DNA from: Spirochaetota bacterium
Lineage (GTDB): Bacteria; Spirochaetota; GWB1-36-13; JAKPDD01
Assembly (NCBI GenBank): GCA_029552945.1
Contig: JAKPDD010000041.1
Span: forward strand, 1 to 64,000
Length of the DNA stretch: 64,000 nucleotides
Direction: 5' to 3'
In this document: in pieces, positions 1-64,000 of the stretch
Layout of the letters: each line of letters starts with the position of its first letter
Numbering within the stretch: the first letter of the stretch is position 1
Position numbers and translations under genes: made by a program
The notes under the pieces: model-generated
The model's input: only the letters and a program-made list of their open reading frames with translations
What the model was told of the DNA's origin: nothing
Databases searched by the model: none

Positions 1-1625
1 TTATCCCAGTCAAAAGCATTAATTGTCCTCATATCTTCATTTGTAAATAATGAAAGGTCCTTATTTTTATAAAAATCACTGCCTATTAAAGAGTTACCAC
101 ATTTTATATTGTTATCAAGGTCTGGCAATAGTTTAAGGTCAGAGTGTTTAAAAAGATATCCTTGGAATTCTAGCCCCTCATTTTCAAGCAACTTCAAATA
201 CAATGAAAGTTTTGTAACCTCTACAGCCTGCTGGTCAATATCAACACCATAAATATTATTAATTAAAATTCTCTGTTTTTCATTAATTGTAAGTTTATAA
301 CTGTTTTCTGAGACTTGATAAACTTTTTCATCCTTCAATGCTTTTTTTATATTTTTCTCATTTGTATAGTATTCAAGATGATAATTCAATAAATATTGGT
401 ATGCACCGACAAGGAACGAACCAGAGCCACAGGCAGGATCACATATTTTTAAGGTTGATATCTCCTCTGGTGTCTTATTTTTTATTTTCTCACCTACAGT
501 ATTTTCCACAATATAGTTAACAATGTATTGAGGAGTATAGTAAACACCACCTGACTTTCTTACCTCTGGTTTTTCTTCAATAATTGCTGTATGTCCTTCC
601 TTAACATTTCTAAATTTTATTGTTTTTCCAAGAAACTGTTCATAAATATTGCCAAGTATTTCAACAGGTAGAATAGAAAACTCATAAGGACATTCTGGAT
701 AGTAGAGCCCATTAATAATAGAGGTTAATACTTTATCATCTATTTTTAATTTTAAGAGCCATTCATCTTTTTTAAATAGTCCACCATTATATTTTTTATT
801 TGCGTCTATAAATATTTTGTTTAAATTGGAATAGACACCTTGGCTTTTGGTAGCATTTAATAGGGTCTGGTATTCTTCTATATTTTTGTCTTCAGCTATT
901 CTCAAAAATATTATTTTATCGATAATTTTTTGCACAGCAATATTAAGGTTATAAATATCAAGGTCTGGATTCCTTAGTGCAATATTTTTTGCAAGTTCAG
1001 TCCTCCACCCTTCAATAAGTTTTAAAAGTTCTTTGTCAACCTCAGATGTACCTTTTTTATTCTTATTCTCTTCAATATATCTATCAAAACTACCTTTTAA
1101 AATTGCTGATTTTGAGAATGTGTTATATATAAAGTCCCAATTTTTTTCATATTCAAGATATGTGCAATAAAAAATTCTTGCGACACTGGCATCATCATTT
1201 TTATCTGGTTTTATACGGGTATCATAGACAGCAAACTCCTCAAAATCAGTTAAAATAGACAATGGAAGTTTTGCTGTATATCCATACCTCCTAATTTGAT
1301 AGGATGGCTCCATCTCTTTTTTGATATAGACAGATGGTTTTTTTGCCTCAACAAAAAACTTTCTTACCCCACCTATCCTAAATGAATAATCAGGTGCCTT
1401 TTCTCGTCCCTCAATTTTAACTTTATCCTCTCTTACTACCTCTCTGTATTGTTCAGAGTATCCCTGTGTATTTCTTACATCCCAATCAAGTAGTTCAAAA
1501 AACTTGTCAATAAAGTCAACTCTTGTGTTTGCTTCATCGTAGGCATCACTCTTATACTGTTTAATATTTTTATGGAATTGTTCAACAAGTTCTCTTAGTT
1601 TTGCCTTTTTTTCTTCAATATTCAT
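1..1625 (-). CDS. Type IIG / Eco57I-like restriction-methylase, truncated by left edge
   Basis: Open reading frame of 541 codons starting at ATG 1625, with GAGGT upstream at the usual spacing, and running off the left edge. Residues 78-95 contain P-D, then 13 residues, then E-A-K, which fits a PD-(D/E)XK nuclease core. Residues 397-405 read DPACGSGSF, which is motif I (SAM binding) of N6-adenine methylases. YYTPQYIV lies about 35 residues earlier, as usual in this family. The catalytic NPPY motif is not in view and should lie just beyond the edge, after the FDWD seen at the end. Such single-chain enzymes both cut and methylate DNA. No separate specificity or partner gene is visible. What is seen is a fused nuclease plus methylase; recognition sequence and activity cannot be judged. 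Confidence 0.88.
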   Translation of the reverse strand, partial: MNIEEKKAKLRELVEQFHKNIKQYKSDAYDEANTRVDFIDKFFELLDWDVRNTQGYSEQYREVVREDKVKIEGREKAPDYSFRIGGVRKFFVEAKKPSVYIKKEMEPSYQIRRYGYTAKLPLSILTDFEEFAVYDTRIKPDKNDDASVARIFYCTYLEYEKNWDFIYNTFSKSAILKGSFDRYIEENKNKKGTSEVDKELLKLIEGWRTELAKNIALRNPDLDIYNLNIAVQKIIDKIIFLRIAEDKNIEEYQTLLNATKSQGVYSNLNKIFIDANKKYNGGLFKKDEWLLKLKIDDKVLTSIINGLYYPECPYEFSILPVEILGNIYEQFLGKTIKFRNVKEGHTAIIEEKPEVRKSGGVYYTPQYIVNYIVENTVGEKIKNKTPEEISTLKICDPACGSGSFLVGAYQYLLNYHLEYYTNEKNIKKALKDEKVYQVSENSYKLTINEKQRILINNIYGVDIDQQAVEVTKLSLYLKLLENEGLEFQGYLFKHSDLKLLPDLDNNIKCGNSLIGSDFYKNKDLSLFTNEDMRTINAFDWD

Positions 1626-1748
1626 ATTTTACCTCATTATAAATAGATAACTTCTTATATATTAAGTAAAGTTAAATTTATTTTTGTTAAAATTTAAGTT
1701 TTATAGATCTATTTCTGAATTAAAATCTAAGATACAGTTTTATATTTA

Positions 1749-2780
1749 CTACTTTATATTAAGATTACTTATCTCTAGTTCAAACTCATTATTTTCTTTA
1801 CTCCTTATTTTACCAAATATTTTAGTTTTGCCAATAAAAGAGTCATCTTTAAGGTATATACCTTTTACTTTTTTATCTTTGATCTGTAATGTAAGGACTG
1901 AAAAAGTCTTATATTTCTCTACATTTTCTATGTAAACATCCCATAATACATAACAGTTTTCAAATGCGTATGGTGTTTTTATAACATCATCAATATCAAA
2001 GTTTTTATCCAATTTTTCAGGTTTTAGTATAATAAGCCTTGACTCCCATATTTTTACAAGCTTTTTATCCTCAATACTTGCGTTTGAAAAATAAACTTTG
2101 TTTATCAAATATACTGCCTGGTTATATTCATTTTTCCCTACATGTTCAAATATCTGTTTTTTTATAAACTCTATCTCTTCCTGTGATAAAGTATATTTTA
2201 TATTTTCAATTGTTGTAGGGATAAAGTCTTTTATCTTTTTCTTAAGATTATCAATTGTTTCATTTTTTATAAAAAGTAGTAGGGTAGGTGAGATTAAAAT
2301 GATTGTAATTAAAATTTTAAATAAAAAATTTTTACTTTTTTTCTTTTTTTTAGGTTTTTTTTCTTCTTGACTCTTTATTTCTGGTAGTTTTATAAAATCG
2401 TAAGGGTTTAATACCAGTGATGCTATTGGGGCTTTTGTTTTTTTAAACTTTTCTATCATTTTATTTGCAATAGGGTTTTTTGGGTCTATTTCCTTTACCT
2501 TTATCCATTTATTTATAGCAGTTGCAATGTCCTCCTTTTTTAAGAATACGTATGATATAGCATTCATTGTATCAATATCGTAAGGATTTAATGAAAGTGT
2601 TTCACCAAGGTCAAGGAGTGCATCATCAATATTTTCAAGTAATATATTAACAACTCCTTTATAATAGAACCATTTATAATTGTTTAACTCTTCATCAGAA
2701 AGTTTTTTTAAAAGTTTTAGTGCCTCAGGAAAGTTTTTATTTTTAATAAGTTCTAATACTCTTTTTTCTCTTTCATCCAT
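1749..2780 (-). CDS. TPR-repeat membrane protein of unknown function
   Basis: A 343-residue protein. Residues 1-110 are helical TPR-like repeats, with two copies of an NPYD-type turn near 65 and 124. A lysine-rich stretch follows at 140-150, then one membrane helix at about 151-171. The last 170 residues carry no motif I recognise but look like a beta-rich domain. The TPR part should be cytoplasmic and the C-terminal part periplasmic. It starts 3 nt after the aroA stop and is the last gene of the purS-to-aroA operon. No specific function is claimed; similar single-helix TPR proteins often act as scaffolds. Confidence 0.8.
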   Translation of the reverse strand: MDEREKRVLELIKNKNFPEALKLLKKLSDEELNNYKWFYYKGVVNILLENIDDALLDLGETLSLNPYDIDTMNAISYVFLKKEDIATAINKWIKVKEIDPKNPIANKMIEKFKKTKAPIASLVLNPYDFIKLPEIKSQEEKKPKKKKKSKNFLFKILITIILISPTLLLFIKNETIDNLKKKIKDFIPTTIENIKYTLSQEEIEFIKKQIFEHVGKNEYNQAVYLINKVYFSNASIEDKKLVKIWESRLIILKPEKLDKNFDIDDVIKTPYAFENCYVLWDVYIENVEKYKTFSVLTLQIKDKKVKGIYLKDDSFIGKTKIFGKIRSKENNEFELEISNLNIK

Positions 2781-2783
2781 CTT

Positions 2784-4031
2784 TTAATCCTTTAAAAAAA
2801 TTTCCCATACTTCCCAGAACTCTGGGAATGACTTTGAAACAACAGATGGATTCTCTATTTTTATAGGAACTTTTAATTGTGCTATAGCAAAACTCATTGC
2901 CATTCTATGGTCATTATACGTGTTTATTGTTACAGGATAGTATGTTTTATTTTTTGCTGGTTTTATATTGATAAAGTCTTTACCAGTTATTACTGTTGCA
3001 CCTATTTTTGTAAGTTCATTTTGAAGTGCTTCAAGTCTATCAGTCTCTTTTATTCTTAAGTTTTCGACGTTTTTTATTGTTGTTGGAGTGTCAGCAAAGA
3101 GTGCTAATACAGAGAGTGTCTGGACAACATCAGGTATACTGTTCATATCAACCTCAATACCGTCAAATCTTTCTCTACCTAAAAAATATGTCATATTTTC
3201 AGATATTGCGAAACTTCCCCCCATTGCCCTGAGTATATCTATAAAATTGTAATCTCCCTGCATACAGTTTTTACCAATATTTAAACCTATTAATTTATTC
3301 AGTAAAAAGGCTCCCGCAAAAAAATATGAGGCAGAAGATGCATCAGCAGGTACATAAAAAGTCTGTGGCTTAAGGTTTATTTTTTCAATTGTGTAAGTAA
3401 TGTAATCTCTTGTATTTATTCTTATACCAAAATATTCAAGTATTTTTAAACTTGTCTCGATATATGGGATTGATACAGGGTTTTTTGCAATTATTTTTTT
3501 TACACCGATTAGGTGTGAATTAAGGAGTATTGATGAGAGGTATTGGCTTGACTTACTTACATCTATTTCTATCTCTTCAAAAGATAAGTTGTTTGCCTCT
3601 ATCAATAACGGTGGATAACCATCTTTTTCAAGATACTTTATTTTTGCCCCCATTCTATTAAGTGGATCAACAAGATCAGCTATTGGTCTTTCTTTCATTC
3701 TTGGTTCACAGTTTATTATAAACTTTCCTTTTTTAAATGTTGTAAGAAATGTGGTTAAAAATCTTATTGTTGTTCCTGCATTTCCTACAAAAAGTTCTAT
3801 ATTATCATTAAAAGATATCTCTCTTACATTTTTGCCTTTTATTTTAACTGAGTTTTTTTGTGTTTCTATTTCAAAACCAAGTTTTATAAGTGAATCAAGC
3901 ATATAACTTGTATCATCACTTATTAATATGTTTTCAATGTAAGATGTTCCTTCTATAGTTGAGGCTAGTAATAAAACCCTGTTTGTAATGCTTTTAGAGC
4001 CAGGTAAATTCACTTGTTTTATCTTTTTCAA
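2784..4031 (-). CDS. aroA: 3-phosphoshikimate 1-carboxyvinyltransferase (EPSP synthase)
   Basis: Transfers enolpyruvyl from PEP to shikimate 3-phosphate, the sixth step of the shikimate pathway in the cytoplasm. All family landmarks are present in order: LPGSKSITNR at the N terminus, GNAGTTIRFL (usually GNAGTxxR), PRMKERPI, a DASSASYF segment, RIKETDR, and NDHRMAM near residue 380. At 415 residues it is close to the usual ~430. The start lies 38 nt inside the upstream metallo-hydrolase gene, so the two are probably translationally coupled. Together with pheA at 56913-57995 it indicates an intact aromatic amino acid pathway. The other aro genes are not in the window. Confidence 0.96.
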   Translation of the reverse strand: MKKIKQVNLPGSKSITNRVLLLASTIEGTSYIENILISDDTSYMLDSLIKLGFEIETQKNSVKIKGKNVREISFNDNIELFVGNAGTTIRFLTTFLTTFKKGKFIINCEPRMKERPIADLVDPLNRMGAKIKYLEKDGYPPLLIEANNLSFEEIEIDVSKSSQYLSSILLNSHLIGVKKIIAKNPVSIPYIETSLKILEYFGIRINTRDYITYTIEKINLKPQTFYVPADASSASYFFAGAFLLNKLIGLNIGKNCMQGDYNFIDILRAMGGSFAISENMTYFLGRERFDGIEVDMNSIPDVVQTLSVLALFADTPTTIKNVENLRIKETDRLEALQNELTKIGATVITGKDFINIKPAKNKTYYPVTINTYNDHRMAMSFAIAQLKVPIKIENPSVVSKSFPEFWEVWEIFLKD

Positions 4032-4929
4032 GGTCTATCTCCATAATTTCATAAGCATAATATGACTCTTTAAAGTATTTTCTTGCTATTGTTTGTATTT
4101 TTTTTACATCTTTATCTGTTGAGTTTGGGTCATGGTGTGTGAGTATAAGTTTTTTTACATTTGCCTTTCTTGCTACGTCTGCAGCAATTATTGGCGTTGA
4201 ATGTCCAAAGCCCTGAGTTGGATAATATTTGTTTGTATAAACTTCAGGTAAGTATTGACTGTCATGAATTAAAATATCAGCATTAGTGGCAGTATTTATA
4301 AGTCTTACATCACCACCTACAAAACCCTCTATATCTGTTGCAAATACTATTTTTTTGCCATCAAATTCAATGCTATAATAGAAAGAACCATCTTTAGGGT
4401 GTATAAAGTTTTTATGAGCAGTTATAATTATCTCTTTTTTGTCCTTAGTTTCTCTCTTTTTTTCTATATATTCTTCAGATAGCCTGTAATTACTATTTTC
4501 ATCTATAATTACAGTATCTTTTTCTTTTATATTGTTAAAAAACTTTTTACTCAATGTTTCTTCGAAGTTTACAGGGAAAAAAGGCATATACATGTTAGCC
4601 ATTATGTTCTCGTATAATGTTTTTTCAGCAAGTTTTGGCCCAAAAAAGTTTATAACAATATTTGGCATATATATTGGTCCGAAAAAAGGTAAGCCCTGTA
4701 TATGGTCCTGGTGATAGTGGGTAAAAAATAAAAATATATTTATTTGATTATTTTTTATCCTGCTTGTTATATATTTTCCTAATTTTATTATTCCTGTACC
4801 AGCATCAAATATAAGTATATTATTATTTATCTCAATTTCAATACATGTAGTATTTCCACCTATTAAAAAGTCTTTTCCAGGTGCCGGATAGCTACCTCTT
4901 ACTCCCCAGAACCTTACTTTAAAACTCAT
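3994..4929 (-). CDS. Metallo-beta-lactamase-fold hydrolase
   Basis: A 311-residue cytoplasmic protein. It opens with GVRGSYPAPG, has FDAGTG at 41-46, and carries the metal-binding HYHQDH at 71-76, with further candidate ligands in ATDIEGF and LTHHDP downstream. This pattern belongs to the RNase Z / class II phosphodiesterase / PhnP-like part of the superfamily. The substrate cannot be told from the sequence. The start overlaps the fthC stop by 4 nt (ATGA) and has a strong AAGGAG. Its place between folate and shikimate genes suggests a housekeeping role, but this is inference. Confidence 0.85.
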   Translation of the reverse strand: MSFKVRFWGVRGSYPAPGKDFLIGGNTTCIEIEINNNILIFDAGTGIIKLGKYITSRIKNNQINIFLFFTHYHQDHIQGLPFFGPIYMPNIVINFFGPKLAEKTLYENIMANMYMPFFPVNFEETLSKKFFNNIKEKDTVIIDENSNYRLSEEYIEKKRETKDKKEIIITAHKNFIHPKDGSFYYSIEFDGKKIVFATDIEGFVGGDVRLINTATNADILIHDSQYLPEVYTNKYYPTQGFGHSTPIIAADVARKANVKKLILTHHDPNSTDKDVKKIQTIARKYFKESYYAYEIMEIDLEKDKTSEFTWL

Positions 4930-5480
4930 CTTTTTCTCCTTATTATTTTTTTTTCTGTTACTATAATATCAAGTGGTATGTCATAGTACTTTTTTTTTAT
5001 CTCTTTTACTTTTTGCAACTCGTATGCAAAACCTAATTTTAAACCCTTTACTTTTTTTAGAAACCTGTCATAATAGCCTTTCCCAAAACCTATCCTATTA
5101 CAGTTTATATCAAAAATTATTAATGGTATAATTATAATAGTTTTTTCATCAAAAACAAATTCTTTATCAGTAACAGGTTCAATTATATTGAACTTGCCCT
5201 TTTTGAACTCTCTTTTTAAGATAAGGCCAGGTACTATATTATTGTTTCTTATTAATGGTAAACCTATTTTTTTACCTTTAATTCCTGAAATTTTTAATAA
5301 ACTATCTGTTTTTACTTCGTTTAAGAATGAACTATATAGAAATATAGATGAATGGTAATTAAAGAAAGGTTGTTTTATAAGGTTTTTTATAATATCTTCA
5401 CTTTTTTTAATAACAATTTTTATATCAAGGCTCTTTCTTCTGTTTTTTATACTCTGCCTTAAATAGTTGCTATTTGCCAA
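4926..5480 (-). CDS. fthC: 5-formyltetrahydrofolate cyclo-ligase
   Basis: Converts 5-formyl-THF to 5,10-methenyl-THF with ATP. The family signature GFGKGYYDR is at residues 131-139, and KKIGLPLI at 70-77 matches the central conserved strand. Its 184 residues are normal for the family. The best start is TTG at 5480, 11 nt inside folE. The nearest AGGAG is about 13 nt upstream, a long spacing, so initiation probably relies on coupling to folE translation. Being next to GTP cyclohydrolase fits a folate operon. Confidence 0.92.
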
Positions 5481-6015
5481 TTAATTTTAGAAACTCCTCT
5501 CTTGTTGATATGTTTTTTTTAAATATTCCTCTTAATGAACTTGTAACCATTATAGAGTTTTGTTTTTCAACACCCCTCATCCTTGCACATAGGTGTGATG
5601 CTTCAATGACAACAGCAACACCAAGTGGATTTAAAGTCTTGTTTATAGTATCAGCTATCTGGCTTGTGAGTCTTTCTTGAACCTGGAGCCTTCTTGCAAA
5701 AAAGTCTACTATCCTTGGTATCTTTGATAGTCCTATTATTTTTTTATCTGGTATATATCCTACATGGCACTTACCAAAAAAAGGTAAAAGGTGGTGTTCA
5801 CATAGACTATATAGTTCTATATCTTTTACTATTATCATCTCACTTTCATTTTCATTCTCAAATATAGCATTGTTTATTATTGTATCAAGGTTTTGTCTGT
5901 ATCCTTGAGTAAGAAACATTAATGCGTTTTTAACTCTATAAGGTGTTTTCCTAAGCCCCTCTCTTTCAGGATCCTCGCCAATTTCTTCTAATATTTTTTT
6001 AATGTATTCTTCCAT
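5470..6015 (-). CDS. folE: GTP cyclohydrolase I
   Basis: Converts GTP to 7,8-dihydroneopterin triphosphate, the first step of folate (and possibly queuosine or biopterin) synthesis. Type I enzyme: zinc ligands C72 and H75 in [11 protein letters not shown], and C143 in SHLCARMRG, are intact. The segments VGYIP and GLSKIPR are conserved and the length of 181 is typical. The ATG overlaps the purS stop by one base (TAATG), and GAGG lies within the end of purS. It is cotranscribed with purS and fthC. Confidence 0.97.
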
Positions 6016-6242
6016 TATTTTGTTTCCTCAATTTCATAGGTTTCTATAACAGGATTAAGCAGTAGTTTTTCAGTTATAGTCTTAGCATCTTCAATATTGC
6101 CATCAATCTCTATCTCAAATACTTTACCTACCCTTATATCTTTTATATTATTAAAACCGATTCTTAATCCAGCCTCTTTTATTGTATTTCCTTCAGGGTC
6201 AAGAACATTTGGTTTTAGTTTTAGTATTACTCTGTATTTCAA
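6015..6242 (-). CDS. purS: Phosphoribosylformylglycinamidine synthase subunit PurS
   Basis: Small 75-residue subunit that bridges PurL and PurQ in the three-part FGAM synthase of purine synthesis. The fold signature is visible: [20 protein letters not shown] at the N terminus and a C-terminal [10 protein letters not shown] strand. The start is TTG at 6242, with CAGGAG 6 nt upstream and no competing ATG. It is the first gene of the folate/shikimate operon, below a good promoter at 6287-6315. PurQ and PurL are not adjacent, which is unusual because purS normally sits beside them. Confidence 0.92.
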
Positions 6243-6286
6243 TTTTTACTCCTGTAAATAAATTTTATGTTTTAAAATTTATATAA

Positions 6287-6315
6287 ACTATAACTTTTTT
6301 ATTTCTATTTTTCAA
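6287..6315 (-). promoter_or_regulatory. Sigma-70 promoter for the purS operon
   Basis: On the minus strand, TTGAAA (6310-6315) and TATAGT (6287-6292) are separated by exactly 17 bp. Each element matches consensus at five of six positions. The predicted start site is about 40 nt before the purS TTG. The rest of the 6243-6384 gap shows no riboswitch-like fold that I can recognise. Confidence 0.65.
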
Positions 6316-6384
6316 GTTAACTGAATATTTTAAGATTTATTTAAGAAAAATTTTGCATTTTATCAATGATTTTTTATAAAACCT

Positions 6385-6409
6385 GTCCTGAGTTGTTATT
6401 ACCCAGGAC
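6385..6409 (-). terminator. Hairpin terminator after rubrerythrin
   Basis: Nine-pair stem (GTCCTG/CAGGAC extended by a G-U, a G-C and a U-A pair) with a 7-nt loop, starting 14 nt after the rbr stop. On the minus strand the stem is followed by AGGTTTTAT, a modest U-tract. It is the only GC-rich palindrome in this gap and separates the oxidative-stress operon from the purS operon. Confidence 0.7.
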
Positions 6410-6422
6410 TTTTTTAAAAAAA

Positions 6423-7013
6423 TTAATAGTTTTCTACAAATACCTCGAAGTTTTCTTTTGATACTTTACATACAGGACACATATCTGGTGCTTTATCTGA
6501 TTCAACTATGTGCCCACATACCCTACACTTCCATAATGTTTTTGAGTCTTTTTTGAATACCTTATTGTTTTTTACATTATCATATAATTTTCTATATCTT
6601 TTTTCATGTTTTTCTTCAACAAGTGATACTAATTTAAATGTCTGAGCAACCTCTTTAAATCCTTCCTCTTCCGCTATTTTAGCAAACTCAGGATATAGTT
6701 TTGTCCATTCTTCATTTTCTCCCATTGCAGCACTCTCCAGGTTAGTGAGCGTATCACCTAATGCTATAGGGTAATCAGCATCTACATGCTCCATTCTTCT
6801 TGGTTCAACCCCTAGGTCTTTTACAAGGTGGGTGTAGAATAATTTTGCATGTATTTTTTCATTTTCTGCTGTTTCTATGAATATATCAGCTATCTGAGGG
6901 TAACCTTCCTCTCTTGCTTTTTCAGCGTATAATGTATACCTTGTTCTTGCTTGTGATTCACCTGCAAATGCTTTCATAAGATTTTTTGCAGTTTTAGTAC
7001 CTTTTAATCCCAT
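6423..7013 (-). CDS. rbr: Rubrerythrin
   Basis: Peroxidase that reduces H2O2 to water in the cytoplasm of anaerobes, taking electrons from rubredoxin-type donors. The N-terminal ferritin-like four-helix domain carries the di-iron residues (E19-x-Q-A-R, E52-x-x-H55, E133-x-x-H136 region). The C-terminal rubredoxin domain has C163/C166 and C179/C182. Its 196 residues are standard. The ATG has AGGAGG five bases upstream. It is the last gene of the hrb-ftn-dfx-rbr operon. The Hrb protein encoded at the head of the operon is a plausible electron donor. Confidence 0.97.
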
Positions 7014-7040
7014 ACTTACCTCCTATTATCTATTTTATAT

Positions 7041-7063
7041 TTATAATTATATTATAATTATAA
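7041..7063. repeat. Perfect 11-1-11 AT palindrome at dfx/rbr junction
   Basis: Arms TTATAATTATA and TATAATTATAA flank a single central base. The element overlaps the dfx stop codon and lies about 28 nt upstream of the rbr start. It contains TTATAAT and ATTATAA half-sites, but not in the 7-1-7 register of a true Per box. It could be a weak operator, an internal processing site, or chance in AT-rich DNA. Confidence 0.35.
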
Positions 7064-7438
7064 ACTTGATTTCCATAGTCCATGTAGATTACAATACTCT
7101 TTTGCAGTAACATCTTTTGCTTCTATACAGAAGAATGCTTCAGGTTTATCACCTGGTTTAAGGTATTTTGTGTACTCAACCCCATCTGCAACAAGTGTTA
7201 TCCACATTATATAGTGTTTTTCTTCCATTGGATGCTCAACAGACCCTACTTTTACAAGGTAGCCCCCATCTTTCTTTTCAATAACAGGTACATGTTTTTC
7301 TTTTGATGCATCAACAGTATTTTCAGTAAGAAGAACCATAGGTTTATTACAGCATACAAGTGTGCCACCACCATGTGCTCTTACTTCAACTATATTCCCA
7401 CATATTTCACACTTATAAATTTGACCTCTTTGTGTCAT
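7058..7438 (-). CDS. dfx: Desulfoferrodoxin (two-iron superoxide reductase)
   Basis: Reduces superoxide to H2O2 without making oxygen. The N-terminal desulforedoxin domain has center I cysteines C10, C13, C29 and C30. The catalytic center II has H49 (preceded by E47-K48), H69, H75, C116 and H119, all in place. At 126 residues it is the full-length two-center form, not neelaredoxin. It lies 78 nt after ftn and 44 nt before rbr, so the peroxide it makes would be removed by the next gene product. An AGGGGG ribosome site lies 6 nt from the ATG. Confidence 0.97.
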
Positions 7439-7516
7439 AAAAAACCCCCTCTATATTATTTTATAAAGTAATATAATACTAAATTAATATATTTTTTTAA
7501 CTTTGTTGTTAAAATT

Positions 7517-8008
7517 TTATTTTCTTTCTCCAAGTTTAGAATCAAGCAACATTATAAAATTAGGATTATCTTTTCCCATTTTAAGCATGTTAACTATCTG
7601 ATCCATATTAGCCTCTTCCTCAACCTGCTCTTTTACAAACCAGTTTAAGAACTCAAGTGAAGCCTCATCTTTTTCTTCTCGTGCTATGTTAACAAGTTCA
7701 TATATACTTTTTGTTACGTATTCTTCATGTTCCAGTGCTTTTTCAAATACAGATAATATTGAGTTAAAGCTTATATCTGGCTTTTTTATCTCTTTAAGTT
7801 TAACACTTCCTCGTCTTTCATATACATACTTGAAAAACTTCATAGCATGTTCTCTCTCTTCTTCAGCCTGTTTTAAGAAAAAGTTACCAAATCCAGATAG
7901 GTTGTTATCAAAAAAGTAACATGCCATATTTATGTATAAGTATTCTGAATATAACTCTTTATTTATCTGTTCATTTATTGCATTCTGCATTTTTTTGCTT
8001 ATTTTCAT
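7517..8008 (-). CDS. ftn: Ferritin (non-haem iron storage)
   Basis: A 163-residue FtnA-type ferritin that oxidises Fe(II) and stores it as a mineral core inside a 24-subunit shell. Ferroxidase ligands are visible as E18 (NKELYSEYLY) and E51-x-x-H54 (EEEREH), with further Glu residues in helix 3 and the QVEEE segment of helix 4. It starts 20 nt after hrb with GAGG upstream. In this operon it would keep free iron low during oxidative stress. Confidence 0.95.
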   Translation of the reverse strand: MKISKKMQNAINEQINKELYSEYLYINMACYFFDNNLSGFGNFFLKQAEEEREHAMKFFKYVYERRGSVKLKEIKKPDISFNSILSVFEKALEHEEYVTKSIYELVNIAREEKDEASLEFLNWFVKEQVEEEANMDQIVNMLKMGKDNPNFIMLLDSKLGERK

Positions 8009-8028
8009 TTTTAAACCTCTTTTTTTAT

Positions 8029-8727
8029 TTATTCAACTGGTTCAAACATATCTTTTGTTACACCACATACAGGACATTTCCAGTCAGATGGTATATCTTC
8101 AAAAGCTGTTCCCGGCTTTATACCAGAGTCTGGGTCTCCCTTTGCAGGGTCATAAATATAGCCACACACAGTGCATTTATACTTTTTCATGTTTCCTCCT
8201 ATTGTTTCTTTTTTTATTTTATTTTCAATAAAGGTTGGAGCATTTTTTTCTGTTAATCCACCTTTTACTAGATGGTAGTAAGCATAAGTCATAGGATTCC
8301 CCTTGTTTTCAAAAAGATTAGCATCTCTTAAACTTCCTATAAACACAGTATGAGTTCCAACATTAAGCTCTGTTTCAACATCAACAACAAGGTATGACAA
8401 AGATGATTCCTTTACAATAGGAATATTGTCTTTTGTTGTTATATATTCTGTGTCTTGAAACTTATCTATCTCTTTACCAGACTTAAAACCAAACTTACCG
8501 ATTAATTTCATATTTGCTTCTTCACTAAGGATCGATATTGAGAATGCTTTTCTCTTTTTTATAAGTTCAGTTGTAAGATTATTATTATTAAGACAGATAA
8601 ACAACTTTATAGGGTTGTTTGTTATCTGACCTGTAACATTTGCTATCTGTCCATTTTTTTTCCCTTCAAACTCTGTCGAGACAATATACATACCATAGGT
8701 AAGATTATAAAGCGATTTAAGTTCCAT
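8029..8727 (-). CDS. hrb: High-molecular-weight rubredoxin (flavin reductase-rubredoxin fusion)
   Basis: A 232-residue protein. Residues 1-165 are a flavin reductase-like FMN-binding domain ([18 protein letters not shown] opening, [10 protein letters not shown]). Residues 180-232 are a complete rubredoxin with C185/C188 and C218/C221. The same fusion in Moorella (Hrb) passes electrons from NADH to the flavodiiron protein FprA. Here it could also serve the rubrerythrin and superoxide reductase encoded downstream. It is the first gene of the operon, below the two Per-type boxes, with CGGAGG upstream of ATG 8727. M180 has its own strong ribosome site, so a free 53-residue rubredoxin may also be made. 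Confidence 0.93.
8195..8200 (-). promoter_or_regulatory. Internal Shine-Dalgarno AGGAGG inside hrb
   Basis: AGGAGG lies 4 nt before an in-frame ATG (8188-8190) that begins exactly at the rubredoxin domain. It is as strong as the site used by rbr. It would allow separate synthesis of a 53-residue rubredoxin from 8029-8190. Confidence 0.6.
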
Positions 8728-8781
8728 TTAAATACCTCCGTTTAAAAAATTTATATACAAAAAATTTTAAAGGCAAATTTT

Positions 8782-8813
8782 TTATAATGATTCTAAAATT
8801 AGAATAATTCTAA
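8782..8813. promoter_or_regulatory. Two tandem PerR-type operator boxes upstream of hrb
   Basis: TTATAATGATTCTAA (8782-8796) and TTAGAATAATTCTAA (8799-8813) each match the relaxed Per box TTAnAATnATTnTAA at every fixed position. They are 2 bp apart, with centres 17 bp apart. The nearer box ends 55 nt upstream of the hrb ATG, and the farther one overlaps the mtnA stop codon. Per boxes are bound by the peroxide-sensing Fur-family repressor PerR, so the whole hrb-ftn-dfx-rbr operon is probably peroxide-induced. No perR gene is in the window. Confidence 0.75.
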
Positions 8814-9826
8814 AAATTATAAGGATAAGTGAAAATACCTTTTTCTGTTATTATTCCTGTTATAAGATTAGCTGGTGTTATATCGAATGCAGGAGAAAAA
8901 GTAGGTACATCAGGTGCTGTTGTAACCCCATTAAAACTTATTATTTCATCTGAACCCCTAAACTCTATCGGTATACTTTCTCCTGATGGTAACGAGTTGT
9001 CTATTGTTGTTGATGGTGCAGCTACATAAAATGGGATGTTGTGATATTTTGCAAGTATTGCAAGTGTATATGTTCCTATTTTGTTTGCAGTATCACCGTT
9101 TTTTGTTATCCTATCAGCACCTACAACTATTATGTCTATCTTTTCTTTTTTCATTAAAAACCCGGCCATGTTATCGGTTAATAAAACAACATCTATTTGA
9201 GCCTCAGAGAGTTCATATGTTGTAAGTCTTGCCCCTTGTAATAGTGGTCTTGTTTCTGGTACAAATACTTTTATTTTTTTCCCTTTTTCTTTTGCCATAT
9301 AGAATACACCTAATGCAGTTCCAAAACCTGATGTTGCAAGCCCACCTGCATTACATATTGTCATTGCATTTATATTGTCAAGGTTTTCAATAAGTTTATA
9401 TCCATTTTCACCTATTTTTCTACACATAATATAGTCTTCTTCTTCTATTTTTATAGCTTCTTTAAAAAGTATTTCCTTTATTTGATTAATTTCATATTTT
9501 TCAATTATTTCTTCAAACTTGTTTTTCATTCTGTTAAGGCATGTAAATAGATTTACTGCTGTTGGTCTTGTATTTTTTAAGATCTCGTATGAATTGTAAA
9601 AATCATTTTTTATTTTTTCTCTGTTTGAATCTTTTATTCCCAGGCACAGGCCATATGATGCTGCTATACCTATTGCAGGAGCACCTCTTACTGCTAGTGT
9701 TTTAATAGCATTAGCTAAATCTTCAACAGTTTTTAATGTTATATATTCTTTATGTATAGGAAGTAGTCTTTGGTCTATTATTTCTATTTTGTCAAGATAG
9801 CCTTTAATAGGTTTTAGATTTATCAT
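8810..9826 (-). CDS. mtnA: S-methyl-5-thioribose-1-phosphate isomerase
   Basis: Converts methylthioribose-1-phosphate to methylthioribulose-1-phosphate in the methionine salvage pathway. It is a 338-residue member of the eIF2B-like family. Visible motifs are AVRGAPAIGIAASYG near residue 47, CNAGGLATSGFGTALGV with the catalytic Cys near 158, and GADRITKNGDTANKIGT near 237 with the catalytic Asp. The ATG overlaps the upstream stop by one base and follows GGAGAG. Other mtn genes are absent here. The eIF2B-like family also includes ribose-1,5-bisphosphate isomerases, but the fit to MtnA is closer. Confidence 0.93.
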   Translation of the reverse strand: MINLKPIKGYLDKIEIIDQRLLPIHKEYITLKTVEDLANAIKTLAVRGAPAIGIAASYGLCLGIKDSNREKIKNDFYNSYEILKNTRPTAVNLFTCLNRMKNKFEEIIEKYEINQIKEILFKEAIKIEEEDYIMCRKIGENGYKLIENLDNINAMTICNAGGLATSGFGTALGVFYMAKEKGKKIKVFVPETRPLLQGARLTTYELSEAQIDVVLLTDNMAGFLMKKEKIDIIVVGADRITKNGDTANKIGTYTLAILAKYHNIPFYVAAPSTTIDNSLPSGESIPIEFRGSDEIISFNGVTTAPDVPTFSPAFDITPANLITGIITEKGIFTYPYNF

Positions 9827-10659
9827 TAGATCTCTCCATTTTCTATATTCTTTATCTTTTCTAGAATGTCTTTGTATAATAATAGTGTTTTATTTATTTT
9901 ATTGTGCATTGATAATCTTATCTTGTTTCTGAGGATTATTATAAAAATTATTGATATTGTAACTAGAAGAGAAAGAAAAAGATAGATACTTGAGAGTTTT
10001 ATATTTATAAGAGCATTATATGAAAAGTATACTACTTTATTTATAATAAAGGCATAACCGTTTATAATAAACATTACAAGTATTGTAACAATACTTATAT
10101 TTTTGTACATTAAAACCCATTGTAATTTAAGTTTATCAATTATAAACAAACTTATCAAAGAGGGGAATATTGGTAATGTATTTATTAATATAAATATTGT
10201 ATTTGTTATTAATAGGTCAATTATTAAAGAAAGTGTCCAGAATATTGAGGTTGGATATGCTTTTATTATTATAATTAGTATACACTCAAATATTAGGGAA
10301 AATAAAAATGAGAATGTTTTGATATAATTTGATGGTATATTGTCTATTTTATATGAAAAATAGTAGAATCCAAAAGGATATCCGTAAAATAAGATTGTTG
10401 TTAATGGTAATATTATACCATGTCCAAGACTTATATATGATGTTATTTTAAATATATTTTTTGAATTACCTAAATTAAGTATTTTTTTTAAAATTTCGTT
10501 AAATATGTTTTCATTATTTTCCCTGTTTTTAAAGTAGTTTAATACTGATCTTTTTAAAAATACTACCAGAAGAGCACCAGCAATTATATTGATATATACA
10601 ACTATAAAAAATAGTCCAAGTTTTATTATTAGGTTTAAAAGTATTTCTAAAAGTGTCAC
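9826..10659 (-). CDS. Multi-pass membrane protein of unknown function
   Basis: A 277-residue protein, very hydrophobic, with about six or seven predicted membrane helices and a short basic C-terminal tail of about 35 residues that is probably cytoplasmic. No motif was recognised. The start is GTG 10659, overlapping the gyrB stop by 4 nt (GTGA), and the stop overlaps the mtnA start by one base. It is therefore translationally coupled on both sides. The coupling shows it is expressed, but neighbours do not reveal its job. Confidence 0.75.
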   Translation of the reverse strand: MTLLEILLNLIIKLGLFFIVVYINIIAGALLVVFLKRSVLNYFKNRENNENIFNEILKKILNLGNSKNIFKITSYISLGHGIILPLTTILFYGYPFGFYYFSYKIDNIPSNYIKTFSFLFSLIFECILIIIIKAYPTSIFWTLSLIIDLLITNTIFILINTLPIFPSLISLFIIDKLKLQWVLMYKNISIVTILVMFIINGYAFIINKVVYFSYNALINIKLSSIYLFLSLLVTISIIFIIILRNKIRLSMHNKINKTLLLYKDILEKIKNIENGEI

Positions 10660-12611
10660 AGTGTTAAAGCCTCTAGATCAATATTTTCTGCATTTTCTTC
10701 TATAAACTTTTTTCTCTCTTTTGAATCATGCCCCATAAGTAGTTGGACCATTTCTTCAGCTGAAACAACATCATCAAGATTTACTCTTACTATTTTTCTT
10801 GTTTCAGGGTTCATTGTTGTTTCCCATAGTTCTTCAGGATTCATTTCTCCAAGTCCCTTATATCTCTGAACATCTACTTTTTTATCTCGACCGATCTGGT
10901 CTAAAATTTTATCTTTTTCTTCATCAGAATAAACATAATATACTTTTTTATTCCATTGGATTTTATATAATGGTGGCATTGCTATATATAGGTGGCCCTT
11001 TTTTATAAGTTCTGGCATATACCTATAAAATAGTGTAAGTAATAGTGATATTATGTGTGAACCATCTATATCTGCATCTGCCATTATTATTATTTTATGA
11101 TATCTTAATTTTTCTATGTTAAAGTCTTTCCCAATATTTGTCCCTATAGCCTGTAATAATGGCATTATTGTTTCACTTTCAAGTATTTTATTTTCAACAA
11201 ACTCTTTTCCCTTTGTTGTGAATAATTTTTCTACGTTTGAAACCTTTCCTCTGATAGGGAGTACTGCCTGAATTTCTCTATTTCTTCCCTGTTTAGCACT
11301 GCCACCTGCTGAGTCCCCCTCTACTATAAAAAGCTCTTTTTTAGCAGGGTCTTTTTCAGAAGCATCAGCTAATTTTTCTGGCATACCATAATTTATTGCA
11401 AGCTCAGCCTTTTTTCTTACGTTCTGTCTTGCTCTATCTGCTGCTTCTCTACTCTTATAAGCCAGGATGCACCTTTCAATTATCTGTTTTGCATCATCTG
11501 GGTTTCTTTCTAGGTATTTTAATAATTCATCATATGTTGATTGTCTTACAAACTGTTCTATGTTTATGTCTTCCTCTTCTGAACCTGTTAATTTATCTTT
11601 TGTTTGATTTTTGAATTGAGGATTTACAACCCTTAAACTTAAGACACCTGTTAATCCTTCTCTGACATCATCCCCAGTAAAAGCCTCTATTTTTTTGTTT
11701 GACTTGTTGTAAGACTTTAGTATCTCATTTATTGCTCTTGTAAGACCCCATCTAAAACCAGATACATGCACTCCACCCTCATCATTTCTTATATTATTTG
11801 CATAAGCAAAAAATATTTCTCTGTTGTCATCAGTGTATTGAATAACTAGTTCCATCTCTATTTTAGGTTCTTTACTTGATATATATATAGGTTTTTTAGG
11901 AAAAGTTTTTTTCCCGTGATTAAGTTCATCTATGAATGCTGCAAGTGAATCAAACTTAAATGTTTTTTCTTTTATTTTTTTATGGTCTCTCTCATCCTTT
12001 ATACTTATGGTTACATTTTTATTAAGGAATGCAAGCTCTCTTAGTCTTCCGGATAATAGGTCAAAGTTTATATTGACCTTGAATATTTCTTTATCTGGAG
12101 CGAAAATTACTCTTGTCCCCTTTCTATTTTCTTTTCCTATAATCTTAACCTCTTCAACCGGCTCGCCTTTTATATATTTTTGATAATATACATTTCCGTT
12201 TCTATATGAATAGACCTCGCAGTATGCTGATAATGCGTTTACAACAGAGACACCAACACCATGTAAACCACCTGATATAGCATAATTTTTATTTGAGAAC
12301 TTTCCACCTGCATGAAGAGTTGTCATTATTATTTCAAGAGCAGATTTATTTTTTTCAGGGTGTATATCTACAGGAATACCTCTACCATTATCGTCAACTT
12401 CTACAATTTCAAGGTCATTGTCTTTTCTTATTATGACCTTTATATTATTACAGTAGCCTGCTAATGCCTCATCAAGGCTATTATCAACAACTTCAAATAC
12501 CATTTTATGAAGACCGGCTGAGTCTGTTGAACCTATGTACATACCAGGGTTTTTTCTTATAGCAGATAGCCCTTCCAATATTTCAATATCTTTAGCTGTA
12601 TAGCTTTCCAT
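10656..12611 (-). CDS. gyrB: DNA gyrase subunit B
   Basis: ATPase subunit of gyrase, 651 residues. The GHKL ATPase domain has EVVDNSLDEAL near residue 40, DNGRGIPV and GGLHGVG. A transducer domain follows, then the TOPRIM domain with EGDSAGGSAKQGRNR and MADADIDGSHI, and the C-terminal QRYKGLGEMNPEELWETTM. Length and lack of an insertion agree with non-enteric GyrB. ParE is possible by sequence class, but its neighbour of the DUF721/DciA type favours gyrB. AGGAG lies 7 nt before the ATG. gyrA is not in the window. Confidence 0.95.
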   Translation of the reverse strand: MESYTAKDIEILEGLSAIRKNPGMYIGSTDSAGLHKMVFEVVDNSLDEALAGYCNNIKVIIRKDNDLEIVEVDDNGRGIPVDIHPEKNKSALEIIMTTLHAGGKFSNKNYAISGGLHGVGVSVVNALSAYCEVYSYRNGNVYYQKYIKGEPVEEVKIIGKENRKGTRVIFAPDKEIFKVNINFDLLSGRLRELAFLNKNVTISIKDERDHKKIKEKTFKFDSLAAFIDELNHGKKTFPKKPIYISSKEPKIEMELVIQYTDDNREIFFAYANNIRNDEGGVHVSGFRWGLTRAINEILKSYNKSNKKIEAFTGDDVREGLTGVLSLRVVNPQFKNQTKDKLTGSEEEDINIEQFVRQSTYDELLKYLERNPDDAKQIIERCILAYKSREAADRARQNVRKKAELAINYGMPEKLADASEKDPAKKELFIVEGDSAGGSAKQGRNREIQAVLPIRGKVSNVEKLFTTKGKEFVENKILESETIMPLLQAIGTNIGKDFNIEKLRYHKIIIMADADIDGSHIISLLLTLFYRYMPELIKKGHLYIAMPPLYKIQWNKKVYYVYSDEEKDKILDQIGRDKKVDVQRYKGLGEMNPEELWETTMNPETRKIVRVNLDDVVSAEEMVQLLMGHDSKERKKFIEENAENIDLEALTL

Positions 12612-12635
12612 TTTAAATCTCCTTTTAGCTTCTTT

Positions 12636-12920
12636 TTAAACTTTTACTAATATTTTTTTTATCTCTTCTTGATTTAATTTTTTGTTTATGAGCTTAATAA
12701 TTTTATCTGACATTAAAATTAATTCGTATTTCAAAACAGGGTCCTCTATTTTTAATATTAAAACACCAGTTTCAGAATCATAATTAATATCTTCTGGATT
12801 AATTTTAAAATTTTTATTTAAAATATCTTTTGATAATTCTATTATATTAATTTCTCTTATCTTTTCATCTAAATTAATATGTGAAAAATATTTTTTTAAA
12901 ATATCACCTAATTTTTCCAT
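12636..12920 (-). CDS. dciA: DUF721/DciA-like protein
   Basis: A 94-residue protein directly upstream of gyrB with a 24-nt gap. DUF721 (DciA) proteins load or support the replicative helicase and are often encoded beside gyrB. The visible pattern fits: an N-terminal helix (MEKLGDILKKYF) and a GVLILKIEDPVLKYELILMS strand-helix unit followed by a terminal lysine-rich helix. The match rests on size, pattern and position, not on a diagnostic motif. No clear ribosome site precedes the ATG, which may be leaderless or nearly so. Confidence 0.6.
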   Translation of the reverse strand: MEKLGDILKKYFSHINLDEKIREINIIELSKDILNKNFKINPEDINYDSETGVLILKIEDPVLKYELILMSDKIIKLINKKLNQEEIKKILVKV

Positions 12921-12979
12921 AGATATATAAATTTAATTAATATATATTAATAAACTGTAACTTTAGATAAGGTAAAACA

Positions 12980-13339
12980 ATGGAACTTATTAAAAATTTT
13001 ATTGTAAAAGATGAGTATACTGCAAAACGTATAGGTAGTGGGTCATTAGAAGTACTTAGTACACCTTTTTTATCTGCATTTATGGAAAATGTTGGCTTTG
13101 AAATCGTAGAAAAGATTGTTGATGATGGATATACATCTGTTGGTACTTATATAGAATTAAAACATCTTAAGGCAAGTAAAGTTAATAGTAATATAAAAGT
13201 TGTTGGTAAACTAATAAGCAGAGATAATAAAAGGGTAAGACTCGATATAAAGGCTTATGAAAATGATAAACTTATTGGTGAATGTATTCACGAAAGAGTA
13301 ATTATAAATATATCTGATTTTTTAAAAAAACTATTATAA
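12980..13339 (+). CDS. Hot-dog thioesterase, FlK-like
   Basis: A 119-residue single-domain hot-dog protein. T28, E36 and H62 are spaced exactly as the catalytic Thr42-Glu50-His76 of fluoroacetyl-CoA thioesterase FlK, and the segment SVGTYIELKHLKAS matches that family. It probably hydrolyses a short acyl-CoA. Most FlK-like proteins are not fluoroacetate-specific, so the substrate is open. It is transcribed alone, divergently from dciA-gyrB, from a 59-nt gap. AAGG precedes the ATG. Confidence 0.8.
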   Translation: MELIKNFIVKDEYTAKRIGSGSLEVLSTPFLSAFMENVGFEIVEKIVDDGYTSVGTYIELKHLKASKVNSNIKVVGKLISRDNKRVRLDIKAYENDKLIGECIHERVIINISDFLKKLL

Positions 13340-13730
13340 AATATATGTAAATAGAGTTTTACTTTTTATTAAGTTATTATTTATTTTATTTTTAAGGTTA
13401 ACATAATAAATATCAAGTTTTAAAACTTTTTTAATTTAATAAGGACAGCCCAATATATTTCTTAATAGTCTGTCCCTTAAATCAACATGGTATACACCAT
13501 TAATAAATCTAATTGAATATAAAATTCTAAGGAGTTGATAAGATCTTTATTAACTGAATAATTTCTTAGTAGCTAATCTTTTTTAGGTTGGGTTTTACTC
13601 TTGATAATAAAAATAGATAATTAATTTATAATAGGTCTTTTTTAGTATCTGTTAAAAGGTTGAATTTTATTTAATGATGATTATATTTATTATTATTGAA
13701 TTATTCAAAAAATCATAAAAGGGTAATTTT
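13340..13730. other. 391-nt gap with one GC-containing hairpin
   Basis: Non-coding stretch between the thioesterase and the binding-protein gene. It holds an imperfect inverted repeat at 13441-13478 and otherwise AT-rich sequence. An AAAGGG ribosome site for the next gene is at the end. No RNA gene or convincing promoter was recognised. Confidence 0.5.
13441..13478 (+). repeat. Imperfect hairpin AAGGACAG / CTGTCCCTT
   Basis: Eight paired bases with one bulged C and a 21-nt loop. It is about 100 nt after the thioesterase stop and lacks a following T-run, so it is not a standard terminator. It is the only notably GC-containing stem in the gap. Confidence 0.35.
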
Positions 13731-14957
13731 ATGAAAAAATTTTTATGTTATGTTTTTTTTGTTGTTTTACTATTTGTTATTATATCATGTAAAGAAAAAA
13801 ATACGATTAAAGTTGGTATTTTAAGACCTAGTAATATTTATGCAGGTGAGATGATTGAAAAGGGTGCTTTGATGGCTGTTGAAGAGATAAATTCAACTGG
13901 TGGAATAAATGGTAAAATGATTGAGGTTTTATTGATTGATGATTTTAATAAACCAGATATGGGTAGGGTAAATCTTGAGAAAGCTATAAAAGATGATGAT
14001 ATTGATTATATAATAGGTGGGATGAAGAGTGAGGTTGTACTTGAGTGTATGGATGTGATGGCAAAATATAAAAAAATATGGCTTGGTACAGGAGGAGCAA
14101 CACCACTTGTTATAAAAAAGATAAAAGATAATTATGATGCATATAAATATTATTTTAGGGTAGGGACAATAGATTCTACCTATCAGGGTAAAGAGGGGGC
14201 AAACTTTGTCATAAACTTTCTTGCAAAAGAATACAATATAAAAAATATTGCATATATAGGTGCTGATCATGTGTATTCAAAGTTTATGATTGACACTACT
14301 GAGAAAGAACTTTCAGGTAGTGGATTTAAAACAGTATATAAAAATTTTATTCCTGTTGAAACAACTGATTTTCAAATGGTAATACAGGATATAATTAACT
14401 CAAAGCCTGATGTTGTTTTTCAAGCATGGCCATCTGTTGAAGCTTTAGCCTTTACAAAAGCATATAACAAGAATAAGGTTCCAGCAATACTTATAGGTCC
14501 AGTTATAGAATCATTAAAGGATGAGTATTTTGAGGAGACGGGAGGTGCTTGTGTGTATGAGGTAACATTTTCACCTCAAAGCGGACCTGGTCCTATAACA
14601 AGGAAAACCTTAATTTTTTCTAAAAACTTTAAAAGCAAATATGGAAAGAGTGCAGGATATATTGCATACCCTGCTTATGATGCTGTGTATATATTAAAAA
14701 CAGCCCTTGAAAAAGCTAAAGATTATATGGATGTTGTTAAGGTGTTGGAAACAATAGATTATGAAGGTAATATATGGTATAGTTTTACTGAAAATCATGA
14801 CCTTGTTATGGGAAAACATAATAATAAGTTTTATGGTACTTTTGTATGGTTTCAATGGATGGAAGATGGAACAAGGAAAGCTGTTTATCCTCTTGAATTT
14901 AAACAGGCTGATTTTGTGACCCCACCATGGATAAGAAAGGATATTTTAAAAAAATAA
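13731..14957 (+). CDS. Branched-chain amino acid-type ABC substrate-binding lipoprotein
   Basis: A 408-residue periplasmic-binding protein of the LivK/peripla_BP_6 class. Signal peptide with lipobox ending at C20 (VIISC), so it is membrane-anchored. KVGILRPSNIYAGEMIEKGA and the GGINGKMIEV segment match the N-terminal lobe of the family. No permease or ATPase gene is adjacent, so the transporter partner is elsewhere or the protein is a sensor. The ligand is not determinable; the family binds amino acids, amides, urea and aromatic compounds. Confidence 0.85.
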   Translation: MKKFLCYVFFVVLLFVIISCKEKNTIKVGILRPSNIYAGEMIEKGALMAVEEINSTGGINGKMIEVLLIDDFNKPDMGRVNLEKAIKDDDIDYIIGGMKSEVVLECMDVMAKYKKIWLGTGGATPLVIKKIKDNYDAYKYYFRVGTIDSTYQGKEGANFVINFLAKEYNIKNIAYIGADHVYSKFMIDTTEKELSGSGFKTVYKNFIPVETTDFQMVIQDIINSKPDVVFQAWPSVEALAFTKAYNKNKVPAILIGPVIESLKDEYFEETGGACVYEVTFSPQSGPGPITRKTLIFSKNFKSKYGKSAGYIAYPAYDAVYILKTALEKAKDYMDVVKVLETIDYEGNIWYSFTENHDLVMGKHNNKFYGTFVWFQWMEDGTRKAVYPLEFKQADFVTPPWIRKDILKK

Positions 14958-14980
14958 ATAAAAAGTTTATTATTGTAAAT

Positions 14981-15066
14981 TAATCTTGAAAATATTTGAT
15001 ATTTATTTAGTTTAGAATTTTTTTTAAGTAAATTAAGACATTATTTAATGAGTATTTTCAAGATTA
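14981..15066. repeat. 14-bp perfect inverted repeat between convergent genes
   Basis: TAATCTTGAAAATA at 14981-14994 and its exact reverse complement at 15053-15066 flank 58 AT-rich bases. It fills the gap between the binding-protein gene and flhG, which converge here. It may act as a bidirectional termination structure, though the loop is long for that. Confidence 0.4.
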
Positions 15067-15085
15067 GAATTTATTTAAAAAATTT

Positions 15086-15946
15086 TTATTTAAATAATTT
15101 TTCCAGAAAGTTTTTTATCCCTTTTTTATTTTCAAGTATATGATCAAGTTTTTCAAGTCTTAAAACTATGTGTTTAATACTTTGAGATGCTTTTGAGTCA
15201 GGGTAACTAAGTATGAAAGGATTTTGTTTTTTAACAGAAGCTTTAACTGCTTCATCTTCGTATACAAATCCAAGATTTTTTATCTCAACTTTTAAAAACT
15301 TATAACATACATCGTATAGTTTTTTATATACAGTTTTTGCTTGTTTTATATCTTTAATCATATTAACTACTATTTTTATCTCAGTTTCTTCTGATGTAAG
15401 ACTTATAGCTTTAACAAGCCCATAAGCGTCAGTTAATGCAGTTGGTTCTGGATTTGTTACAACTATAACTTCATTTGATGCTGTGATAAAAGATAGTACA
15501 TTATCAGATAATCCAGCACCTGAATCTATTATTATTATATCATAAGAGGCAAGTTTATTTAAGCTATTTATAAGATTATCTTTTTCTTCTCTTGAAAGGT
15601 CTGCTATCTGGTAGAACCCGCTTGCACCTGGTATTATATCAAGATTTTCTTTATATTTTATTATTATTTCTTCAAGAGACTTTTTGTTACTTATTACATC
15701 ATAAAGAGTATAGTTTGGTATTATTCCAAGCAATATATTGACATTGGCAAGACCAAGGTCAGCATCCATAAGTAATACTTTTTTACCTAATTGAGAATAG
15801 GCAATAGCAATATTAACAGATACATTTGTTTTTCCAACCCCACCTTTTCCACTTGCAACAGAGATGACTCTTGTTATATTCTTTTTACTATGTCTTTTTT
15901 CATTCTCTTCATTTACCATTTTTATTAAACCATCTATCTGTGACAT
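15086..15946 (-). CDS. flhG: FlhG/FleN MinD-type flagellar-number ATPase
   Basis: A 286-residue ParA/MinD ATPase. The deviant Walker A SGKGGVGKT is at residues 32-40, DADLGLANVNILLG follows at 61-74, and DSGAGLS provides the later acidic motif. The C terminus is helical and lysine-rich, which fits membrane binding. FlhG sets flagellar number and placement by acting on FlhF. It is encoded 47 nt after flhF in the same direction, which separates it from a plain MinD. GGAG is upstream of the ATG. Confidence 0.9.
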   Translation of the reverse strand: MSQIDGLIKMVNEENEKRHSKKNITRVISVASGKGGVGKTNVSVNIAIAYSQLGKKVLLMDADLGLANVNILLGIIPNYTLYDVISNKKSLEEIIIKYKENLDIIPGASGFYQIADLSREEKDNLINSLNKLASYDIIIIDSGAGLSDNVLSFITASNEVIVVTNPEPTALTDAYGLVKAISLTSEETEIKIVVNMIKDIKQAKTVYKKLYDVCYKFLKVEIKNLGFVYEDEAVKASVKKQNPFILSYPDSKASQSIKHIVLRLEKLDHILENKKGIKNFLEKLFK

Positions 15947-15993
15947 AATGACTCCGGATATTATATTAATTTTTATATAAAATTAAAAAAATA

Positions 15994-17166
15994 TTAAATA
16001 TCTTTTAAACTATCCAGCATTTTATTAATGTCTGGTATCAAAATATCTTCAGGTACTGATTGCCCATTTGTCAAATAAACTATAGGTTTACTATCTTTAT
16101 AACATACTTCTAAAATAGGGCCCAAGCTTGTTGTCTCATCAATTTTAGTTATTATATAATAATCGTATCCTATTACTGAAAACTTATCTTTAATTATTTT
16201 TATATCATCAGCCTTTGAACTAGCACTTATATTAAGGAATATAATCGGTTTTTTAGGAAATAAACTTATAAACTTTTTTACTTCACTTATTTTTATATCT
16301 TTTGTAATACTCTCGCCTGCAGTGTCTATAAAAACAAACTCATCATCTTTAATGTTTTTTAAAAGGTCCTTTAATTCATTTTCATTTGATATAAGGTTAA
16401 AAGGTTTATTAAAGACTTCAGCATATTTCTTCATCTGCAGATCCGCACCTAATCTATATGAGTCAAAACTTATAAATCTTATATTTTTAGATATATTTTT
16501 ATAAAATATAGCTGCTATTTTTGCAAGGGTTGTTGTCTTCCCAACCCCAGTTGGCCCAACCATCATAAAAAAGTTTCCTTCACTCCCTGAAATACCATTT
16601 TTTATATTTATATTCAGTCTCATTCTCTCTTTTAATATTAGTTTAAATATATCAAGTGTATCAAAGCTTATAGCAATGTTTGATAAAAAATTGTTTATAA
16701 AATCTAAAGAAAAAGAGTTTTTAATCATATATTCCTTTATTTGATGTGTCAGTTTATCATCTTTTTGTTCATTTTTGTTTGATTCAATTATAAGCTTTAT
16801 TGTTTCTTTTATCTCCTGTAATTCTTTTTTAAGTTCATCCTCATTTTTAAAACTCTTTTCACTTTTTTCTCTTAATGATTCCAATTTATCTTTTTCATTA
16901 TTACTTTTTTCCTCTGTTTTTTCATTTTTATCCTCTTTTTTATCCTGTATATCATCCTCTCTTTCTGGTACTCCAAAGTAACACCTATAAATTTTTTTTT
17001 GAATTTCTTTAGGTTTTTTAAATCTTTTGAAAAGACCAGAAGGCTCTATTATCTGTGGTATCTCTTCTGTTATAAACTTATAAAGGTATACTCTCTGCCC
17101 ATATTTTGAATATATTTTTTTTATAACTTCCTCTTTTGTATTACCGGTTTCAGAAAAATACTTCAT
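15994..17166 (-). CDS. flhF: Flagellar biosynthesis GTPase FlhF
   Basis: SRP-type GTPase of 390 residues that positions the flagellar basal body. It has an N-terminal basic region (1-65), a charged low-complexity linker (70-140), a helical N domain and the G domain from about 195. GPTGVGKTT is at 204-212, followed by DTAGES and TKIDETTSLG. The order B-N-G is that of FlhF and not Ffh or FtsY. In spirochaetes FlhF affects the polar insertion of periplasmic flagella. flhA and flhB, its usual neighbours, are not here. It follows the M18 peptidase gene after 67 nt. Confidence 0.92.
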   Translation of the reverse strand: MKYFSETGNTKEEVIKKIYSKYGQRVYLYKFITEEIPQIIEPSGLFKRFKKPKEIQKKIYRCYFGVPEREDDIQDKKEDKNEKTEEKSNNEKDKLESLREKSEKSFKNEDELKKELQEIKETIKLIIESNKNEQKDDKLTHQIKEYMIKNSFSLDFINNFLSNIAISFDTLDIFKLILKERMRLNINIKNGISGSEGNFFMMVGPTGVGKTTTLAKIAAIFYKNISKNIRFISFDSYRLGADLQMKKYAEVFNKPFNLISNENELKDLLKNIKDDEFVFIDTAGESITKDIKISEVKKFISLFPKKPIIFLNISASSKADDIKIIKDKFSVIGYDYYIITKIDETTSLGPILEVCYKDSKPIVYLTNGQSVPEDILIPDINKMLDSLKDI

Positions 17167-17233
17167 CTCTTTATTATGCCCTTTGATTTTTTAAAAAATA
17201 TAAATTAAAATTTTAATAAAAAAATTTTTGATT

Positions 17234-18667
17234 TTATATATTAAAATCTTCTAAAAATGCTTTATAAGCTTTATAGGTCATATAAAGGTCTGCTTTTGAT
17301 ATTACTTCAAGTGGTGAATGCATAGATAATACAGGAACACCCATATCTATTATTTCCATATTGTATCTTGCAAGTAAGAATGCAACAGTTCCACCACCAC
17401 CCTGATCAACTTTACCTAGTTCACCGGATTGCCATATTATATTTTTTGATGACAAGAAGTTTCTTAACTTACTTATAAACTCGGCATTAGCATCACTTGC
17501 ACCAGACTTTCCTCTTGAACCAGTATATTTTTTAATTCCTACTCCTTTATTTATAAAGTATGTGTTCTTTTTATCATGTACTTCTGCATAAGTTGGGTCA
17601 AAACCTGCTGTAACATCTGCTGATATACCAAGAGAAGAGTTTAACATCCTCTTAAAACTAAGTATGTTAACTTCTCCTTTCAAACTATTAAAGACTTCTA
17701 ACAGTGTGTATTCAAAAAAATTACTTTCAAGACCTGTATTCCCATAACTACCGATCTCCTCTTTATCCACTAATGCAACACATAGTGTTTTTTCAGGTAC
17801 CTGGTTTATATCGGTAATAGCTCTTAAAGCAGCATAACTACATGACCTGTCATCGTGTCCATATCCTAGTATAAGGCTTCTGTCAAATCCTACATCTCTT
17901 GCTTTTCCTGCAGGGACTGCTTCTATTTCAGCACCTACAAAGTCTTCTTCACTTATTTCATATTTTTCATTGAGTATTTTAAGAATATTTTCTTTTATAC
18001 TTAAATTATTTTTTTGTTTATCTTTTTCGTTGTTATTTTCAGTGTTTTTAATTAATGGTATAGACCCTATTATTATATTAAGTTTTTCAGCAGACACACC
18101 TTCAGCTAGTGTTTTATTCATCTGATCTTTTGCAAGGTGAATTAATAGGTCACTTATATAAAAAACAGGATCATTCTGATCATCGCCAATACCTATTTCA
18201 ATTATCTTATTTTCTTTATTTAGCATTACCCCATATAATGCGAGTGGTATTGTTGTCCACTGGTATTTTTTTATCCCACCATAATAGTGAGTATCAAATA
18301 GACATAAGTTTCCATCCTCATACATAGGATTTGGTTTAAGGTCTATTCTTGGAGAGTCTATGTGAGCAGCCAATATTTTTATCCCTTTTTCTATATCATT
18401 TTTCCCAATTATGTAAAGGATTATATTTTTATTTTTATTTATGAAATAAATTCTATCACCTGGTTTTAGTTTTTGGTCTGTTTTAAACTCAGTAAATCCT
18501 TTTTCTTTTGCTATTTTTAAACTCTCTTTTACTGAGAGTCTTTCTGTTTTAGCAGATGATATAAAGTCTTTATAGTATTCAGCAAAGTTAAGTATGTTAT
18601 TTTTTTCTTCTTCATTTATTAATTCCCATACATTTTTGTATTCTTTAGTAAGTTTAATTTCTTCCAT
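17234..18667 (-). CDS. M18-family aminopeptidase
   Basis: Zinc aminopeptidase of 477 residues in the aspartyl-aminopeptidase/aminopeptidase I family. The metal and catalytic segments are present: AAHIDSPRIDLKP, GHDDRSCSYAAL, VDKEEIGSYG, and the C-terminal VLSMHSPLEV. The protein should assemble as a dodecamer and release N-terminal residues from peptides in the cytoplasm. The start overlaps the upstream gene by 14 nt and has AGGGAG nearby. Residues 195-215 form a short Asn/Lys-rich insertion. Confidence 0.93.
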   Translation of the reverse strand: MEEIKLTKEYKNVWELINEEEKNNILNFAEYYKDFISSAKTERLSVKESLKIAKEKGFTEFKTDQKLKPGDRIYFINKNKNIILYIIGKNDIEKGIKILAAHIDSPRIDLKPNPMYEDGNLCLFDTHYYGGIKKYQWTTIPLALYGVMLNKENKIIEIGIGDDQNDPVFYISDLLIHLAKDQMNKTLAEGVSAEKLNIIIGSIPLIKNTENNNEKDKQKNNLSIKENILKILNEKYEISEEDFVGAEIEAVPAGKARDVGFDRSLILGYGHDDRSCSYAALRAITDINQVPEKTLCVALVDKEEIGSYGNTGLESNFFEYTLLEVFNSLKGEVNILSFKRMLNSSLGISADVTAGFDPTYAEVHDKKNTYFINKGVGIKKYTGSRGKSGASDANAEFISKLRNFLSSKNIIWQSGELGKVDQGGGGTVAFLLARYNMEIIDMGVPVLSMHSPLEVISKADLYMTYKAYKAFLEDFNI

Positions 18668-19394
18668 CTTGTATTCTCCCTAATATGTTAATTTTTTCAT
18701 TTACATTTAAAATCTTTTTTGCACTTTTTTTATTTGCAACAATTTCTATGAATCCTTGAGAACCTCTAATAAATGCTGTTTCTTTTACATCTTTAAAGTT
18801 ATCTGATTTTTCTATTATTTTTGATTTAATTTCTAAAGTCTTTAGTTTATCAAAGTATGTGTTAGGAATATTTGTTATAATATTGCCAAAGCCATCAATA
18901 TAAAAAATACTGGCCTCTATAATATTGTCTTTGATGACTGGTTGATAATATATAAAATTTACATACTCTTTTGGATATATATCAAAATTTTCTATATTTG
19001 AGGAAAGAATATTTTTAACCATAAAAGACCAGAGTCTAATATTATCATTGTTATTGTTATTTCCCTTTTTATTTATAAGATAAAAATCACCATCTTTTAT
19101 AAATGGAGAAAAGGATCCGTTATTTGAGCTTAATATATAAAAACCTTTATAATGGCATAAGATATAATCGTTTGAAAATGGACAGGGATCAAAAAGCACC
19201 ACAAATAATGTTCCAGGGCTAAAATATTTAATAGATGTTATTAAAAAAAATATTGATGTAAGTATATTATAGTCTTTAATCTCTCCTATTTTAATTATTG
19301 TTATATCCTTGTTTTCTGAAATTAAAAGGGCCTTAAAAATTCCAAAATAGTAATTATCAAAGTCTGTAATTATAGGTATTAGATTATTGAACAA
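18654..19394 (-). CDS. Divergent SAM-hydroxide adenosyltransferase-like protein (DUF62 family)
   Basis: About 246 residues from a TTG start at 19394, which has GGAG 6 nt upstream. An ATG at 19448 would overlap the macro gene by 65 nt and has no ribosome site. The family outline is clear: IITDFDNYYFGIFKA, YFSPGTLFVVLFDP, SSNNGSF, and a C-terminal FYIDGFGNIITNIP. Active members hydrolyse SAM using an Asp-Arg-His triad. Here only the Asp of LFDP remains: the usual DPGVG-x-x-R has become DPCPFSND, and the HGRD-type segment is missing. It is thus either a changed enzyme or a binding protein. It is coupled to the macro-domain gene. Confidence 0.72.
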   Translation of the reverse strand: MFNNLIPIITDFDNYYFGIFKALLISENKDITIIKIGEIKDYNILTSIFFLITSIKYFSPGTLFVVLFDPCPFSNDYILCHYKGFYILSSNNGSFSPFIKDGDFYLINKKGNNNNNDNIRLWSFMVKNILSSNIENFDIYPKEYVNFIYYQPVIKDNIIEASIFYIDGFGNIITNIPNTYFDKLKTLEIKSKIIEKSDNFKDVKETAFIRGSQGFIEIVANKKSAKKILNVNEKINILGRIQDGRN

Positions 19395-19896
19395 TATTTT
19401 CTCCAGATGATTCGATAACTTTTTTAAAGATTTCAGTTGCATTTTCATCGTATACTACGATTTTTACAGTATAATTTTTATTTTTTTTTATGAAAGCATC
19501 ATATATAGCTTCTTTTATTATTTTTGCTGTTATATATTGGGAAAACTTATCGTATATTGGTGGTATAGCAATTGATGATACATCAAGATTAAATATACTT
19601 TCAAGAGCTGATGTAAGTCCTTCTTTAAGTATTTTATAGTTTACAGTTTTTGCAAACTCTGAGTTTATGAAGTGTAGTATATATTTAGCTTTCAACTTCC
19701 CAGCTGTTGTTATAAAATAGCTTCCAAGAGTGCCAGGATAATATTTTAAAGCCTCCTTTTCTATTATTTCTCCACCCTCTTTTTTTATATAAAGAGGTAT
19801 ACCTTTTGTGAAAATTATATCAGCATTTATTGGATTTAATATAATATCTACATTCTGATCAATTATGTTTCCTCTTATAACACTAATCATTTCCAT
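19384..19896 (-). CDS. Divergent macro-domain protein
   Basis: A 170-residue stand-alone macro domain, a fold that binds ADP-ribose or related nucleotides. IIDQNVDIILNPINADI matches the first conserved loop (usually VNAAN), AKYILHFINSE the central strand, and VSSIAIPPIY the second loop (usually SIAFPAIGTG). The glycine-rich GGGV and TG residues that hold the phosphates are replaced (TKGIPLY and PPIYDKF). The ligand may therefore differ. It overlaps both neighbours (14 nt upstream, 11 nt downstream), so all three are probably made together. Confidence 0.7.
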   Translation of the reverse strand: MEMISVIRGNIIDQNVDIILNPINADIIFTKGIPLYIKKEGGEIIEKEALKYYPGTLGSYFITTAGKLKAKYILHFINSEFAKTVNYKILKEGLTSALESIFNLDVSSIAIPPIYDKFSQYITAKIIKEAIYDAFIKKNKNYTVKIVVYDENATEIFKKVIESSGENIVQ

Positions 19897-20272
19897 TATT
19901 CCTGAAAATTAGTTTTAAAATTGTTAGGATAAGTATAATAAATGATATAATAATGAAAATTAAAAAGGTTATGTTTATATTATTCTTGTTAATTATTGCC
20001 GGTATTACAAAAAATATAATAAAAAAGATATTAATAAAAATAGTTATTTTTGGTATACTATAAACAATTCTTTTTAATATACTACCATTTGAATTATTAA
20101 ATCTTATAATAAAGTTTCTTACTATAAGATAAAGTATTGCACCTATCCCTAATATATCTATTATAAAACCTGCGTTTGAAGATAAAAGATAAAAAATAAA
20201 AGATAGAAACATTACAACAAAAAATGAAATTATTATAAAACTTATTATAAGCCTTTTTTCTTTTTTAACCAA
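19883..20272 (-). CDS. Small four-helix membrane protein of unknown function
   Basis: About 129 residues from TTG 20272, chosen because AAGGA lies 7 nt upstream. A TTG at 20302 is also in frame but has no ribosome site. Four hydrophobic segments and short charged loops, with no recognised motif. It is the first gene of the macro/adenosyltransferase-like/M18 cluster and overlaps the macro gene by 14 nt. It may anchor the two soluble nucleotide-binding-like proteins, but that is inference. Confidence 0.62.
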   Translation of the reverse strand: MVKKEKRLIISFIIISFFVVMFLSFIFYLLSSNAGFIIDILGIGAILYLIVRNFIIRFNNSNGSILKRIVYSIPKITIFINIFFIIFFVIPAIINKNNINITFLIFIIISFIILILTILKLIFRNNGND

Positions 20273-20370
20273 TATTTTATCCTTAGTTTTTGATAAAATC
20301 AAATTTAAGTATTTAAATTTAAAAGTTTAAAATTCAAAACAAATTAAAATATTTTTTGAGGTAAAAAAAT

Positions 20371-21702
20371 ATGGAAAAAACTTTAATACTAGGTTTTGCT
20401 TCAAAAACTGGGATGGCTCTTATAGAATACTTTTCAAGGTACAATATGCCATATTCTATAAGTGATGTAAAAGAGAATGTTAATCTCGAATTTATTAACA
20501 ACCTTATGAGAAAACCTGATAATATATTTTTGGGAAAACATACTCCTGAACAGCTTAATGGAGTTTCAAGAATTATAATTTCACCTGGGGTATCAAGAAA
20601 TATAGATATATTAAAAGATGCTGAAAAAAGGGGTATAAGTGTTGATAGTGAGATCAGTTTTGCTTTAAATATTTTAAAAAATAAAAAGATAAAGGTAGTA
20701 GGTATAACTGGTACAGATGGTAAGTCAACAACCTGCAAACTTACTTATGAAATATTGAAGACAACTTATAACTCCTATCTTTTGGGTAACTTCGGAACAC
20801 CTCTGGTATCTATGATTGATGATATAAAAGATGGTGATATTGTTGTACTTGAACTTAGTAGTTATCAACTGGAGGATGGAGAAAAATACAGGATAAATAT
20901 TGCAACAATAACAAATATAGCTGAAGATCATCTTGATAGATATATTAGTATTGATGAATATAGAAAAGCTAAGGAGAAAATATTTATTAATCAGGAAGAT
21001 GATGATATTGCAGTTATAAATCTTGATAATGAATATTCAAAAATTTGGGGTTCACTTACCAGGGCAAAAAAAATATATTTTTCAACTGATAGAAAAACAG
21101 ATATTTATATAAATAATAGTGCTATATATTACCATGATAAAGAGATAGTAAAATTAGAAGATATTAAACTTAAAGGAGAGGCTAATTTAAAAAACATAAT
21201 GACAGCAATAGGGTGTAGTGTGGAACTTGTACCTATTGAATTGATAAGAGATACAATAAAGTGTTTTAAGGGGCTTTATCATAGGTGTGAGTATGTAGGG
21301 ACAGTAAATGGTATTACATTTATAAATGATAGTAAGGCTACAACTGTGCAGGCTGTAAATAATGCTCTTTCTGTGGCTGATAATAATATAATACTTATTC
21401 TTGGTGGGCAGGATAAAAATCTTGATTTTAAAAAACTTGAGATAAATAGAAATAAAGATAGAATAAAAGCTATAATATGCTATGGAGAAGCAAAGGATAA
21501 AATAAAAAACTCGTTAGATTTTCCACTTATTAAAGATACATATAAATTTGATGATGCTTTTAATATTGCTATAAGTATAGCAAAGTCAGGTGATACTGTA
21601 GTATTATCACCGGGCTGTACAAGTTTTGACCAATTTACTTCATATGAGGAAAGGGGAAAAAGGTTTGTAGACCTTGTAAAAGAGTATGAATCAAAAATAT
21701 AG
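20371..21702 (+). CDS. murD: UDP-N-acetylmuramoylalanine--D-glutamate ligase
   Basis: Adds D-glutamate to UDP-MurNAc-L-Ala in peptidoglycan precursor synthesis. It is 443 residues long. The ATP-binding GITGTDGKSTT is at 111-121, followed by ELSSYQLE, the TNIAEDHLDRY motif, and YHRCEYVG with FINDSKATT at the start of the third domain. These choices are specific to MurD among Mur ligases. GAGGT precedes the ATG. It overlaps ftsW by 17 nt, the order usual in a division cluster, but murG, murC and ftsZ are not here. Confidence 0.95.
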   Translation: MEKTLILGFASKTGMALIEYFSRYNMPYSISDVKENVNLEFINNLMRKPDNIFLGKHTPEQLNGVSRIIISPGVSRNIDILKDAEKRGISVDSEISFALNILKNKKIKVVGITGTDGKSTTCKLTYEILKTTYNSYLLGNFGTPLVSMIDDIKDGDIVVLELSSYQLEDGEKYRINIATITNIAEDHLDRYISIDEYRKAKEKIFINQEDDDIAVINLDNEYSKIWGSLTRAKKIYFSTDRKTDIYINNSAIYYHDKEIVKLEDIKLKGEANLKNIMTAIGCSVELVPIELIRDTIKCFKGLYHRCEYVGTVNGITFINDSKATTVQAVNNALSVADNNIILILGGQDKNLDFKKLEINRNKDRIKAIICYGEAKDKIKNSLDFPLIKDTYKFDDAFNIAISIAKSGDTVVLSPGCTSFDQFTSYEERGKRFVDLVKEYESKI

Positions 21703-22813
21703 TATATATCTTATAGTTTCCTATCTATTTCTATTAAGTATAGGTGTAATATTTGTTTATAATACTACGTACAACTTTTCTCTTAAAACTACTGGGGATC
21801 CTGCATTTTTATTTAAAAAACATGTTATAGGTGTTGGTATAGGAATAATAGTTTTTTTTCTTTTTGCTTTTATTATATCAATAGATAAATTAAGGAGTAG
21901 GTTACCTATTATATTTATTTTAACATTTATTTCAATGATATTACCTTTTATCCCATTTCTTGGTAAAGAGTTTGGTGGTGCTCAAAGATGGGTAAGTTTC
22001 TACTTTTTTGTGTTTCAACCATCAGAGATTGCAAAACTTGTTATAATACTTTATCTTTCATCTATTCTTGAAAAAAGAGAGGTTAATATAGGTGAATATA
22101 CAAGGGGAGTTGTACCGCCTTTAATAGTATGCACAATAATAGCAGGTATAACTCTGTTTCAAAAAGACTTTTCAACAGCGGGTTTTATAATAATATTAAC
22201 ACTAATAATGCTCTATGTTTCTGGTGCTAAATTTTTACATATACTTTTATCTTTATTAGTACTTATACCAATATTTGTACCTTTTTTAATAACTTCAACT
22301 TACAGAATAAACAGAATAATGGTTCTGTTTGATGATAGGTTTGAATCACCTGCACGATATCAGATAATAAAATCTATACAGGCGATATCTAATGGTAAAA
22401 TTTTTGGTGTAGGATTAGGAAGGAGTGAAAAAAATATCCCATTTAATTTTAATGACTTTATATTTTCAATAATAGCAGAGGAGATGGGTTTAATAGGTTC
22501 TATTATAATAATAATCTTATATTTTATAATATTTAAAATAGGTATAAGTATAGCAAAAGAGCATCTTAGATTAAATAATAATTTTTATGCAAACCTTGCA
22601 TTCGGTATAACTTCTCTTATAACTCTTCAGGCATTAATAAATATAGGTGTAACATTGGGGATAATATTTCCTACTGGTATAACATTACCATTTATAAGTT
22701 ATGGAAGGACATCTTTAATTGTAATGTCAGCAGCTATTGGAATATTGGTATATATATCAAGATTTGAAAATAAAATCAAGAATCAAAATACTAATATCAA
22801 CTTTCTGATATAG
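21686..22813 (+). CDS. ftsW: SEDS peptidoglycan polymerase FtsW
   Basis: An integral membrane protein of 375 residues with about ten helices. SEDS signatures include GGAQRWVSFYFFVFQPSEIAKL and the C-terminal PTGITLPFISYGRTSL. SEDS proteins polymerise glycan strands from lipid II with a partner transpeptidase. FtsW is preferred to RodA because it is coupled to murD by a 17-nt overlap. The sequence alone cannot fully separate the two. Confidence 0.9.
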   Translation: MNQKYSIYLIVSYLFLLSIGVIFVYNTTYNFSLKTTGDPAFLFKKHVIGVGIGIIVFFLFAFIISIDKLRSRLPIIFILTFISMILPFIPFLGKEFGGAQRWVSFYFFVFQPSEIAKLVIILYLSSILEKREVNIGEYTRGVVPPLIVCTIIAGITLFQKDFSTAGFIIILTLIMLYVSGAKFLHILLSLLVLIPIFVPFLITSTYRINRIMVLFDDRFESPARYQIIKSIQAISNGKIFGVGLGRSEKNIPFNFNDFIFSIIAEEMGLIGSIIIIILYFIIFKIGISIAKEHLRLNNNFYANLAFGITSLITLQALINIGVTLGIIFPTGITLPFISYGRTSLIVMSAAIGILVYISRFENKIKNQNTNINFLI

Positions 22814-22945
22814 TTAATATTGACCTTTATAAAATAATTTAAAACTTTATAAAAATAAAATTTTAAAACATTTTTTAAACTTAGAAAATTATCTACATCC
22901 GATTAATAAATTTTTTATTTTTTTAAAAAAAATCTTTTAAAAATC

Positions 22946-22973
22946 TTGAATTTTGTTTTTTTAAAGTTATAAT
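22946..22973 (+). promoter_or_regulatory. Sigma-70 promoter of the helical lipoprotein gene
   Basis: TTGAAT (22946-22951), 16-bp spacer, perfect TATAAT (22968-22973). The predicted start site is roughly 30 nt before the ATG, and an AGGAGG ribosome site follows. Both signals are strong, which suggests high expression. Confidence 0.65.
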
Positions 22974-23010
22974 ATAATTTAGCACATAGAAAAAAAATTA
23001 GGAGGTTTAT

Positions 23011-25071
23011 ATGATAAAAAAGATAGTTATTTTGGTTGCCATAACATTTATATTTGGATGTTATGGTGGTCAGGATGTGCCAAACATATCCAATAAGAGT
23101 GTAAACACTGAACAGGTTGCATCTGATTCAAGTGAACTCTTAAAAGAGGTAAATAGTAAATTAGCTCTTCTTGAAACAAACCTTACTTTACCTGAACTTG
23201 AGGTTTTAAAATCAACAATTGAAGGATATAAGGATAAAGTAAAATCAATTGACCTTATCAAAAAAATAGATAGTGCTCTAGTAACAATAGAGGCTAAAAT
23301 AGCAGCACTTAAAGGTAAAGAGGAGATAGCAAAAAAGATAAGTGAGATAGAGTCTGAATATGTTTCAATTGCTAAGATTAATTTAGTTTTACCAAAAGGT
23401 AATTCTGTAAGCCAACTTGATAGTTTGATAGAGGAAGCAAAAAAGTATATAGCTACTCTTGAAGGATTGAAATCAACAATAGATACAATTTTAAAATCAT
23501 TAGATTCTAGTTATGAAAATGAAAAAGCTACATTAAACAAGATAGCTTCTGAAATTTCTAAAAAGATATTTGAGATTACTGCTGTTATGGATTCTGCTAT
23601 AAACACTAAGGTAGGATTGGCAGATAAAGAAGAAATTGAAAAAGCTATTGTAAGTAAAATTGAGAAAATTACAAAGGAAATAGGAAGTGTTGTATCAATA
23701 ACAGTTTTAGACTCAAATATTATATCATTTCTAAATAACATCAAATCTGCAATAGACTCTACTAATGATATTAATAATCTTGATGTTTTAAGGTCAAATC
23801 TTATAAAAATGGAGCCAGATATAAACAAAGGTATAGCAGACAATAACTTTAAGTTAGCTAAAATATCTGAGTTAATATCAAGTTTAGAATCCTTACTAAA
23901 AGAGGCTGAAAAATCTGGTTCAAGCAGTGTAAATACTATCAAGAACCTTATAGCAAGCTTACAGTCAGCAAAACAGGTTGCAGAGAAAGATGCAGCACAA
24001 TTACAAAACTTTAAGAATATTATACTTGACTCAAAGAAAGCAACAATTGATAAGATAAACTCTTTAAAAGAGTCACAGTTTATAAATAGTTTAAAGGATG
24101 AATATAATAAAACTATATCGACAGTTGAACCAAAATTAACAGAAATTACTCAGGCTATTAAAGTTAAAGAACTTATAGCAGCAAAAGATGAAATTGAAGA
24201 GATTTTAAATACAAGTTTTGAAATAGATGGAAATACTATTACAAGACTTGAGTCTATAAAGAATGAACTTGAAAAGATAGACTTAAGTTCATATTATGAA
24301 ACTTTAGCTGAAATTAGAGAAATGATAAATATCCTTGCTGTTAAAGGTGGGAAATATTTGGAGGGGATAGATGCTAAGATAGCAAGTATAGATTCTATTG
24401 TAAAATCTTTAGATGAAATAATAAAAGTACAAAAAGAAACTGTAGATAATATACCAGACATCATTGAAGAAGTAAATGAAACTATAGCAGAGTTAAAAAC
24501 TTTTGATGTTGAAGAACCTGTTGTAGCTCCAATATTATCTCAAGATGATGTAAATGATAGTGTGTTTAAAGAAGTTTATAATATAATATTAGATTCAAAG
24601 AATGGAAGATCTTTTGAGAAGACTAAGCAGCTTATAAAAGAGATTAAAACAGTAGTTGTAAAAAATGGTAAAAAGGTTGTAAGCAAGAACACGTATAAGA
24701 CTAAAGAAAATATAAAGATAAAATATATTGAGGTAAATGGTGATGAGATAACATTCTATAGAGTTGTAAGAAAACTTGTTTATAATGTCAAGAATGAAAG
24801 GCAGGAGGGTTCAAATACAGTTATTGAGACAGTAAAAAGATATGAGTTTGTAAATAAACCTGTAAAAAAATGGAAAATAGAAGTTGTAAATGGTGAGCCT
24901 ACAATAGTAAACATTTATCAATCTAAAATTGTAAAAGGTGTATGGACAAATTATAAGAAAATTAAGTCATTCACATTGGGAACAAAGAGTAACGCTTATG
25001 ATAAAATTAAAAAACTTGGAATAGTTGTTGAAAACTCTACAATAAACTCTAAAGGTAATCCTAATAAATAG
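23011..25071 (+). CDS. Large helical lipoprotein of unknown function
   Basis: A 686-residue lipoprotein with lipobox ending at C17 (IFGC). Residues 25-500 are almost entirely amphipathic helix in repeated units rich in Lys, Glu, Ile, Leu and Ser, with no Cys and few aromatics. They resemble long helical bundles or spectrin-like rods. Residues 520-686 differ: basic, with alternating beta-type strands (KIKYIEVNGDEITFYRVVRK and later YKKIKSF), and likely a separate domain. It has its own strong promoter, an AGGAGG site 5 nt from the ATG and its own terminator. It looks like an abundant periplasmic or surface structural protein. No known family was recognised. Confidence 0.82.
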   Translation: MIKKIVILVAITFIFGCYGGQDVPNISNKSVNTEQVASDSSELLKEVNSKLALLETNLTLPELEVLKSTIEGYKDKVKSIDLIKKIDSALVTIEAKIAALKGKEEIAKKISEIESEYVSIAKINLVLPKGNSVSQLDSLIEEAKKYIATLEGLKSTIDTILKSLDSSYENEKATLNKIASEISKKIFEITAVMDSAINTKVGLADKEEIEKAIVSKIEKITKEIGSVVSITVLDSNIISFLNNIKSAIDSTNDINNLDVLRSNLIKMEPDINKGIADNNFKLAKISELISSLESLLKEAEKSGSSSVNTIKNLIASLQSAKQVAEKDAAQLQNFKNIILDSKKATIDKINSLKESQFINSLKDEYNKTISTVEPKLTEITQAIKVKELIAAKDEIEEILNTSFEIDGNTITRLESIKNELEKIDLSSYYETLAEIREMINILAVKGGKYLEGIDAKIASIDSIVKSLDEIIKVQKETVDNIPDIIEEVNETIAELKTFDVEEPVVAPILSQDDVNDSVFKEVYNIILDSKNGRSFEKTKQLIKEIKTVVVKNGKKVVSKNTYKTKENIKIKYIEVNGDEITFYRVVRKLVYNVKNERQEGSNTVIETVKRYEFVNKPVKKWKIEVVNGEPTIVNIYQSKIVKGVWTNYKKIKSFTLGTKSNAYDKIKKLGIVVENSTINSKGNPNK

Positions 25072-25079
25072 TTAAAAAG

Positions 25080-25104
25080 AAAGAGGGCTTTTCAAGCCCT
25101 CTTT
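25080..25104. terminator. Bidirectional terminator
   Basis: AAAGAGGGCTT and AAGCCCTCTTT pair perfectly over 11 bp around a 3-nt loop, between the converging lipoprotein and epimerase genes. On the minus strand it is followed by CTTTTTAAC, and on the plus strand by a weaker T-rich stretch. It is the clearest terminator in the window. Confidence 0.88.
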
Positions 25105-25115
25105 GTAAAATAATT

Positions 25116-26069
25116 TTATTTATTTTTTACAATAAACCAATTAATAAACTCTTTTATACCATCTTCTATTTCTTTTTGTGGTGAATACCCAATAATTTTT
25201 TTAGCTTTACTTATATCAGCAAAGGTTATAGGAAGGTCACCTGGTTCAGGGTCTTTATATATTATATCGGCTTTTTTTGAAAGATTTTTTTCTATTAATG
25301 ATATTACATAGCTAAGTTCAACAGTCCTTGATTCACCCAGGTTTAGAGTAAGAAATACTTTTTTATTATTATTTAAATATTGTATGGACTTTTTGATTCC
25401 ATCAAGTATATCGTCAATATAGGTAAAGTCTCTTTTCTGTTTCCCATCCCCATATACTTCGATTGGTTTATTTTCATATATAAGCTTTGTAAACTTATGT
25501 ATTGCAAGGTCTGGTCTCTGCCTTGGCCCATAGACAGTAAAAAACCTTAAGTTTATTGTATCTATATCATATATAGAATGATATACATGATTTATTTCTT
25601 CACAGGCTTTTTTTGTTGCAGCATAGAATGATATTGGAGTATCTATTTTCATATCTTCTGAAAATGGTACCTCTTTTATATTCCCGTATACAGATGAGGA
25701 GGATGCAAATATGTATTTCTTGATATTTTTTTTAGCCATTATTTCAAGTAAGTTCATTGTACCTTTTATATTTACATCTTCATATAATTCAGGCTTTTTA
25801 AGAGAAGGCCTTACACCAGCCATTGCTGCAAGGTGAACAACAATCTCTATTTTGTATTTATCAAAAATTTTATTTAAAAAATTTTTATCTCTGATATCAC
25901 CTTCTTCTATTATTACGTTCTTTTTCTTAGAAAGTATCTCTCTTACATTATCTCTTTTTATAGATGGGTCATAGTAGTCATTAAAATTGTCTATACCTAT
26001 TATTTCATAATCAAGGTTCTCAGCCAGGTGAGAACCTATGAATCCTGCTATTCCTGTTATAAGTATCAA
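25116..26069 (-). CDS. NAD-dependent nucleotide-sugar epimerase (UDP-glucuronate 4-epimerase-like)
   Basis: Short-chain dehydrogenase-type epimerase of 317 residues. The NAD-binding GIAGFIGSH is at 6-14, the catalytic YAATKKA gives the Y-x-x-x-K pair, and FFTVYGPRQRPDLAIHKF is typical of UDP-glucuronate/UDP-glucose 4-epimerases. It likely supplies uronic acid or galactose-type sugars for surface glycans. The start is TTG 26069 with GAGGT 6 nt upstream and no nearby ATG. It follows ahcY by 11 nt, an unusual partner that may simply share transcription. Confidence 0.88.
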   Translation of the reverse strand: MILITGIAGFIGSHLAENLDYEIIGIDNFNDYYDPSIKRDNVREILSKKKNVIIEEGDIRDKNFLNKIFDKYKIEIVVHLAAMAGVRPSLKKPELYEDVNIKGTMNLLEIMAKKNIKKYIFASSSSVYGNIKEVPFSEDMKIDTPISFYAATKKACEEINHVYHSIYDIDTINLRFFTVYGPRQRPDLAIHKFTKLIYENKPIEVYGDGKQKRDFTYIDDILDGIKKSIQYLNNNKKVFLTLNLGESRTVELSYVISLIEKNLSKKADIIYKDPEPGDLPITFADISKAKKIIGYSPQKEIEDGIKEFINWFIVKNK

Positions 26070-26080
26070 TGTTTTACCTC

Positions 26081-27490
26081 TTAATATCTATAGTGTGATG
26101 GCTTATATGGGCCTTCTATTGGAACACCTATATATTTAGCCTGTTTTTCATTAAGTTTTGTTATTTTAGCACCGATTTTTTCAAGGTGTAGTCTTGCAAC
26201 TTCTTCATCGAGTTTTTTAGGGAGCATATATACACCTATTTTGTAATTATTTTTCCATAAGTCTATTTGTGCAAGTACCTGGTTTGAAAATGAGTTTGAC
26301 ATAACAAAAGATGGATGGCCTGTTGCACAACCCAGGTTAACAAGTCTTCCCTCAGCAAGTATATATATTGAATGACCATCAGGAAAAGTGTACATATCTA
26401 CCCCGGGTTTTATGTTTATCTTTTTTATGCCTTTTCTTGAATTAAGTCTTCCAACCTGGATTTCACTATCAAAGTGCCCTATATTACAGACTATTGCCTG
26501 GTCCTTCATTTTTTCCATATGTTCGAGTGTTATAACATCTATGTTTCCTGTTGCTGTAACATATATGTCTGCTATGCCAAGTGTGTCTTCAACAGTTTTA
26601 ACCTCGTATCCTTCCATTGCAGCCTGTAAAGCACATATTGGGTCAATCTCTGTTACTATAACTTTTGCACCCATTCCTTTTAGTGCCTGAGCACTTCCTT
26701 TACCAACTTCGCCATAACCACATACGACAGCAGTTTTTCCAGCAATCATAACATCTGTAGCTCTTTTTATTCCATCTATTAAAGATTCTCTACAACCGTA
26801 TATGTTATCAAACTTAGACTTTGTAACAGAATCATTTACGTTTATTGCAGGGAAAAGTAGTTCACCTTTTTCAAGCATCTGATATAACCTATGGACACCT
26901 GTAGTTGTCTCTTCTGATACTCCTTTTATTCTTTTAACAAATCTATGCCACTTATTATTATCTCTTTTTAACTCATCTTTTAATACTTCAATAAGGAACT
27001 TTTCATCCTCACTTTCTGGTTCTTTGTCAAGTATAGCCGGATTTTCTTCAGCTTTATAACCTAAATGAACCATTAGAGTTGCATCACCACCATCATCTAC
27101 TATAAGATCAGGGCCATCCCCATCATCAAAAGTAAGAGCTTCATTTAATAGTTCCCAATACTCTTTTAAAGTCTCTCCTTTCCATGCAAATACTGGTATT
27201 CCTGCTTTTGCAATTGCAGCTGCAGCATGGTCTTGAGTAGAAAATATATTACATGATGCCCACCTTACTTCTGCCCCTAGTTCCACGAGTGTTTCAATAA
27301 GTACAGCAGTCTGAATAGTCATGTGTAGGGACCCTGTTATTCTTGCACCTTTTAATGGTTTATTTTTCCCATATTTTTCTCTTATTGCCATTAAACCTGG
27401 CATCTCTTTTTCTGCAATATTTATCTCTTTTCTCCCCCATTCAGCCAGGTTTATATCCTTAATTTTATATTTTGTTCTTGTTAGTAACAT
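26081..27490 (-). CDS. ahcY: Adenosylhomocysteinase
   Basis: Splits S-adenosylhomocysteine into adenosine and homocysteine, relieving methyltransferase inhibition. It is 469 residues with bound NAD. Visible motifs are [46 protein letters not shown] for NAD binding, [10 protein letters not shown], and the C-terminal KPSHYRY with the Lys-Tyr pair that closes the active site. AAAGGAG is upstream. It is cotranscribed with the ArsR-methyltransferase fusion, which probably controls it. Confidence 0.97.
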
Positions 27491-27502
27491 GATATTACTC
27501 CT

Positions 27503-28396
27503 TTATTTTTTTTCTATATGAATTATAAAATTATCAGGTAAGTTATTAGTGTTTTCTAAAAGATAGTAATCTTTTAATTTAAAACCTTCACTTAAAATAT
27601 TTTTTATATACTCTAAGTCAAAACCAAGCCATATATCACCATATTCCTGTCTCATGTTTTCATAATTGTGTTTGTAAAAATCTACTATTATAAGTTTACC
27701 GCCACTCTTTAATATTCGTAAACATTCTCTAATAGCATCTCTTGGCTCACCTATATGGTGTAATACCATATTCATGAATATTATGTCAAAATAGTTTTTT
27801 TCAAAATCTGTTTTTGTAATATCTTCTCTATAAAATTTTATTCTTTCAAATTCATCTTTTGAAAACAGATTGCTGTTTATAGAATCTCTATAATAATCTA
27901 TTGCATAAAGTTCAATAGACCTATTTTTAGCTAATATTTTTAATAATTTCCCTTCTCCACAACCCGCATCGAGAACTCTTGAGTTTGATGGTATTAAAAA
28001 AGCAAAAGCAAATATAAGGTTGTCAAGAGAGTAGAATTGTCCTAAGCCTTGTCCTTCATTTGTCAAAAAAAACTTTCTTGATATAAAGTTTCTTTTTTCA
28101 CTTATTATCTCAAGTCTATCAATATCATCTTTAAACTCTTTATCTTTAAATATATCTTCAAGAAAAGAGGATATTTTTGGATCGATTTTATTAAGAGAAT
28201 AAAATCTCCAGGTGCCATCTTTTCTTTCTTTAACAAGACCTATTGACTTTAATATTTTAAGGTGTTTAGATACATTTGACTGTGTTGTTGATAATATATC
28301 AATTATTTCATTTACATTAAGTTCTCTATTGAATAAAAGATTTAGTATCCTAAGTCTTGTTTTGTCTGATATACCTTTTAATATGTTAAGCCACAT
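27503..28396 (-). CDS. ArsR-type regulator fused to a SAM-methyltransferase domain (SahR-like)
   Basis: A 297-residue protein. Residues 1-75 are an ArsR winged helix (SDKTRLRILNLL, STTQSNVSKHLKILKSIGLV). It lacks the ELCVCDL metal site, so it is not a metal sensor. Residues 130-260 are a Rossmann methyltransferase with motif I VLDAGCGEGK at 141-150 and a later MVLHHI motif. The gene heads the ahcY operon, 12 nt upstream of ahcY. By context its methyltransferase-like domain may sense SAH or SAM, as proposed for SahR regulators of the SAM cycle. Catalytic activity is not excluded. An inverted repeat 13 nt upstream of its start may be its operator. Confidence 0.85.
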   Translation of the reverse strand: MWLNILKGISDKTRLRILNLLFNRELNVNEIIDILSTTQSNVSKHLKILKSIGLVKERKDGTWRFYSLNKIDPKISSFLEDIFKDKEFKDDIDRLEIISEKRNFISRKFFLTNEGQGLGQFYSLDNLIFAFAFLIPSNSRVLDAGCGEGKLLKILAKNRSIELYAIDYYRDSINSNLFSKDEFERIKFYREDITKTDFEKNYFDIIFMNMVLHHIGEPRDAIRECLRILKSGGKLIIVDFYKHNYENMRQEYGDIWLGFDLEYIKNILSEGFKLKDYYLLENTNNLPDNFIIHIEKK

Positions 28397-28409
28397 ATAT
28401 ATATTACTC

Positions 28410-28427
28410 TATAACCATTTAGTTATA
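28410..28427. promoter_or_regulatory. Candidate ArsR-family operator TATAAC-N6-GTTATA
   Basis: Perfect 6-bp arms with a 6-nt spacer (CATTTA), 13 nt upstream of the ArsR-methyltransferase start. ArsR regulators usually bind short inverted repeats of about this geometry that overlap the promoter. It is the only G/C-containing palindrome in the gap before secA. Confidence 0.5.
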
Positions 28428-28465
28428 TTAAATATAATCAAAAATATTTAAAAATAGAAATGAGT

Positions 28466-31216
28466 TTATTTGCCGCAACAGTTTTTATATTTTTTACCAC
28501 TTCCGCAAGGGCATGGCTCATTTCTTCCTATTTTCTTTTTTACGCCAACTTTAAGTAATTCTCCCCTTTCTTCTGAGGTCTTTATTGAGCTATTTCCAAA
28601 CTCATCTTCAAATCTTACTTTTCTTTCTATTTTGGAAGTAAAGAGAATATGCAGTACATCCTCTTTTAGAGATTGTAACATTTGATCAAATAGATTTGAT
28701 GCTTCTATTTTATATTCAACTAATGGGTTTTTTTCACCGTAAGACCTTAAACCTATACCTTCCTGTAATTCATCAATTACATAAAGGTGTCTCTTCCATT
28801 TTGAGTCTATTATTTGTAGTAGTACTATTCTTTCTATTTCCCTTAATATGTTGGAACCAACTTCACTTTCTTTTTTTTCATAGAAGCTTATCAATCTATT
28901 TATTACACTATCAACTGCCTCTTCAATAAAATAGGATCCTTCAAGTTTAATATTTACGCCGAAAACCTGATAGATTCTATTTAAAAACTCGTTTAAGTTT
29001 GACTTTTCAAGTCTTTTTCCACCACCACTATAATATCTTGCTTCTTCGAAAACAAACTCTTTTATCATTGTAATTATTTCTGCTTTTATATCATCATTAA
29101 ATAAGACTTTGTCACGTATATTATATATCTTTGTTCTTTGATTGTTCATAACTTCGTCATATTCAAGTAAGTGTTTTCTTATTTCAAAGTTTCTCATTTC
29201 AACTCTTTTTTGAGCTTTTTCTATACTTTTTGTAACCCACTTATGTTCAATAGGCTCATTTTCTTTAAATCCTGCTCTCTCAAGCCAGGGTAGTATTCTA
29301 TCTGAGCCGAATAGTCTCATTAGGTCATCCTCAAGTGATAAATAGAACCTACTGTAACCAGGGTCACCCTGTCTTCCTGATCTACCTCTTAGCTGATTGT
29401 CAATTCTCCTTGCCTCATGTCTTTCACTACCAATTACATGAAGTCCACCAAGTTTAATAACTTTTTTATTCTCCTCTTTCCAGTTTGCATATAGTCTCTG
29501 TAGATAATTTACTACTTTCTCCTCTTTTAACTGAGCTAATTCACTTATAGGTTCAATGTATGAAAATGCAATATTAAGTTTATTATCAAAAATATTTTTA
29601 ATATACATCTGTACTGGGACCTCTTTTATCCATTTTCTATCTATTATGTTCTCGAGATATTTTTCTGCCTGGAATGTTGGATTACCACCTAGTACTATAT
29701 CTGTTCCTCTACCTGCCATATTTGTTGCAATTGTAACTTTTCCTACCTGGCCTGCTTGTGCTATTATTTCAGCTTCTTTTTCATGTTGTTTAGCATTTAA
29801 AACATTATGTGGTATCTTTTTCTTAGAAAGGAGTTTACTAAGGTGCTCTGAAGTTTCAACAGCAATAGTACCAAGTAGAACCGGCACACCTTTTTTATGG
29901 AGATTTACTATCTCTTCTGTTATTGCCTCATACTTTGCTTTTTTATTTTTATATATAAGGTCTGGTGCATCTATTCTTATTACTGGTTTATTTGGTGGTA
30001 TTACAATAACATCCATTCCATATATTTTCATAAACTCTTCAGCTTCTGTTTCAGCAGTACCTGTCATACCTGCAAGTTTTTCATACATTTTAAAATAATT
30101 TTGTATTGTTATTGTTGCAAGTGTCTGGTTCTCTCTTCTTATTGTTACCCTCTCTTTTGCTTCTATAGCCTGGTGTAGGCCATCACTATACCTTCTTCCC
30201 TCAAGTGGTCTACCTGTATTTTCATCTATTATGATAACTTCGCCATTTTTTACCATATAATCTTTGTCTCTTTTAAATAGTTTATGTGCCCTTAATGCTT
30301 GATGAATACAGTGAACAAGTTCTATGTTTTTACCTTTGTATAGGTCGTTTATACCAAATATCTCTTCTACTTTTCCTATTCCCTCTTCTGTTAGTACAAC
30401 ACTTTTTTCTTTTTCTTCCAGTTGATAGTCACCACTACCAGGTATCCATTTTCCATCAGGTCCTTTTTGGGCAGGTTTAAGTCTTGGTACAACTTTATCA
30501 GCAATATAATATTTGTCAACATTATCTTCAGTAGGACCAGATATTATTAATGGTGTTCTTGCCTCATCTATAAGTACTGAGTCAACTTCATCTACTATGC
30601 AGTAATAATGTCCTCTCTGTACTTTCATGTCTTTATGATAAACCATATTATCTCTAAGATAATCAAAACCAAACTCACTATTTGTTCCATATACAACATC
30701 ACACTGATATACCTTTTTTCTGTCTTCTGTAGACATCATGTTTTGCAGATATCCGACAGTAAGTCCCAGGAACTTATATATTGGCCCCATCCATTCAGCA
30801 TCTCTTTTTGCAAGATAGTCATTTACTGTGACTATATGAACACTCTTCCCAGTAAGTGCATTCAGGTAAACAGGTAATGTTGCAACAAGTGTTTTACCTT
30901 CACCCGTCTTCATTTCAGCAATATTACCCCAGTGTAAAACAACCCCACCTATAAGTTGAACATCAAACGGTCTTAAACCTAATGTTCTTTTTGATACTTC
31001 TCTTACAACAGCAAAGGCTTCAGGCAATATATCATCAAGTTTTTCTCCTTTTGCTAACCTTTCTTTAAATATTGATGTCATAGCTTTCAATTGCTCATCT
31101 GTATAATTTGAAAATTTTGGCTCAAGTTGATTGATTTTGTTAATTATTGGGTATATTTTTTTAAGTACTCTCTCATTATGAGTTCCCAAAAAAAGTTTTA
31201 ATATCTTGGCTAACAT
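28466..31216 (-). CDS. secA: Preprotein translocase ATPase SecA
   Basis: Motor of Sec export, 916 residues. Walker A (MKTGEGKTL) near residue 105, DEVDSVLIDEARTPLIISG, the preprotein-binding and scaffold domains, GTDIVLGGNP and HEARRIDNQLRGRSGRQGD are all present. The C terminus carries the zinc/SecB-binding motif C-x-C-x8-C-C. AAGGAG precedes the ATG. It is separated from sbcC by about 290 nt and appears to be transcribed alone. Confidence 0.98.
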   Translation of the reverse strand: MLAKILKLFLGTHNERVLKKIYPIINKINQLEPKFSNYTDEQLKAMTSIFKERLAKGEKLDDILPEAFAVVREVSKRTLGLRPFDVQLIGGVVLHWGNIAEMKTGEGKTLVATLPVYLNALTGKSVHIVTVNDYLAKRDAEWMGPIYKFLGLTVGYLQNMMSTEDRKKVYQCDVVYGTNSEFGFDYLRDNMVYHKDMKVQRGHYYCIVDEVDSVLIDEARTPLIISGPTEDNVDKYYIADKVVPRLKPAQKGPDGKWIPGSGDYQLEEKEKSVVLTEEGIGKVEEIFGINDLYKGKNIELVHCIHQALRAHKLFKRDKDYMVKNGEVIIIDENTGRPLEGRRYSDGLHQAIEAKERVTIRRENQTLATITIQNYFKMYEKLAGMTGTAETEAEEFMKIYGMDVIVIPPNKPVIRIDAPDLIYKNKKAKYEAITEEIVNLHKKGVPVLLGTIAVETSEHLSKLLSKKKIPHNVLNAKQHEKEAEIIAQAGQVGKVTIATNMAGRGTDIVLGGNPTFQAEKYLENIIDRKWIKEVPVQMYIKNIFDNKLNIAFSYIEPISELAQLKEEKVVNYLQRLYANWKEENKKVIKLGGLHVIGSERHEARRIDNQLRGRSGRQGDPGYSRFYLSLEDDLMRLFGSDRILPWLERAGFKENEPIEHKWVTKSIEKAQKRVEMRNFEIRKHLLEYDEVMNNQRTKIYNIRDKVLFNDDIKAEIITMIKEFVFEEARYYSGGGKRLEKSNLNEFLNRIYQVFGVNIKLEGSYFIEEAVDSVINRLISFYEKKESEVGSNILREIERIVLLQIIDSKWKRHLYVIDELQEGIGLRSYGEKNPLVEYKIEASNLFDQMLQSLKEDVLHILFTSKIERKVRFEDEFGNSSIKTSEERGELLKVGVKKKIGRNEPCPCGSGKKYKNCCGK

Positions 31217-31509
31217 AAGATTCTCCTTAAGGTTTTTTATCGATTTTATGATAAAATTTTAATTTTTTTAAATTTTACAGAATAACTGTTTTCTAAAATT
31301 TAAGAAAGTATTATAATAAATAGAAATAAAATAGTTGTCTATAATTGTATAAGATGAGATTGATTTTTATAATCTTTATATTTTTATACTATCTTAAATA
31401 TTTTTTTATGGATTTTTTAGTAGTGATTTAAACTTTTTGTTTTTATTCATTCCCAATATTTAATGGAATAATTTTTTTATTAGCATTTTTTTAATAGAAG
31501 TCTGCTATA
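31217..31509. other. 293-nt AT-rich gap between sbcC and secA
   Basis: No gene or RNA was recognised. It holds an AT-rich inverted repeat TTTTATC-N8-GATAAAA at 31235-31256, just upstream of secA, which could be a leader hairpin or chance. The sbcC end shows no convincing terminator. Confidence 0.4.
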
Positions 31510-34500
31510 TTATGATATCTGTTTTATAGTTGACTTTCCATCACTTTCTTTTTCAACCAGTATTTTTTGAGTAAAAAAACTACTTATATCTTTCATATGT
31601 GTTATTATTCCAATCTGTCTTCCACTCTCTATTTTTTTAATATCGTTAAATAGCTCAACAATAAGTCTTCTGTTGTTGTCATCCAGTGTTCCGAATCCTT
31701 CATCTATAAAAAATATACCTATTTTTTGACCAATTATTTTTGAAAAGCCCAGAGCAAGTATAAACGAAAGCAAAAACTTTTCTCCACCACTTAGACTATC
31801 GGTAACTCTTATTGTCCTTAAAACATTGTCATATACATTTATTTTATCCTTATTTTCATCTATTGATAAAAGGTATCTTCCATTAAGGACTTTTGATAGG
31901 AGTTCATTATTAACATAGTTTATTATGTTTTTAAGTATAGTGTATGCAATATATTTTGGTAATTTGTCACTCTCAAGGTCTTTGTATATTTGAGAATATA
32001 TACTTCTATCTTTTTTATATTTTTCATATTTTTTAGATATTTCTTTAAATAATTTAATTCCATCTTTAAGCTTACTTATAGTATCTTCTGTTTTATCTCT
32101 TTCTCTCTTATAGTAGTCCAGATCTTTTTCTATAGATAATATATTTTGGTCTATTTTGCTAATTTCCTCTTCAAGGGCAGTACTTTCCTTTAAAAAATCT
32201 TCTATATCATGATTTAGATTGTATAAAAAAGATTTTTGTTCAATTATTGATTCATTAATGCTTATCTCATTTATAATCTTTTCATATTCTTCATTTTTTT
32301 TGTCAAACTCATTAATATTTTTAAGATTTTTTTCTATTTGGTATATGGTTTCACCAATAGTTTTTCCCTTTTCCTCTATTTCGTTTTTAATTTTTTCAAT
32401 GTCTTCTTCAATTGTTTTTTTAGCCCCATATTTTATGTTAAGCTCTTTTTTATTTTCTTCTATTTCTGATCTTATTTTTTCCAGTTCCTCTTCTATTTTT
32501 TTTATACTTTTTTCACTTTCATTAATAAGCCAGTTCTCTATTTCCTCTATTGTAGAAAATTTTTTAGATGAGATACTGTTTAATTTATCAATAATTATAT
32601 TAATCTCTTTTTCTATATTAATTTTTTCATATTCTAATAATCTTACACTATTTTCTTTTTCTTTTATCTTTTCTTCTATTTTTAAGTTTTCTTTTTTATT
32701 GTTTTCTATTTCTTTTTCTATTGTGTTTATATTAATTTCATTGATCTTTAAATCTGCTTCCAATTTCGTTAATTCATTTTCTATATCATTTTCTTTTTTT
32801 GTAAATTTTTCAATACTATTTTTTATCTCTTTAACCTTGTTTTCTACTTCAGAAAACCTTGATAAACCTATTTTTTTTAGAATTTCTTTACTCTGTGTTA
32901 TTATAATCTTTTTTTCTTTTTCAAGTTTTCTAATCTCATTATCATATATTTTTATGTTCTCTATATCTTTTTCAATTAACTTAAGTTTCTCTAAACCATA
33001 TTTTAATTTTATAAACTCTTCATTTTCAGATTTGTTTATTGAAATATCATTTTTTTTGTGAAATATAGAACCACAGACAGGACATATGTCATTATCTTTA
33101 AGAGAGCTTTTTATCTCTAATACCAGGTTTTCTTTATATTTTTTTTCAAGACAAACAATCTGTTTTTTTATCTTTTCTACTAAAGAATTGTAATCTTTTA
33201 TTTCAATTTTTTCTGATAAAAACTCTGGATACTCTTTTTCTATTTTTTCTTCCAATTTATATTTTTGCTCTTTAAGACTAATGATTTTTCCGTTAATTTC
33301 ATCATGATTTTTTTTAAATTCTTCAAAGATTTCTTTATTTTGTTCGTAAAAATTATTATAATTTTCAAATTCTTTTTTTAACTTTTCAGAATATGACTTA
33401 ATCTCTTTAATTTCTTTAGTTTTTATCTCAATTTTATTTTTAATATCATATCTATTTTTTTCAAAGATACTTTTATTTTTCTCTCTGTCTATAATTAGAT
33501 TGTAAAATTTATCTTTTTCCTTTTTTAATTCTAAGATGTTCTTTTCCAGTTCCCTTATTTCTATTTCTATCTCTCTAGTTTTTTTATTATATTGTTTTAT
33601 TTTTTGTTCATTTTCTGAGTATAAGTTTTTTATATTCTCTTTGACACTTAATATATTTTTTCTTTTGTTTTCTTCATTTTTTAAAGTCTCCTCAAGTGTT
33701 TTTACATTTATTTCTAAGTCATTTATTTCTGCTTTAAGACGTGATAAATCATCTTTTTTATCTAAATATTTTTTATATATTGGATATATTATTTTTTCTG
33801 TTTCAAATCCTTTAAACTCTTTTTCAAGTTTTTCTTTTATTTTTCTATTTATCTTAAACTTTTCTATTATTTCTTTTATATCTTTGTTTTTTATTATTAA
33901 TTCTTCTCTCTTTTTCCTTATTTTACTTATCTCAGTATTTATAGAACTAATTTTATTCTCACAGGTTTTTAATTTTTCTGTGTTACTTATAATCTCTTCT
34001 TCTATTTTCTCCTCTTTAATTTCCTCATATTCGTTTACTCCTAATATTAATGTTACATTGTTTATTTCTTTATTAATCTCTTCTATATTTTTCTCCACTT
34101 TCTCTATTTTTGATTTTACGTTTTCCTGTATTCTTTTTATTAAATCACCAAATATTGTATTTATTATAGGTGTTCTATACTCTTCCTTCCCAGAGCTTAT
34201 TACACTTTCGAATGCCCCCTGTTTTATTATGAATGATTTTTTCATCATATCTTTATAAAATCCCATTTTTTCAAGTTTTTTTTCTATCTCTCTTCCCTTA
34301 AACTCCTCATTATCTATTTTTAATACATTTAATTTCTTGCTTTTAATTATTTTAAGTTTTTTATCTTCAATTAAAAAATCAAGTTCAAGGAAATAATTTT
34401 CATGATTCTTTTCATCTGGGGCTTTAAATATAATTTCACTGTGAGAAATCCCTTTTAATGATTCTCCCCACAAACAAAAAAATATAGCATCTATTATTGT

Positions 34501-34617
34501 AGATTTTCCACTTCCATTTTCACCCTCAATACAGAAAAAATCAAGGTCTTTAAAGTTTATCTCCTGCTTATCTTTAAATGGTCCAAAGTTTTGAATAGTA
34601 AGTTTATCTATTCTCAT
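31510..34617 (-). CDS. sbcC: Exonuclease subunit SbcC (Rad50-like)
   Basis: SMC-type ATPase of about 1035 residues that works with SbcD on hairpins and DNA ends. Walker A GENGSGKST lies at 32-40. Two very long coiled-coil arms rich in Lys, Glu and Ile meet at a zinc hook CPVCG near residue 510. The signature LSGGEKF near 940 and Walker B FFIDEGFGTLDD near 970 complete the ATPase head. The ATG at 34617 is preferred because AGAGGT lies 5 nt upstream; an in-frame ATG 18 nt earlier has no such site. It overlaps sbcD by 14 nt. Confidence 0.95.
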   Translation of the reverse strand: MRIDKLTIQNFGPFKDKQEINFKDLDFFCIEGENGSGKSTIIDAIFFCLWGESLKGISHSEIIFKAPDEKNHENYFLELDFLIEDKKLKIIKSKKLNVLKIDNEEFKGREIEKKLEKMGFYKDMMKKSFIIKQGAFESVISSGKEEYRTPIINTIFGDLIKRIQENVKSKIEKVEKNIEEINKEINNVTLILGVNEYEEIKEEKIEEEIISNTEKLKTCENKISSINTEISKIRKKREELIIKNKDIKEIIEKFKINRKIKEKLEKEFKGFETEKIIYPIYKKYLDKKDDLSRLKAEINDLEINVKTLEETLKNEENKRKNILSVKENIKNLYSENEQKIKQYNKKTREIEIEIRELEKNILELKKEKDKFYNLIIDREKNKSIFEKNRYDIKNKIEIKTKEIKEIKSYSEKLKKEFENYNNFYEQNKEIFEEFKKNHDEINGKIISLKEQKYKLEEKIEKEYPEFLSEKIEIKDYNSLVEKIKKQIVCLEKKYKENLVLEIKSSLKDNDICPVCGSIFHKKNDISINKSENEEFIKLKYGLEKLKLIEKDIENIKIYDNEIRKLEKEKKIIITQSKEILKKIGLSRFSEVENKVKEIKNSIEKFTKKENDIENELTKLEADLKINEININTIEKEIENNKKENLKIEEKIKEKENSVRLLEYEKINIEKEINIIIDKLNSISSKKFSTIEEIENWLINESEKSIKKIEEELEKIRSEIEENKKELNIKYGAKKTIEEDIEKIKNEIEEKGKTIGETIYQIEKNLKNINEFDKKNEEYEKIINEISINESIIEQKSFLYNLNHDIEDFLKESTALEEEISKIDQNILSIEKDLDYYKRERDKTEDTISKLKDGIKLFKEISKKYEKYKKDRSIYSQIYKDLESDKLPKYIAYTILKNIINYVNNELLSKVLNGRYLLSIDENKDKINVYDNVLRTIRVTDSLSGGEKFLLSFILALGFSKIIGQKIGIFFIDEGFGTLDDNNRRLIVELFNDIKKIESGRQIGIITHMKDISSFFTQKILVEKESDGKSTIKQIS

Positions 34618-35764
34618 TTTTAACCTCTGTGACAATTTTCTTAAATGTTTCTATTATTTCATCATCATCACTTTTTTTTCTGTAACTTTTATATATATTA
34701 ACTATATCAATATTTTCGTAGGAAAAATCTTTTAAAGTTGTTTCAATCCCTTTTAAGGTTGCCTCAAGTTTTACTATTCTGTATTTTGATTTTATCTCTT
34801 TTAATATTTCTGGATATGTTAAAGGTGGTTCATAAACTATTTTAAACTTATATATTGTTCTGTCTTTAGCTTGATTTATCTCAATTAGTTCCTTAAGATC
34901 ATCTAAGTTTTTAATTACTTCTTTATATTCTATTTCCTCCATTTTGTAACATGAAACTTCTTTAAACTCTACACTATTTGTATCTGTATCTATTATATAA
35001 AATCCTTTTTTATCCTCTTTTTCCCCAAAATTAAGCCTTAGAATAGACCCAGCATAGTATATATTATCAAGTTTATCAACCTTAAGTGGTTTATGAATAT
35101 GCCCAAGTGCTATATAGTTATATGGATTATCTTTGAATATATCTTTATTTACTGTAAAAATATAAGATTCACTTGTAAACTTAATTTCTGGGACTTCTAA
35201 TAAAAGGTGTGCCATAAGTATTTTATAATCAGCTTCTTTTTCTCTTGCTATACTTTTAAAACTAGATATTATACTCTGATAAACCTGACTGTAATTTGAA
35301 ATATTAACTGTACTAATATCACCTTTACTTTTTAATATATAATATAATATTTTTACATCATTTATGTATGGTAGTCCTTGAATAAGTATTTTTTTACCAT
35401 TAATATTGACTATTTCTGTTAAGTTATCAAATCCTGTATTTATGTCATAAAATATTTTTATACCTTTTTCTTCAAAGAAATGTCTATTTACTCCAATAAA
35501 ATTAGAATTATCATGGTTTCCCGGTATTATATATACTTTTTCTGTAATGTTTGCAAGTTTTTTCATGAAGGAATAAAAGATATCAAGTGAAGAGTTTGAA
35601 GGATTGTAAGAATCAAATATGTCACCTGTTATTAATAGTATCTTTATATTTTCATCTTCTATTTTTTTTACTATCTCTTCTAATACCTCTTTTGTTTCCT
35701 CTGTTCTTTCATCTTTCTCAATCTTGCAACCTAGGTGTAAGTCAGATATGTGTCCTATTTTCAT
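34604..35764 (-). CDS. sbcD: Exonuclease subunit SbcD (Mre11-like)
   Basis: Manganese-dependent nuclease of 386 residues, partner of SbcC. All phosphoesterase motifs are visible: ISDLHLG at the N terminus, GDIFD, GNHD, and GHIHKP with its metal-binding His pair. The C-terminal capping domain is lysine-rich. AGGGAAAG precedes the ATG. It is translationally coupled to sbcC. Confidence 0.96.
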   Translation of the reverse strand: MKIGHISDLHLGCKIEKDERTEETKEVLEEIVKKIEDENIKILLITGDIFDSYNPSNSSLDIFYSFMKKLANITEKVYIIPGNHDNSNFIGVNRHFFEEKGIKIFYDINTGFDNLTEIVNINGKKILIQGLPYINDVKILYYILKSKGDISTVNISNYSQVYQSIISSFKSIAREKEADYKILMAHLLLEVPEIKFTSESYIFTVNKDIFKDNPYNYIALGHIHKPLKVDKLDNIYYAGSILRLNFGEKEDKKGFYIIDTDTNSVEFKEVSCYKMEEIEYKEVIKNLDDLKELIEINQAKDRTIYKFKIVYEPPLTYPEILKEIKSKYRIVKLEATLKGIETTLKDFSYENIDIVNIYKSYRKKSDDDEIIETFKKIVTEVKNENR

Positions 35765-35844
35765 CTTTCCCTCTGTAATAGTTTTGGTTTTTGTTTTAAA
35801 TATACGAAATGTTAGATTAAATTTTTTACTTTAAAAATTAATTT

Positions 35845-36780
35845 TTAAGACTTTACTTTTATAATTCTGGAAACAAAAAAACCTTCACTTACCTGACTTT
35901 GAAAAATTTTAAGACACCCTTTTATTGTAGGAAGAGTGGGTAAGTTAAAATTATTTATGTTAATGTTATCAAGTTTAACATTAAAATTTTCTAGGGCCCA
36001 GTTTATTATATCCTCATTTTCTTCTCTATTAAGAGTACATGTTGAGTATACTATTACTCCATTTTCTTTTACAGCTTTGATTGCTGAACTTAACAGTTTT
36101 TTTTGGATTTTAACAGAGTTTTTAACAAGTTTTTCAGACCAGGCTTTAAATGTTTTTGGGTTTTTTATTCTAAACTTACCCTCGCCACTACACGGAGCAT
36201 CTATAATTGCTTTATCAAAATAGTTCTCATATATTTCTCCTGCTTTTTCTCCATTATCGAGTATAGGTTTAATGTTTGTACACCCCTGTAGATTTATATT
36301 GTATAATAGTTTTTCATATCTTATTTTATTGAGTTCATATGCTGTAATTAGTCCAGTATTGTTAGTAATGCTTGATATTTGAGTTGTTTTACTACCTGGT
36401 GCAGCTGCAAGGTCCAGAATTTTTTCGTTTTCCTTAGGTTCAAGGACAAGTGGTGGTATCATACTTGATAAACTTTGTAGATATATTTTACCTTCTTTAT
36501 AGATATCTGTTTTTTCTATTGTTTTCTCATTAGATCCTAAAATAAGAGCGTCTTTATACCAGATAACCCTTTCAAATTTTATATTAAAATTTTTTAAATA
36601 CTCTGAAACTTCCTTAAAATCAGACTTGAGCCTATTTATTCTACATGTTGTCTTTTTTTCTGTATTTATACCCTGTAATATTTTATTAATAGTATGTTCA
36701 TCATAAATTTTGTATAATTTATTTAAAAAAGCTTCTGGCAATATTCTCTTTATCTGATTTATTGAAACTGATAATGACAT
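35845..36780 (-). CDS. RsmB/NSUN-type RNA m5C methyltransferase
   Basis: A 311-residue SAM-dependent cytosine-5 RNA methyltransferase. SAM-binding LDLAAAPGSKTTQ near 123, DAPCSGEGKFR with the releasing Cys, and YSTCTLNREENED with the nucleophilic Cys are intact. The N-terminal RNA-binding part is short, about 90 residues, and there is no PUA or NusB extension. The target is probably 16S rRNA (RsmB or RsmF type), but tRNA is possible. It is the last gene of the pgi-pyrB operon, overlapping pyrB by one base. Confidence 0.9.
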   Translation of the reverse strand: MSLSVSINQIKRILPEAFLNKLYKIYDEHTINKILQGINTEKKTTCRINRLKSDFKEVSEYLKNFNIKFERVIWYKDALILGSNEKTIEKTDIYKEGKIYLQSLSSMIPPLVLEPKENEKILDLAAAPGSKTTQISSITNNTGLITAYELNKIRYEKLLYNINLQGCTNIKPILDNGEKAGEIYENYFDKAIIDAPCSGEGKFRIKNPKTFKAWSEKLVKNSVKIQKKLLSSAIKAVKENGVIVYSTCTLNREENEDIINWALENFNVKLDNININNFNLPTLPTIKGCLKIFQSQVSEGFFVSRIIKVKS

Positions 36781-37712
36781 TAACTTTTTTCTTCTAAAAG
36801 TACTTTTAAAAGAGCCATTCTAACAAAAAGCCCGTTGTGTGCTTGTCTGAAGTATGCTGCTCTTTTATCATGATCAACTGTTAAAGCTATTTCATCTACC
36901 CTTGGGAGTGGGTGCATTATTATAGAATTATCTTTCATAACATCAAGGATCTCTTTATCTATAATATATATTCCTCTTGCCTTTTCATATTCTTCTATAG
37001 ACTTGAATCTTTCTCTCTGTATTCTTGTCTGGTATATTATATCAACCTCTTTGGCAACTTTTTTAAGTTCTCTCTCTTCTCTAAAACTTATGTTCTTTTC
37101 TCTCAAAAAGTTTTTTATATCATCCTTCATTTTCACATTATCAGGTGATACAAATATTATTTCAACATTCTTGCAGTTTTTAGCAATAAGCTTTGTAAGT
37201 GATCTTACAGTTCTTCCATTAGCAAGGTCGCCAACCATTGCTATACTAAAATTATCTATTTTCTTTATTTCTTTGTAAATTGTATAAATGTCCAATAGAG
37301 ACTGGGTAGGGTGTTCACCAGCTCCGTCACCTGCATTTATCACAGGTATGGTTGATACTTCTGATGCAATATGTGCTGCACCTTCTATGTAGTGTCTTAT
37401 TACTATAACATCCCCATATCCACTTATTACCCTTATTGTATCTTCAAGGTTTTCTCCTTTTGCACCTGATGAAAATTGTGCAGCGTTTTCAGTTGTTATA
37501 ACTGTCCCACCCATTTTTATCATTGCTGATTCAAATGAAAACCTTGTCCTTGTTGATGGTTCATAGAATAGACTTATCATTATTTTACTATGGAGTGTTT
37601 TATCTTTTATTGAGATACTCCTCATTTTATCGGAAAGCTCAAATAATTCCTCTAACATTTCTCTGTCAAATTGTTCTGATGATATAACATTTTTTAAACT
37701 TAGAAGTTTCAT
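36780..37712 (-). CDS. pyrB: Aspartate carbamoyltransferase catalytic subunit
   Basis: Joins carbamoyl phosphate and aspartate in pyrimidine synthesis. It has 310 residues, with the carbamoyl-phosphate motif STRTR in FYEPSTRTRFSFE near 52, GDGAGEHPTQSLLD, and HPLPRVDEI in the aspartate-binding half. No regulatory subunit gene pyrI follows. AGGGG lies upstream, and the ATG overlaps the M15 peptidase stop by 4 nt. Confidence 0.96.
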   Translation of the reverse strand: MKLLSLKNVISSEQFDREMLEELFELSDKMRSISIKDKTLHSKIMISLFYEPSTRTRFSFESAMIKMGGTVITTENAAQFSSGAKGENLEDTIRVISGYGDVIVIRHYIEGAAHIASEVSTIPVINAGDGAGEHPTQSLLDIYTIYKEIKKIDNFSIAMVGDLANGRTVRSLTKLIAKNCKNVEIIFVSPDNVKMKDDIKNFLREKNISFREERELKKVAKEVDIIYQTRIQRERFKSIEEYEKARGIYIIDKEILDVMKDNSIIMHPLPRVDEIALTVDHDKRAAYFRQAHNGLFVRMALLKVLLEEKS

Positions 37713-38422
37713 AAACTACCCCTTATAATTTTATTAATAAATAAAAACTCTGGTCTATACTCAAAATGCATTGTATCAAAATGTTCCCATTTTCCTCCCC
37801 ATATAAATCCATATTTTTCCATTATTTCTATAATTTCATATGGTAAATTTGTTTTTATTTCCTTGTCCCAGATCCAGTAACTGTTTCCCTGATATACAAA
37901 GTCTATTGCTATACCATAAGAATGTGCTGATAATACACTCTCATTCTTTATAAGTCTGTAGTTATATGTTTGAGCATTTTTTACAAATGGTATAAACTCA
38001 GGCTTTTTTTTTATTAACATTTCAATTTCATTTAAAGCAAGTTGAAGGTTTAAAGCCGCATTGTTTTTTTTATTAAACTTCAATTTTTTTCTTAAAAAAT
38101 TTACATCAACAAGATTTTTTTCTATCTCTTCTTTATTTTTACCATAGACCAAGTTAAATAGATAGTAAGGTCTTGTTCTTCCTGCATCAGATATTATGAA
38201 GTCTTTACCCATTATATAGATTGGACTGAATATACTAAGTATATCGTTAGCTGTTAAATAGTGTGAAACATTATTATTTACTATTGCTATTTTTTCTCTA
38301 TTACTTAATACAACATAATTATCATTTATTGAATAACTAATTATTGAATTATGATATGAGCACTGTATTGATATAATTAGGAATATTAGAGGGTTTATAA
38401 AAAAAGGATTAGCAATTATCAC
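37709..38422 (-). CDS. M15-family peptidoglycan peptidase (VanY/DacY-like)
   Basis: A 237-residue exported peptidase. The zinc motif H-S-Y-G-I-A-I-D and the later MHFEYRPEF supply the ligands of D-Ala-D-Ala or L-Ala-D-Glu peptidases. A hydrophobic N terminus ends at a Cys (ISIQC, residue 21) that may be a loose spirochaetal lipobox. The start is GTG 38422, overlapping the pgi stop. It should trim peptidoglycan in the periplasm. Its place between pgi and pyrB gives no functional clue. Confidence 0.85.
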   Translation of the reverse strand: MIIANPFFINPLIFLIISIQCSYHNSIISYSINDNYVVLSNREKIAIVNNNVSHYLTANDILSIFSPIYIMGKDFIISDAGRTRPYYLFNLVYGKNKEEIEKNLVDVNFLRKKLKFNKKNNAALNLQLALNEIEMLIKKKPEFIPFVKNAQTYNYRLIKNESVLSAHSYGIAIDFVYQGNSYWIWDKEIKTNLPYEIIEIMEKYGFIWGGKWEHFDTMHFEYRPEFLFINKIIRGSL

Positions 38423-39627
38423 ATTATCCTTTCTTCAACTTTTTTCTTATATGACTCAACACCTGGTTGATTAAAAGGGTTTACACCTAAAAAGTATGCT
38501 TCAACAACCACAGCAACCATTTCTGTGAATATTAACCTTCCCCATTCATATGGGGTAAATGCCCTTAGTTTGTATACTGTTGTTGGAACTCCTGATTCAA
38601 ATCTGTCTTCAATTATAGCTTCTATAAAACTCTGATTTATTTTTGAAAGACTTTTCTCTCTTGGTGTTAAAAATTTAGTTGACTTATTTTCTAAGATAAT
38701 ATCTTCACTGTCATCATTCTCAAGAATGAAAAATGTTTCAGTTACATTTCTTGGCCCTTCTTTCCAGATCTGACCTACTGAATGTGCATCTTCTGGATAG
38801 AAACCAACTGACACGAACATGCTTTTATACTCTTTTCCATTACTCTCTGCAAGTAATTGTTTACACCACTTTAGAGTGGGGATTATTTTCTTTTTATTGG
38901 TAGCTAGATTCTCAAGTAAAATATCAGAATTGAATAGATAATATCTTGCAAGCCCTCTTTCTATAGGTGATAAATTATCTTCATGTTCAAGTTCTTTTCT
39001 TGCATCAAGGAAACCATCAAGAAACCTTGAATAATCAACTTTGGCCATAAAACCTGTTACAACTCCCATATTACTTACTATTGAGAACCTGCCACCTATG
39101 TTTTTTGATATTTCGAAAAACTTTATATTTTTAACAGAACTAAACTCTTCTTTTATACTTTCATAAAAGTTTTTATTTGAAGATATTACACTAATCCATT
39201 TGGCCTTGGAGATAATATCATGAAATATGTTTATGAAAAATATTGTCTCCATTGTAGAGCCACTTTTAGAAATTATATTAAAACCTACCTTTTTGCCATC
39301 CAGTTTTCTTTTAATTTCATTTATTTCCCATGGGTCAAGCGAAGGGCCTATAAATAAAAATCTGTCTTTCATTTCTGAAAATTGTATAAGTACCTCAATA
39401 CCTTGATAGGATCCTCCTGTACCAAGGCACACAATGTAGTCAATATTCATATCAAAACTTTTTACATCATCTTCTATCTCTTTTATTCCTTTATTGCCTA
39501 AATAGTAATACCATTCAACCATTCCATATCTTTCCATGAATGAGAAAAGTTCTTTAAAGTCAATTTGCATTGCTTTGTTTTTTATTTTTCTTAAAAGCCT
39601 TGGTTGATAATAAAACTCTAATTCCAT
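38419..39627 (-). CDS. pgi: Glucose-6-phosphate isomerase
   Basis: Interconverts glucose-6-phosphate and fructose-6-phosphate. At 402 residues it is shorter than the usual 445-550. The sugar-binding GTGGSYQGIEVL, SKSGSTMET, GGRFSIVSNMG and the C-terminal GVNPFNQPGVESYK signature are intact. The shortness reflects trimmed loops and not a broken gene. AAGGAT precedes the ATG. Downstream genes overlap, so pgi, the M15 peptidase, pyrB and the RNA methyltransferase are probably one transcript. Confidence 0.93.
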   Translation of the reverse strand: MELEFYYQPRLLRKIKNKAMQIDFKELFSFMERYGMVEWYYYLGNKGIKEIEDDVKSFDMNIDYIVCLGTGGSYQGIEVLIQFSEMKDRFLFIGPSLDPWEINEIKRKLDGKKVGFNIISKSGSTMETIFFINIFHDIISKAKWISVISSNKNFYESIKEEFSSVKNIKFFEISKNIGGRFSIVSNMGVVTGFMAKVDYSRFLDGFLDARKELEHEDNLSPIERGLARYYLFNSDILLENLATNKKKIIPTLKWCKQLLAESNGKEYKSMFVSVGFYPEDAHSVGQIWKEGPRNVTETFFILENDDSEDIILENKSTKFLTPREKSLSKINQSFIEAIIEDRFESGVPTTVYKLRAFTPYEWGRLIFTEMVAVVVEAYFLGVNPFNQPGVESYKKKVEERIM

Positions 39628-39630
39628 CTT

Positions 39631-40323
39631 TTATCCTTCAATCCACGGTCTGTTGCCAGGTTTACCCATATAAGGGTCTATCCATCCTTTTACTGTTGTA
39701 TCTATAACTATATTTTTGTCAGCTATCATATTTTTTATCTCTTTTAAAACTTTAAGATGGTTTTCTTCCTCAATTTTTATATTACCAATTGTCCATTGTA
39801 ATTCTGTTATATTAAATGAACTTAAACCTTTTTCATAAAATTCTATTCCGGCTTCTTCTGCAGATATAAAACTATCTATTATATCTTTAAGATTAATCTT
39901 ACCTTTTTTAATATCAAGGTTATCTGTTATATTAATAGGTACTATTCCCCCAAAATTAGTTATTATCTTTGATAGAGCTGCCATATGTTTTGTTTCTTCG
40001 TCACTTAATTTTTTTATTTTTTCTTTTATATTTTCATCTGTTATGTAATCTAAATATTTTTTGTAATTGAATATGCTCTCATATTCAATTTTAAAACCAT
40101 TAATTAAGAACTCTATAGCTTCTATTTTATTTTTGTTATATTCTACAAAGTCTTTTAAAGGTTTAAGGTTAAGTAATATATTTTCTTTTATTTTTTCTAT
40201 AGATTCTATAAATGGTTTGTTTTCTTTAAGGTCTTTATCTACCAGAGACTTAAGATAGTCTACATCTTTTATTACATCATTAAGATTTTCATATATTTTT
40301 TTAGTTGTAAATGAAAACTCCAT
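39631..40323 (-). CDS. Ferritin-like di-iron protein with helical N-terminal extension
   Basis: A 230-residue helical protein. Residues 70-205 carry a rubrerythrin/ferritin-like pattern: an early Glu in KIEYES, DEETKHM (E-x-x-H), SAEEAGIEFYEKGL, and IEEENHLKVL (E-x-x-H). These fit the four helices of a di-iron site. The first 70 residues are an extra helical region, and the C terminus (GKPGNRPW) is short. No rubredoxin domain is present. Peroxide or oxygen chemistry is likely, but the exact reaction is unknown. It sits at the head of the pgi operon with a strong AAGGAG site. Confidence 0.75.
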   Translation of the reverse strand: MEFSFTTKKIYENLNDVIKDVDYLKSLVDKDLKENKPFIESIEKIKENILLNLKPLKDFVEYNKNKIEAIEFLINGFKIEYESIFNYKKYLDYITDENIKEKIKKLSDEETKHMAALSKIITNFGGIVPINITDNLDIKKGKINLKDIIDSFISAEEAGIEFYEKGLSSFNITELQWTIGNIKIEEENHLKVLKEIKNMIADKNIVIDTTVKGWIDPYMGKPGNRPWIEG

Positions 40324-40416
40324 TTTTTTACTCCTTAATTTTTTATTTAAATAATTTTTATGAAAATATATTAACTACTACTTTAAAATATAAAAAATAT
40401 TAAATTAAATGAAAAA

Positions 40417-43239
40417 TTAATATTCTAGTGGTACCTCCATCCTGAGATAAATAGTATTAGCATCTTTTGGATAAGTTTTTGCAAAGCCAACTAATATATT
40501 TATAGGGGCTACATATCCAAAAAAAAGAGAGAAACCCATTTCAGTTCCATAAGATATATCAAAGTTATTTAATTTTATATCACTTAGTGAATATTTAGAT
40601 ACCTGACCAAAGTCATAAAAAAGGTTAATGAAAAGCTCTTTTATAAAGAAGGGTTTGTTTGTAAATCCTCTAAATGCTGAAAATATTGGAAGAGTATATT
40701 CAATATTCCCTAATACATAAAAATATCCACCAAACTCGTTGATATTATAACCTCTAAATGGGATTTGATATTGTGAAGGAGAGATTCCACCAATATGGTA
40801 GTACATTTGTGGAAACTTTCTGCCCCATAATCCCTTACTTTCTATTTTTATTGTGAATATAGACTCAGGTATAGCAAAAGATGTATTGATATTTATATTA
40901 AGATTGGCTGCCCCTTCTGTTGTTTCAGGTTCAATAAATTTTGTAATATAAAATTTTAATTCAAGGCCTGTAGGCTTTATATTTTGAAAATAATATGAAT
41001 TAAAGTTTATTGTAAATCCACCCGATAGCCCGTAAAAATTACCTGTAAAAAGAGTGTAATATATATTATCTGGTTCTTTTACTTTCTCCCAATAGTTATA
41101 TACGCCCCCTAATTCTGCTCTAAAGTTTGAGGATATTGTTGAATGGGAGTATAATAGATATAAACTGTTTCTGTAGGTTGCCTGCATATAATCATCTGTT
41201 CCCGTAGGATTTAATGGTACCTTATATATATCAATTAACCTTGATGAGTTTAAAAATAATCCTAGACCAGAATTATTTTCAATAAATAAATAAGATAAAC
41301 TATATTCAGGTTGTTTTATATCTTCGTCAATTAAACCTAATATTGATATATTATGCTCTTTTAATGGGTCCTGCCAGCTTGTAATTAACCCACCTGAAAC
41401 TTTTTCATTATATACTAGAAGGTAAGGGAACCACCAGTAAACATCTATGTAAGATAGTGGTGAATAATTTTCAATCTTGAAATCAGTTTTTTCTGGGCTA
41501 TAAGGTTCATTATTGATCCTCTTTACACTTATTGATGGTGGTGAAAATGAGTTGTTTGCATCAGAATAACAGATAACAGGTCCATTCTGTTCAAGTGTGA
41601 TAAAATAGAGTTTATTTTCAGATATAAATGGATTTTGAGCAAGTGTTATAATGTTTGTAAGAGCTGTTATTGTCTTTGTTTTTATATCAAGTGAATATAT
41701 GTTGTATACTCCACTCTTATCTGATGAAAATACTATTTTATCTTTGAAGAGTCTTGGATTTAAAACTGAATAGTCTGTACTGGTTATAAGTTCTTCTCTT
41801 TTTAACAAATGATTATAAAAATATACATTATATTTTCCTTGTTCGCTTCTAAAGTATATTATACTGTTATCGTCATAAGGCAGAGGGTAATAGGATAATT
41901 GATTAATATCAATTTTTTTATAAGTTTTTTCATCTATATTATAAATCCCTATTTCTTTATTCCCATTACTATCATTTCTCATTAAAATTATGTTATAACC
42001 TAATTTATCAATTGACGCCCATATTACTCTGTCAATTTCTGTCTCTATTATAGACTCTTTTCTTGTGTCGTATATATAAAGATTTGAATAGATGGTATTA
42101 TTTGACTTATTGTATGTTCCAAAAACAAGGTATTTCCCTGTTTCATCAATGCTTAAATAATCAGCGAAGAGGTATGATTTATATATTTTTTCTGCTTTTC
42201 CTTTTGAGATATCATATAATATAATGCTACTTTTACCTCGTGTATTCTGTACTATGGAGTATATTTTGCTTGAATAGATAACAAAGTTTTTTATAATATT
42301 AAACTTATCAGACCAGTATATTGGATTATAATTTGTTGTCTTTGAGGTTTTTATTTTTTCTATTTTTTCCTGCTGATTTCTAGTTTCCTGAATTATCAAA
42401 AACTCATAAAAGTCTGCATATGATATTTCAGTATTGGATATATTGGTTTTATTTTTTTCTCTGTTTTGTTCAATAAATGTTTCAAGCCCATAGTTTACCC
42501 AGTAGTAGAATCTTCCACTATGGATATTGCTTATTATTCCTGTTGGGTTTTTATCCTCATAATAAAACCTGCTTATTCCACTTATTATAAATGAACCTAT
42601 ATAATATGGGGTTGAGCCTGTTGGAAAAAAAGGGTTTGTGTAGTATGATGTTGCACGGTCTATAGAAGGAAAACCATTTATAACATAGTTCCTTAATACA
42701 CCATCAAAGTATGGGTCGTTTATTCTTCCGCCATCTGTGTAATATGCTTCATTAAATACTGCTATACCTTCAATAAGCCAAAATGGATTAAATATGTTTG
42801 GTGTTGTAAATGGTATTGGTGGTTTACCGAATATTGTTCTTAAAAAGCTTGAATATGATCTTGTTGAGTTAAGGTCAAACACATGAGCTATTTCATGTAT
42901 TAAAACCTCTTTAAGATGGTCTGATTTTTCGAAAGATGGTTCTGTTAGTGGTGATGTAATGTATAAGTCTATTTTATTGAACATAACTATGTTTGTTATT
43001 GCATTAACAAGATCAACATTGTTGTATATTTCTATATGTATTTTACCAGGGTTGTAATTATAAATAGCCTGTAGTGTTCTAAATGAACCTTCGGCATATT
43101 GGCCTATTTTAATCACAAGGTCTTCTGAAACATTGTCTGGATAATGGATGTAAAAGTTTTTAGTAGTAAGTGTTTTATAGGAAAATATTAATGCTGGCAA
43201 AAATAAAATAAGTGTAATAAAAATAACTTTTTTTAACAT
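40417..43239 (-). CDS. Outer-membrane protein: gluzincin-like protease, beta-propeller and barrel
   Basis: A 940-residue exported protein with a signal peptide of about 20 residues. Residues 25-290 resemble a peptidase-MA-like zinc protease: HEIAH at 115-119 and WLIEGIAVFNE, with E157 as a likely third ligand. Residues 320-600 form TolB/WD-type beta-propeller repeats (SSDKSGVYNIYSLD and relatives). The last 300 residues look like a BamA/surface-antigen barrel ending in a strand that closes with Tyr (LRMEVPLEY). The order suggests a surface or periplasmic protease held by a barrel. Target unknown. It is a single gene with GAGGT upstream. Confidence 0.78.
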   Translation of the reverse strand: MLKKVIFITLILFLPALIFSYKTLTTKNFYIHYPDNVSEDLVIKIGQYAEGSFRTLQAIYNYNPGKIHIEIYNNVDLVNAITNIVMFNKIDLYITSPLTEPSFEKSDHLKEVLIHEIAHVFDLNSTRSYSSFLRTIFGKPPIPFTTPNIFNPFWLIEGIAVFNEAYYTDGGRINDPYFDGVLRNYVINGFPSIDRATSYYTNPFFPTGSTPYYIGSFIISGISRFYYEDKNPTGIISNIHSGRFYYWVNYGLETFIEQNREKNKTNISNTEISYADFYEFLIIQETRNQQEKIEKIKTSKTTNYNPIYWSDKFNIIKNFVIYSSKIYSIVQNTRGKSSIILYDISKGKAEKIYKSYLFADYLSIDETGKYLVFGTYNKSNNTIYSNLYIYDTRKESIIETEIDRVIWASIDKLGYNIILMRNDSNGNKEIGIYNIDEKTYKKIDINQLSYYPLPYDDNSIIYFRSEQGKYNVYFYNHLLKREELITSTDYSVLNPRLFKDKIVFSSDKSGVYNIYSLDIKTKTITALTNIITLAQNPFISENKLYFITLEQNGPVICYSDANNSFSPPSISVKRINNEPYSPEKTDFKIENYSPLSYIDVYWWFPYLLVYNEKVSGGLITSWQDPLKEHNISILGLIDEDIKQPEYSLSYLFIENNSGLGLFLNSSRLIDIYKVPLNPTGTDDYMQATYRNSLYLLYSHSTISSNFRAELGGVYNYWEKVKEPDNIYYTLFTGNFYGLSGGFTINFNSYYFQNIKPTGLELKFYITKFIEPETTEGAANLNININTSFAIPESIFTIKIESKGLWGRKFPQMYYHIGGISPSQYQIPFRGYNINEFGGYFYVLGNIEYTLPIFSAFRGFTNKPFFIKELFINLFYDFGQVSKYSLSDIKLNNFDISYGTEMGFSLFFGYVAPINILVGFAKTYPKDANTIYLRMEVPLEY

Positions 43240-43462
43240 AAAAACCTCAAAAAAAATTTTAAGTATAAAATTTTAACAAAAAATATTTAAAATATTAATT
43301 AATTTATAATTTATAATAATTATAAAGTGCAATTATGATTCTAATAACTTTTTATGATATTCAATAAGTCTTTAAAAATATTGATTATCTTTTTAGTAAT
43401 TAATAATATTTTTATTTCTTTCTTTTCTAGTTTTAGAAAATCCTATAGTCTTAAAAACAAGT

Positions 43463-43489
43463 TAAAGTTTTATGGTTTTCACCGAATCT
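43463..43489 (+). promoter_or_regulatory. Sigma-28-like flagellar promoter
   Basis: TAAAGTTT (43463-43470) matches the -35 element exactly. ACCGAATC follows, giving CCGA of the -10 GCCGATAA, with 14 bases between TAAA and the -10. It lies about 30 nt upstream of the flgN ATG. Late flagellar genes such as flgKL are typical FliA targets. Confidence 0.6.
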
Positions 43490-43517
43490 AATTAAAAGGA
43501 CTTTGAAGAGGTGACAT

Positions 43518-44012
43518 ATGGAAAGTAAGATAAAAGAGCTTTATATAATACTTCAAAGAGAGCTTAAGGTAATTGAGTTGATAAATGAAACTGAAAAAAT
43601 GAAGAACAGTTTTTTGGTTAAAGGTAAACTTTTTGATTTATCTGAAATAAATGATGAACTATCAAAACTGATAGAGGAAAACCAGAAGTTGGAAAACAAT
43701 AGAGTAAGGATAATAAATGAGATAAAAGAAGAAAAAAATATGAGAAAAGATAATAATGATATAAAGCTTAAAGATATAATATCAATTATAGAAAATGAAA
43801 GTTTGAAAAATAGTTTTCAGTCTCTCTATGAAAAGCTTAAAAAAGAGGTTGAAGAAATAAAATATTACAGTAATTTGAATAACGAACTTATAAAAGCTTC
43901 ACTTGAAGTTATAGATATAACACTTAAAGGTAATGATCTTGATATGAGTGATATTGACTATACTGCAAAAGACAGAAATAATTTTTCAATTTTGATAAAC
44001 AAAATAATATAA
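43518..44012 (+). CDS. flgN: FlgN-type flagellar chaperone
   Basis: A 164-residue, highly helical, charged protein directly upstream of flgK. FlgN proteins keep FlgK and FlgL unfolded for export. The sequence is variable in the family, so the call rests on the position, length and helical LysGlu-rich pattern. It is preceded by a sigma-28-like promoter and GAGGT. It starts the flagellar operon that ends with the FlbB-like gene. Confidence 0.75.
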   Translation: MESKIKELYIILQRELKVIELINETEKMKNSFLVKGKLFDLSEINDELSKLIEENQKLENNRVRIINEIKEEKNMRKDNNDIKLKDIISIIENESLKNSFQSLYEKLKKEVEEIKYYSNLNNELIKASLEVIDITLKGNDLDMSDIDYTAKDRNNFSILINKII

Positions 44013-44026
44013 GCCAAGGAGGGCTT
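44011..44026 (+). promoter_or_regulatory. CsrA-binding hairpin over the flgK Shine-Dalgarno
   Basis: Five-pair stem AAGCC/GGCTT with hexaloop AAGGAG, exactly the ANGGAN loop favoured by CsrA/RsmE. The loop is the flgK ribosome site itself, so CsrA binding would block flgK translation. The stem starts in the flgN stop codon and ends 1 nt before the flgK ATG. Confidence 0.65.
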
Positions 44027-44027
44027 G

Positions 44028-45965
44028 ATGAGTTCTTTTTTAGGAATAGAGATAGGAAAGAGGGGAGTACTCACTCACCAGACTGGGCTTAATGTAATCT
44101 CGCATAACCTGGCCAACTCAGCTAATGAAGCCTACAGCAGGCAAAAAGTTGATGTAAGCACACTTCCACCACTATATAATCCATCTTTTAACAGAGAAAA
44201 TAGTACTGGTCAAATAGGTCAGGGAGGCAGGGTTACTTCTATTGCAAGGGTCAGGGATGAGTTTATTGATTCAAGAATACTTGAGGAGTCTTCAAATCTT
44301 GCATTTTATAAGACAAGAGACTTTTTCATGAAACAGATAGAGCATATAATAAATGAACCAAATGGCCCATCATTAAAAGAGAAGTTTGATGACTTTGTAA
44401 AGTCATGGAATGATGTTGCACTTTTACCTGATGATCCTTCTTCGAGGAACGCACTTATAGCGTCTTCTCAAAATATGTTAGGATATATAAGAGACCATTA
44501 TGAGAATCTTTCAAAGACAAGGGTACATATTGATAATCTTGTAAGAGATAAAGTGAATGAAATAAACTCTTTAGCTGAAAAAATAAGAGACCTTAATGTC
44601 GAGATTGTAAAAATCCAGGCTTTAGGTGATAACCCGAATGATCTTTTAGATAAAAGAGATGCGTTAATAGAGAAACTTTCAAGTATTGTTAATGTTAATG
44701 TTGTCAGGTCAGAGAATAATGAAATAATGGTTTATCTTGACTCGAAGGTGCTTGTTCAAGGTATTAAGGTTACTAAACTTGAGGTTGCTGATGAACCTTC
44801 TAATGATGGTATGGCAAGAGTTTTATGGGAGTATGGTGAAGAGGTGAAGGTAAAGAGTGGTGAACTTTCTGCTTTATTACAGATAAGAGATAATGATATA
44901 TTGAATACTATGAAAAAACTTGATAATTTTCTTATTCAAATGATAGACTCTGTAAATGATATACACAGGAGCGGGTTTGGTATATCTCCTAATACTGGTT
45001 TAAACTTTTTTGGCGTAAAAACAATAACAACAGATGTTAACGGTAATTATGATGTTAATAAGGATGGTCAGTATGATTCAACATATATATTCAAGATTTC
45101 TGGTACTCAAAAAGTTAAACTTGATGATGTAATTGGCGAGAGTGGGTTTATTAATCTTGGGCCTGATGATACTGGGAAAGATGTTATAATATCCTATAAA
45201 GATACAGATACAGTAAGGGCAGTGATAAACAGGATAAACTCATCAGGGGCAAGGATAACAGCTCATATTGATGTAGATGGAAGACTTGTTTTAAAGGGAT
45301 TATATTCTCAATCAAAAGATTTTCCAGATTCAGTAATAAGACACCTTGAAGATAGTGGAGTATTTTTAACAAGTTTTACAGGTATACTAAAACAATCGGG
45401 CCCTGCTGGTGCTTTTGATTATAGAAGGATAAATGAGGCTGATAAATTAGCAGGTGAGTTTAATGTAGCTTACCAAAAAAATGTAAGTACATGGGCAACA
45501 CTTGATGAGGCAATTCTAACAAATCCTATGAACATAGCAGCAAGAAGAGGGAAAGATATAGATGGTGATAATAAAAATGATATTGCTAATGGCAAGGGAG
45601 ATGGGCTTAATGCTCTAAGAATAGTTGCATTACTTACTTCAGAAAATGATAAATCGAGCCTTGATATACAAGCTAAAGCAGATACAATGCCGATTTTTAT
45701 AGATAAGAATGTAACGAGTTTCAGGCCATATTTTGATAGTATAGTAGCTCATATTGGTGAGGTTGCAAAGTCAGATAAATTAAACTATGACAAAGAGAAT
45801 GTTCTGTTTACAGGACTTAAAAATATGAGGGAAGAGGTTTCTGGTGTAAATATAGATGAAGAACTTGTTAACTTAATAAAGTTTCAACAAGGATATCAAG
45901 CATCAGCAAAAATAATACAGACTATGGATACTATGCTTGATATAATAATGAAACTTGGAAGATAA
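44028..45965 (+). CDS. flgK: Flagellar hook-associated protein 1
   Basis: First hook-filament junction protein, 645 residues from ATG 44028. A TTG just before it is in frame, but AGGAGG spacing favours the ATG. The N-terminal GLNVISHNLANSANEAYSRQ and the C-terminal GVNIDEELVNLIKFQQGYQA with following IIQTMDTML are the coiled D0 segments of rod/hook proteins. The middle is variable, as usual. Secreted by the flagellar type III system and capped by FlgN. Its ribosome site lies in a CsrA-type hairpin. Confidence 0.95.
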   Translation: MSSFLGIEIGKRGVLTHQTGLNVISHNLANSANEAYSRQKVDVSTLPPLYNPSFNRENSTGQIGQGGRVTSIARVRDEFIDSRILEESSNLAFYKTRDFFMKQIEHIINEPNGPSLKEKFDDFVKSWNDVALLPDDPSSRNALIASSQNMLGYIRDHYENLSKTRVHIDNLVRDKVNEINSLAEKIRDLNVEIVKIQALGDNPNDLLDKRDALIEKLSSIVNVNVVRSENNEIMVYLDSKVLVQGIKVTKLEVADEPSNDGMARVLWEYGEEVKVKSGELSALLQIRDNDILNTMKKLDNFLIQMIDSVNDIHRSGFGISPNTGLNFFGVKTITTDVNGNYDVNKDGQYDSTYIFKISGTQKVKLDDVIGESGFINLGPDDTGKDVIISYKDTDTVRAVINRINSSGARITAHIDVDGRLVLKGLYSQSKDFPDSVIRHLEDSGVFLTSFTGILKQSGPAGAFDYRRINEADKLAGEFNVAYQKNVSTWATLDEAILTNPMNIAARRGKDIDGDNKNDIANGKGDGLNALRIVALLTSENDKSSLDIQAKADTMPIFIDKNVTSFRPYFDSIVAHIGEVAKSDKLNYDKENVLFTGLKNMREEVSGVNIDEELVNLIKFQQGYQASAKIIQTMDTMLDIIMKLGR

Positions 45966-45977
45966 AGGAGTTAAAAA

Positions 45978-47246
45978 ATGTATAGAGTTTCAAACAATCT
46001 TATCTCAAATAATTTTCTTTTTAATATAAACAGACATGAAAACCAGATGTCTGATATACAAAAAAAAATAGGTTCTCAAAGAAATATATTGTTGCCAAGT
46101 GATGATCCTGTAGGGACAACAGAATATATGTTTCAGAGATCCAGGTTATCAGATATAGAGAGATATAAAAGAGGTATTGACCTTTCTAAAGGTAGGATAG
46201 ATCTTACAGATGCAAAATTAAGGGATATAAATGAACTATTAAAGAGAGCAAAAGAGTTATCAGTTCAGGCTGCAAATGGTGTTTTAACTGCAGAAGATAG
46301 AAAGAAGATAGGTGTTGAGATAGACCAGATACTGGAGGAGGTTGTTCAAATAGCAAACACTAAATATAAAGGAGAGTCTTTATTTGGTGGCACTATAACA
46401 GATGAAGAAGCTTTTAAGGTTACAATCTCCAAGGTTATCGACCCTGCAACAGGTAATATAATATATGGAAAGGAGAGCATATCAAAAGTAGAGTATCAGG
46501 GCGATATTTATAGTAAATATTTTGAGGTTGGAAGAGGCGAGTATATAGCAAGTAATATTCCTGGTAGCAATGTGTTCTGGGCAACAAACCAGGTTATAAC
46601 ATCAAATACTCCAGGTACTGGTTATATAGCAACTAGGGACCAGGTTATAAGAATAGATGGAGTTGAAATACAGATTAAGCAGGGCGATAATATAAACTCA
46701 ATAGTTCAGAAGATAAATGGGGCAAACCTTAATGTAAGGGCTGAGGTAGATAATACAACAGGTCAGAACTTGTTAATATTAAGGACAACTGTTCCTCATC
46801 AGATGTATCTTGAAGACATTGGTGGTGGTACTGTACTTCAGGACCTTGGTGTTTTATCAAGCAGTGTAGCAAGACCACCATATAACTATGCACCTTCTGC
46901 CAGTGTTTACGGTGAAACTATTTTTGATGTTCTTATAGGGTTAAGGAATTCTTTATATAAGAATGATATAAATGGGGTTAATAGAAGTATAGGTGGCATA
47001 GATCAATCTATAAGTTCAGTACTTGATAATATTGCTTATATAGGGGCAATCCAAAGAAGAGTTGAAGATACTGAAAACAGGCTTTCTGCTCAAGATATGT
47101 ATGCTAAAGATATTATTAATAGAATAAATGGGCTTGATATGGCAGAGGCAATAACTGACCTTAAAAATATAGAAACAGAATATAATGCAGCTCTACAGAT
47201 TGGTGCTAAAATATTGCCCAAAACACTTTTGGATTATTTAAGATAG
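45978..47246 (+). CDS. flgL: Flagellar hook-associated protein 3
   Basis: Second hook-filament junction protein, 422 residues, a flagellin relative. The N terminus (MYRVSNNLISNNFLFNINRH) and C-terminal segment (MAEAITDLKNIETEYNAALQ) are typical D0/D1 helices. SDDPVGTTEYM near residue 40 is the FlgL counterpart of the flagellin SDDAAG motif. It follows flgK by 12 nt with AAAGGAG. Confidence 0.94.
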   Translation: MYRVSNNLISNNFLFNINRHENQMSDIQKKIGSQRNILLPSDDPVGTTEYMFQRSRLSDIERYKRGIDLSKGRIDLTDAKLRDINELLKRAKELSVQAANGVLTAEDRKKIGVEIDQILEEVVQIANTKYKGESLFGGTITDEEAFKVTISKVIDPATGNIIYGKESISKVEYQGDIYSKYFEVGRGEYIASNIPGSNVFWATNQVITSNTPGTGYIATRDQVIRIDGVEIQIKQGDNINSIVQKINGANLNVRAEVDNTTGQNLLILRTTVPHQMYLEDIGGGTVLQDLGVLSSSVARPPYNYAPSASVYGETIFDVLIGLRNSLYKNDINGVNRSIGGIDQSISSVLDNIAYIGAIQRRVEDTENRLSAQDMYAKDIINRINGLDMAEAITDLKNIETEYNAALQIGAKILPKTLLDYLR

Positions 47247-47304
47247 TAAATAAAAATTTATTTTTTATAAAAAAATTTTATTAAATTATTATAAGGAGTG
47301 GTTT

Positions 47305-47787
47305 ATGGAAAAATATATTGATACCCCAGATGGGAAGATAGCAGTTGATGAGAATGAAAGAATATTTTTTCCCGAGGGTATTTATGCTTTTGAAAATTTG
47401 AGGAATTTTTATATACTTAAAATGGATAATGATAATGTTTTTCACTTACTTCAGTCAGAGGAAAGACCTGAGATAGCTTTTATTATAATAAATCCTTATC
47501 TATTCAAAAAAGATTATGTTTTGAATGTTAGAGAAGAGGACTTAAAATATATAAAAATATTGAGTGAAGAGGATGCTGAAAAGAATCTTGCTGTATTTAC
47601 AATAGTTACAATAAATGAAAACTCCATGACAGCAAACTTATTGGGACCAATAATAATAAATCTTAAAGAGAAAATAGGAAAACAGGCTCTTGCATTAAAC
47701 GAGGAATATTCTACAAAACACGATATATTATCGGAGATAGAAAATAACAAAGAGATAAGAGAGGCATTAGGTGTTAGTACTGGCTAG
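47305..47787 (+). CDS. fliW: Flagellar assembly factor FliW
   Basis: A 160-residue FliW. It binds flagellin and, when free, binds and inactivates CsrA, linking flagellin translation to assembly. The conserved core is visible: [19 protein letters not shown] at the start and ILLQSEE-type residues ([13 protein letters not shown]). It precedes and overlaps csrA by 17 nt, the classic partner arrangement. AAGGAG is 8 nt from the ATG. Confidence 0.94.
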
Positions 47788-48025
47788 GAAACCTAATCAG
47801 AGCATAATGATAGGTGATGATATAGAGATAAAGGTTATTGAGGTTAAGGGGGACCAGATAAAATTGGGTATTCAGGCCCCCAAACATATAGCAGTACATA
47901 GGAAAGAGGTTTATGAAGAGATAAAGAAAGCTAATATAGAAGCAACAAAATCAAAAAAATCAGAGTCAACTTTTAAAAAGATAGCTGACCTTCTTAAAAA
48001 AAACAGGGTAGAAGATAAAAAATGA
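47771..48025 (+). CDS. csrA: Carbon storage regulator CsrA
   Basis: An 84-residue mRNA-binding repressor. [16 protein letters not shown] is the hallmark opening, and RNA-binding residues L4 and R44 are kept. A helical lysine-rich tail after residue 60 makes it longer than enterobacterial CsrA (61), as in FliW-controlled CsrA proteins. The start is GTG at 47771, with GAGG inside fliW. It probably represses flagellin and, by the hairpin described here, flgK. Confidence 0.96.
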
Positions 48026-48630
48026 AGTCTGTTCAAAGACAGAAAGTAGTACCTCTTGTATTTCTTAATATTGTTCTTGTACTTATTCTTTTATTTGTAC
48101 TGAATCATTATAATATAATATCTTTTTCAGGCATTATATCAAAAAAAGCTGAAAAAACCCAAGAGTTTATAGAGGACCCATTTTTATTGGAAAAAGAGAT
48201 GCTTAAAAAACAGTGGGAAGTACTTAATGCAAAGGAACAATCATATATTGAAAAGATGAATGAGTTAAAGAAGAAAGAAGAGTTATTAACTGAAAAATTA
48301 AAAGAGGCTGAAAAAGAGATTGAAATAGCTAAAAGCATGCAAAAAAAACAGGAAGAGATAAAGAAAAATTATGAGGATAGAAAAAAGAATGTAAGAGACC
48401 TCGCTTTAAAAATAGGTAATATGCCACCTAAGGATGGGGTTGCTTTGTTAGAAAAGATGGATCCTGTTCTTGCTGTTGATGTTATAAAGGAGATGGATAA
48501 TATAGCTGTAGAGAGAGGTAAAAAGTCTATTACAGATTACTTATTGTCTATAATGGACAAAGAAAAGGCATCAACAATAATAAGACTTATATCAAGGTAT
48601 CCTACTGATACAACTGAAGAAAACAAATAA
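48022..48630 (+). CDS. flbB: FlbB/MotE-like periplasmic flagellar motor protein
   Basis: A 202-residue single-pass membrane protein. There is a membrane helix at about 10-35, a long coiled coil rich in Lys and Glu at about 55-125, and a C-terminal helical domain of MgtE-N/MotE type ([21 protein letters not shown]). In spirochaetes FlbB is a collar protein of the periplasmic flagellar motor that supports MotB and the collar. It overlaps csrA by 4 nt (ATGA), completing the operon. The placement supports a spirochaete origin. Confidence 0.82.
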
Positions 48631-48972
48631 TAATATTTTTAATTTATCAACATTAATGTTTAAAATTAATTTTAGTAACGAAAATAATATTTTAAAAAAG
48701 GTAAGTTTCTACTTTTATTTATCTTTTATGTTAACTATGATTAGTTAGTAGATTAATAGATTCTGATTTATACTCTTATGTTCAAGTAATTCTTTTTTTT
48801 AATAGTAAGAGATAATTAATCTGTATTTATATTCCAGAAGGTTTTTCTTTTCTTTATAATAAGTAATAATTTAGTTTTAAAAATTGCGTAATAATTTATA
48901 ATTTATAAGAGAAACTTAAAGGAAAAATAAATTTTTTATTAAAAAATTTTGGTTAAAGAATTTTTATTATCT
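48631..48972. other. 342-nt AT-rich gap with no recognised element
   Basis: Non-coding stretch between the converging flbB and bactofilin genes. It contains only AT-only palindromes such as AAATTTTTT/AAAAAATTT near 48929-48950. No RNA, promoter or clear terminator is visible. Confidence 0.4.
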
Positions 48973-49467
48973 CTAATTCTTGTTTTTTCTGTTTTTAGGC
49001 TTATTATTATCTTCTTTCATATTATTAGAGATAATTTCTTTTTTGTTTTCTTGGATTTGACTATTGTTTGTTCTACCTGAAAACTCCATATTATATTTTT
49101 CTTTTATTTTTTTTATTAAATCTTCCTGAGAATACATATTACATGTTGCCTCCAGTGTAGCACCGTCTGCAACTTTTAATTTATATGTATCAATACTCCC
49201 CCTTACTTCTGCTGTCTCATCAATCTCAACCTTGCTTTTTGCTATTATTGAACCGTTGAACTTACCTGCAATTATTATTTCATTTGCCACAATATCAGCA
49301 TTTACGTTACCATCTTTATCTATAAATAATAGCCCTTCTCCTTTTATTGTTCCCCTAAATGTACCATTTATTTTTATTGATTTTTTAAACTCAAGTTCTC
49401 CTTCCAGTGTGTTATTATAAGATATTATACTTTTTATTTCTTCTCTTCCCTCTATAAAATAGTTCAT
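48973..49467 (-). CDS. Bactofilin
   Basis: A 164-residue cytoskeletal beta-helix protein. The core at about 15-115 repeats short strands with glycine turns (INGTFRGTIKGEGLL, IIAGKFNGSIIAKSKVEIDE). The tail is charged and disordered. Bactofilins polymerise without nucleotide and organise cell shape, peptidoglycan synthesis or polar structures. In spirochaetes they affect cell helicity and width. AAAGGA precedes the ATG. It is transcribed alone, divergently from the EF-G-like gene. Confidence 0.9.
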   Translation of the reverse strand: MNYFIEGREEIKSIISYNNTLEGELEFKKSIKINGTFRGTIKGEGLLFIDKDGNVNADIVANEIIIAGKFNGSIIAKSKVEIDETAEVRGSIDTYKLKVADGATLEATCNMYSQEDLIKKIKEKYNMEFSGRTNNSQIQENKKEIISNNMKEDNNKPKNRKNKN

Positions 49468-49519
49468 TTTTTTTCCTTTTAGAAGGTTAATATCTAAAAA
49501 TTTACTAATTATTTTATAC

Positions 49520-49548
49520 TTGACAAAAATATATAAAAATATTTTACT
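49520..49548 (+). promoter_or_regulatory. Sigma-70 promoter of the EF-G-like gene
   Basis: Perfect TTGACA (49520-49525), 17-bp spacer, TTTACT (49543-49548, four of six). The predicted start site is about 30 nt before the ATG. Confidence 0.55.
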
Positions 49549-49585
49549 TTATTTCTAAAAGTATTTGTTATTATTAGGGGGTAAT

Positions 49586-51676
49586 ATGAAAAAACATCCT
49601 ACAATAGAAGTAAGAAATGTTGCTGTGGTAGGGCATAATAATACAGGGAAAACTTCACTTGTTGAGGCTTTATTACTTTATACAGGTGTTATAAGTGAGG
49701 CTGAAAGGGGCAAGATTTGTGACTTTGATGATGAGGAGAAAAAAAAGGGTTTTTCAATACATAGTTCTATTGTTTCTTTTGAATATTCAAATATTAAAAT
49801 TAATATTATAGATACACCAGGAATTTCTGACTTTGTAGGAGATGTTTTTGCTGCATTAAGAGCTGTTGAGTCTGTTATAATACTTGCTGATGCTGAGTTT
49901 GGTATACAGATTGAAACAGAAAAGGTATGGGAATATGCTAATGAATATAATATACCAAGGATTGTTTTTATAAATAAGATGGATAAAGAGGAGGCAGACT
50001 TTTTTAAAGTTGCAAAAGAGATGGAAGATAGGTTTCATGTACCTGTTGTTCCTCTTGAAATACCTATTGGCAAAGGTAAGGATTTTAAAGGTGTTATAAA
50101 TCTTATAAAGAAAAAAGCATATTATGTTAAGAATGGATTTAAGGTTGAAGAATCAGAGATACCAAAAGAATATGAAGAGATTTTTAAAGAATATTATGAT
50201 AAACTTGTTAGTGTAGTTGCTGAGACAAGTGCTGAACTTGAGGAAAAATATCTTGAAGGTAGTGATTTTACTGAAAATGATATTAGAGAGGGATTAAGCA
50301 AGTGTATAAAAACTTTTAAAATAGTTTCAATTGTCTGTGGTTCTGCCCAGAAAGTTATTGGTATATATAGCTTGCTTGAAATATTAAAAGATGAGATGCC
50401 TGATCCTTATTTTATAGGCGAGGTTATGGGTTCATCACTTAAAAATGAAAATGATATTGAAGTAAGAGAGTGTAAAGATAGCCAACCTTTCTGTGGATTT
50501 GTTTTTAAAACAAGAATAGACCCATATACTGGAAGAATAAATTATATTAAAGTTGAGTCTGGAAAAATTAAGCCAGGTGATACTATACTTGTTGTTAAAG
50601 ATAAGAATAATTATGTGGAAGAAAAAGTTATTCATATATATTCAGCTGTTGGTGAGAAACTTGATGAGGTTGAGGAGATAGTTGCAGGTGATATAGGTGT
50701 TATTGTAAAATCAGAGAATATGCATACCGGGAATACTGTTTGTGATCCTAAGAATCCTATAATTTTACAACCACTTAAAGTTCTAAATCCAATATATTTC
50801 CTATCTTTTAAAGTTGATGATAAAAACATTGAAGAAAAGTTTATTGAGGAGATTAGTAAATATCATGAAGAGGACCCTACTTTCAAATTAGAATATGACC
50901 CTACAACAAAAGAGCATTTATTAAAAGGTATGGGGGAGCTTCACCTTAACCTTATTGTTGATAAGATATCAACTAAACTTAAAACTAATGTTAAGACAGC
51001 TCTTCCTAAGGTCCCTTATAAGGAGACTATAAAATTACCTTTCAAATCTCACTATAAACATAAAAAACAGAGTGGTGGTAGGGGCCAGTATGGCGAAGTA
51101 TTTATTGAGGTTGAACCTTTAGCAAGAGGCAAAGGTTTTGAGTTTGTTGATAAAATATTTGGAGGGCATATACCAAAACAGTACATACCTGGTGTTGAAA
51201 AAGGTATAAGAGAGGCTATGGAGGAGGGTGTTATAGCAGGGTATCCTGTAACAGATATAAGGGTTATACTTGTTGATGGTTCATTCCACCCTGTTGATTC
51301 GAGTGAACTTGCTTTTAAAATTGCTGCATGGCATGCACTCAAGGAGGGATTAAAAACAGCAAAAAATATTATTATAGAACCTATAATGAGAGTTAAAATA
51401 ATGACTGAGAATAGCATTACTGGTGATATATTGAATGATCTTAATTCAAGGCATGGTAAAGTCCTTGAAATAAGACAGGCAAAGGGTGATAATGAAGATA
51501 AAAATTCTGTACAGATTATAGAAGCATACGTTCCTTTAAAAGATATGTTAACTTATGCTATTGACTTAAAATCGATAAGTAAGGGAAAAAGTAATTTTGA
51601 AATGGAGTTTTCACACTATGATGTTTTGCCTGATATATTTTGGGATAAGGCTATTGGACAGAATAAAAATTTATGA
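49586..51676 (+). CDS. Elongation factor G-like GTPase
   Basis: A 696-residue EF-G paralogue. ATG 49586 is chosen because AGGGGG precedes it. G1 is GHNNTGKT (16-23), not the canonical AHIDAGKT. DTPGISDF and NKMD are normal. The switch I segment reads KGFSIHSS where EF-G has RGITI. Domain II-V segments (GRGQYGEVFIEVEPL, GAYPVTDI-type) are intact. It belongs to the second EF-G class found in spirochaetes and others, one member of which acts in ribosome recycling. The standard fusA is not in view. It heads a plus-strand run with PilZ genes. Confidence 0.88.
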   Translation: MKKHPTIEVRNVAVVGHNNTGKTSLVEALLLYTGVISEAERGKICDFDDEEKKKGFSIHSSIVSFEYSNIKINIIDTPGISDFVGDVFAALRAVESVIILADAEFGIQIETEKVWEYANEYNIPRIVFINKMDKEEADFFKVAKEMEDRFHVPVVPLEIPIGKGKDFKGVINLIKKKAYYVKNGFKVEESEIPKEYEEIFKEYYDKLVSVVAETSAELEEKYLEGSDFTENDIREGLSKCIKTFKIVSIVCGSAQKVIGIYSLLEILKDEMPDPYFIGEVMGSSLKNENDIEVRECKDSQPFCGFVFKTRIDPYTGRINYIKVESGKIKPGDTILVVKDKNNYVEEKVIHIYSAVGEKLDEVEEIVAGDIGVIVKSENMHTGNTVCDPKNPIILQPLKVLNPIYFLSFKVDDKNIEEKFIEEISKYHEEDPTFKLEYDPTTKEHLLKGMGELHLNLIVDKISTKLKTNVKTALPKVPYKETIKLPFKSHYKHKKQSGGRGQYGEVFIEVEPLARGKGFEFVDKIFGGHIPKQYIPGVEKGIREAMEEGVIAGYPVTDIRVILVDGSFHPVDSSELAFKIAAWHALKEGLKTAKNIIIEPIMRVKIMTENSITGDILNDLNSRHGKVLEIRQAKGDNEDKNSVQIIEAYVPLKDMLTYAIDLKSISKGKSNFEMEFSHYDVLPDIFWDKAIGQNKNL

Positions 51677-51734
51677 TTAAATTTGTAATTTAAAGTTTTT
51701 AAAATATTTTTATTGAATTAAAAGGGGATTATGA

Positions 51735-52109
51735 ATGGATCAAGTACTAGAGGCTTATGAAGAGAGGAGAAGATATAAAAGAGAAAAATCTTTTCTTGTT
51801 GGTCTGGTTAATAAAAAGTTAGTTTATATTGAAGATATAAGTAGAGGTGGTGTAAAGTTGCTGTCTGCTGAAAATATTGGTGCTCCGGGTGATAGAGTTA
51901 TACTTGATACACATCTTTTTAATGACAAGCTTGACAGTCATATACTGATAAAGAGTAAGATTGTTTGGGTAAGAGAGATAGAAAATGGTTATGGGTTCTA
52001 TGTTGGTTTAGAGTTTATCGATGATAGTATTGAATTTGATAATAACTTTAAACATATATGGGAGATAAATAATTTCTTATTAAACATAAGAAACAAATTT
52101 ATAGATTGA
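51735..52109 (+). CDS. PilZ-domain protein 1
   Basis: A 124-residue single PilZ domain. RRRYKREK at 11-18 supplies the R-x-x-x-R and EDISRGGVKLLS the (D/N)-x-S-x-x-G motif, so c-di-GMP binding is likely. VWVREIENGYGFYVGLEF is the typical last strand pair. It follows the EF-G-like gene by 58 nt and precedes a paralogue by 10 nt. PilZ proteins control motility or exopolysaccharide. Confidence 0.85.
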   Translation: MDQVLEAYEERRRYKREKSFLVGLVNKKLVYIEDISRGGVKLLSAENIGAPGDRVILDTHLFNDKLDSHILIKSKIVWVREIENGYGFYVGLEFIDDSIEFDNNFKHIWEINNFLLNIRNKFID

Positions 52110-52119
52110 GGTTTTTAAA

Positions 52120-52473
52120 ATGCCAGAAGATAAGAGAAGATATACAAGAGAGGAGTGTTTTTTTGTTGGAACTGTTGGCAATAAGCTTGTATATGTTGCT
52201 GATGTAAGTAAAGGAGGAATGAAGCTTATTTCAGCAGATCCTATCGGCAAGGTCGGGGATATAATAAAATTTAATGCACATATTCCATCAGATGTCCTTG
52301 AGGATATTATAATAGAGTCAAAAATAGTTTGGGTTAGAAAAATGGAAGAAGAATATGGTTTTTTAACAGGTATTGAGTTTATGGAAGTGGGACCTGAGTT
52401 TGAAAAGAATATTAAGCATATTATTGAACTTAATGAGTTTATAATTAAGATAAGAAAAAATCTTTTAAGTTAG
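52120..52473 (+). CDS. PilZ-domain protein 2
   Basis: A 117-residue paralogue of the preceding gene. DKRRYTREE and ADVSKGGMKLIS carry the two c-di-GMP-binding motifs. VWVRKMEEEYGFLTGIEF aligns closely with protein 1, so the pair arose by tandem duplication. GAGG lies upstream. Two c-di-GMP receptors of the same size with slightly different loops suggest different targets or affinities. Confidence 0.85.
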   Translation: MPEDKRRYTREECFFVGTVGNKLVYVADVSKGGMKLISADPIGKVGDIIKFNAHIPSDVLEDIIIESKIVWVRKMEEEYGFLTGIEFMEVGPEFEKNIKHIIELNEFIIKIRKNLLS

Positions 52474-52551
52474 TTTTTTTATTTATATTTATATTCTTAC
52501 TTTTTATTTATTAACTTTATCATTATTTATTAAAATAATCAGGGGGAATTT

Positions 52552-53292
52552 ATGGATATTCAACTTATTTTGGTTATTTCTGTTTTTGCTATATTGATTA
52601 TATCTAATACTATTAAAATAGTCCCAGAGTATGTTAGAGCTGTTGTTTTTAGATTAGGAAGGTATTATAAAACAAAAGGCCCAGGGCTTATATTTGTTAT
52701 TCCGGGTGTAGATAGAGTACAGAGGGTTGACTTAAGGACAGTAACACTTGATGTGCCCATTCAAGAGGTTATAACAAGGGATAATATACCGGTAAAAGTT
52801 AATGCGGTCTGTTATTTTAGAGTTGTTCAACCAGAGAAGGCTGTTATAAATGTTAAAGACTACTATGAGGCAACATCTCAGATATCTCAAACAACTCTAA
52901 GGAGTGTCTGTGGTCAGCTTGAACTTGATGATATTCTAGCTAAGAGGGAAGAGATAAACTTTAAACTTCAAAAAATAATAGATGAGCAAACAGAACCATG
53001 GGGAATAAAAGTTTCTATTGTTGAGATAAAGGATGTACAGATACCACAGGGTATGCAAAAAGCTATTGCATCACAGGCAGAGGCAGAGAGAGAAAGGAGA
53101 GCAAAGATAATAAGTGCTGAGGGTGAGTTCCAAGCATCTCAAAAGTTATCCGAAGCAGCAGATATAATATCTAAAAATCCTGTGGCATTACAATTAAGAT
53201 TTTTACAAACTATAAGAGAGGCTGCAAGTGAAAAAAACTCTGTAATTTTTGTTCCTTTACCGATGGATATATTTAAAAAAATAGTAGATTAA
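52552..53292 (+). CDS. Slipin / SPFH-domain membrane protein
   Basis: A 246-residue stomatin-like protein. A membrane helix at 3-20 is followed by an SPFH domain ([38 protein letters not shown]) and a C-terminal coiled coil with [18 protein letters not shown]. Slipins form membrane scaffolds and often work with a NfeD partner, which is not seen here. GGGGGAA precedes the ATG. Confidence 0.92.
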
Positions 53293-53313
53293 AAATATTT
53301 TTAAAGGTTTTTT

Positions 53314-54057
53314 ATGAAACTTAAATTAATTGATGAGTTCTTAAAAAATAAACTGTTGATTGATAAGATCCCAGATATATCTATAAATGGGCTTCAGGTT
53401 GGTGATTATAATAGTGATATAAAAAAGATTGCTTTTAGTGTGGATTCAAATATAAAGGTTATAGAAAAAGCAGTAGAAAATAAGGCAGATCTTTTAATAG
53501 TTCATCATGGCATATTTTGGGGAAAAGTATTTCCTATAACAGGAGCCGATTTTAAAAAATTTGAATTGATGATAAAAAATAATCTTGCTCTTTATGCTAT
53601 CCATTTGCCTTTGGACCTTAACAGAGAGGTAGGCAATAATTATACTATTTCAAAATTATTGGGACTTTATAACATAGAGGAGTTTGGAAATTATCATGGA
53701 ATCAACATAGGGTATTTAGGTTATACTGATGATAATAATATTATTGCTAAAACTCTATCTTTATCTTCAAGTCCTCGTCCTTTTATAAACAATGATAGGA
53801 GAATAAAGAGTGTTGCTGTTGTTTCTGGCAAAGGTGGTTCTGATATACTGGAGGAGTTTATAAAGAAAGATATTGACCTTTTTGTTACTGGGGAGATCGA
53901 ACATTCAAGTTATAATAGAATATTGGATACTGCTGTTAATGTTATAGCTTTGGGGCATTATGATTCTGAAAAATTTGGGATTCTAGAACTTAAAAAAATT
54001 TTAGAAAAAGAATTTGGATTAGAAACTCTTTTTATAGAGTGCCCTACATCATTTTAA
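53314..54057 (+). CDS. Nif3-like dinuclear metal-binding protein
   Basis: A 247-residue member of the Nif3/YbgI/DUF34 family. VHHGIFWGK, HLPLDLN, GEIEHSSYN and LGHYDSEKFG supply the conserved His/Glu metal ligands, and SINGLQVG opens the domain. Members form hexameric rings with two metals per subunit. Their reaction is not settled; GTP cyclohydrolase-like roles have been proposed. It starts 21 nt after the slipin gene. Confidence 0.92.
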   Translation: MKLKLIDEFLKNKLLIDKIPDISINGLQVGDYNSDIKKIAFSVDSNIKVIEKAVENKADLLIVHHGIFWGKVFPITGADFKKFELMIKNNLALYAIHLPLDLNREVGNNYTISKLLGLYNIEEFGNYHGINIGYLGYTDDNNIIAKTLSLSSSPRPFINNDRRIKSVAVVSGKGGSDILEEFIKKDIDLFVTGEIEHSSYNRILDTAVNVIALGHYDSEKFGILELKKILEKEFGLETLFIECPTSF

Positions 54058-54092
54058 TTATAATTAAACTATAAGTCTTTTAAGGAGTTTTT

Positions 54093-54827
54093 ATGTATAA
54101 AGTTAATTATGAGTCTTATGTTGAAATTATAGATAATGTCTACTGGGTTGGTAATCATAACTCAATCCCTTTACATGCTAATCCATATCTTGTTGGTTTT
54201 GGTGATGAGTTTATTATTTTTGATCCGGGTGGAGTTAATGATTTTAGTGTTGTAACTCAAAAAATACTTAATATTACTGACCTTAATTCTATAAAATATA
54301 TTGTTCTTCATCATGAAGACCCTGATATATGTGGGATGACTCACTTTCTGGAGGAGATGATACCTACTGTAAAAATAATTGTTAATAATAATTATAGTGA
54401 GCTTTTTATAAAAAATTATGGTATTGAAAATCCAATACTTAACATAAGTAAATTGAACAAATTTAAAATTGGTGGTGTTGAAATTGAGTTTATACCGACC
54501 CCATTTTTACATTCACCATCATCTTTTATGACCTACATTAAAGATTATAAAATACTTTTTTCAAGTGACCTTTTTGGGTGGATTGGTAATAATAGTAGAG
54601 ATATATTTTCAAATAGTGTAGGTATTGAGAACTACATTTTATGGCATAAGTCCATAGTCTCTTCATTAGATATATTTAAACCTGTTATAAATACTGTAAA
54701 AAGTCTTGACATAAGTATAATAGCTTCTCAGCATGGTGGTGTTATATATGGTGCTGATAGAATAGATAATATTTTAAATATACTTGAAAATACTGAATAC
54801 TCTTATAGAAATATTCTCTTAATATAA
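54093..54827 (+). CDS. ODP-like di-iron metallo-beta-lactamase-fold protein
   Basis: A 244-residue stand-alone metallo-beta-lactamase fold related to the core of flavodiiron proteins. Candidate ligands are H73-x-E75-x-x-D78, H140, D159 and H214; the spacing between D78, H140 and D159 (62, 19) resembles flavodiiron proteins. The canonical H-x-E-x-D-H is changed to HHEDPD, as in oxygen-binding di-iron proteins (ODP). Treponema denticola ODP is an iron/oxygen sensor in chemotaxis. No flavodoxin domain is present. It is 28 nt upstream of a soluble histidine kinase, so it may be the sensory input for that kinase. Confidence 0.78.
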   Translation: MYKVNYESYVEIIDNVYWVGNHNSIPLHANPYLVGFGDEFIIFDPGGVNDFSVVTQKILNITDLNSIKYIVLHHEDPDICGMTHFLEEMIPTVKIIVNNNYSELFIKNYGIENPILNISKLNKFKIGGVEIEFIPTPFLHSPSSFMTYIKDYKILFSSDLFGWIGNNSRDIFSNSVGIENYILWHKSIVSSLDIFKPVINTVKSLDISIIASQHGGVIYGADRIDNILNILENTEYSYRNILLI

Positions 54828-54855
54828 ACTTTAAATAAATAGAAAGGTAAGTGTT

Positions 54856-55725
54856 ATGAATTTGCATGATTTTTTTGTAAGTAGAAAAAAAGAGGATAAC
54901 TATGTAAATGAGATAATTAAAAATTATCTTGAAAATAAAGCTAATATATATTCATATCAGAAAAAGTCTGAATTATTAAAGAAAGTTATAGAACTTTTTA
55001 CAGATCAATCAAAAAAACTTATGAGCCTTAATTTTATGAAGGATAGGGTTCTTGGAATAATATCACATGAACTTAAAAACAGTATAAATATTATTCAGAA
55101 TTATGCTGAATATATACTTAATCTGAAAAAAAATAAGATTGATAAAGATGTTGAACTAGGTTTAAAAATAATATTTAATACTGCTATAAATACTACACTT
55201 TTACTTGATAATATTCTTGATTTTTCATCTATTCAAAGTGGTAATGTAAAGATATTTATTGATAGTTTTAATGTAATAGATCTTGTTGAAAACATTATAA
55301 TAGCAAATTCTGCTTTATTAGATTTTAAGAAACTTAATATTGTTTTTAATAAGACTTCTAATAAATTAATTGTAAAAAGTGATAAATATAAACTCTATCA
55401 AATATTTAGTAATATATTATCAAATGCTATAAAATATACTCCTGAAGGTAAGAATATATATGTTAAAGTAGAGAATGATGATTATTTTGTGTATATATCT
55501 ATAAAAGACGAGGGGCAGGGTATTCCTGAAGATAAGATTGATAAATTATTTATCCCATATTCAAAAGTATTTAGTAAACCTACAGGTAAAGAAAGGAGTA
55601 CTGGTCTTGGGCTTTTTATAACAAAATACCTTGCTGATGCTATAAAATGTAAGATTGATGTTAAAAGTAAGGTAGGTGAGGGTTCTGTTTTTACTTTAAT
55701 AATTCCTTTTGATTATAAAGAGTAG
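54856..55725 (+). CDS. Soluble sensor histidine kinase
   Basis: A 289-residue kinase with no membrane helix. The N-terminal 55 residues are helical and match no known sensor domain. The H box GIISHELKN carries H71. The N box (IFSNILSNAIKYTPEG), G1 (DEGQGIP) and G2 (STGLGLFI) are intact. The lack of PAS, GAF or membrane sensor implies input from a partner protein, most likely the ODP-like protein encoded just upstream. No response regulator is nearby. Its last 13 nt overlap the end of the converging glycosyltransferase gene. Confidence 0.92.
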   Translation: MNLHDFFVSRKKEDNYVNEIIKNYLENKANIYSYQKKSELLKKVIELFTDQSKKLMSLNFMKDRVLGIISHELKNSINIIQNYAEYILNLKKNKIDKDVELGLKIIFNTAINTTLLLDNILDFSSIQSGNVKIFIDSFNVIDLVENIIIANSALLDFKKLNIVFNKTSNKLIVKSDKYKLYQIFSNILSNAIKYTPEGKNIYVKVENDDYFVYISIKDEGQGIPEDKIDKLFIPYSKVFSKPTGKERSTGLGLFITKYLADAIKCKIDVKSKVGEGSVFTLIIPFDYKE

Positions 55726-56882
55726 GTTTTATTTTTAAACTCAAGTATTGCTTCTTTAAATACTTTTATGTATTCTTCTGCTATTTTTTCTATATAATAC
55801 TTTTTTATTTCTTCTTGATTATTTTTTCTCATTTTTATAGCAAGTTCTTTATCTTCATATATTTTTTTTACAGAGTCTGCTATTGCTAAATAATCTTTTA
55901 TAGGAACAAGTAGAGCGTTTTGACCATCTTTTAAAAAGTCTGTTTGTCCCCCTATATTTGTTGATACAATTGGGAGTCCTGCATACATTGCTTCTTGAAG
56001 CACAATACCATAACCTTCATGTATTGATGATAAAACATAAAGGTCAGAGTTTTTGAGTAATGCGAATTTGATATCTTCACTTACCCTTCCTTTAAATATT
56101 ACTCTATCTTTTAGTTTAAGTTTATCTATTGTTTCTTCCAGTACTTTTTTTTGAGGCCCATCACCTATTATTATCAGTTTTATTTTTTCCGGTAGGTATT
56201 GCAAAGCTTTTATAAGATATATAAATCCTTTTCTTTCTACTATTCTTCCTATTGAGATTATATAAAAATCCTCTCTTTTTAAACCAAGTTCTTCTCGTGA
56301 TATTTGATTTATAGGAACAGGGTTAAAACCCAATGGTATTATTTTAATATTTTTTTTAATCCTGTATATGTTTTTAGTATTATCAGATGTATTATTAGAC
56401 TGGGATACAATTTTATTTGATTTTTCTAAAATTTTTTTTACATAAAATTTTAAAGGTAAAAACTTATGAGGTGAGAGTTTTTTTGTAGGATCATATATGT
56501 CACCACCATGTAGCGACAATATGTTTGGAATATTAAGGTAATTCTGAGCCCATACACCTACTGGACCTGATGGTACAGCAAAATGTGTGTTTATAACATC
56601 ATATTTTTTTTCTTTTGATAGTTTTTTTATCTTTTTTTTAGCTGGATAAACAAATGAGAGGAGAGAGATTAATGATGCAGCATCAAGACTATTTCTTCCT
56701 ATAACCTTTACTCTATATATATTTACACCGTTTATGTTCTCAAACTCTTTAAGTCCATTAAAATGCGTTGTTACAACATCAACATTATGTTCTTTTGCCC
56801 ATTCTTCTGCAAGTTTTTTGGTTGCAACACCACCCCCACCACCCAAGGGAGGGTATTCATAATTTATTATCAATATATTCAT
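55713..56882 (-). CDS. Family 4 glycosyltransferase
   Basis: A 389-residue GT-B glycosyltransferase. An N-terminal glycine run (PPLGGGGGVATKKLAEEW) binds the acceptor side. The nucleotide-sugar part has GRIVERKGFIYLIKAL and SSIHEGYGIVLQEAMYAGLPIVSTNIGG, with the E-x7-E pair. It probably builds surface glycans or glycolipids, and the epimerase at 25116-26069 could feed it. It is the last gene of the minus-strand cluster, 30 nt after pheA. Confidence 0.92.
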   Translation of the reverse strand: MNILIINYEYPPLGGGGGVATKKLAEEWAKEHNVDVVTTHFNGLKEFENINGVNIYRVKVIGRNSLDAASLISLLSFVYPAKKKIKKLSKEKKYDVINTHFAVPSGPVGVWAQNYLNIPNILSLHGGDIYDPTKKLSPHKFLPLKFYVKKILEKSNKIVSQSNNTSDNTKNIYRIKKNIKIIPLGFNPVPINQISREELGLKREDFYIISIGRIVERKGFIYLIKALQYLPEKIKLIIIGDGPQKKVLEETIDKLKLKDRVIFKGRVSEDIKFALLKNSDLYVLSSIHEGYGIVLQEAMYAGLPIVSTNIGGQTDFLKDGQNALLVPIKDYLAIADSVKKIYEDKELAIKMRKNNQEEIKKYYIEKIAEEYIKVFKEAILEFKNKTYSL

Positions 56883-56912
56883 TACTTATTAACCCTTTTA
56901 CTTATGATTTTT

Positions 56913-57995
56913 TTAGAATATTCCGCCTAATGGATATGAACCCAATATTTTTGTAAATACTGTTTTTTCTTTAATTTTTGATATTACTTCCTTTATTTTT
57001 TCATCTCTTATGTTTCCTTCAAAGTCTATAAAGAAAATATAGTCCCATGCTTTTTTTTTGGATGGTCTTGATTCTATTTTTGTAAGATTGATTGACCTGT
57101 CTGCAAACTCTTTGAGTATTGAAAATAGTATCCCGGGTTTGTTTATTACTGAAATAATTATTGATGTTTTTGATTTTTCTTCTTTTACTTGAATAGATTC
57201 TTTACCGATTATAATGAATCTTGTAGTATTATCAGAGCTATCTTCTATTCCAAATTCTAAAATATTTATGTCATACACCTGACTTGCTATACTACTTGCT
57301 ATTGCAGCTGACTCTTCATCATTAAGTGCTTTTAATACAGCAGCTGAATTACTACTTGTTTCTTCTATTATTACATTTGGTATATTCTTGTTTATGAATA
57401 TTTTACACTGTTCTATACTCTGGCTATGAGCATAAAGTTTTTTTATTTCTTTTATGTTTTTGCACTTACTTAAAAGGCAGTGTTTTATTCTAAGATAAAT
57501 TTCTCCTATAATGTATACATCAAACTCTATTAACATGTCCATTGTTCTGAATACAACACCATTATATGAGTTTTCTATAGGTACAACACCGTACTCTATT
57601 TTCCCCTCATATACACTCTTAAAAATATCATCTATTGTAGAAAAACTTATATGTTCTACAGAAGTTCCAAAGTTTTCTATAGCTGCCTGGTGTGTGTATG
57701 ATGCTTCAGGGCCTAAGAAACCTACCTTAATTGACTTTTCGAGTGCTCTTGTATATGATATTATCTCTTTATATATCTGTTTTATTACATTTGTTGGCAT
57801 ATTTTTGTTATTTTTTGTTATTTCTTCTATTCTTTTGAATATAGAGATCTCTCTTTCAGGTGAATAGATAGGTAAATTAAGCTCTTTTTTTATTTTACCT
57901 ATCTCTTTTGCATAGAATGCTCTTTTATCTAAGAGTTCTATTATTTTATTATCTATTTCATCTATTTTTTCTCTTAATTCTTCTATTCTTTTCAT
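56913..57995 (-). CDS. pheA: Chorismate mutase-prephenate dehydratase (P-protein)
   Basis: A fused enzyme of phenylalanine synthesis, 360 residues. The chorismate mutase helical domain covers 1-85 (RIEELREKIDEIDNKIIELL). The prephenate dehydratase domain covers 93-270 (VGFLGPEASYTHQAA, PIENSYNG, and TRFIII). The ACT regulatory domain covers about 280-355, with ESRPSKK, the usual Phe-binding site. Feedback inhibition by phenylalanine is expected. It follows the TPR lipoprotein with no gap. Confidence 0.96.
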   Translation of the reverse strand: MKRIEELREKIDEIDNKIIELLDKRAFYAKEIGKIKKELNLPIYSPEREISIFKRIEEITKNNKNMPTNVIKQIYKEIISYTRALEKSIKVGFLGPEASYTHQAAIENFGTSVEHISFSTIDDIFKSVYEGKIEYGVVPIENSYNGVVFRTMDMLIEFDVYIIGEIYLRIKHCLLSKCKNIKEIKKLYAHSQSIEQCKIFINKNIPNVIIEETSSNSAAVLKALNDEESAAIASSIASQVYDINILEFGIEDSSDNTTRFIIIGKESIQVKEEKSKTSIIISVINKPGILFSILKEFADRSINLTKIESRPSKKKAWDYIFFIDFEGNIRDEKIKEVISKIKEKTVFTKILGSYPLGGIF

Positions 57996-58844
57996 CTATT
58001 TTTCTATAAGACTTATTTTTTCTCTTAATAAGTTTTTTAATCCTTCGCGTATTTCATTGTTATTTATTGCATCTTTCCAGAACTCAAGTGCTTTTTCCTG
58101 ATTGTTCTGTAATAAATATATTTGCCCAGGGTCTGCATATATTATTGTTTTTTCAGGATTTCTTTTGTAAAGATTTAAAGCAAATGTGAGAGCATCATTA
58201 TACTTTTCTTCAATTAATAGTATTTCTATTGTTTTTATTTTTATATCAAACAACATATTTTCTTCAAAGTCATAACATGCTTTTTCAGCTTCTTTTATGT
58301 AATCGTAAGCTTTTTTGTTTTCATTTTTTGCTATATAAAGATTTGCCAGAGTAAAATAGACCCATGGCATATCCCATTCTCTTGCTAGCATAAGATATCC
58401 AATAGCAAGGGGATAATCTTTAAGATAAAAGTATGCATTCCCGACAAAATATGCTATTACAGGATCTTTTTTAGCATTATTTTTTAGATAAATTATTGTT
58501 TTATCATACTCTCTATTTAAGAATGAGATAATTCCTTTAAAAAAGGTTGTTTTGTTATTTTTAATAAATATTGGTTCAATTTCATTTATTTTATCAAGGT
58601 TATAAGCAGACTCTATTAAAAGATAATCTAAGAAATTATCATTGTTTTCTTCCATATTCTTTAAATTATCAAATATTTTCTCAAACTCTTTTTTATCATA
58701 CCAGTTTCTAATATCTTTATATGTAATTACAAATTCTTCTTTTGTTTTGTATGATACTCCACTTTTTTTTATAACTATTTTCTGGCTACCACAAGATATT
58801 ATAATAAATATAATAGACAGTATACCTAATATTTTTTTAAACAT
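57996..58844 (-). CDS. TPR-containing lipoprotein of unknown function
   Basis: A 282-residue lipoprotein with the lipobox IISC at about residue 18. The mature part is built of TPR-like helical pairs (FFKGIISFLNREYDKTIIYL, AYFVGNAYFYLKDYPLAIGYL). It is periplasmic or outer-membrane anchored and probably a protein-interaction scaffold. Its stop touches the pheA start, so the two are probably cotranscribed without a shared function. Confidence 0.82.
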   Translation of the reverse strand: MFKKILGILSIIFIIISCGSQKIVIKKSGVSYKTKEEFVITYKDIRNWYDKKEFEKIFDNLKNMEENNDNFLDYLLIESAYNLDKINEIEPIFIKNNKTTFFKGIISFLNREYDKTIIYLKNNAKKDPVIAYFVGNAYFYLKDYPLAIGYLMLAREWDMPWVYFTLANLYIAKNENKKAYDYIKEAEKACYDFEENMLFDIKIKTIEILLIEEKYNDALTFALNLYKRNPEKTIIYADPGQIYLLQNNQEKALEFWKDAINNNEIREGLKNLLREKISLIEK

Positions 58845-58859
58845 CTTTTGAAATATCCT

Positions 58860-59207
58860 TTATAGATTTTTATCAAGTTCTTCTTTAGTATTTATAATCT
58901 TCAAGAAAGAATCAAGTCTTGATATAGAAAAAAGGTCTTTTATAAAATCTGATGGATTGTATATTATTAAGTCTCCATTCATAGCTTGTATTTCATTATG
59001 TAATCTTACAAAACACCCTGTTCCTGATGAGTCAAGATATTCCAATTTTGATAAGTCTAATATTATTTTGTTAGTATTTTTTTTTGTTTTTTCAAAAAAG
59101 GAGTTAAAATTTTCAACTTCATTAAGGTCAAACTCACCAGAAAGTTCAATAAGTGTGTAGTCTTTAATTTTTAACTTTTCATTTAGTTTTAATAAGCTTT
59201 CTTTCAT
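58860..59207 (-). CDS. STAS-domain anti-sigma factor antagonist
   Basis: A 115-residue single STAS domain. LIELSGEFDLNEVENF and DLSKLEYLDSSGTGCFVRLH are the SpoIIAA/RsbV landmarks, with the serine pair in LDSSGTG as the likely phosphorylation site. Such proteins release a sigma factor or other effector from an anti-sigma kinase. The partner kinase and sigma factor are not in the window. It is 15 nt upstream of the TPR lipoprotein. Confidence 0.88.
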   Translation of the reverse strand: MKESLLKLNEKLKIKDYTLIELSGEFDLNEVENFNSFFEKTKKNTNKIILDLSKLEYLDSSGTGCFVRLHNEIQAMNGDLIIYNPSDFIKDLFSISRLDSFLKIINTKEELDKNL

Positions 59208-59240
59208 TTTTTTGCCTGTTATACCAATTATTCTTAATTT

Positions 59241-60059
59241 TTACAAATTTAAATTATCGATAAAATCTAAAAAACTCAAAACTTTTTTGTTAAACTCTTC
59301 ATATTTTTCTATAAAAAACATATGCCCAGAATTTTTTATTATTTCTATTTTAGAATTTGGTATGTTCTTGTGAAGATAATATGCGTTTTCTATATCCCAT
59401 ACCATGTCTTCATCACCGTGAATTACAAGTACTGGTACTTTTATGTTTTTAAGTCTTGGTGCATTTAATTCATCTTCTTTTAATATGCATGCTTCTAACT
59501 GTCTTTTGTATGCATATATTGGTTGTAGCTTACTAAGTTCAACTATTTTTTCAATAATACCTGAATTTTTTTCTAAATATGATGGATGGTAAAATAATTT
59601 AATTCTTTCTTTTATGAGATTATCATAATTTTTTTCTTCTATTGAGAAGAGTACCTCTTTTACTTTTGGATTCTGTTTTATTAATCCAGGGTCACCAGGC
59701 CCTGTACAACCTAAAATCATTGCTTTAACGTACTCAGGATAGGAGTGATAAAACTCCTGTAATATAAGTCCCCCCATAGAAAGACCAAGAAAATATGAGT
59801 TTTTAATATTTTCATTATCAAGTACTGCTTTTATGTCTTTGGCGAAAATTTTCATTGAATAATATTCATCTGGTTTGTCAGATAGACCAGCACCTCTATT
59901 ATCAATTGTTATTATTTTATATTTTTTTGAAAAGTCTGGGACCTGAAAGGCCCAGGCTTTTGAGTTTCCTCCAAGACCTATTATAAGTACAAGAGGAAAC
60001 CCATCACCTGTTATTTCATAATATATTTTAGTATTATCAAAACTGTTTACATAAGGCAT
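59241..60059 (-). CDS. Alpha/beta-hydrolase
   Basis: A 272-residue hydrolase. The oxyanion segment GLGGNSKAW, the nucleophile elbow GLSMGG, the acid in HGDEDMVWD and SGHMFF for the His give a complete Ser-Asp-His triad. It resembles the BioH/3-oxoadipate lactonase/esterase group, but the substrate is not clear. It is 3 nt after the upstream lipoprotein gene and 33 nt before the STAS gene. Confidence 0.88.
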   Translation of the reverse strand: MPYVNSFDNTKIYYEITGDGFPLVLIIGLGGNSKAWAFQVPDFSKKYKIITIDNRGAGLSDKPDEYYSMKIFAKDIKAVLDNENIKNSYFLGLSMGGLILQEFYHSYPEYVKAMILGCTGPGDPGLIKQNPKVKEVLFSIEEKNYDNLIKERIKLFYHPSYLEKNSGIIEKIVELSKLQPIYAYKRQLEACILKEDELNAPRLKNIKVPVLVIHGDEDMVWDIENAYYLHKNIPNSKIEIIKNSGHMFFIEKYEEFNKKVLSFLDFIDNLNL

Positions 60060-60062
60060 GTT

Positions 60063-60593
60063 TTATAAGACAGCTGATTCTATTTTATTTTTTATGTTTT
60101 CTGTTCCTACTGACTTAACAAAGCCAGAAATATCCAGGATAGATGTTATACTTTTTAGGTTCTGTGAAGCAAATATAAATAAAGCATAATATTTTTCCTC
60201 ACCATTTTCATTAATTTTTATAATATGCATGTCTTCATTTATAACTTTGCTTAGTCCTTTCTGGTATGATTCTAATTTATCTTTTATTTCAGCTATTTTA
60301 TTTTTGTCTTTTTCAATAATATTTTTAACTTGCTGAGTTGCTGATAAAGGTTCAATTTCTTCAATGTATTCGTAAGATTCTAGTTTTTTAGATAAGAATG
60401 ATTTTATATCTTCATTTTCTATTAATTGAGACAAAATATATAATTTTGCTTTTTCAATATTACCTTCTGATAGGTCTTTTAAAAAGTTTGTTGCTACATC
60501 TTTTGTTGATGCCTCTCTCATAGATAAGTTTTTACTGCATGAAGTTAATAGTATAAATACGATTGATAATCCTAGATAGATAATTTTTTTCAT
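60063..60593 (-). CDS. Small lipoprotein of unknown function
   Basis: A 176-residue lipoprotein from ATG 60593, which has GGGGG upstream; an in-frame TTG four codons earlier is less likely. The lipobox ends at C19 (LLTSC). The segment ATNFLKDLSEGNIEKAKLYI resembles DUF4878-type lipoproteins in which a helix pair precedes a small beta domain. It starts the minus-strand cluster, divergent from recG. No function is assigned. Confidence 0.8.
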   Translation of the reverse strand: MKKIIYLGLSIVFILLTSCSKNLSMREASTKDVATNFLKDLSEGNIEKAKLYILSQLIENEDIKSFLSKKLESYEYIEEIEPLSATQQVKNIIEKDKNKIAEIKDKLESYQKGLSKVINEDMHIIKINENGEEKYYALFIFASQNLKSITSILDISGFVKSVGTENIKNKIESAVL

Positions 60594-60697
60594 TTTTTCC
60601 CCCAAAATAATTTTTTTATAAATTATTGTTTTTTAAAAATAATAAATTTTTTTTTAAAATTTTAATTTTAAATTTTTTATAAAAAAATGGGTTTTTA

Positions 60698-62740
60698 ATG
60701 TTAAGACTTGAACTTATAAAAGGTATAAGCACAAAAAGAAAGTCTCTTTTAGAAAGACTAAATATATTTTCAATTCAGGACCTTATTTCTTTTTTTCCTA
60801 AGAAATATAAGGACTTTAGAGAGTTTACACCGATTATTAAATCTTTTTTCATGCAGGATGAGGTTGTTATTAAAGCTAGAGTCGTTGATTTTGAAAATAT
60901 TTTAACAAAAAATAATAAAAAAATAACAAAAATAAAGATAGAAGATAATTCAGCTACTGCTTATCTTATCTCTTTTAATCCATATATAAAAAATAAAATT
61001 GCTATTGGAAAAGAGTATGTAATAGTAGGTTTTTTTTCGTATCAGTTTGACAGGATCGAATCATCACAGTTTATTATTGAAGAGGTTAATGATAACAGTT
61101 TAAATTATGGCAGAATAGTACCTTTTTATTCGTTAACAGAGGGAATAACTCAAAAGATGTTAAGAGATTGGATATATGATGCCTTAAATATAGTTGAGAG
61201 GGAGTATGGATTTAAAGAAAACTTGCCTAAATTTCTGGTTGAAAAAAGACACCTTATTTCAAGGAAAGATGCTTTTTATAATATCCATTTTCCTTCAACT
61301 TTTGATCTATTAAATAGAGCTATATATAGGTTTAAGTATACTGAAACTCTTAAGCTTGAGTTTAATATGGCTTTGAATAAAAGTATACTTGTAAGAAAAA
61401 AAGATAGGATTTATAGTCATGATAATATTTTAAAAGAGTTTATAAATAAGTTACCCTTTAAACTTACCAGTGCACAGATTAAAGCGTTTGATGAGATAAA
61501 GAAAGATATGAGTTCCAGTTATAGTATGCATAGATTATTACAGGGGGATGTTGGATCTGGTAAGACTATTGTTTCTCTACTTGCTATGGTGTATGCTTAC
61601 GAAAATGGTTATCAATCTCTTATAATGGTCCCAACTGATATTCTTGCAAAACAACACTATGAAAAGATATCCTCACTTGTTAAAGACTTTAAAATAAGGG
61701 TTGGTATTTTTACAGGCTCTCTCTCTTCATCAGAAAGGCTTTTAATGTTAAAAATGATATCATCAGGTGAAATTGATATTATTGTTGGCACACACGCATT
61801 GTTTTCAGATGATGTATCTTATAAAAATCTTGGTCTTATTGTTATTGATGAACAACACAAGTTTGGGGTTATTCAGAGGGCAAAACTTATAAATAAAGCT
61901 TATAATCCTGATATACTTGTTATGACAGCAACACCTATACCCAGGACATTAGGGCTTACTTTTTTTGGTGATATGGACATATCTATAATAGATGAAAAAC
62001 CTGCTAACAGAAAAAAGATAATAACTAAATGGTATACTGAATCTAAAATAAACAAAGTGTTTGATGCTGCTAAAGAGGAGATAAAAAAGGGTAACCAGGG
62101 TTATATAATTTATCCATTGATTGAGGACTCTGAAAAGCTTGACCTTAAGTCTGTTACTACAATGTTTGATTATCTACAAAAGGAGGTTTTCAAAGATTAT
62201 AGACTTGTTTTATTACATGGAAGAATGAGCGATGAGGAAAAGGATGAGTCAGTAAAAAAGCTATTAAAGAAAGAGGCTGATATTCTTGTCTCAACAACAG
62301 TTATTGAGGTTGGTATTGATATTCCATCAGCAAGTTTTATAATAATAGAGAATGCTCATAGATTTGGTCTTTCAACATTACACCAGTTAAGAGGTAGAGT
62401 TGGAAGGAGCAATATTCAAAGTTACTGTTTTTTGGTTACACCTGATAAAATTAATGAAGATTCTATAGCCAGAATGAAAATTATGTGTGAAACTGATGAT
62501 GGTTTTAGAATTTCTGAAGAGGACCTTAAGATAAGGGGTGTAGGGGAGTTTTTAGGTACAAGACAAAAAGGTTTTAGTGGGCTTAAACTTACTTCTATAT
62601 TGTCTGATACAAAGATAATAAAAGAGACAAGGGATGATGCATTTTATATTGTAGAAAGAGGTCTTACAGGTTCAAGTTCTTTAATAAAACACTGGTATGA
62701 TGAGTTTATTGAAAGAAACAAAGATATAATAAGAACCTAA
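60698..62740 (+). CDS. recG: ATP-dependent DNA helicase RecG
   Basis: Reverses stalled replication forks and branch-migrates junctions. It has 680 residues, with an N-terminal wedge/OB domain (VVIKARVVDFENILTKNNKK). The helicase core has Walker A GDVGSGKT, the DEQH box VIDEQHKFGV, TATPIPRTL, and the TRG-type RGRVGRS and GVGEFLGTRQKG motifs. No clear ribosome site precedes the ATG; the gap is nearly pure AT. Confidence 0.96.
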   Translation: MLRLELIKGISTKRKSLLERLNIFSIQDLISFFPKKYKDFREFTPIIKSFFMQDEVVIKARVVDFENILTKNNKKITKIKIEDNSATAYLISFNPYIKNKIAIGKEYVIVGFFSYQFDRIESSQFIIEEVNDNSLNYGRIVPFYSLTEGITQKMLRDWIYDALNIVEREYGFKENLPKFLVEKRHLISRKDAFYNIHFPSTFDLLNRAIYRFKYTETLKLEFNMALNKSILVRKKDRIYSHDNILKEFINKLPFKLTSAQIKAFDEIKKDMSSSYSMHRLLQGDVGSGKTIVSLLAMVYAYENGYQSLIMVPTDILAKQHYEKISSLVKDFKIRVGIFTGSLSSSERLLMLKMISSGEIDIIVGTHALFSDDVSYKNLGLIVIDEQHKFGVIQRAKLINKAYNPDILVMTATPIPRTLGLTFFGDMDISIIDEKPANRKKIITKWYTESKINKVFDAAKEEIKKGNQGYIIYPLIEDSEKLDLKSVTTMFDYLQKEVFKDYRLVLLHGRMSDEEKDESVKKLLKKEADILVSTTVIEVGIDIPSASFIIIENAHRFGLSTLHQLRGRVGRSNIQSYCFLVTPDKINEDSIARMKIMCETDDGFRISEEDLKIRGVGEFLGTRQKGFSGLKLTSILSDTKIIKETRDDAFYIVERGLTGSSSLIKHWYDEFIERNKDIIRT

Positions 62741-62820
62741 TTTTTTGATTTATTTTTAAATTATTTTTTTTATAATCTTAATTTTGAAATTTTCTTGTAA
62801 TTTTTTATTAAAACTAAATT

Positions 62821-62844
62821 TTTAATATAACTTAGTATATTAAA
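62821..62844. repeat. AT inverted repeat upstream of rnfA
   Basis: TTTAATATA and TATATTAAA, perfect 9-bp arms with a 6-nt spacer (ACTTAG), 36 nt upstream of rnfA. It could be an operator for the Rnf operon, but AT-only arms arise readily by chance in this genome. Confidence 0.3.
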
Positions 62845-62880
62845 TTTATATTCTATATATGAAAAGTAAAGGGTATGTAA

Positions 62881-63465
62881 ATGATATATTTTTACATTTT
62901 CATAAGCTCTATATTTGTAAATAATTTTATATTATCAAGATTTCTTGGTCTCTGTCCATTTATTGGGGTATCGAAAAGACTTTCTGCATCTTTTGGTATG
63001 GGTATAGCAGTTACATTTGTAATGACAATAGCTGGTGCTATATCATATCTTGAGTTTAATTTTATATTGAAACCTCTTAAAATAGAGTTTCTTGATACTA
63101 TAGTTTTTATTCTCACGATAGCATCTACAGTCCAATTACTTGAGATGTTACTACAAAAATATGTACCTTTTCTTTATAACTCACTTGGAATATTTTTACC
63201 TTTAATAACAACAAATTGTGCTGTACTTGGTGTATCTCAACTTAATATATTGTATGATTATAATTTTCTTGAGGCATTGGTTTTTGATTTTAGTTCAGGT
63301 TTGGGTTTTACACTTGCTATTATACTTATGGCTGGTATAAGAGAGAAACTTGAGTTTGGCAATGTTCCTAGGTCTTTTAGGGGAGTACCTATTGCTTTTA
63401 TTGTTGCGTCTCTAATGTCACTTGCTTTTTTAGGTTTCAGTAACCTCGTAAAAATAAATAAATAG
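62881..63465 (+). CDS. rnfA: Rnf electron transport complex subunit A
   Basis: A 194-residue membrane protein with six helices. IFVNNFILSRFLGLCPFIGVSK and the central TNCAVLGVSQLN segment are RnfA/RsxA and NqrE signatures; the Cys residues lie in the membrane and may bind an iron-sulphur centre. Rnf couples ferredoxin:NAD oxidoreduction to ion transport, central to energy conservation in anaerobes. AAAGGG precedes the ATG. rnfB follows after 11 nt. Confidence 0.95.
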   Translation: MIYFYIFISSIFVNNFILSRFLGLCPFIGVSKRLSASFGMGIAVTFVMTIAGAISYLEFNFILKPLKIEFLDTIVFILTIASTVQLLEMLLQKYVPFLYNSLGIFLPLITTNCAVLGVSQLNILYDYNFLEALVFDFSSGLGFTLAIILMAGIREKLEFGNVPRSFRGVPIAFIVASLMSLAFLGFSNLVKINK

Positions 63466-63476
63466 AGGTTTTAAAT

Positions 63477-64000
63477 ATGGATAATTATATAATTTTATAT
63501 TCAACACTGAGTCTGTTAATTTTGGGGCTCCTATTTACATATGTTCTTATATTTTCACATAAAAAACTTGCTGTTCCTGTTGATGAAATAACAAAAAAGA
63601 TTGAATCTCTCTTGCCTGGTGCAAACTGTGGTGCATGTGGTTATCCTGGTTGCTCAGGATATGCTTCTGCTATATCAAGAGGGGATGCTCCTGTTAACCT
63701 TTGTAGTGTTGCTGATGAGGAAACAGTAAAATATATAGCTGAGACAATAGGAGTTTCTGTTGATAATTTAACAAAGAAAGTTGCATTTTTAAAGTGTCAG
63801 GGAACAAGTTTAAAAGCAAATCTTAAGTTTGAGTATCATGGAATACTTGACTGTTGGCAGGGAAAAACAATGTTTGGTGGTCATAAAGTATGTGAATATG
63901 GTTGTCTTGGGCTTGGTAGTTGTTATAAAGCATGCCCTTTTGATGCTATATCTATGACTGCTGAAATGTTAATAAAAATAGATCCAACAAAGTGTAAAGG
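63477..64000 (+). CDS. rnfB: Rnf electron transport complex subunit B, truncated by right edge
   Basis: The first 174 residues of RnfB. There is an N-terminal membrane helix at about 5-27, then the [4Fe-4S] cluster motif with C51, C54, C59 and C76 (NCGACGYPGCSGYA). A ferredoxin domain begins near CEYGCLGLGSCYKACPFDAI, reaching the edge at IDPTKCKG. GAGGT lies upstream of ATG 63477. It is the electron-entry subunit. The A-B order could begin an rnfABCDGE-type set or end a CDGEAB one; nothing rnf-like precedes rnfA, which favours the former. Confidence 0.95.
   Translation, partial: MDNYIILYSTLSLLILGLLFTYVLIFSHKKLAVPVDEITKKIESLLPGANCGACGYPGCSGYASAISRGDAPVNLCSVADEETVKYIAETIGVSVDNLTKKVAFLKCQGTSLKANLKFEYHGILDCWQGKTMFGGHKVCEYGCLGLGSCYKACPFDAISMTAEMLIKIDPTKCK

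Follow-up and report, generated by a model that had tools for sequence, protein, structure and literature searches.

A hairpin at the start of flgK in this spirochete is probably a CsrA operator of the kind known from spirochete flagellin mRNAs, placed here on the gene for a hook-filament junction protein; judging from sequence, we give this reading a probability of about 0.68. The gene belongs to an operon that also encodes CsrA and its antagonist FliW, in a 1.87-Mb genome of 27.6% GC from an isolated class of Spirochaetota. Features in the window (the whole stretch of 64,000 nucleotides that was analyzed) are as follows.

43463..43487, plus strand: sigma-28-like promoter box TAAA-N15-CCGAAT ahead of flgN, a consensus match only
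43518..44012, plus strand: flgN, export chaperone of FlgK and FlgL (Pfam PF05130), ending with a stop codon inside the hairpin's 5' arm
44010..44027, plus strand: predicted CsrA-type hairpin UAAGCC-AAGGAG-GGCUUG, its loop the flgK Shine-Dalgarno sequence (SD), core CAAGGAGG
44016..44040, plus strand: alternative hairpin pairing the SD with early flgK codons, favored only in folding windows of ≤50 nt
44028..45965, plus strand: flgK, hook-filament junction protein (Pfam PF22638)
45978..47246, plus strand: flgL, hook-filament junction protein (Pfam PF00669/PF00700 and operon position)
47305..47787, plus strand: fliW, protein antagonist of CsrA (Pfam PF02623; match to PDB 5dmb)
47771..48025, plus strand: csrA, 84 codons for amino acids, GTG start, 17-nt overlap with the end of fliW (Pfam PF02599; match to PDB 5dmb including the C-terminal extension)
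48022-48630: reading frame of 202 amino acids without a Pfam match, overlapping the csrA stop (ATGA)

The genes run in the order flgN-flgK-flgL-fliW-csrA, followed by the frame without a Pfam match, and because this frame overlaps the csrA stop codon the operon probably extends beyond csrA. The sigma-28-like box is the probable start of the transcript, and we infer that flgN through csrA are carried on a single mRNA. The initial annotation had placed fliW and csrA three and four genes downstream, a count that is correct from flgN, whereas from flgK they are two and three genes away. The genome holds the parts of a FliW-CsrA-flagellin circuit, with csrA and fliW each present in single copy; in an alignment to 5dmb, a structure of the FliW-CsrA complex, the FliW-contacting C-terminal extension of CsrA lines up with the CsrA chain, and FliW matches the partner chain. 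Read from its sequence, CsrA carries Leu-4, Arg-6, Val-42, and Arg-44 (L4, R6, V42, R44), which we take to be the residues that contact RNA in other CsrA proteins.

The hairpin at the flgK start

The stem AAGCC/GGCTT and the loop AAGGAG described in the initial annotation were confirmed, with the two arms at 44011-44015 and 44022-44026 and the loop at 44016-44021, and a sixth pair, U-G between 44010 and 44027, extends the 5-bp stem. The loop is, as had been claimed, both the flgK SD and an ANGGAN motif, its GGA (44018-44020) lying within the SD AGGAGG, which ends 5 nt upstream of the ATG at 44028. The hexaloop is closed by a C-G pair on a stem of 5-6 bp (stability of -6.2 kcal/mol), and it presents the core CANGGANG, a high-affinity hexaloop for CsrA/RsmE (PMC4894983).

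When the flgN-flgK junction was folded, the hairpin formed with a probability of ∼0.26-0.99, depending on the folding window, in windows of at least 70 nt, although its rival at 44016-44040 prevailed at ≤50 nt. In most folding windows AAGGAG was mostly unpaired, pairing within the SD being confined to its final G; the exception was 43850-44200. The proposal that the hairpin occludes the ribosome site of flgK is therefore not borne out, as the hairpin alone presents the SD. Because the SD is presented instead of hidden, repression would need a protein, CsrA.

The flgN stop codon TAA (44010-44012) lies inside the 5' arm of the hairpin, and 15 nt separate it from the flgK ATG. A ribosome terminating there would melt the 5' arm, and flgN translation may for this reason modulate the site. 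The same arrangement would suit a translational coupling independent of CsrA, in which the hairpin holds down de novo initiation at flgK until ribosomes terminating on flgN open it, so that FlgK is tied to its chaperone FlgN; the alternative hairpin at 44016-44040, when present, would indeed hide the SD. We consider this explanation rather unlikely, given that an SD that sits mostly unpaired in a loop makes the hairpin alone a weak block, that coupling has no need for a CANGGANG core present at only 18 of the 1704 SDs in the genome, and that it leaves unexplained the similar sites found in relatives at flgN, with which the operon begins. Coupling and control by CsrA are compatible, and both can act together.

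Two features of the site count against the operator reading: its SD is accessible in the absence of CsrA, and flgK offers a single good site, compared with the pair present in high-affinity leaders. A search for a partner site at the distance (about 18 nt) that would allow bridging by the CsrA dimer found no GGA within 50 nt upstream of the flgK site, and the next GGAs, 25, 37, and 46 nt downstream, are in the flgK coding sequence and outside CANGGANG loops. A second CsrA site raises affinity and is not needed at every target.

Rarity of the hairpin in its genome

We scored every start region in the whole genome (1704 genes from a simple ORF caller). No ANGGAN hexaloop hairpin near any other start is as strong as that of flgK, and the runner-up among those overlapping an SD reaches only -1.9 kcal/mol. 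When any GGA loop of 4-9 nt is allowed, flgK ranks 3rd of 1704. Over both strands of the 1.87 Mb it ranks second; the genome's strongest ANGGAN hairpin, with 14 bp (C30:73195), was rejected as a candidate since it sits within the folP coding sequence. Besides flgK, the 18 genes with the CANGGANG core at the SD include three of the five flagellins, and of all 18 a strong stem is found only at flgK.

A good SD whose flanks merely happen to pair would explain such a hairpin by chance. In 400 simulated genomes, in which left flanks were re-paired with right flanks across the 558 ANGGAN SD sites, an equally strong site appeared somewhere in 13 (3%), and there is no general excess of such hairpins in the real genome (2 at ≤0 kcal/mol, against 4.4 expected by re-pairing). 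Chance is also in keeping with the absence of the hairpin from the flgK of distant relatives, described below. However, the gene hit here by this 3% event belongs to the csrA operon, in which such hairpins are enriched in other families, and we regard a chance origin as quite improbable. The minus strand offers a further reading, as the hairpin gives a terminator-like match at 44026-44011 that could serve as an intrinsic terminator of antisense transcription. Such matches occur at the chance level (2 found versus 1.5 expected), every gene of the operon is on the plus strand, and the core at the SD would be left unexplained, making a terminator a very remote prospect.

A covariance model of the flagellin SD sites was unselective in this A+T-rich genome; that it placed flgK only 10th by bit score counts against the operator reading. 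A search of 393 genomes of the phylum for the hairpin motif, with one mismatch allowed, gave 6 other matches, which is the chance level, a reversed control having matched 4 genomes. A suspected CsrB-like RNA with two ANGGAN hairpins (C3:213097-213120) turned out to be where a small reading frame begins and gave no Rfam match.

The csrA operon and flagellin leaders in other spirochetes

The class is represented by this genome and one other, G001, and the nearest flgK-bearing relatives available for comparison belong to other classes, with FlgK proteins ≤45% identical. The G001 assembly (93% completeness) contains flagellins and gave no match to FlgN, FlgK, FliW, or CsrA; the csrA operon was probably left out of this assembly, or else has truly been lost. 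In the other classes, distant relatives retain flgN-flgK without a comparable hairpin at flgK: none was found among about 85 distant flgK starts, with 2 of 86 at ≤0 kcal/mol and none reaching -2 kcal/mol. Conservation of the hairpin at flgK is thus absent at long range, which counts against a flgK operator, and the plain CANGGANG count at the flgK of relatives is not enriched either (6/86 versus 13/395, p = 0.13).

Other genes of the operon gave a different result. SD hexaloops at ≤0 kcal/mol were found at 8 of 61 flgN starts (L011, L020, L022-L026, and L033) and at 5 of 74 flgL starts (L051, L049, L020, L180, and L060), compared with 2 of 502 other genes. Taken together, the csrA-operon genes of relatives have 15 such hairpins in 307 starts against the 2 in 502 (p = 2e-5), or 15/97 against 2/88 when restricted to ANGGAN SDs (p = 0.0015), and if cores with a stem of ≥3 bp are counted in leaders of ≥60 nt, flgN leaders have 8 in 53 versus 1 in 296 for others (p = 1.4e-6), p-values that overstate the strength because some of the genomes are closely related; by genus, the independent cases number about five for flgN and five for flgL. 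Both flgN and flgL beat all 300 flank permutations among ANGGAN SDs, and the identity of the FlgN adjoining flgK in these genomes was confirmed by Pfam PF05130. At flgL the stems reach 7 bp in L049 and 8 bp in L051, a member of another spirochete family in which the flgL SD is contained in the perfect hairpin AATTTTCC-AAGGAG-GGAAAATT.

The flgN leaders of L011 and L022-L024 have a CCGATA box followed by an AAGGAT or AGGGAT hexaloop and then a CCAAGGAGGG SD hairpin, the two sites being spaced 18-19 nt apart. As predicted structures, the flgN leaders of these two families, at the head of the csrA operon, have the full two-hairpin layout of the flagellin type. We give even odds to a wider statement, that across Spirochaetota the CsrA/FliW operon would itself be CsrA-controlled through flagellin-type hairpins that shift among its genes (flgN in several families, two of them with the full two-hairpin layout, flgL in others, and flgK here), autogenous control being conserved though no single site is.

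Flagellin leaders supply the pattern against which these sites can be compared. In 61 flagellin leaders of relatives, with sites chosen by SD and not by pairing, C-ANGGAG-G is near-invariant at the SD, 54 of 56 distinct sequences having the closing C-G, and a further ANGGAN hexaloop lies upstream in many of the leaders. These leaders agree with the flaA leader of Campylobacter jejuni (PMC4894983) and with the flaB4 site of Leptospira (PMC8668096). All six stem positions of the SD hexaloops vary on both sides; stem covariation is 0.263 versus 0.173 after shuffling, a value that none of 500 shuffles reached, with the reservation that relatedness can inflate such counts, and the true stem register outscores every slid register on all measures. 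In form, the predicted flgK hairpin matches the SD-proximal site of flagellin leaders, a point against the operator reading being its second stem pair, C-G here compared with mostly U-A at flagellin sites. The claim that flgK is under CsrA control stands as a predicted CsrA site, well supported indirectly by the CANGGANG core, the rarity of the hairpin in the genome, the company of flagellins that share the core, and the SD hexaloops of the phylum's flagellins, although no comparable hairpin accompanies flgK in distant relatives.

Proposed control of the operon and known CsrA systems

On the operator reading, free CsrA would bind the flgK loop and block the ribosome at flgK, and upon export of flagellin, FliW freed of flagellin would remove CsrA. 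Through this removal FlgK would be made alongside flagellin, after hook completion, when filaments can grow. Since csrA lies three genes downstream, with its own start overlapping fliW, feedback on csrA would be indirect: with less certainty, lower flgK translation might, via polarity or decay of the mRNA, reduce the flgL-fliW-csrA output and in this roundabout way complete a negative loop. The within-operon feedback that had been suggested gains support from other families in which flgN or flgL of this operon carries such a hairpin, whereas the loop on csrA itself we infer. Given the similar loops at other operon genes in distant relatives, our data suggest that the csrA operon may commonly limit its own expression. 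If CsrA does act on flgN, flgK, or flgL of its own operon, then a single switch would couple flagellin export to FliW, CsrA, the chaperone FlgN, and the two junction proteins, and feedback would be placed around the CsrA:FliW ratio.

To our knowledge, the csrA gene of Campylobacter jejuni lies outside any flgN-flgK-flgL-fliW-csrA operon. In that organism the CsrA motif is AAGGA in a hairpin loop, and the flaA leader resembles the flgK site in having ANGGA hexaloops, one of them over the ribosome site, with FliW antagonizing CsrA and with compensatory stem changes among species (PMC4894983). It differs in that the target is a flagellin and the leader has two hexaloops, the second being that over the ribosome site, and flgK mRNA was not enriched with CsrA in C. 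jejuni (PMC4894983), which counts against a flgK operator. Other comparisons come from the same phylum, as Leptospira (PMC8668096) and Treponema denticola (PMC9481697) share the order flgN-flgK-flgL-fliW-csrA and an SD hexaloop beside the start codon of flagellin genes; Leptospira CsrA shifts flaB4 SD hexaloop RNA in a gel (PMC8668096), and CsrA sites have been proposed in T. denticola (PMC9481697). Unlike the case proposed here, the reported flagellar CsrA targets of spirochetes are flagellins, with no site reported in the csrA operon (PMC8668096, PMC9481697). In Bacillus subtilis CsrA likewise acts over the SD and is relieved by FliW released on flagellin export, and the CsrA:FliW ratio is nearly equimolar, but the target is hag and the review describes no flgK site (PMC7652899). 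Escherichia coli CsrA also limits its own expression, and the flgK transcript co-purifies with it, but there is no FliW, and what autoregulation targets is the leader of csrA itself instead of a co-transcribed flagellar gene (PMC7652899).

What is already known therefore comprises the CsrA-FliW circuits, the flagellin SD hexaloops, the gene order (PMC9481697, PMC8668096), and the association of CsrA with flgK mRNA in E. coli (PMC7652899). Spirochete flagella depend on post-transcriptional control (PMC3757020). A literature search, with most subscription papers outside its reach, returned neither a CsrA-type site at flgK within a csrA operon nor, for other spirochete families, shifting sites at the operon's flgN or flgL, and priority is not established for either.

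Two flagellin leaders in the genome studied here are also rich in GGA, ranking 2nd and 9th of 773 leaders by GGA count. Besides 8 GGA in 200 nt, the former (L073; G000:C3, flagellin start 115602, minus strand) has two hairpins, TAACCCAAGGAGGGTTA and, at the SD, acac-ATGGAGG-gtgt; it is a candidate for a CsrA leader with multiple sites, one that might titrate CsrA as well.
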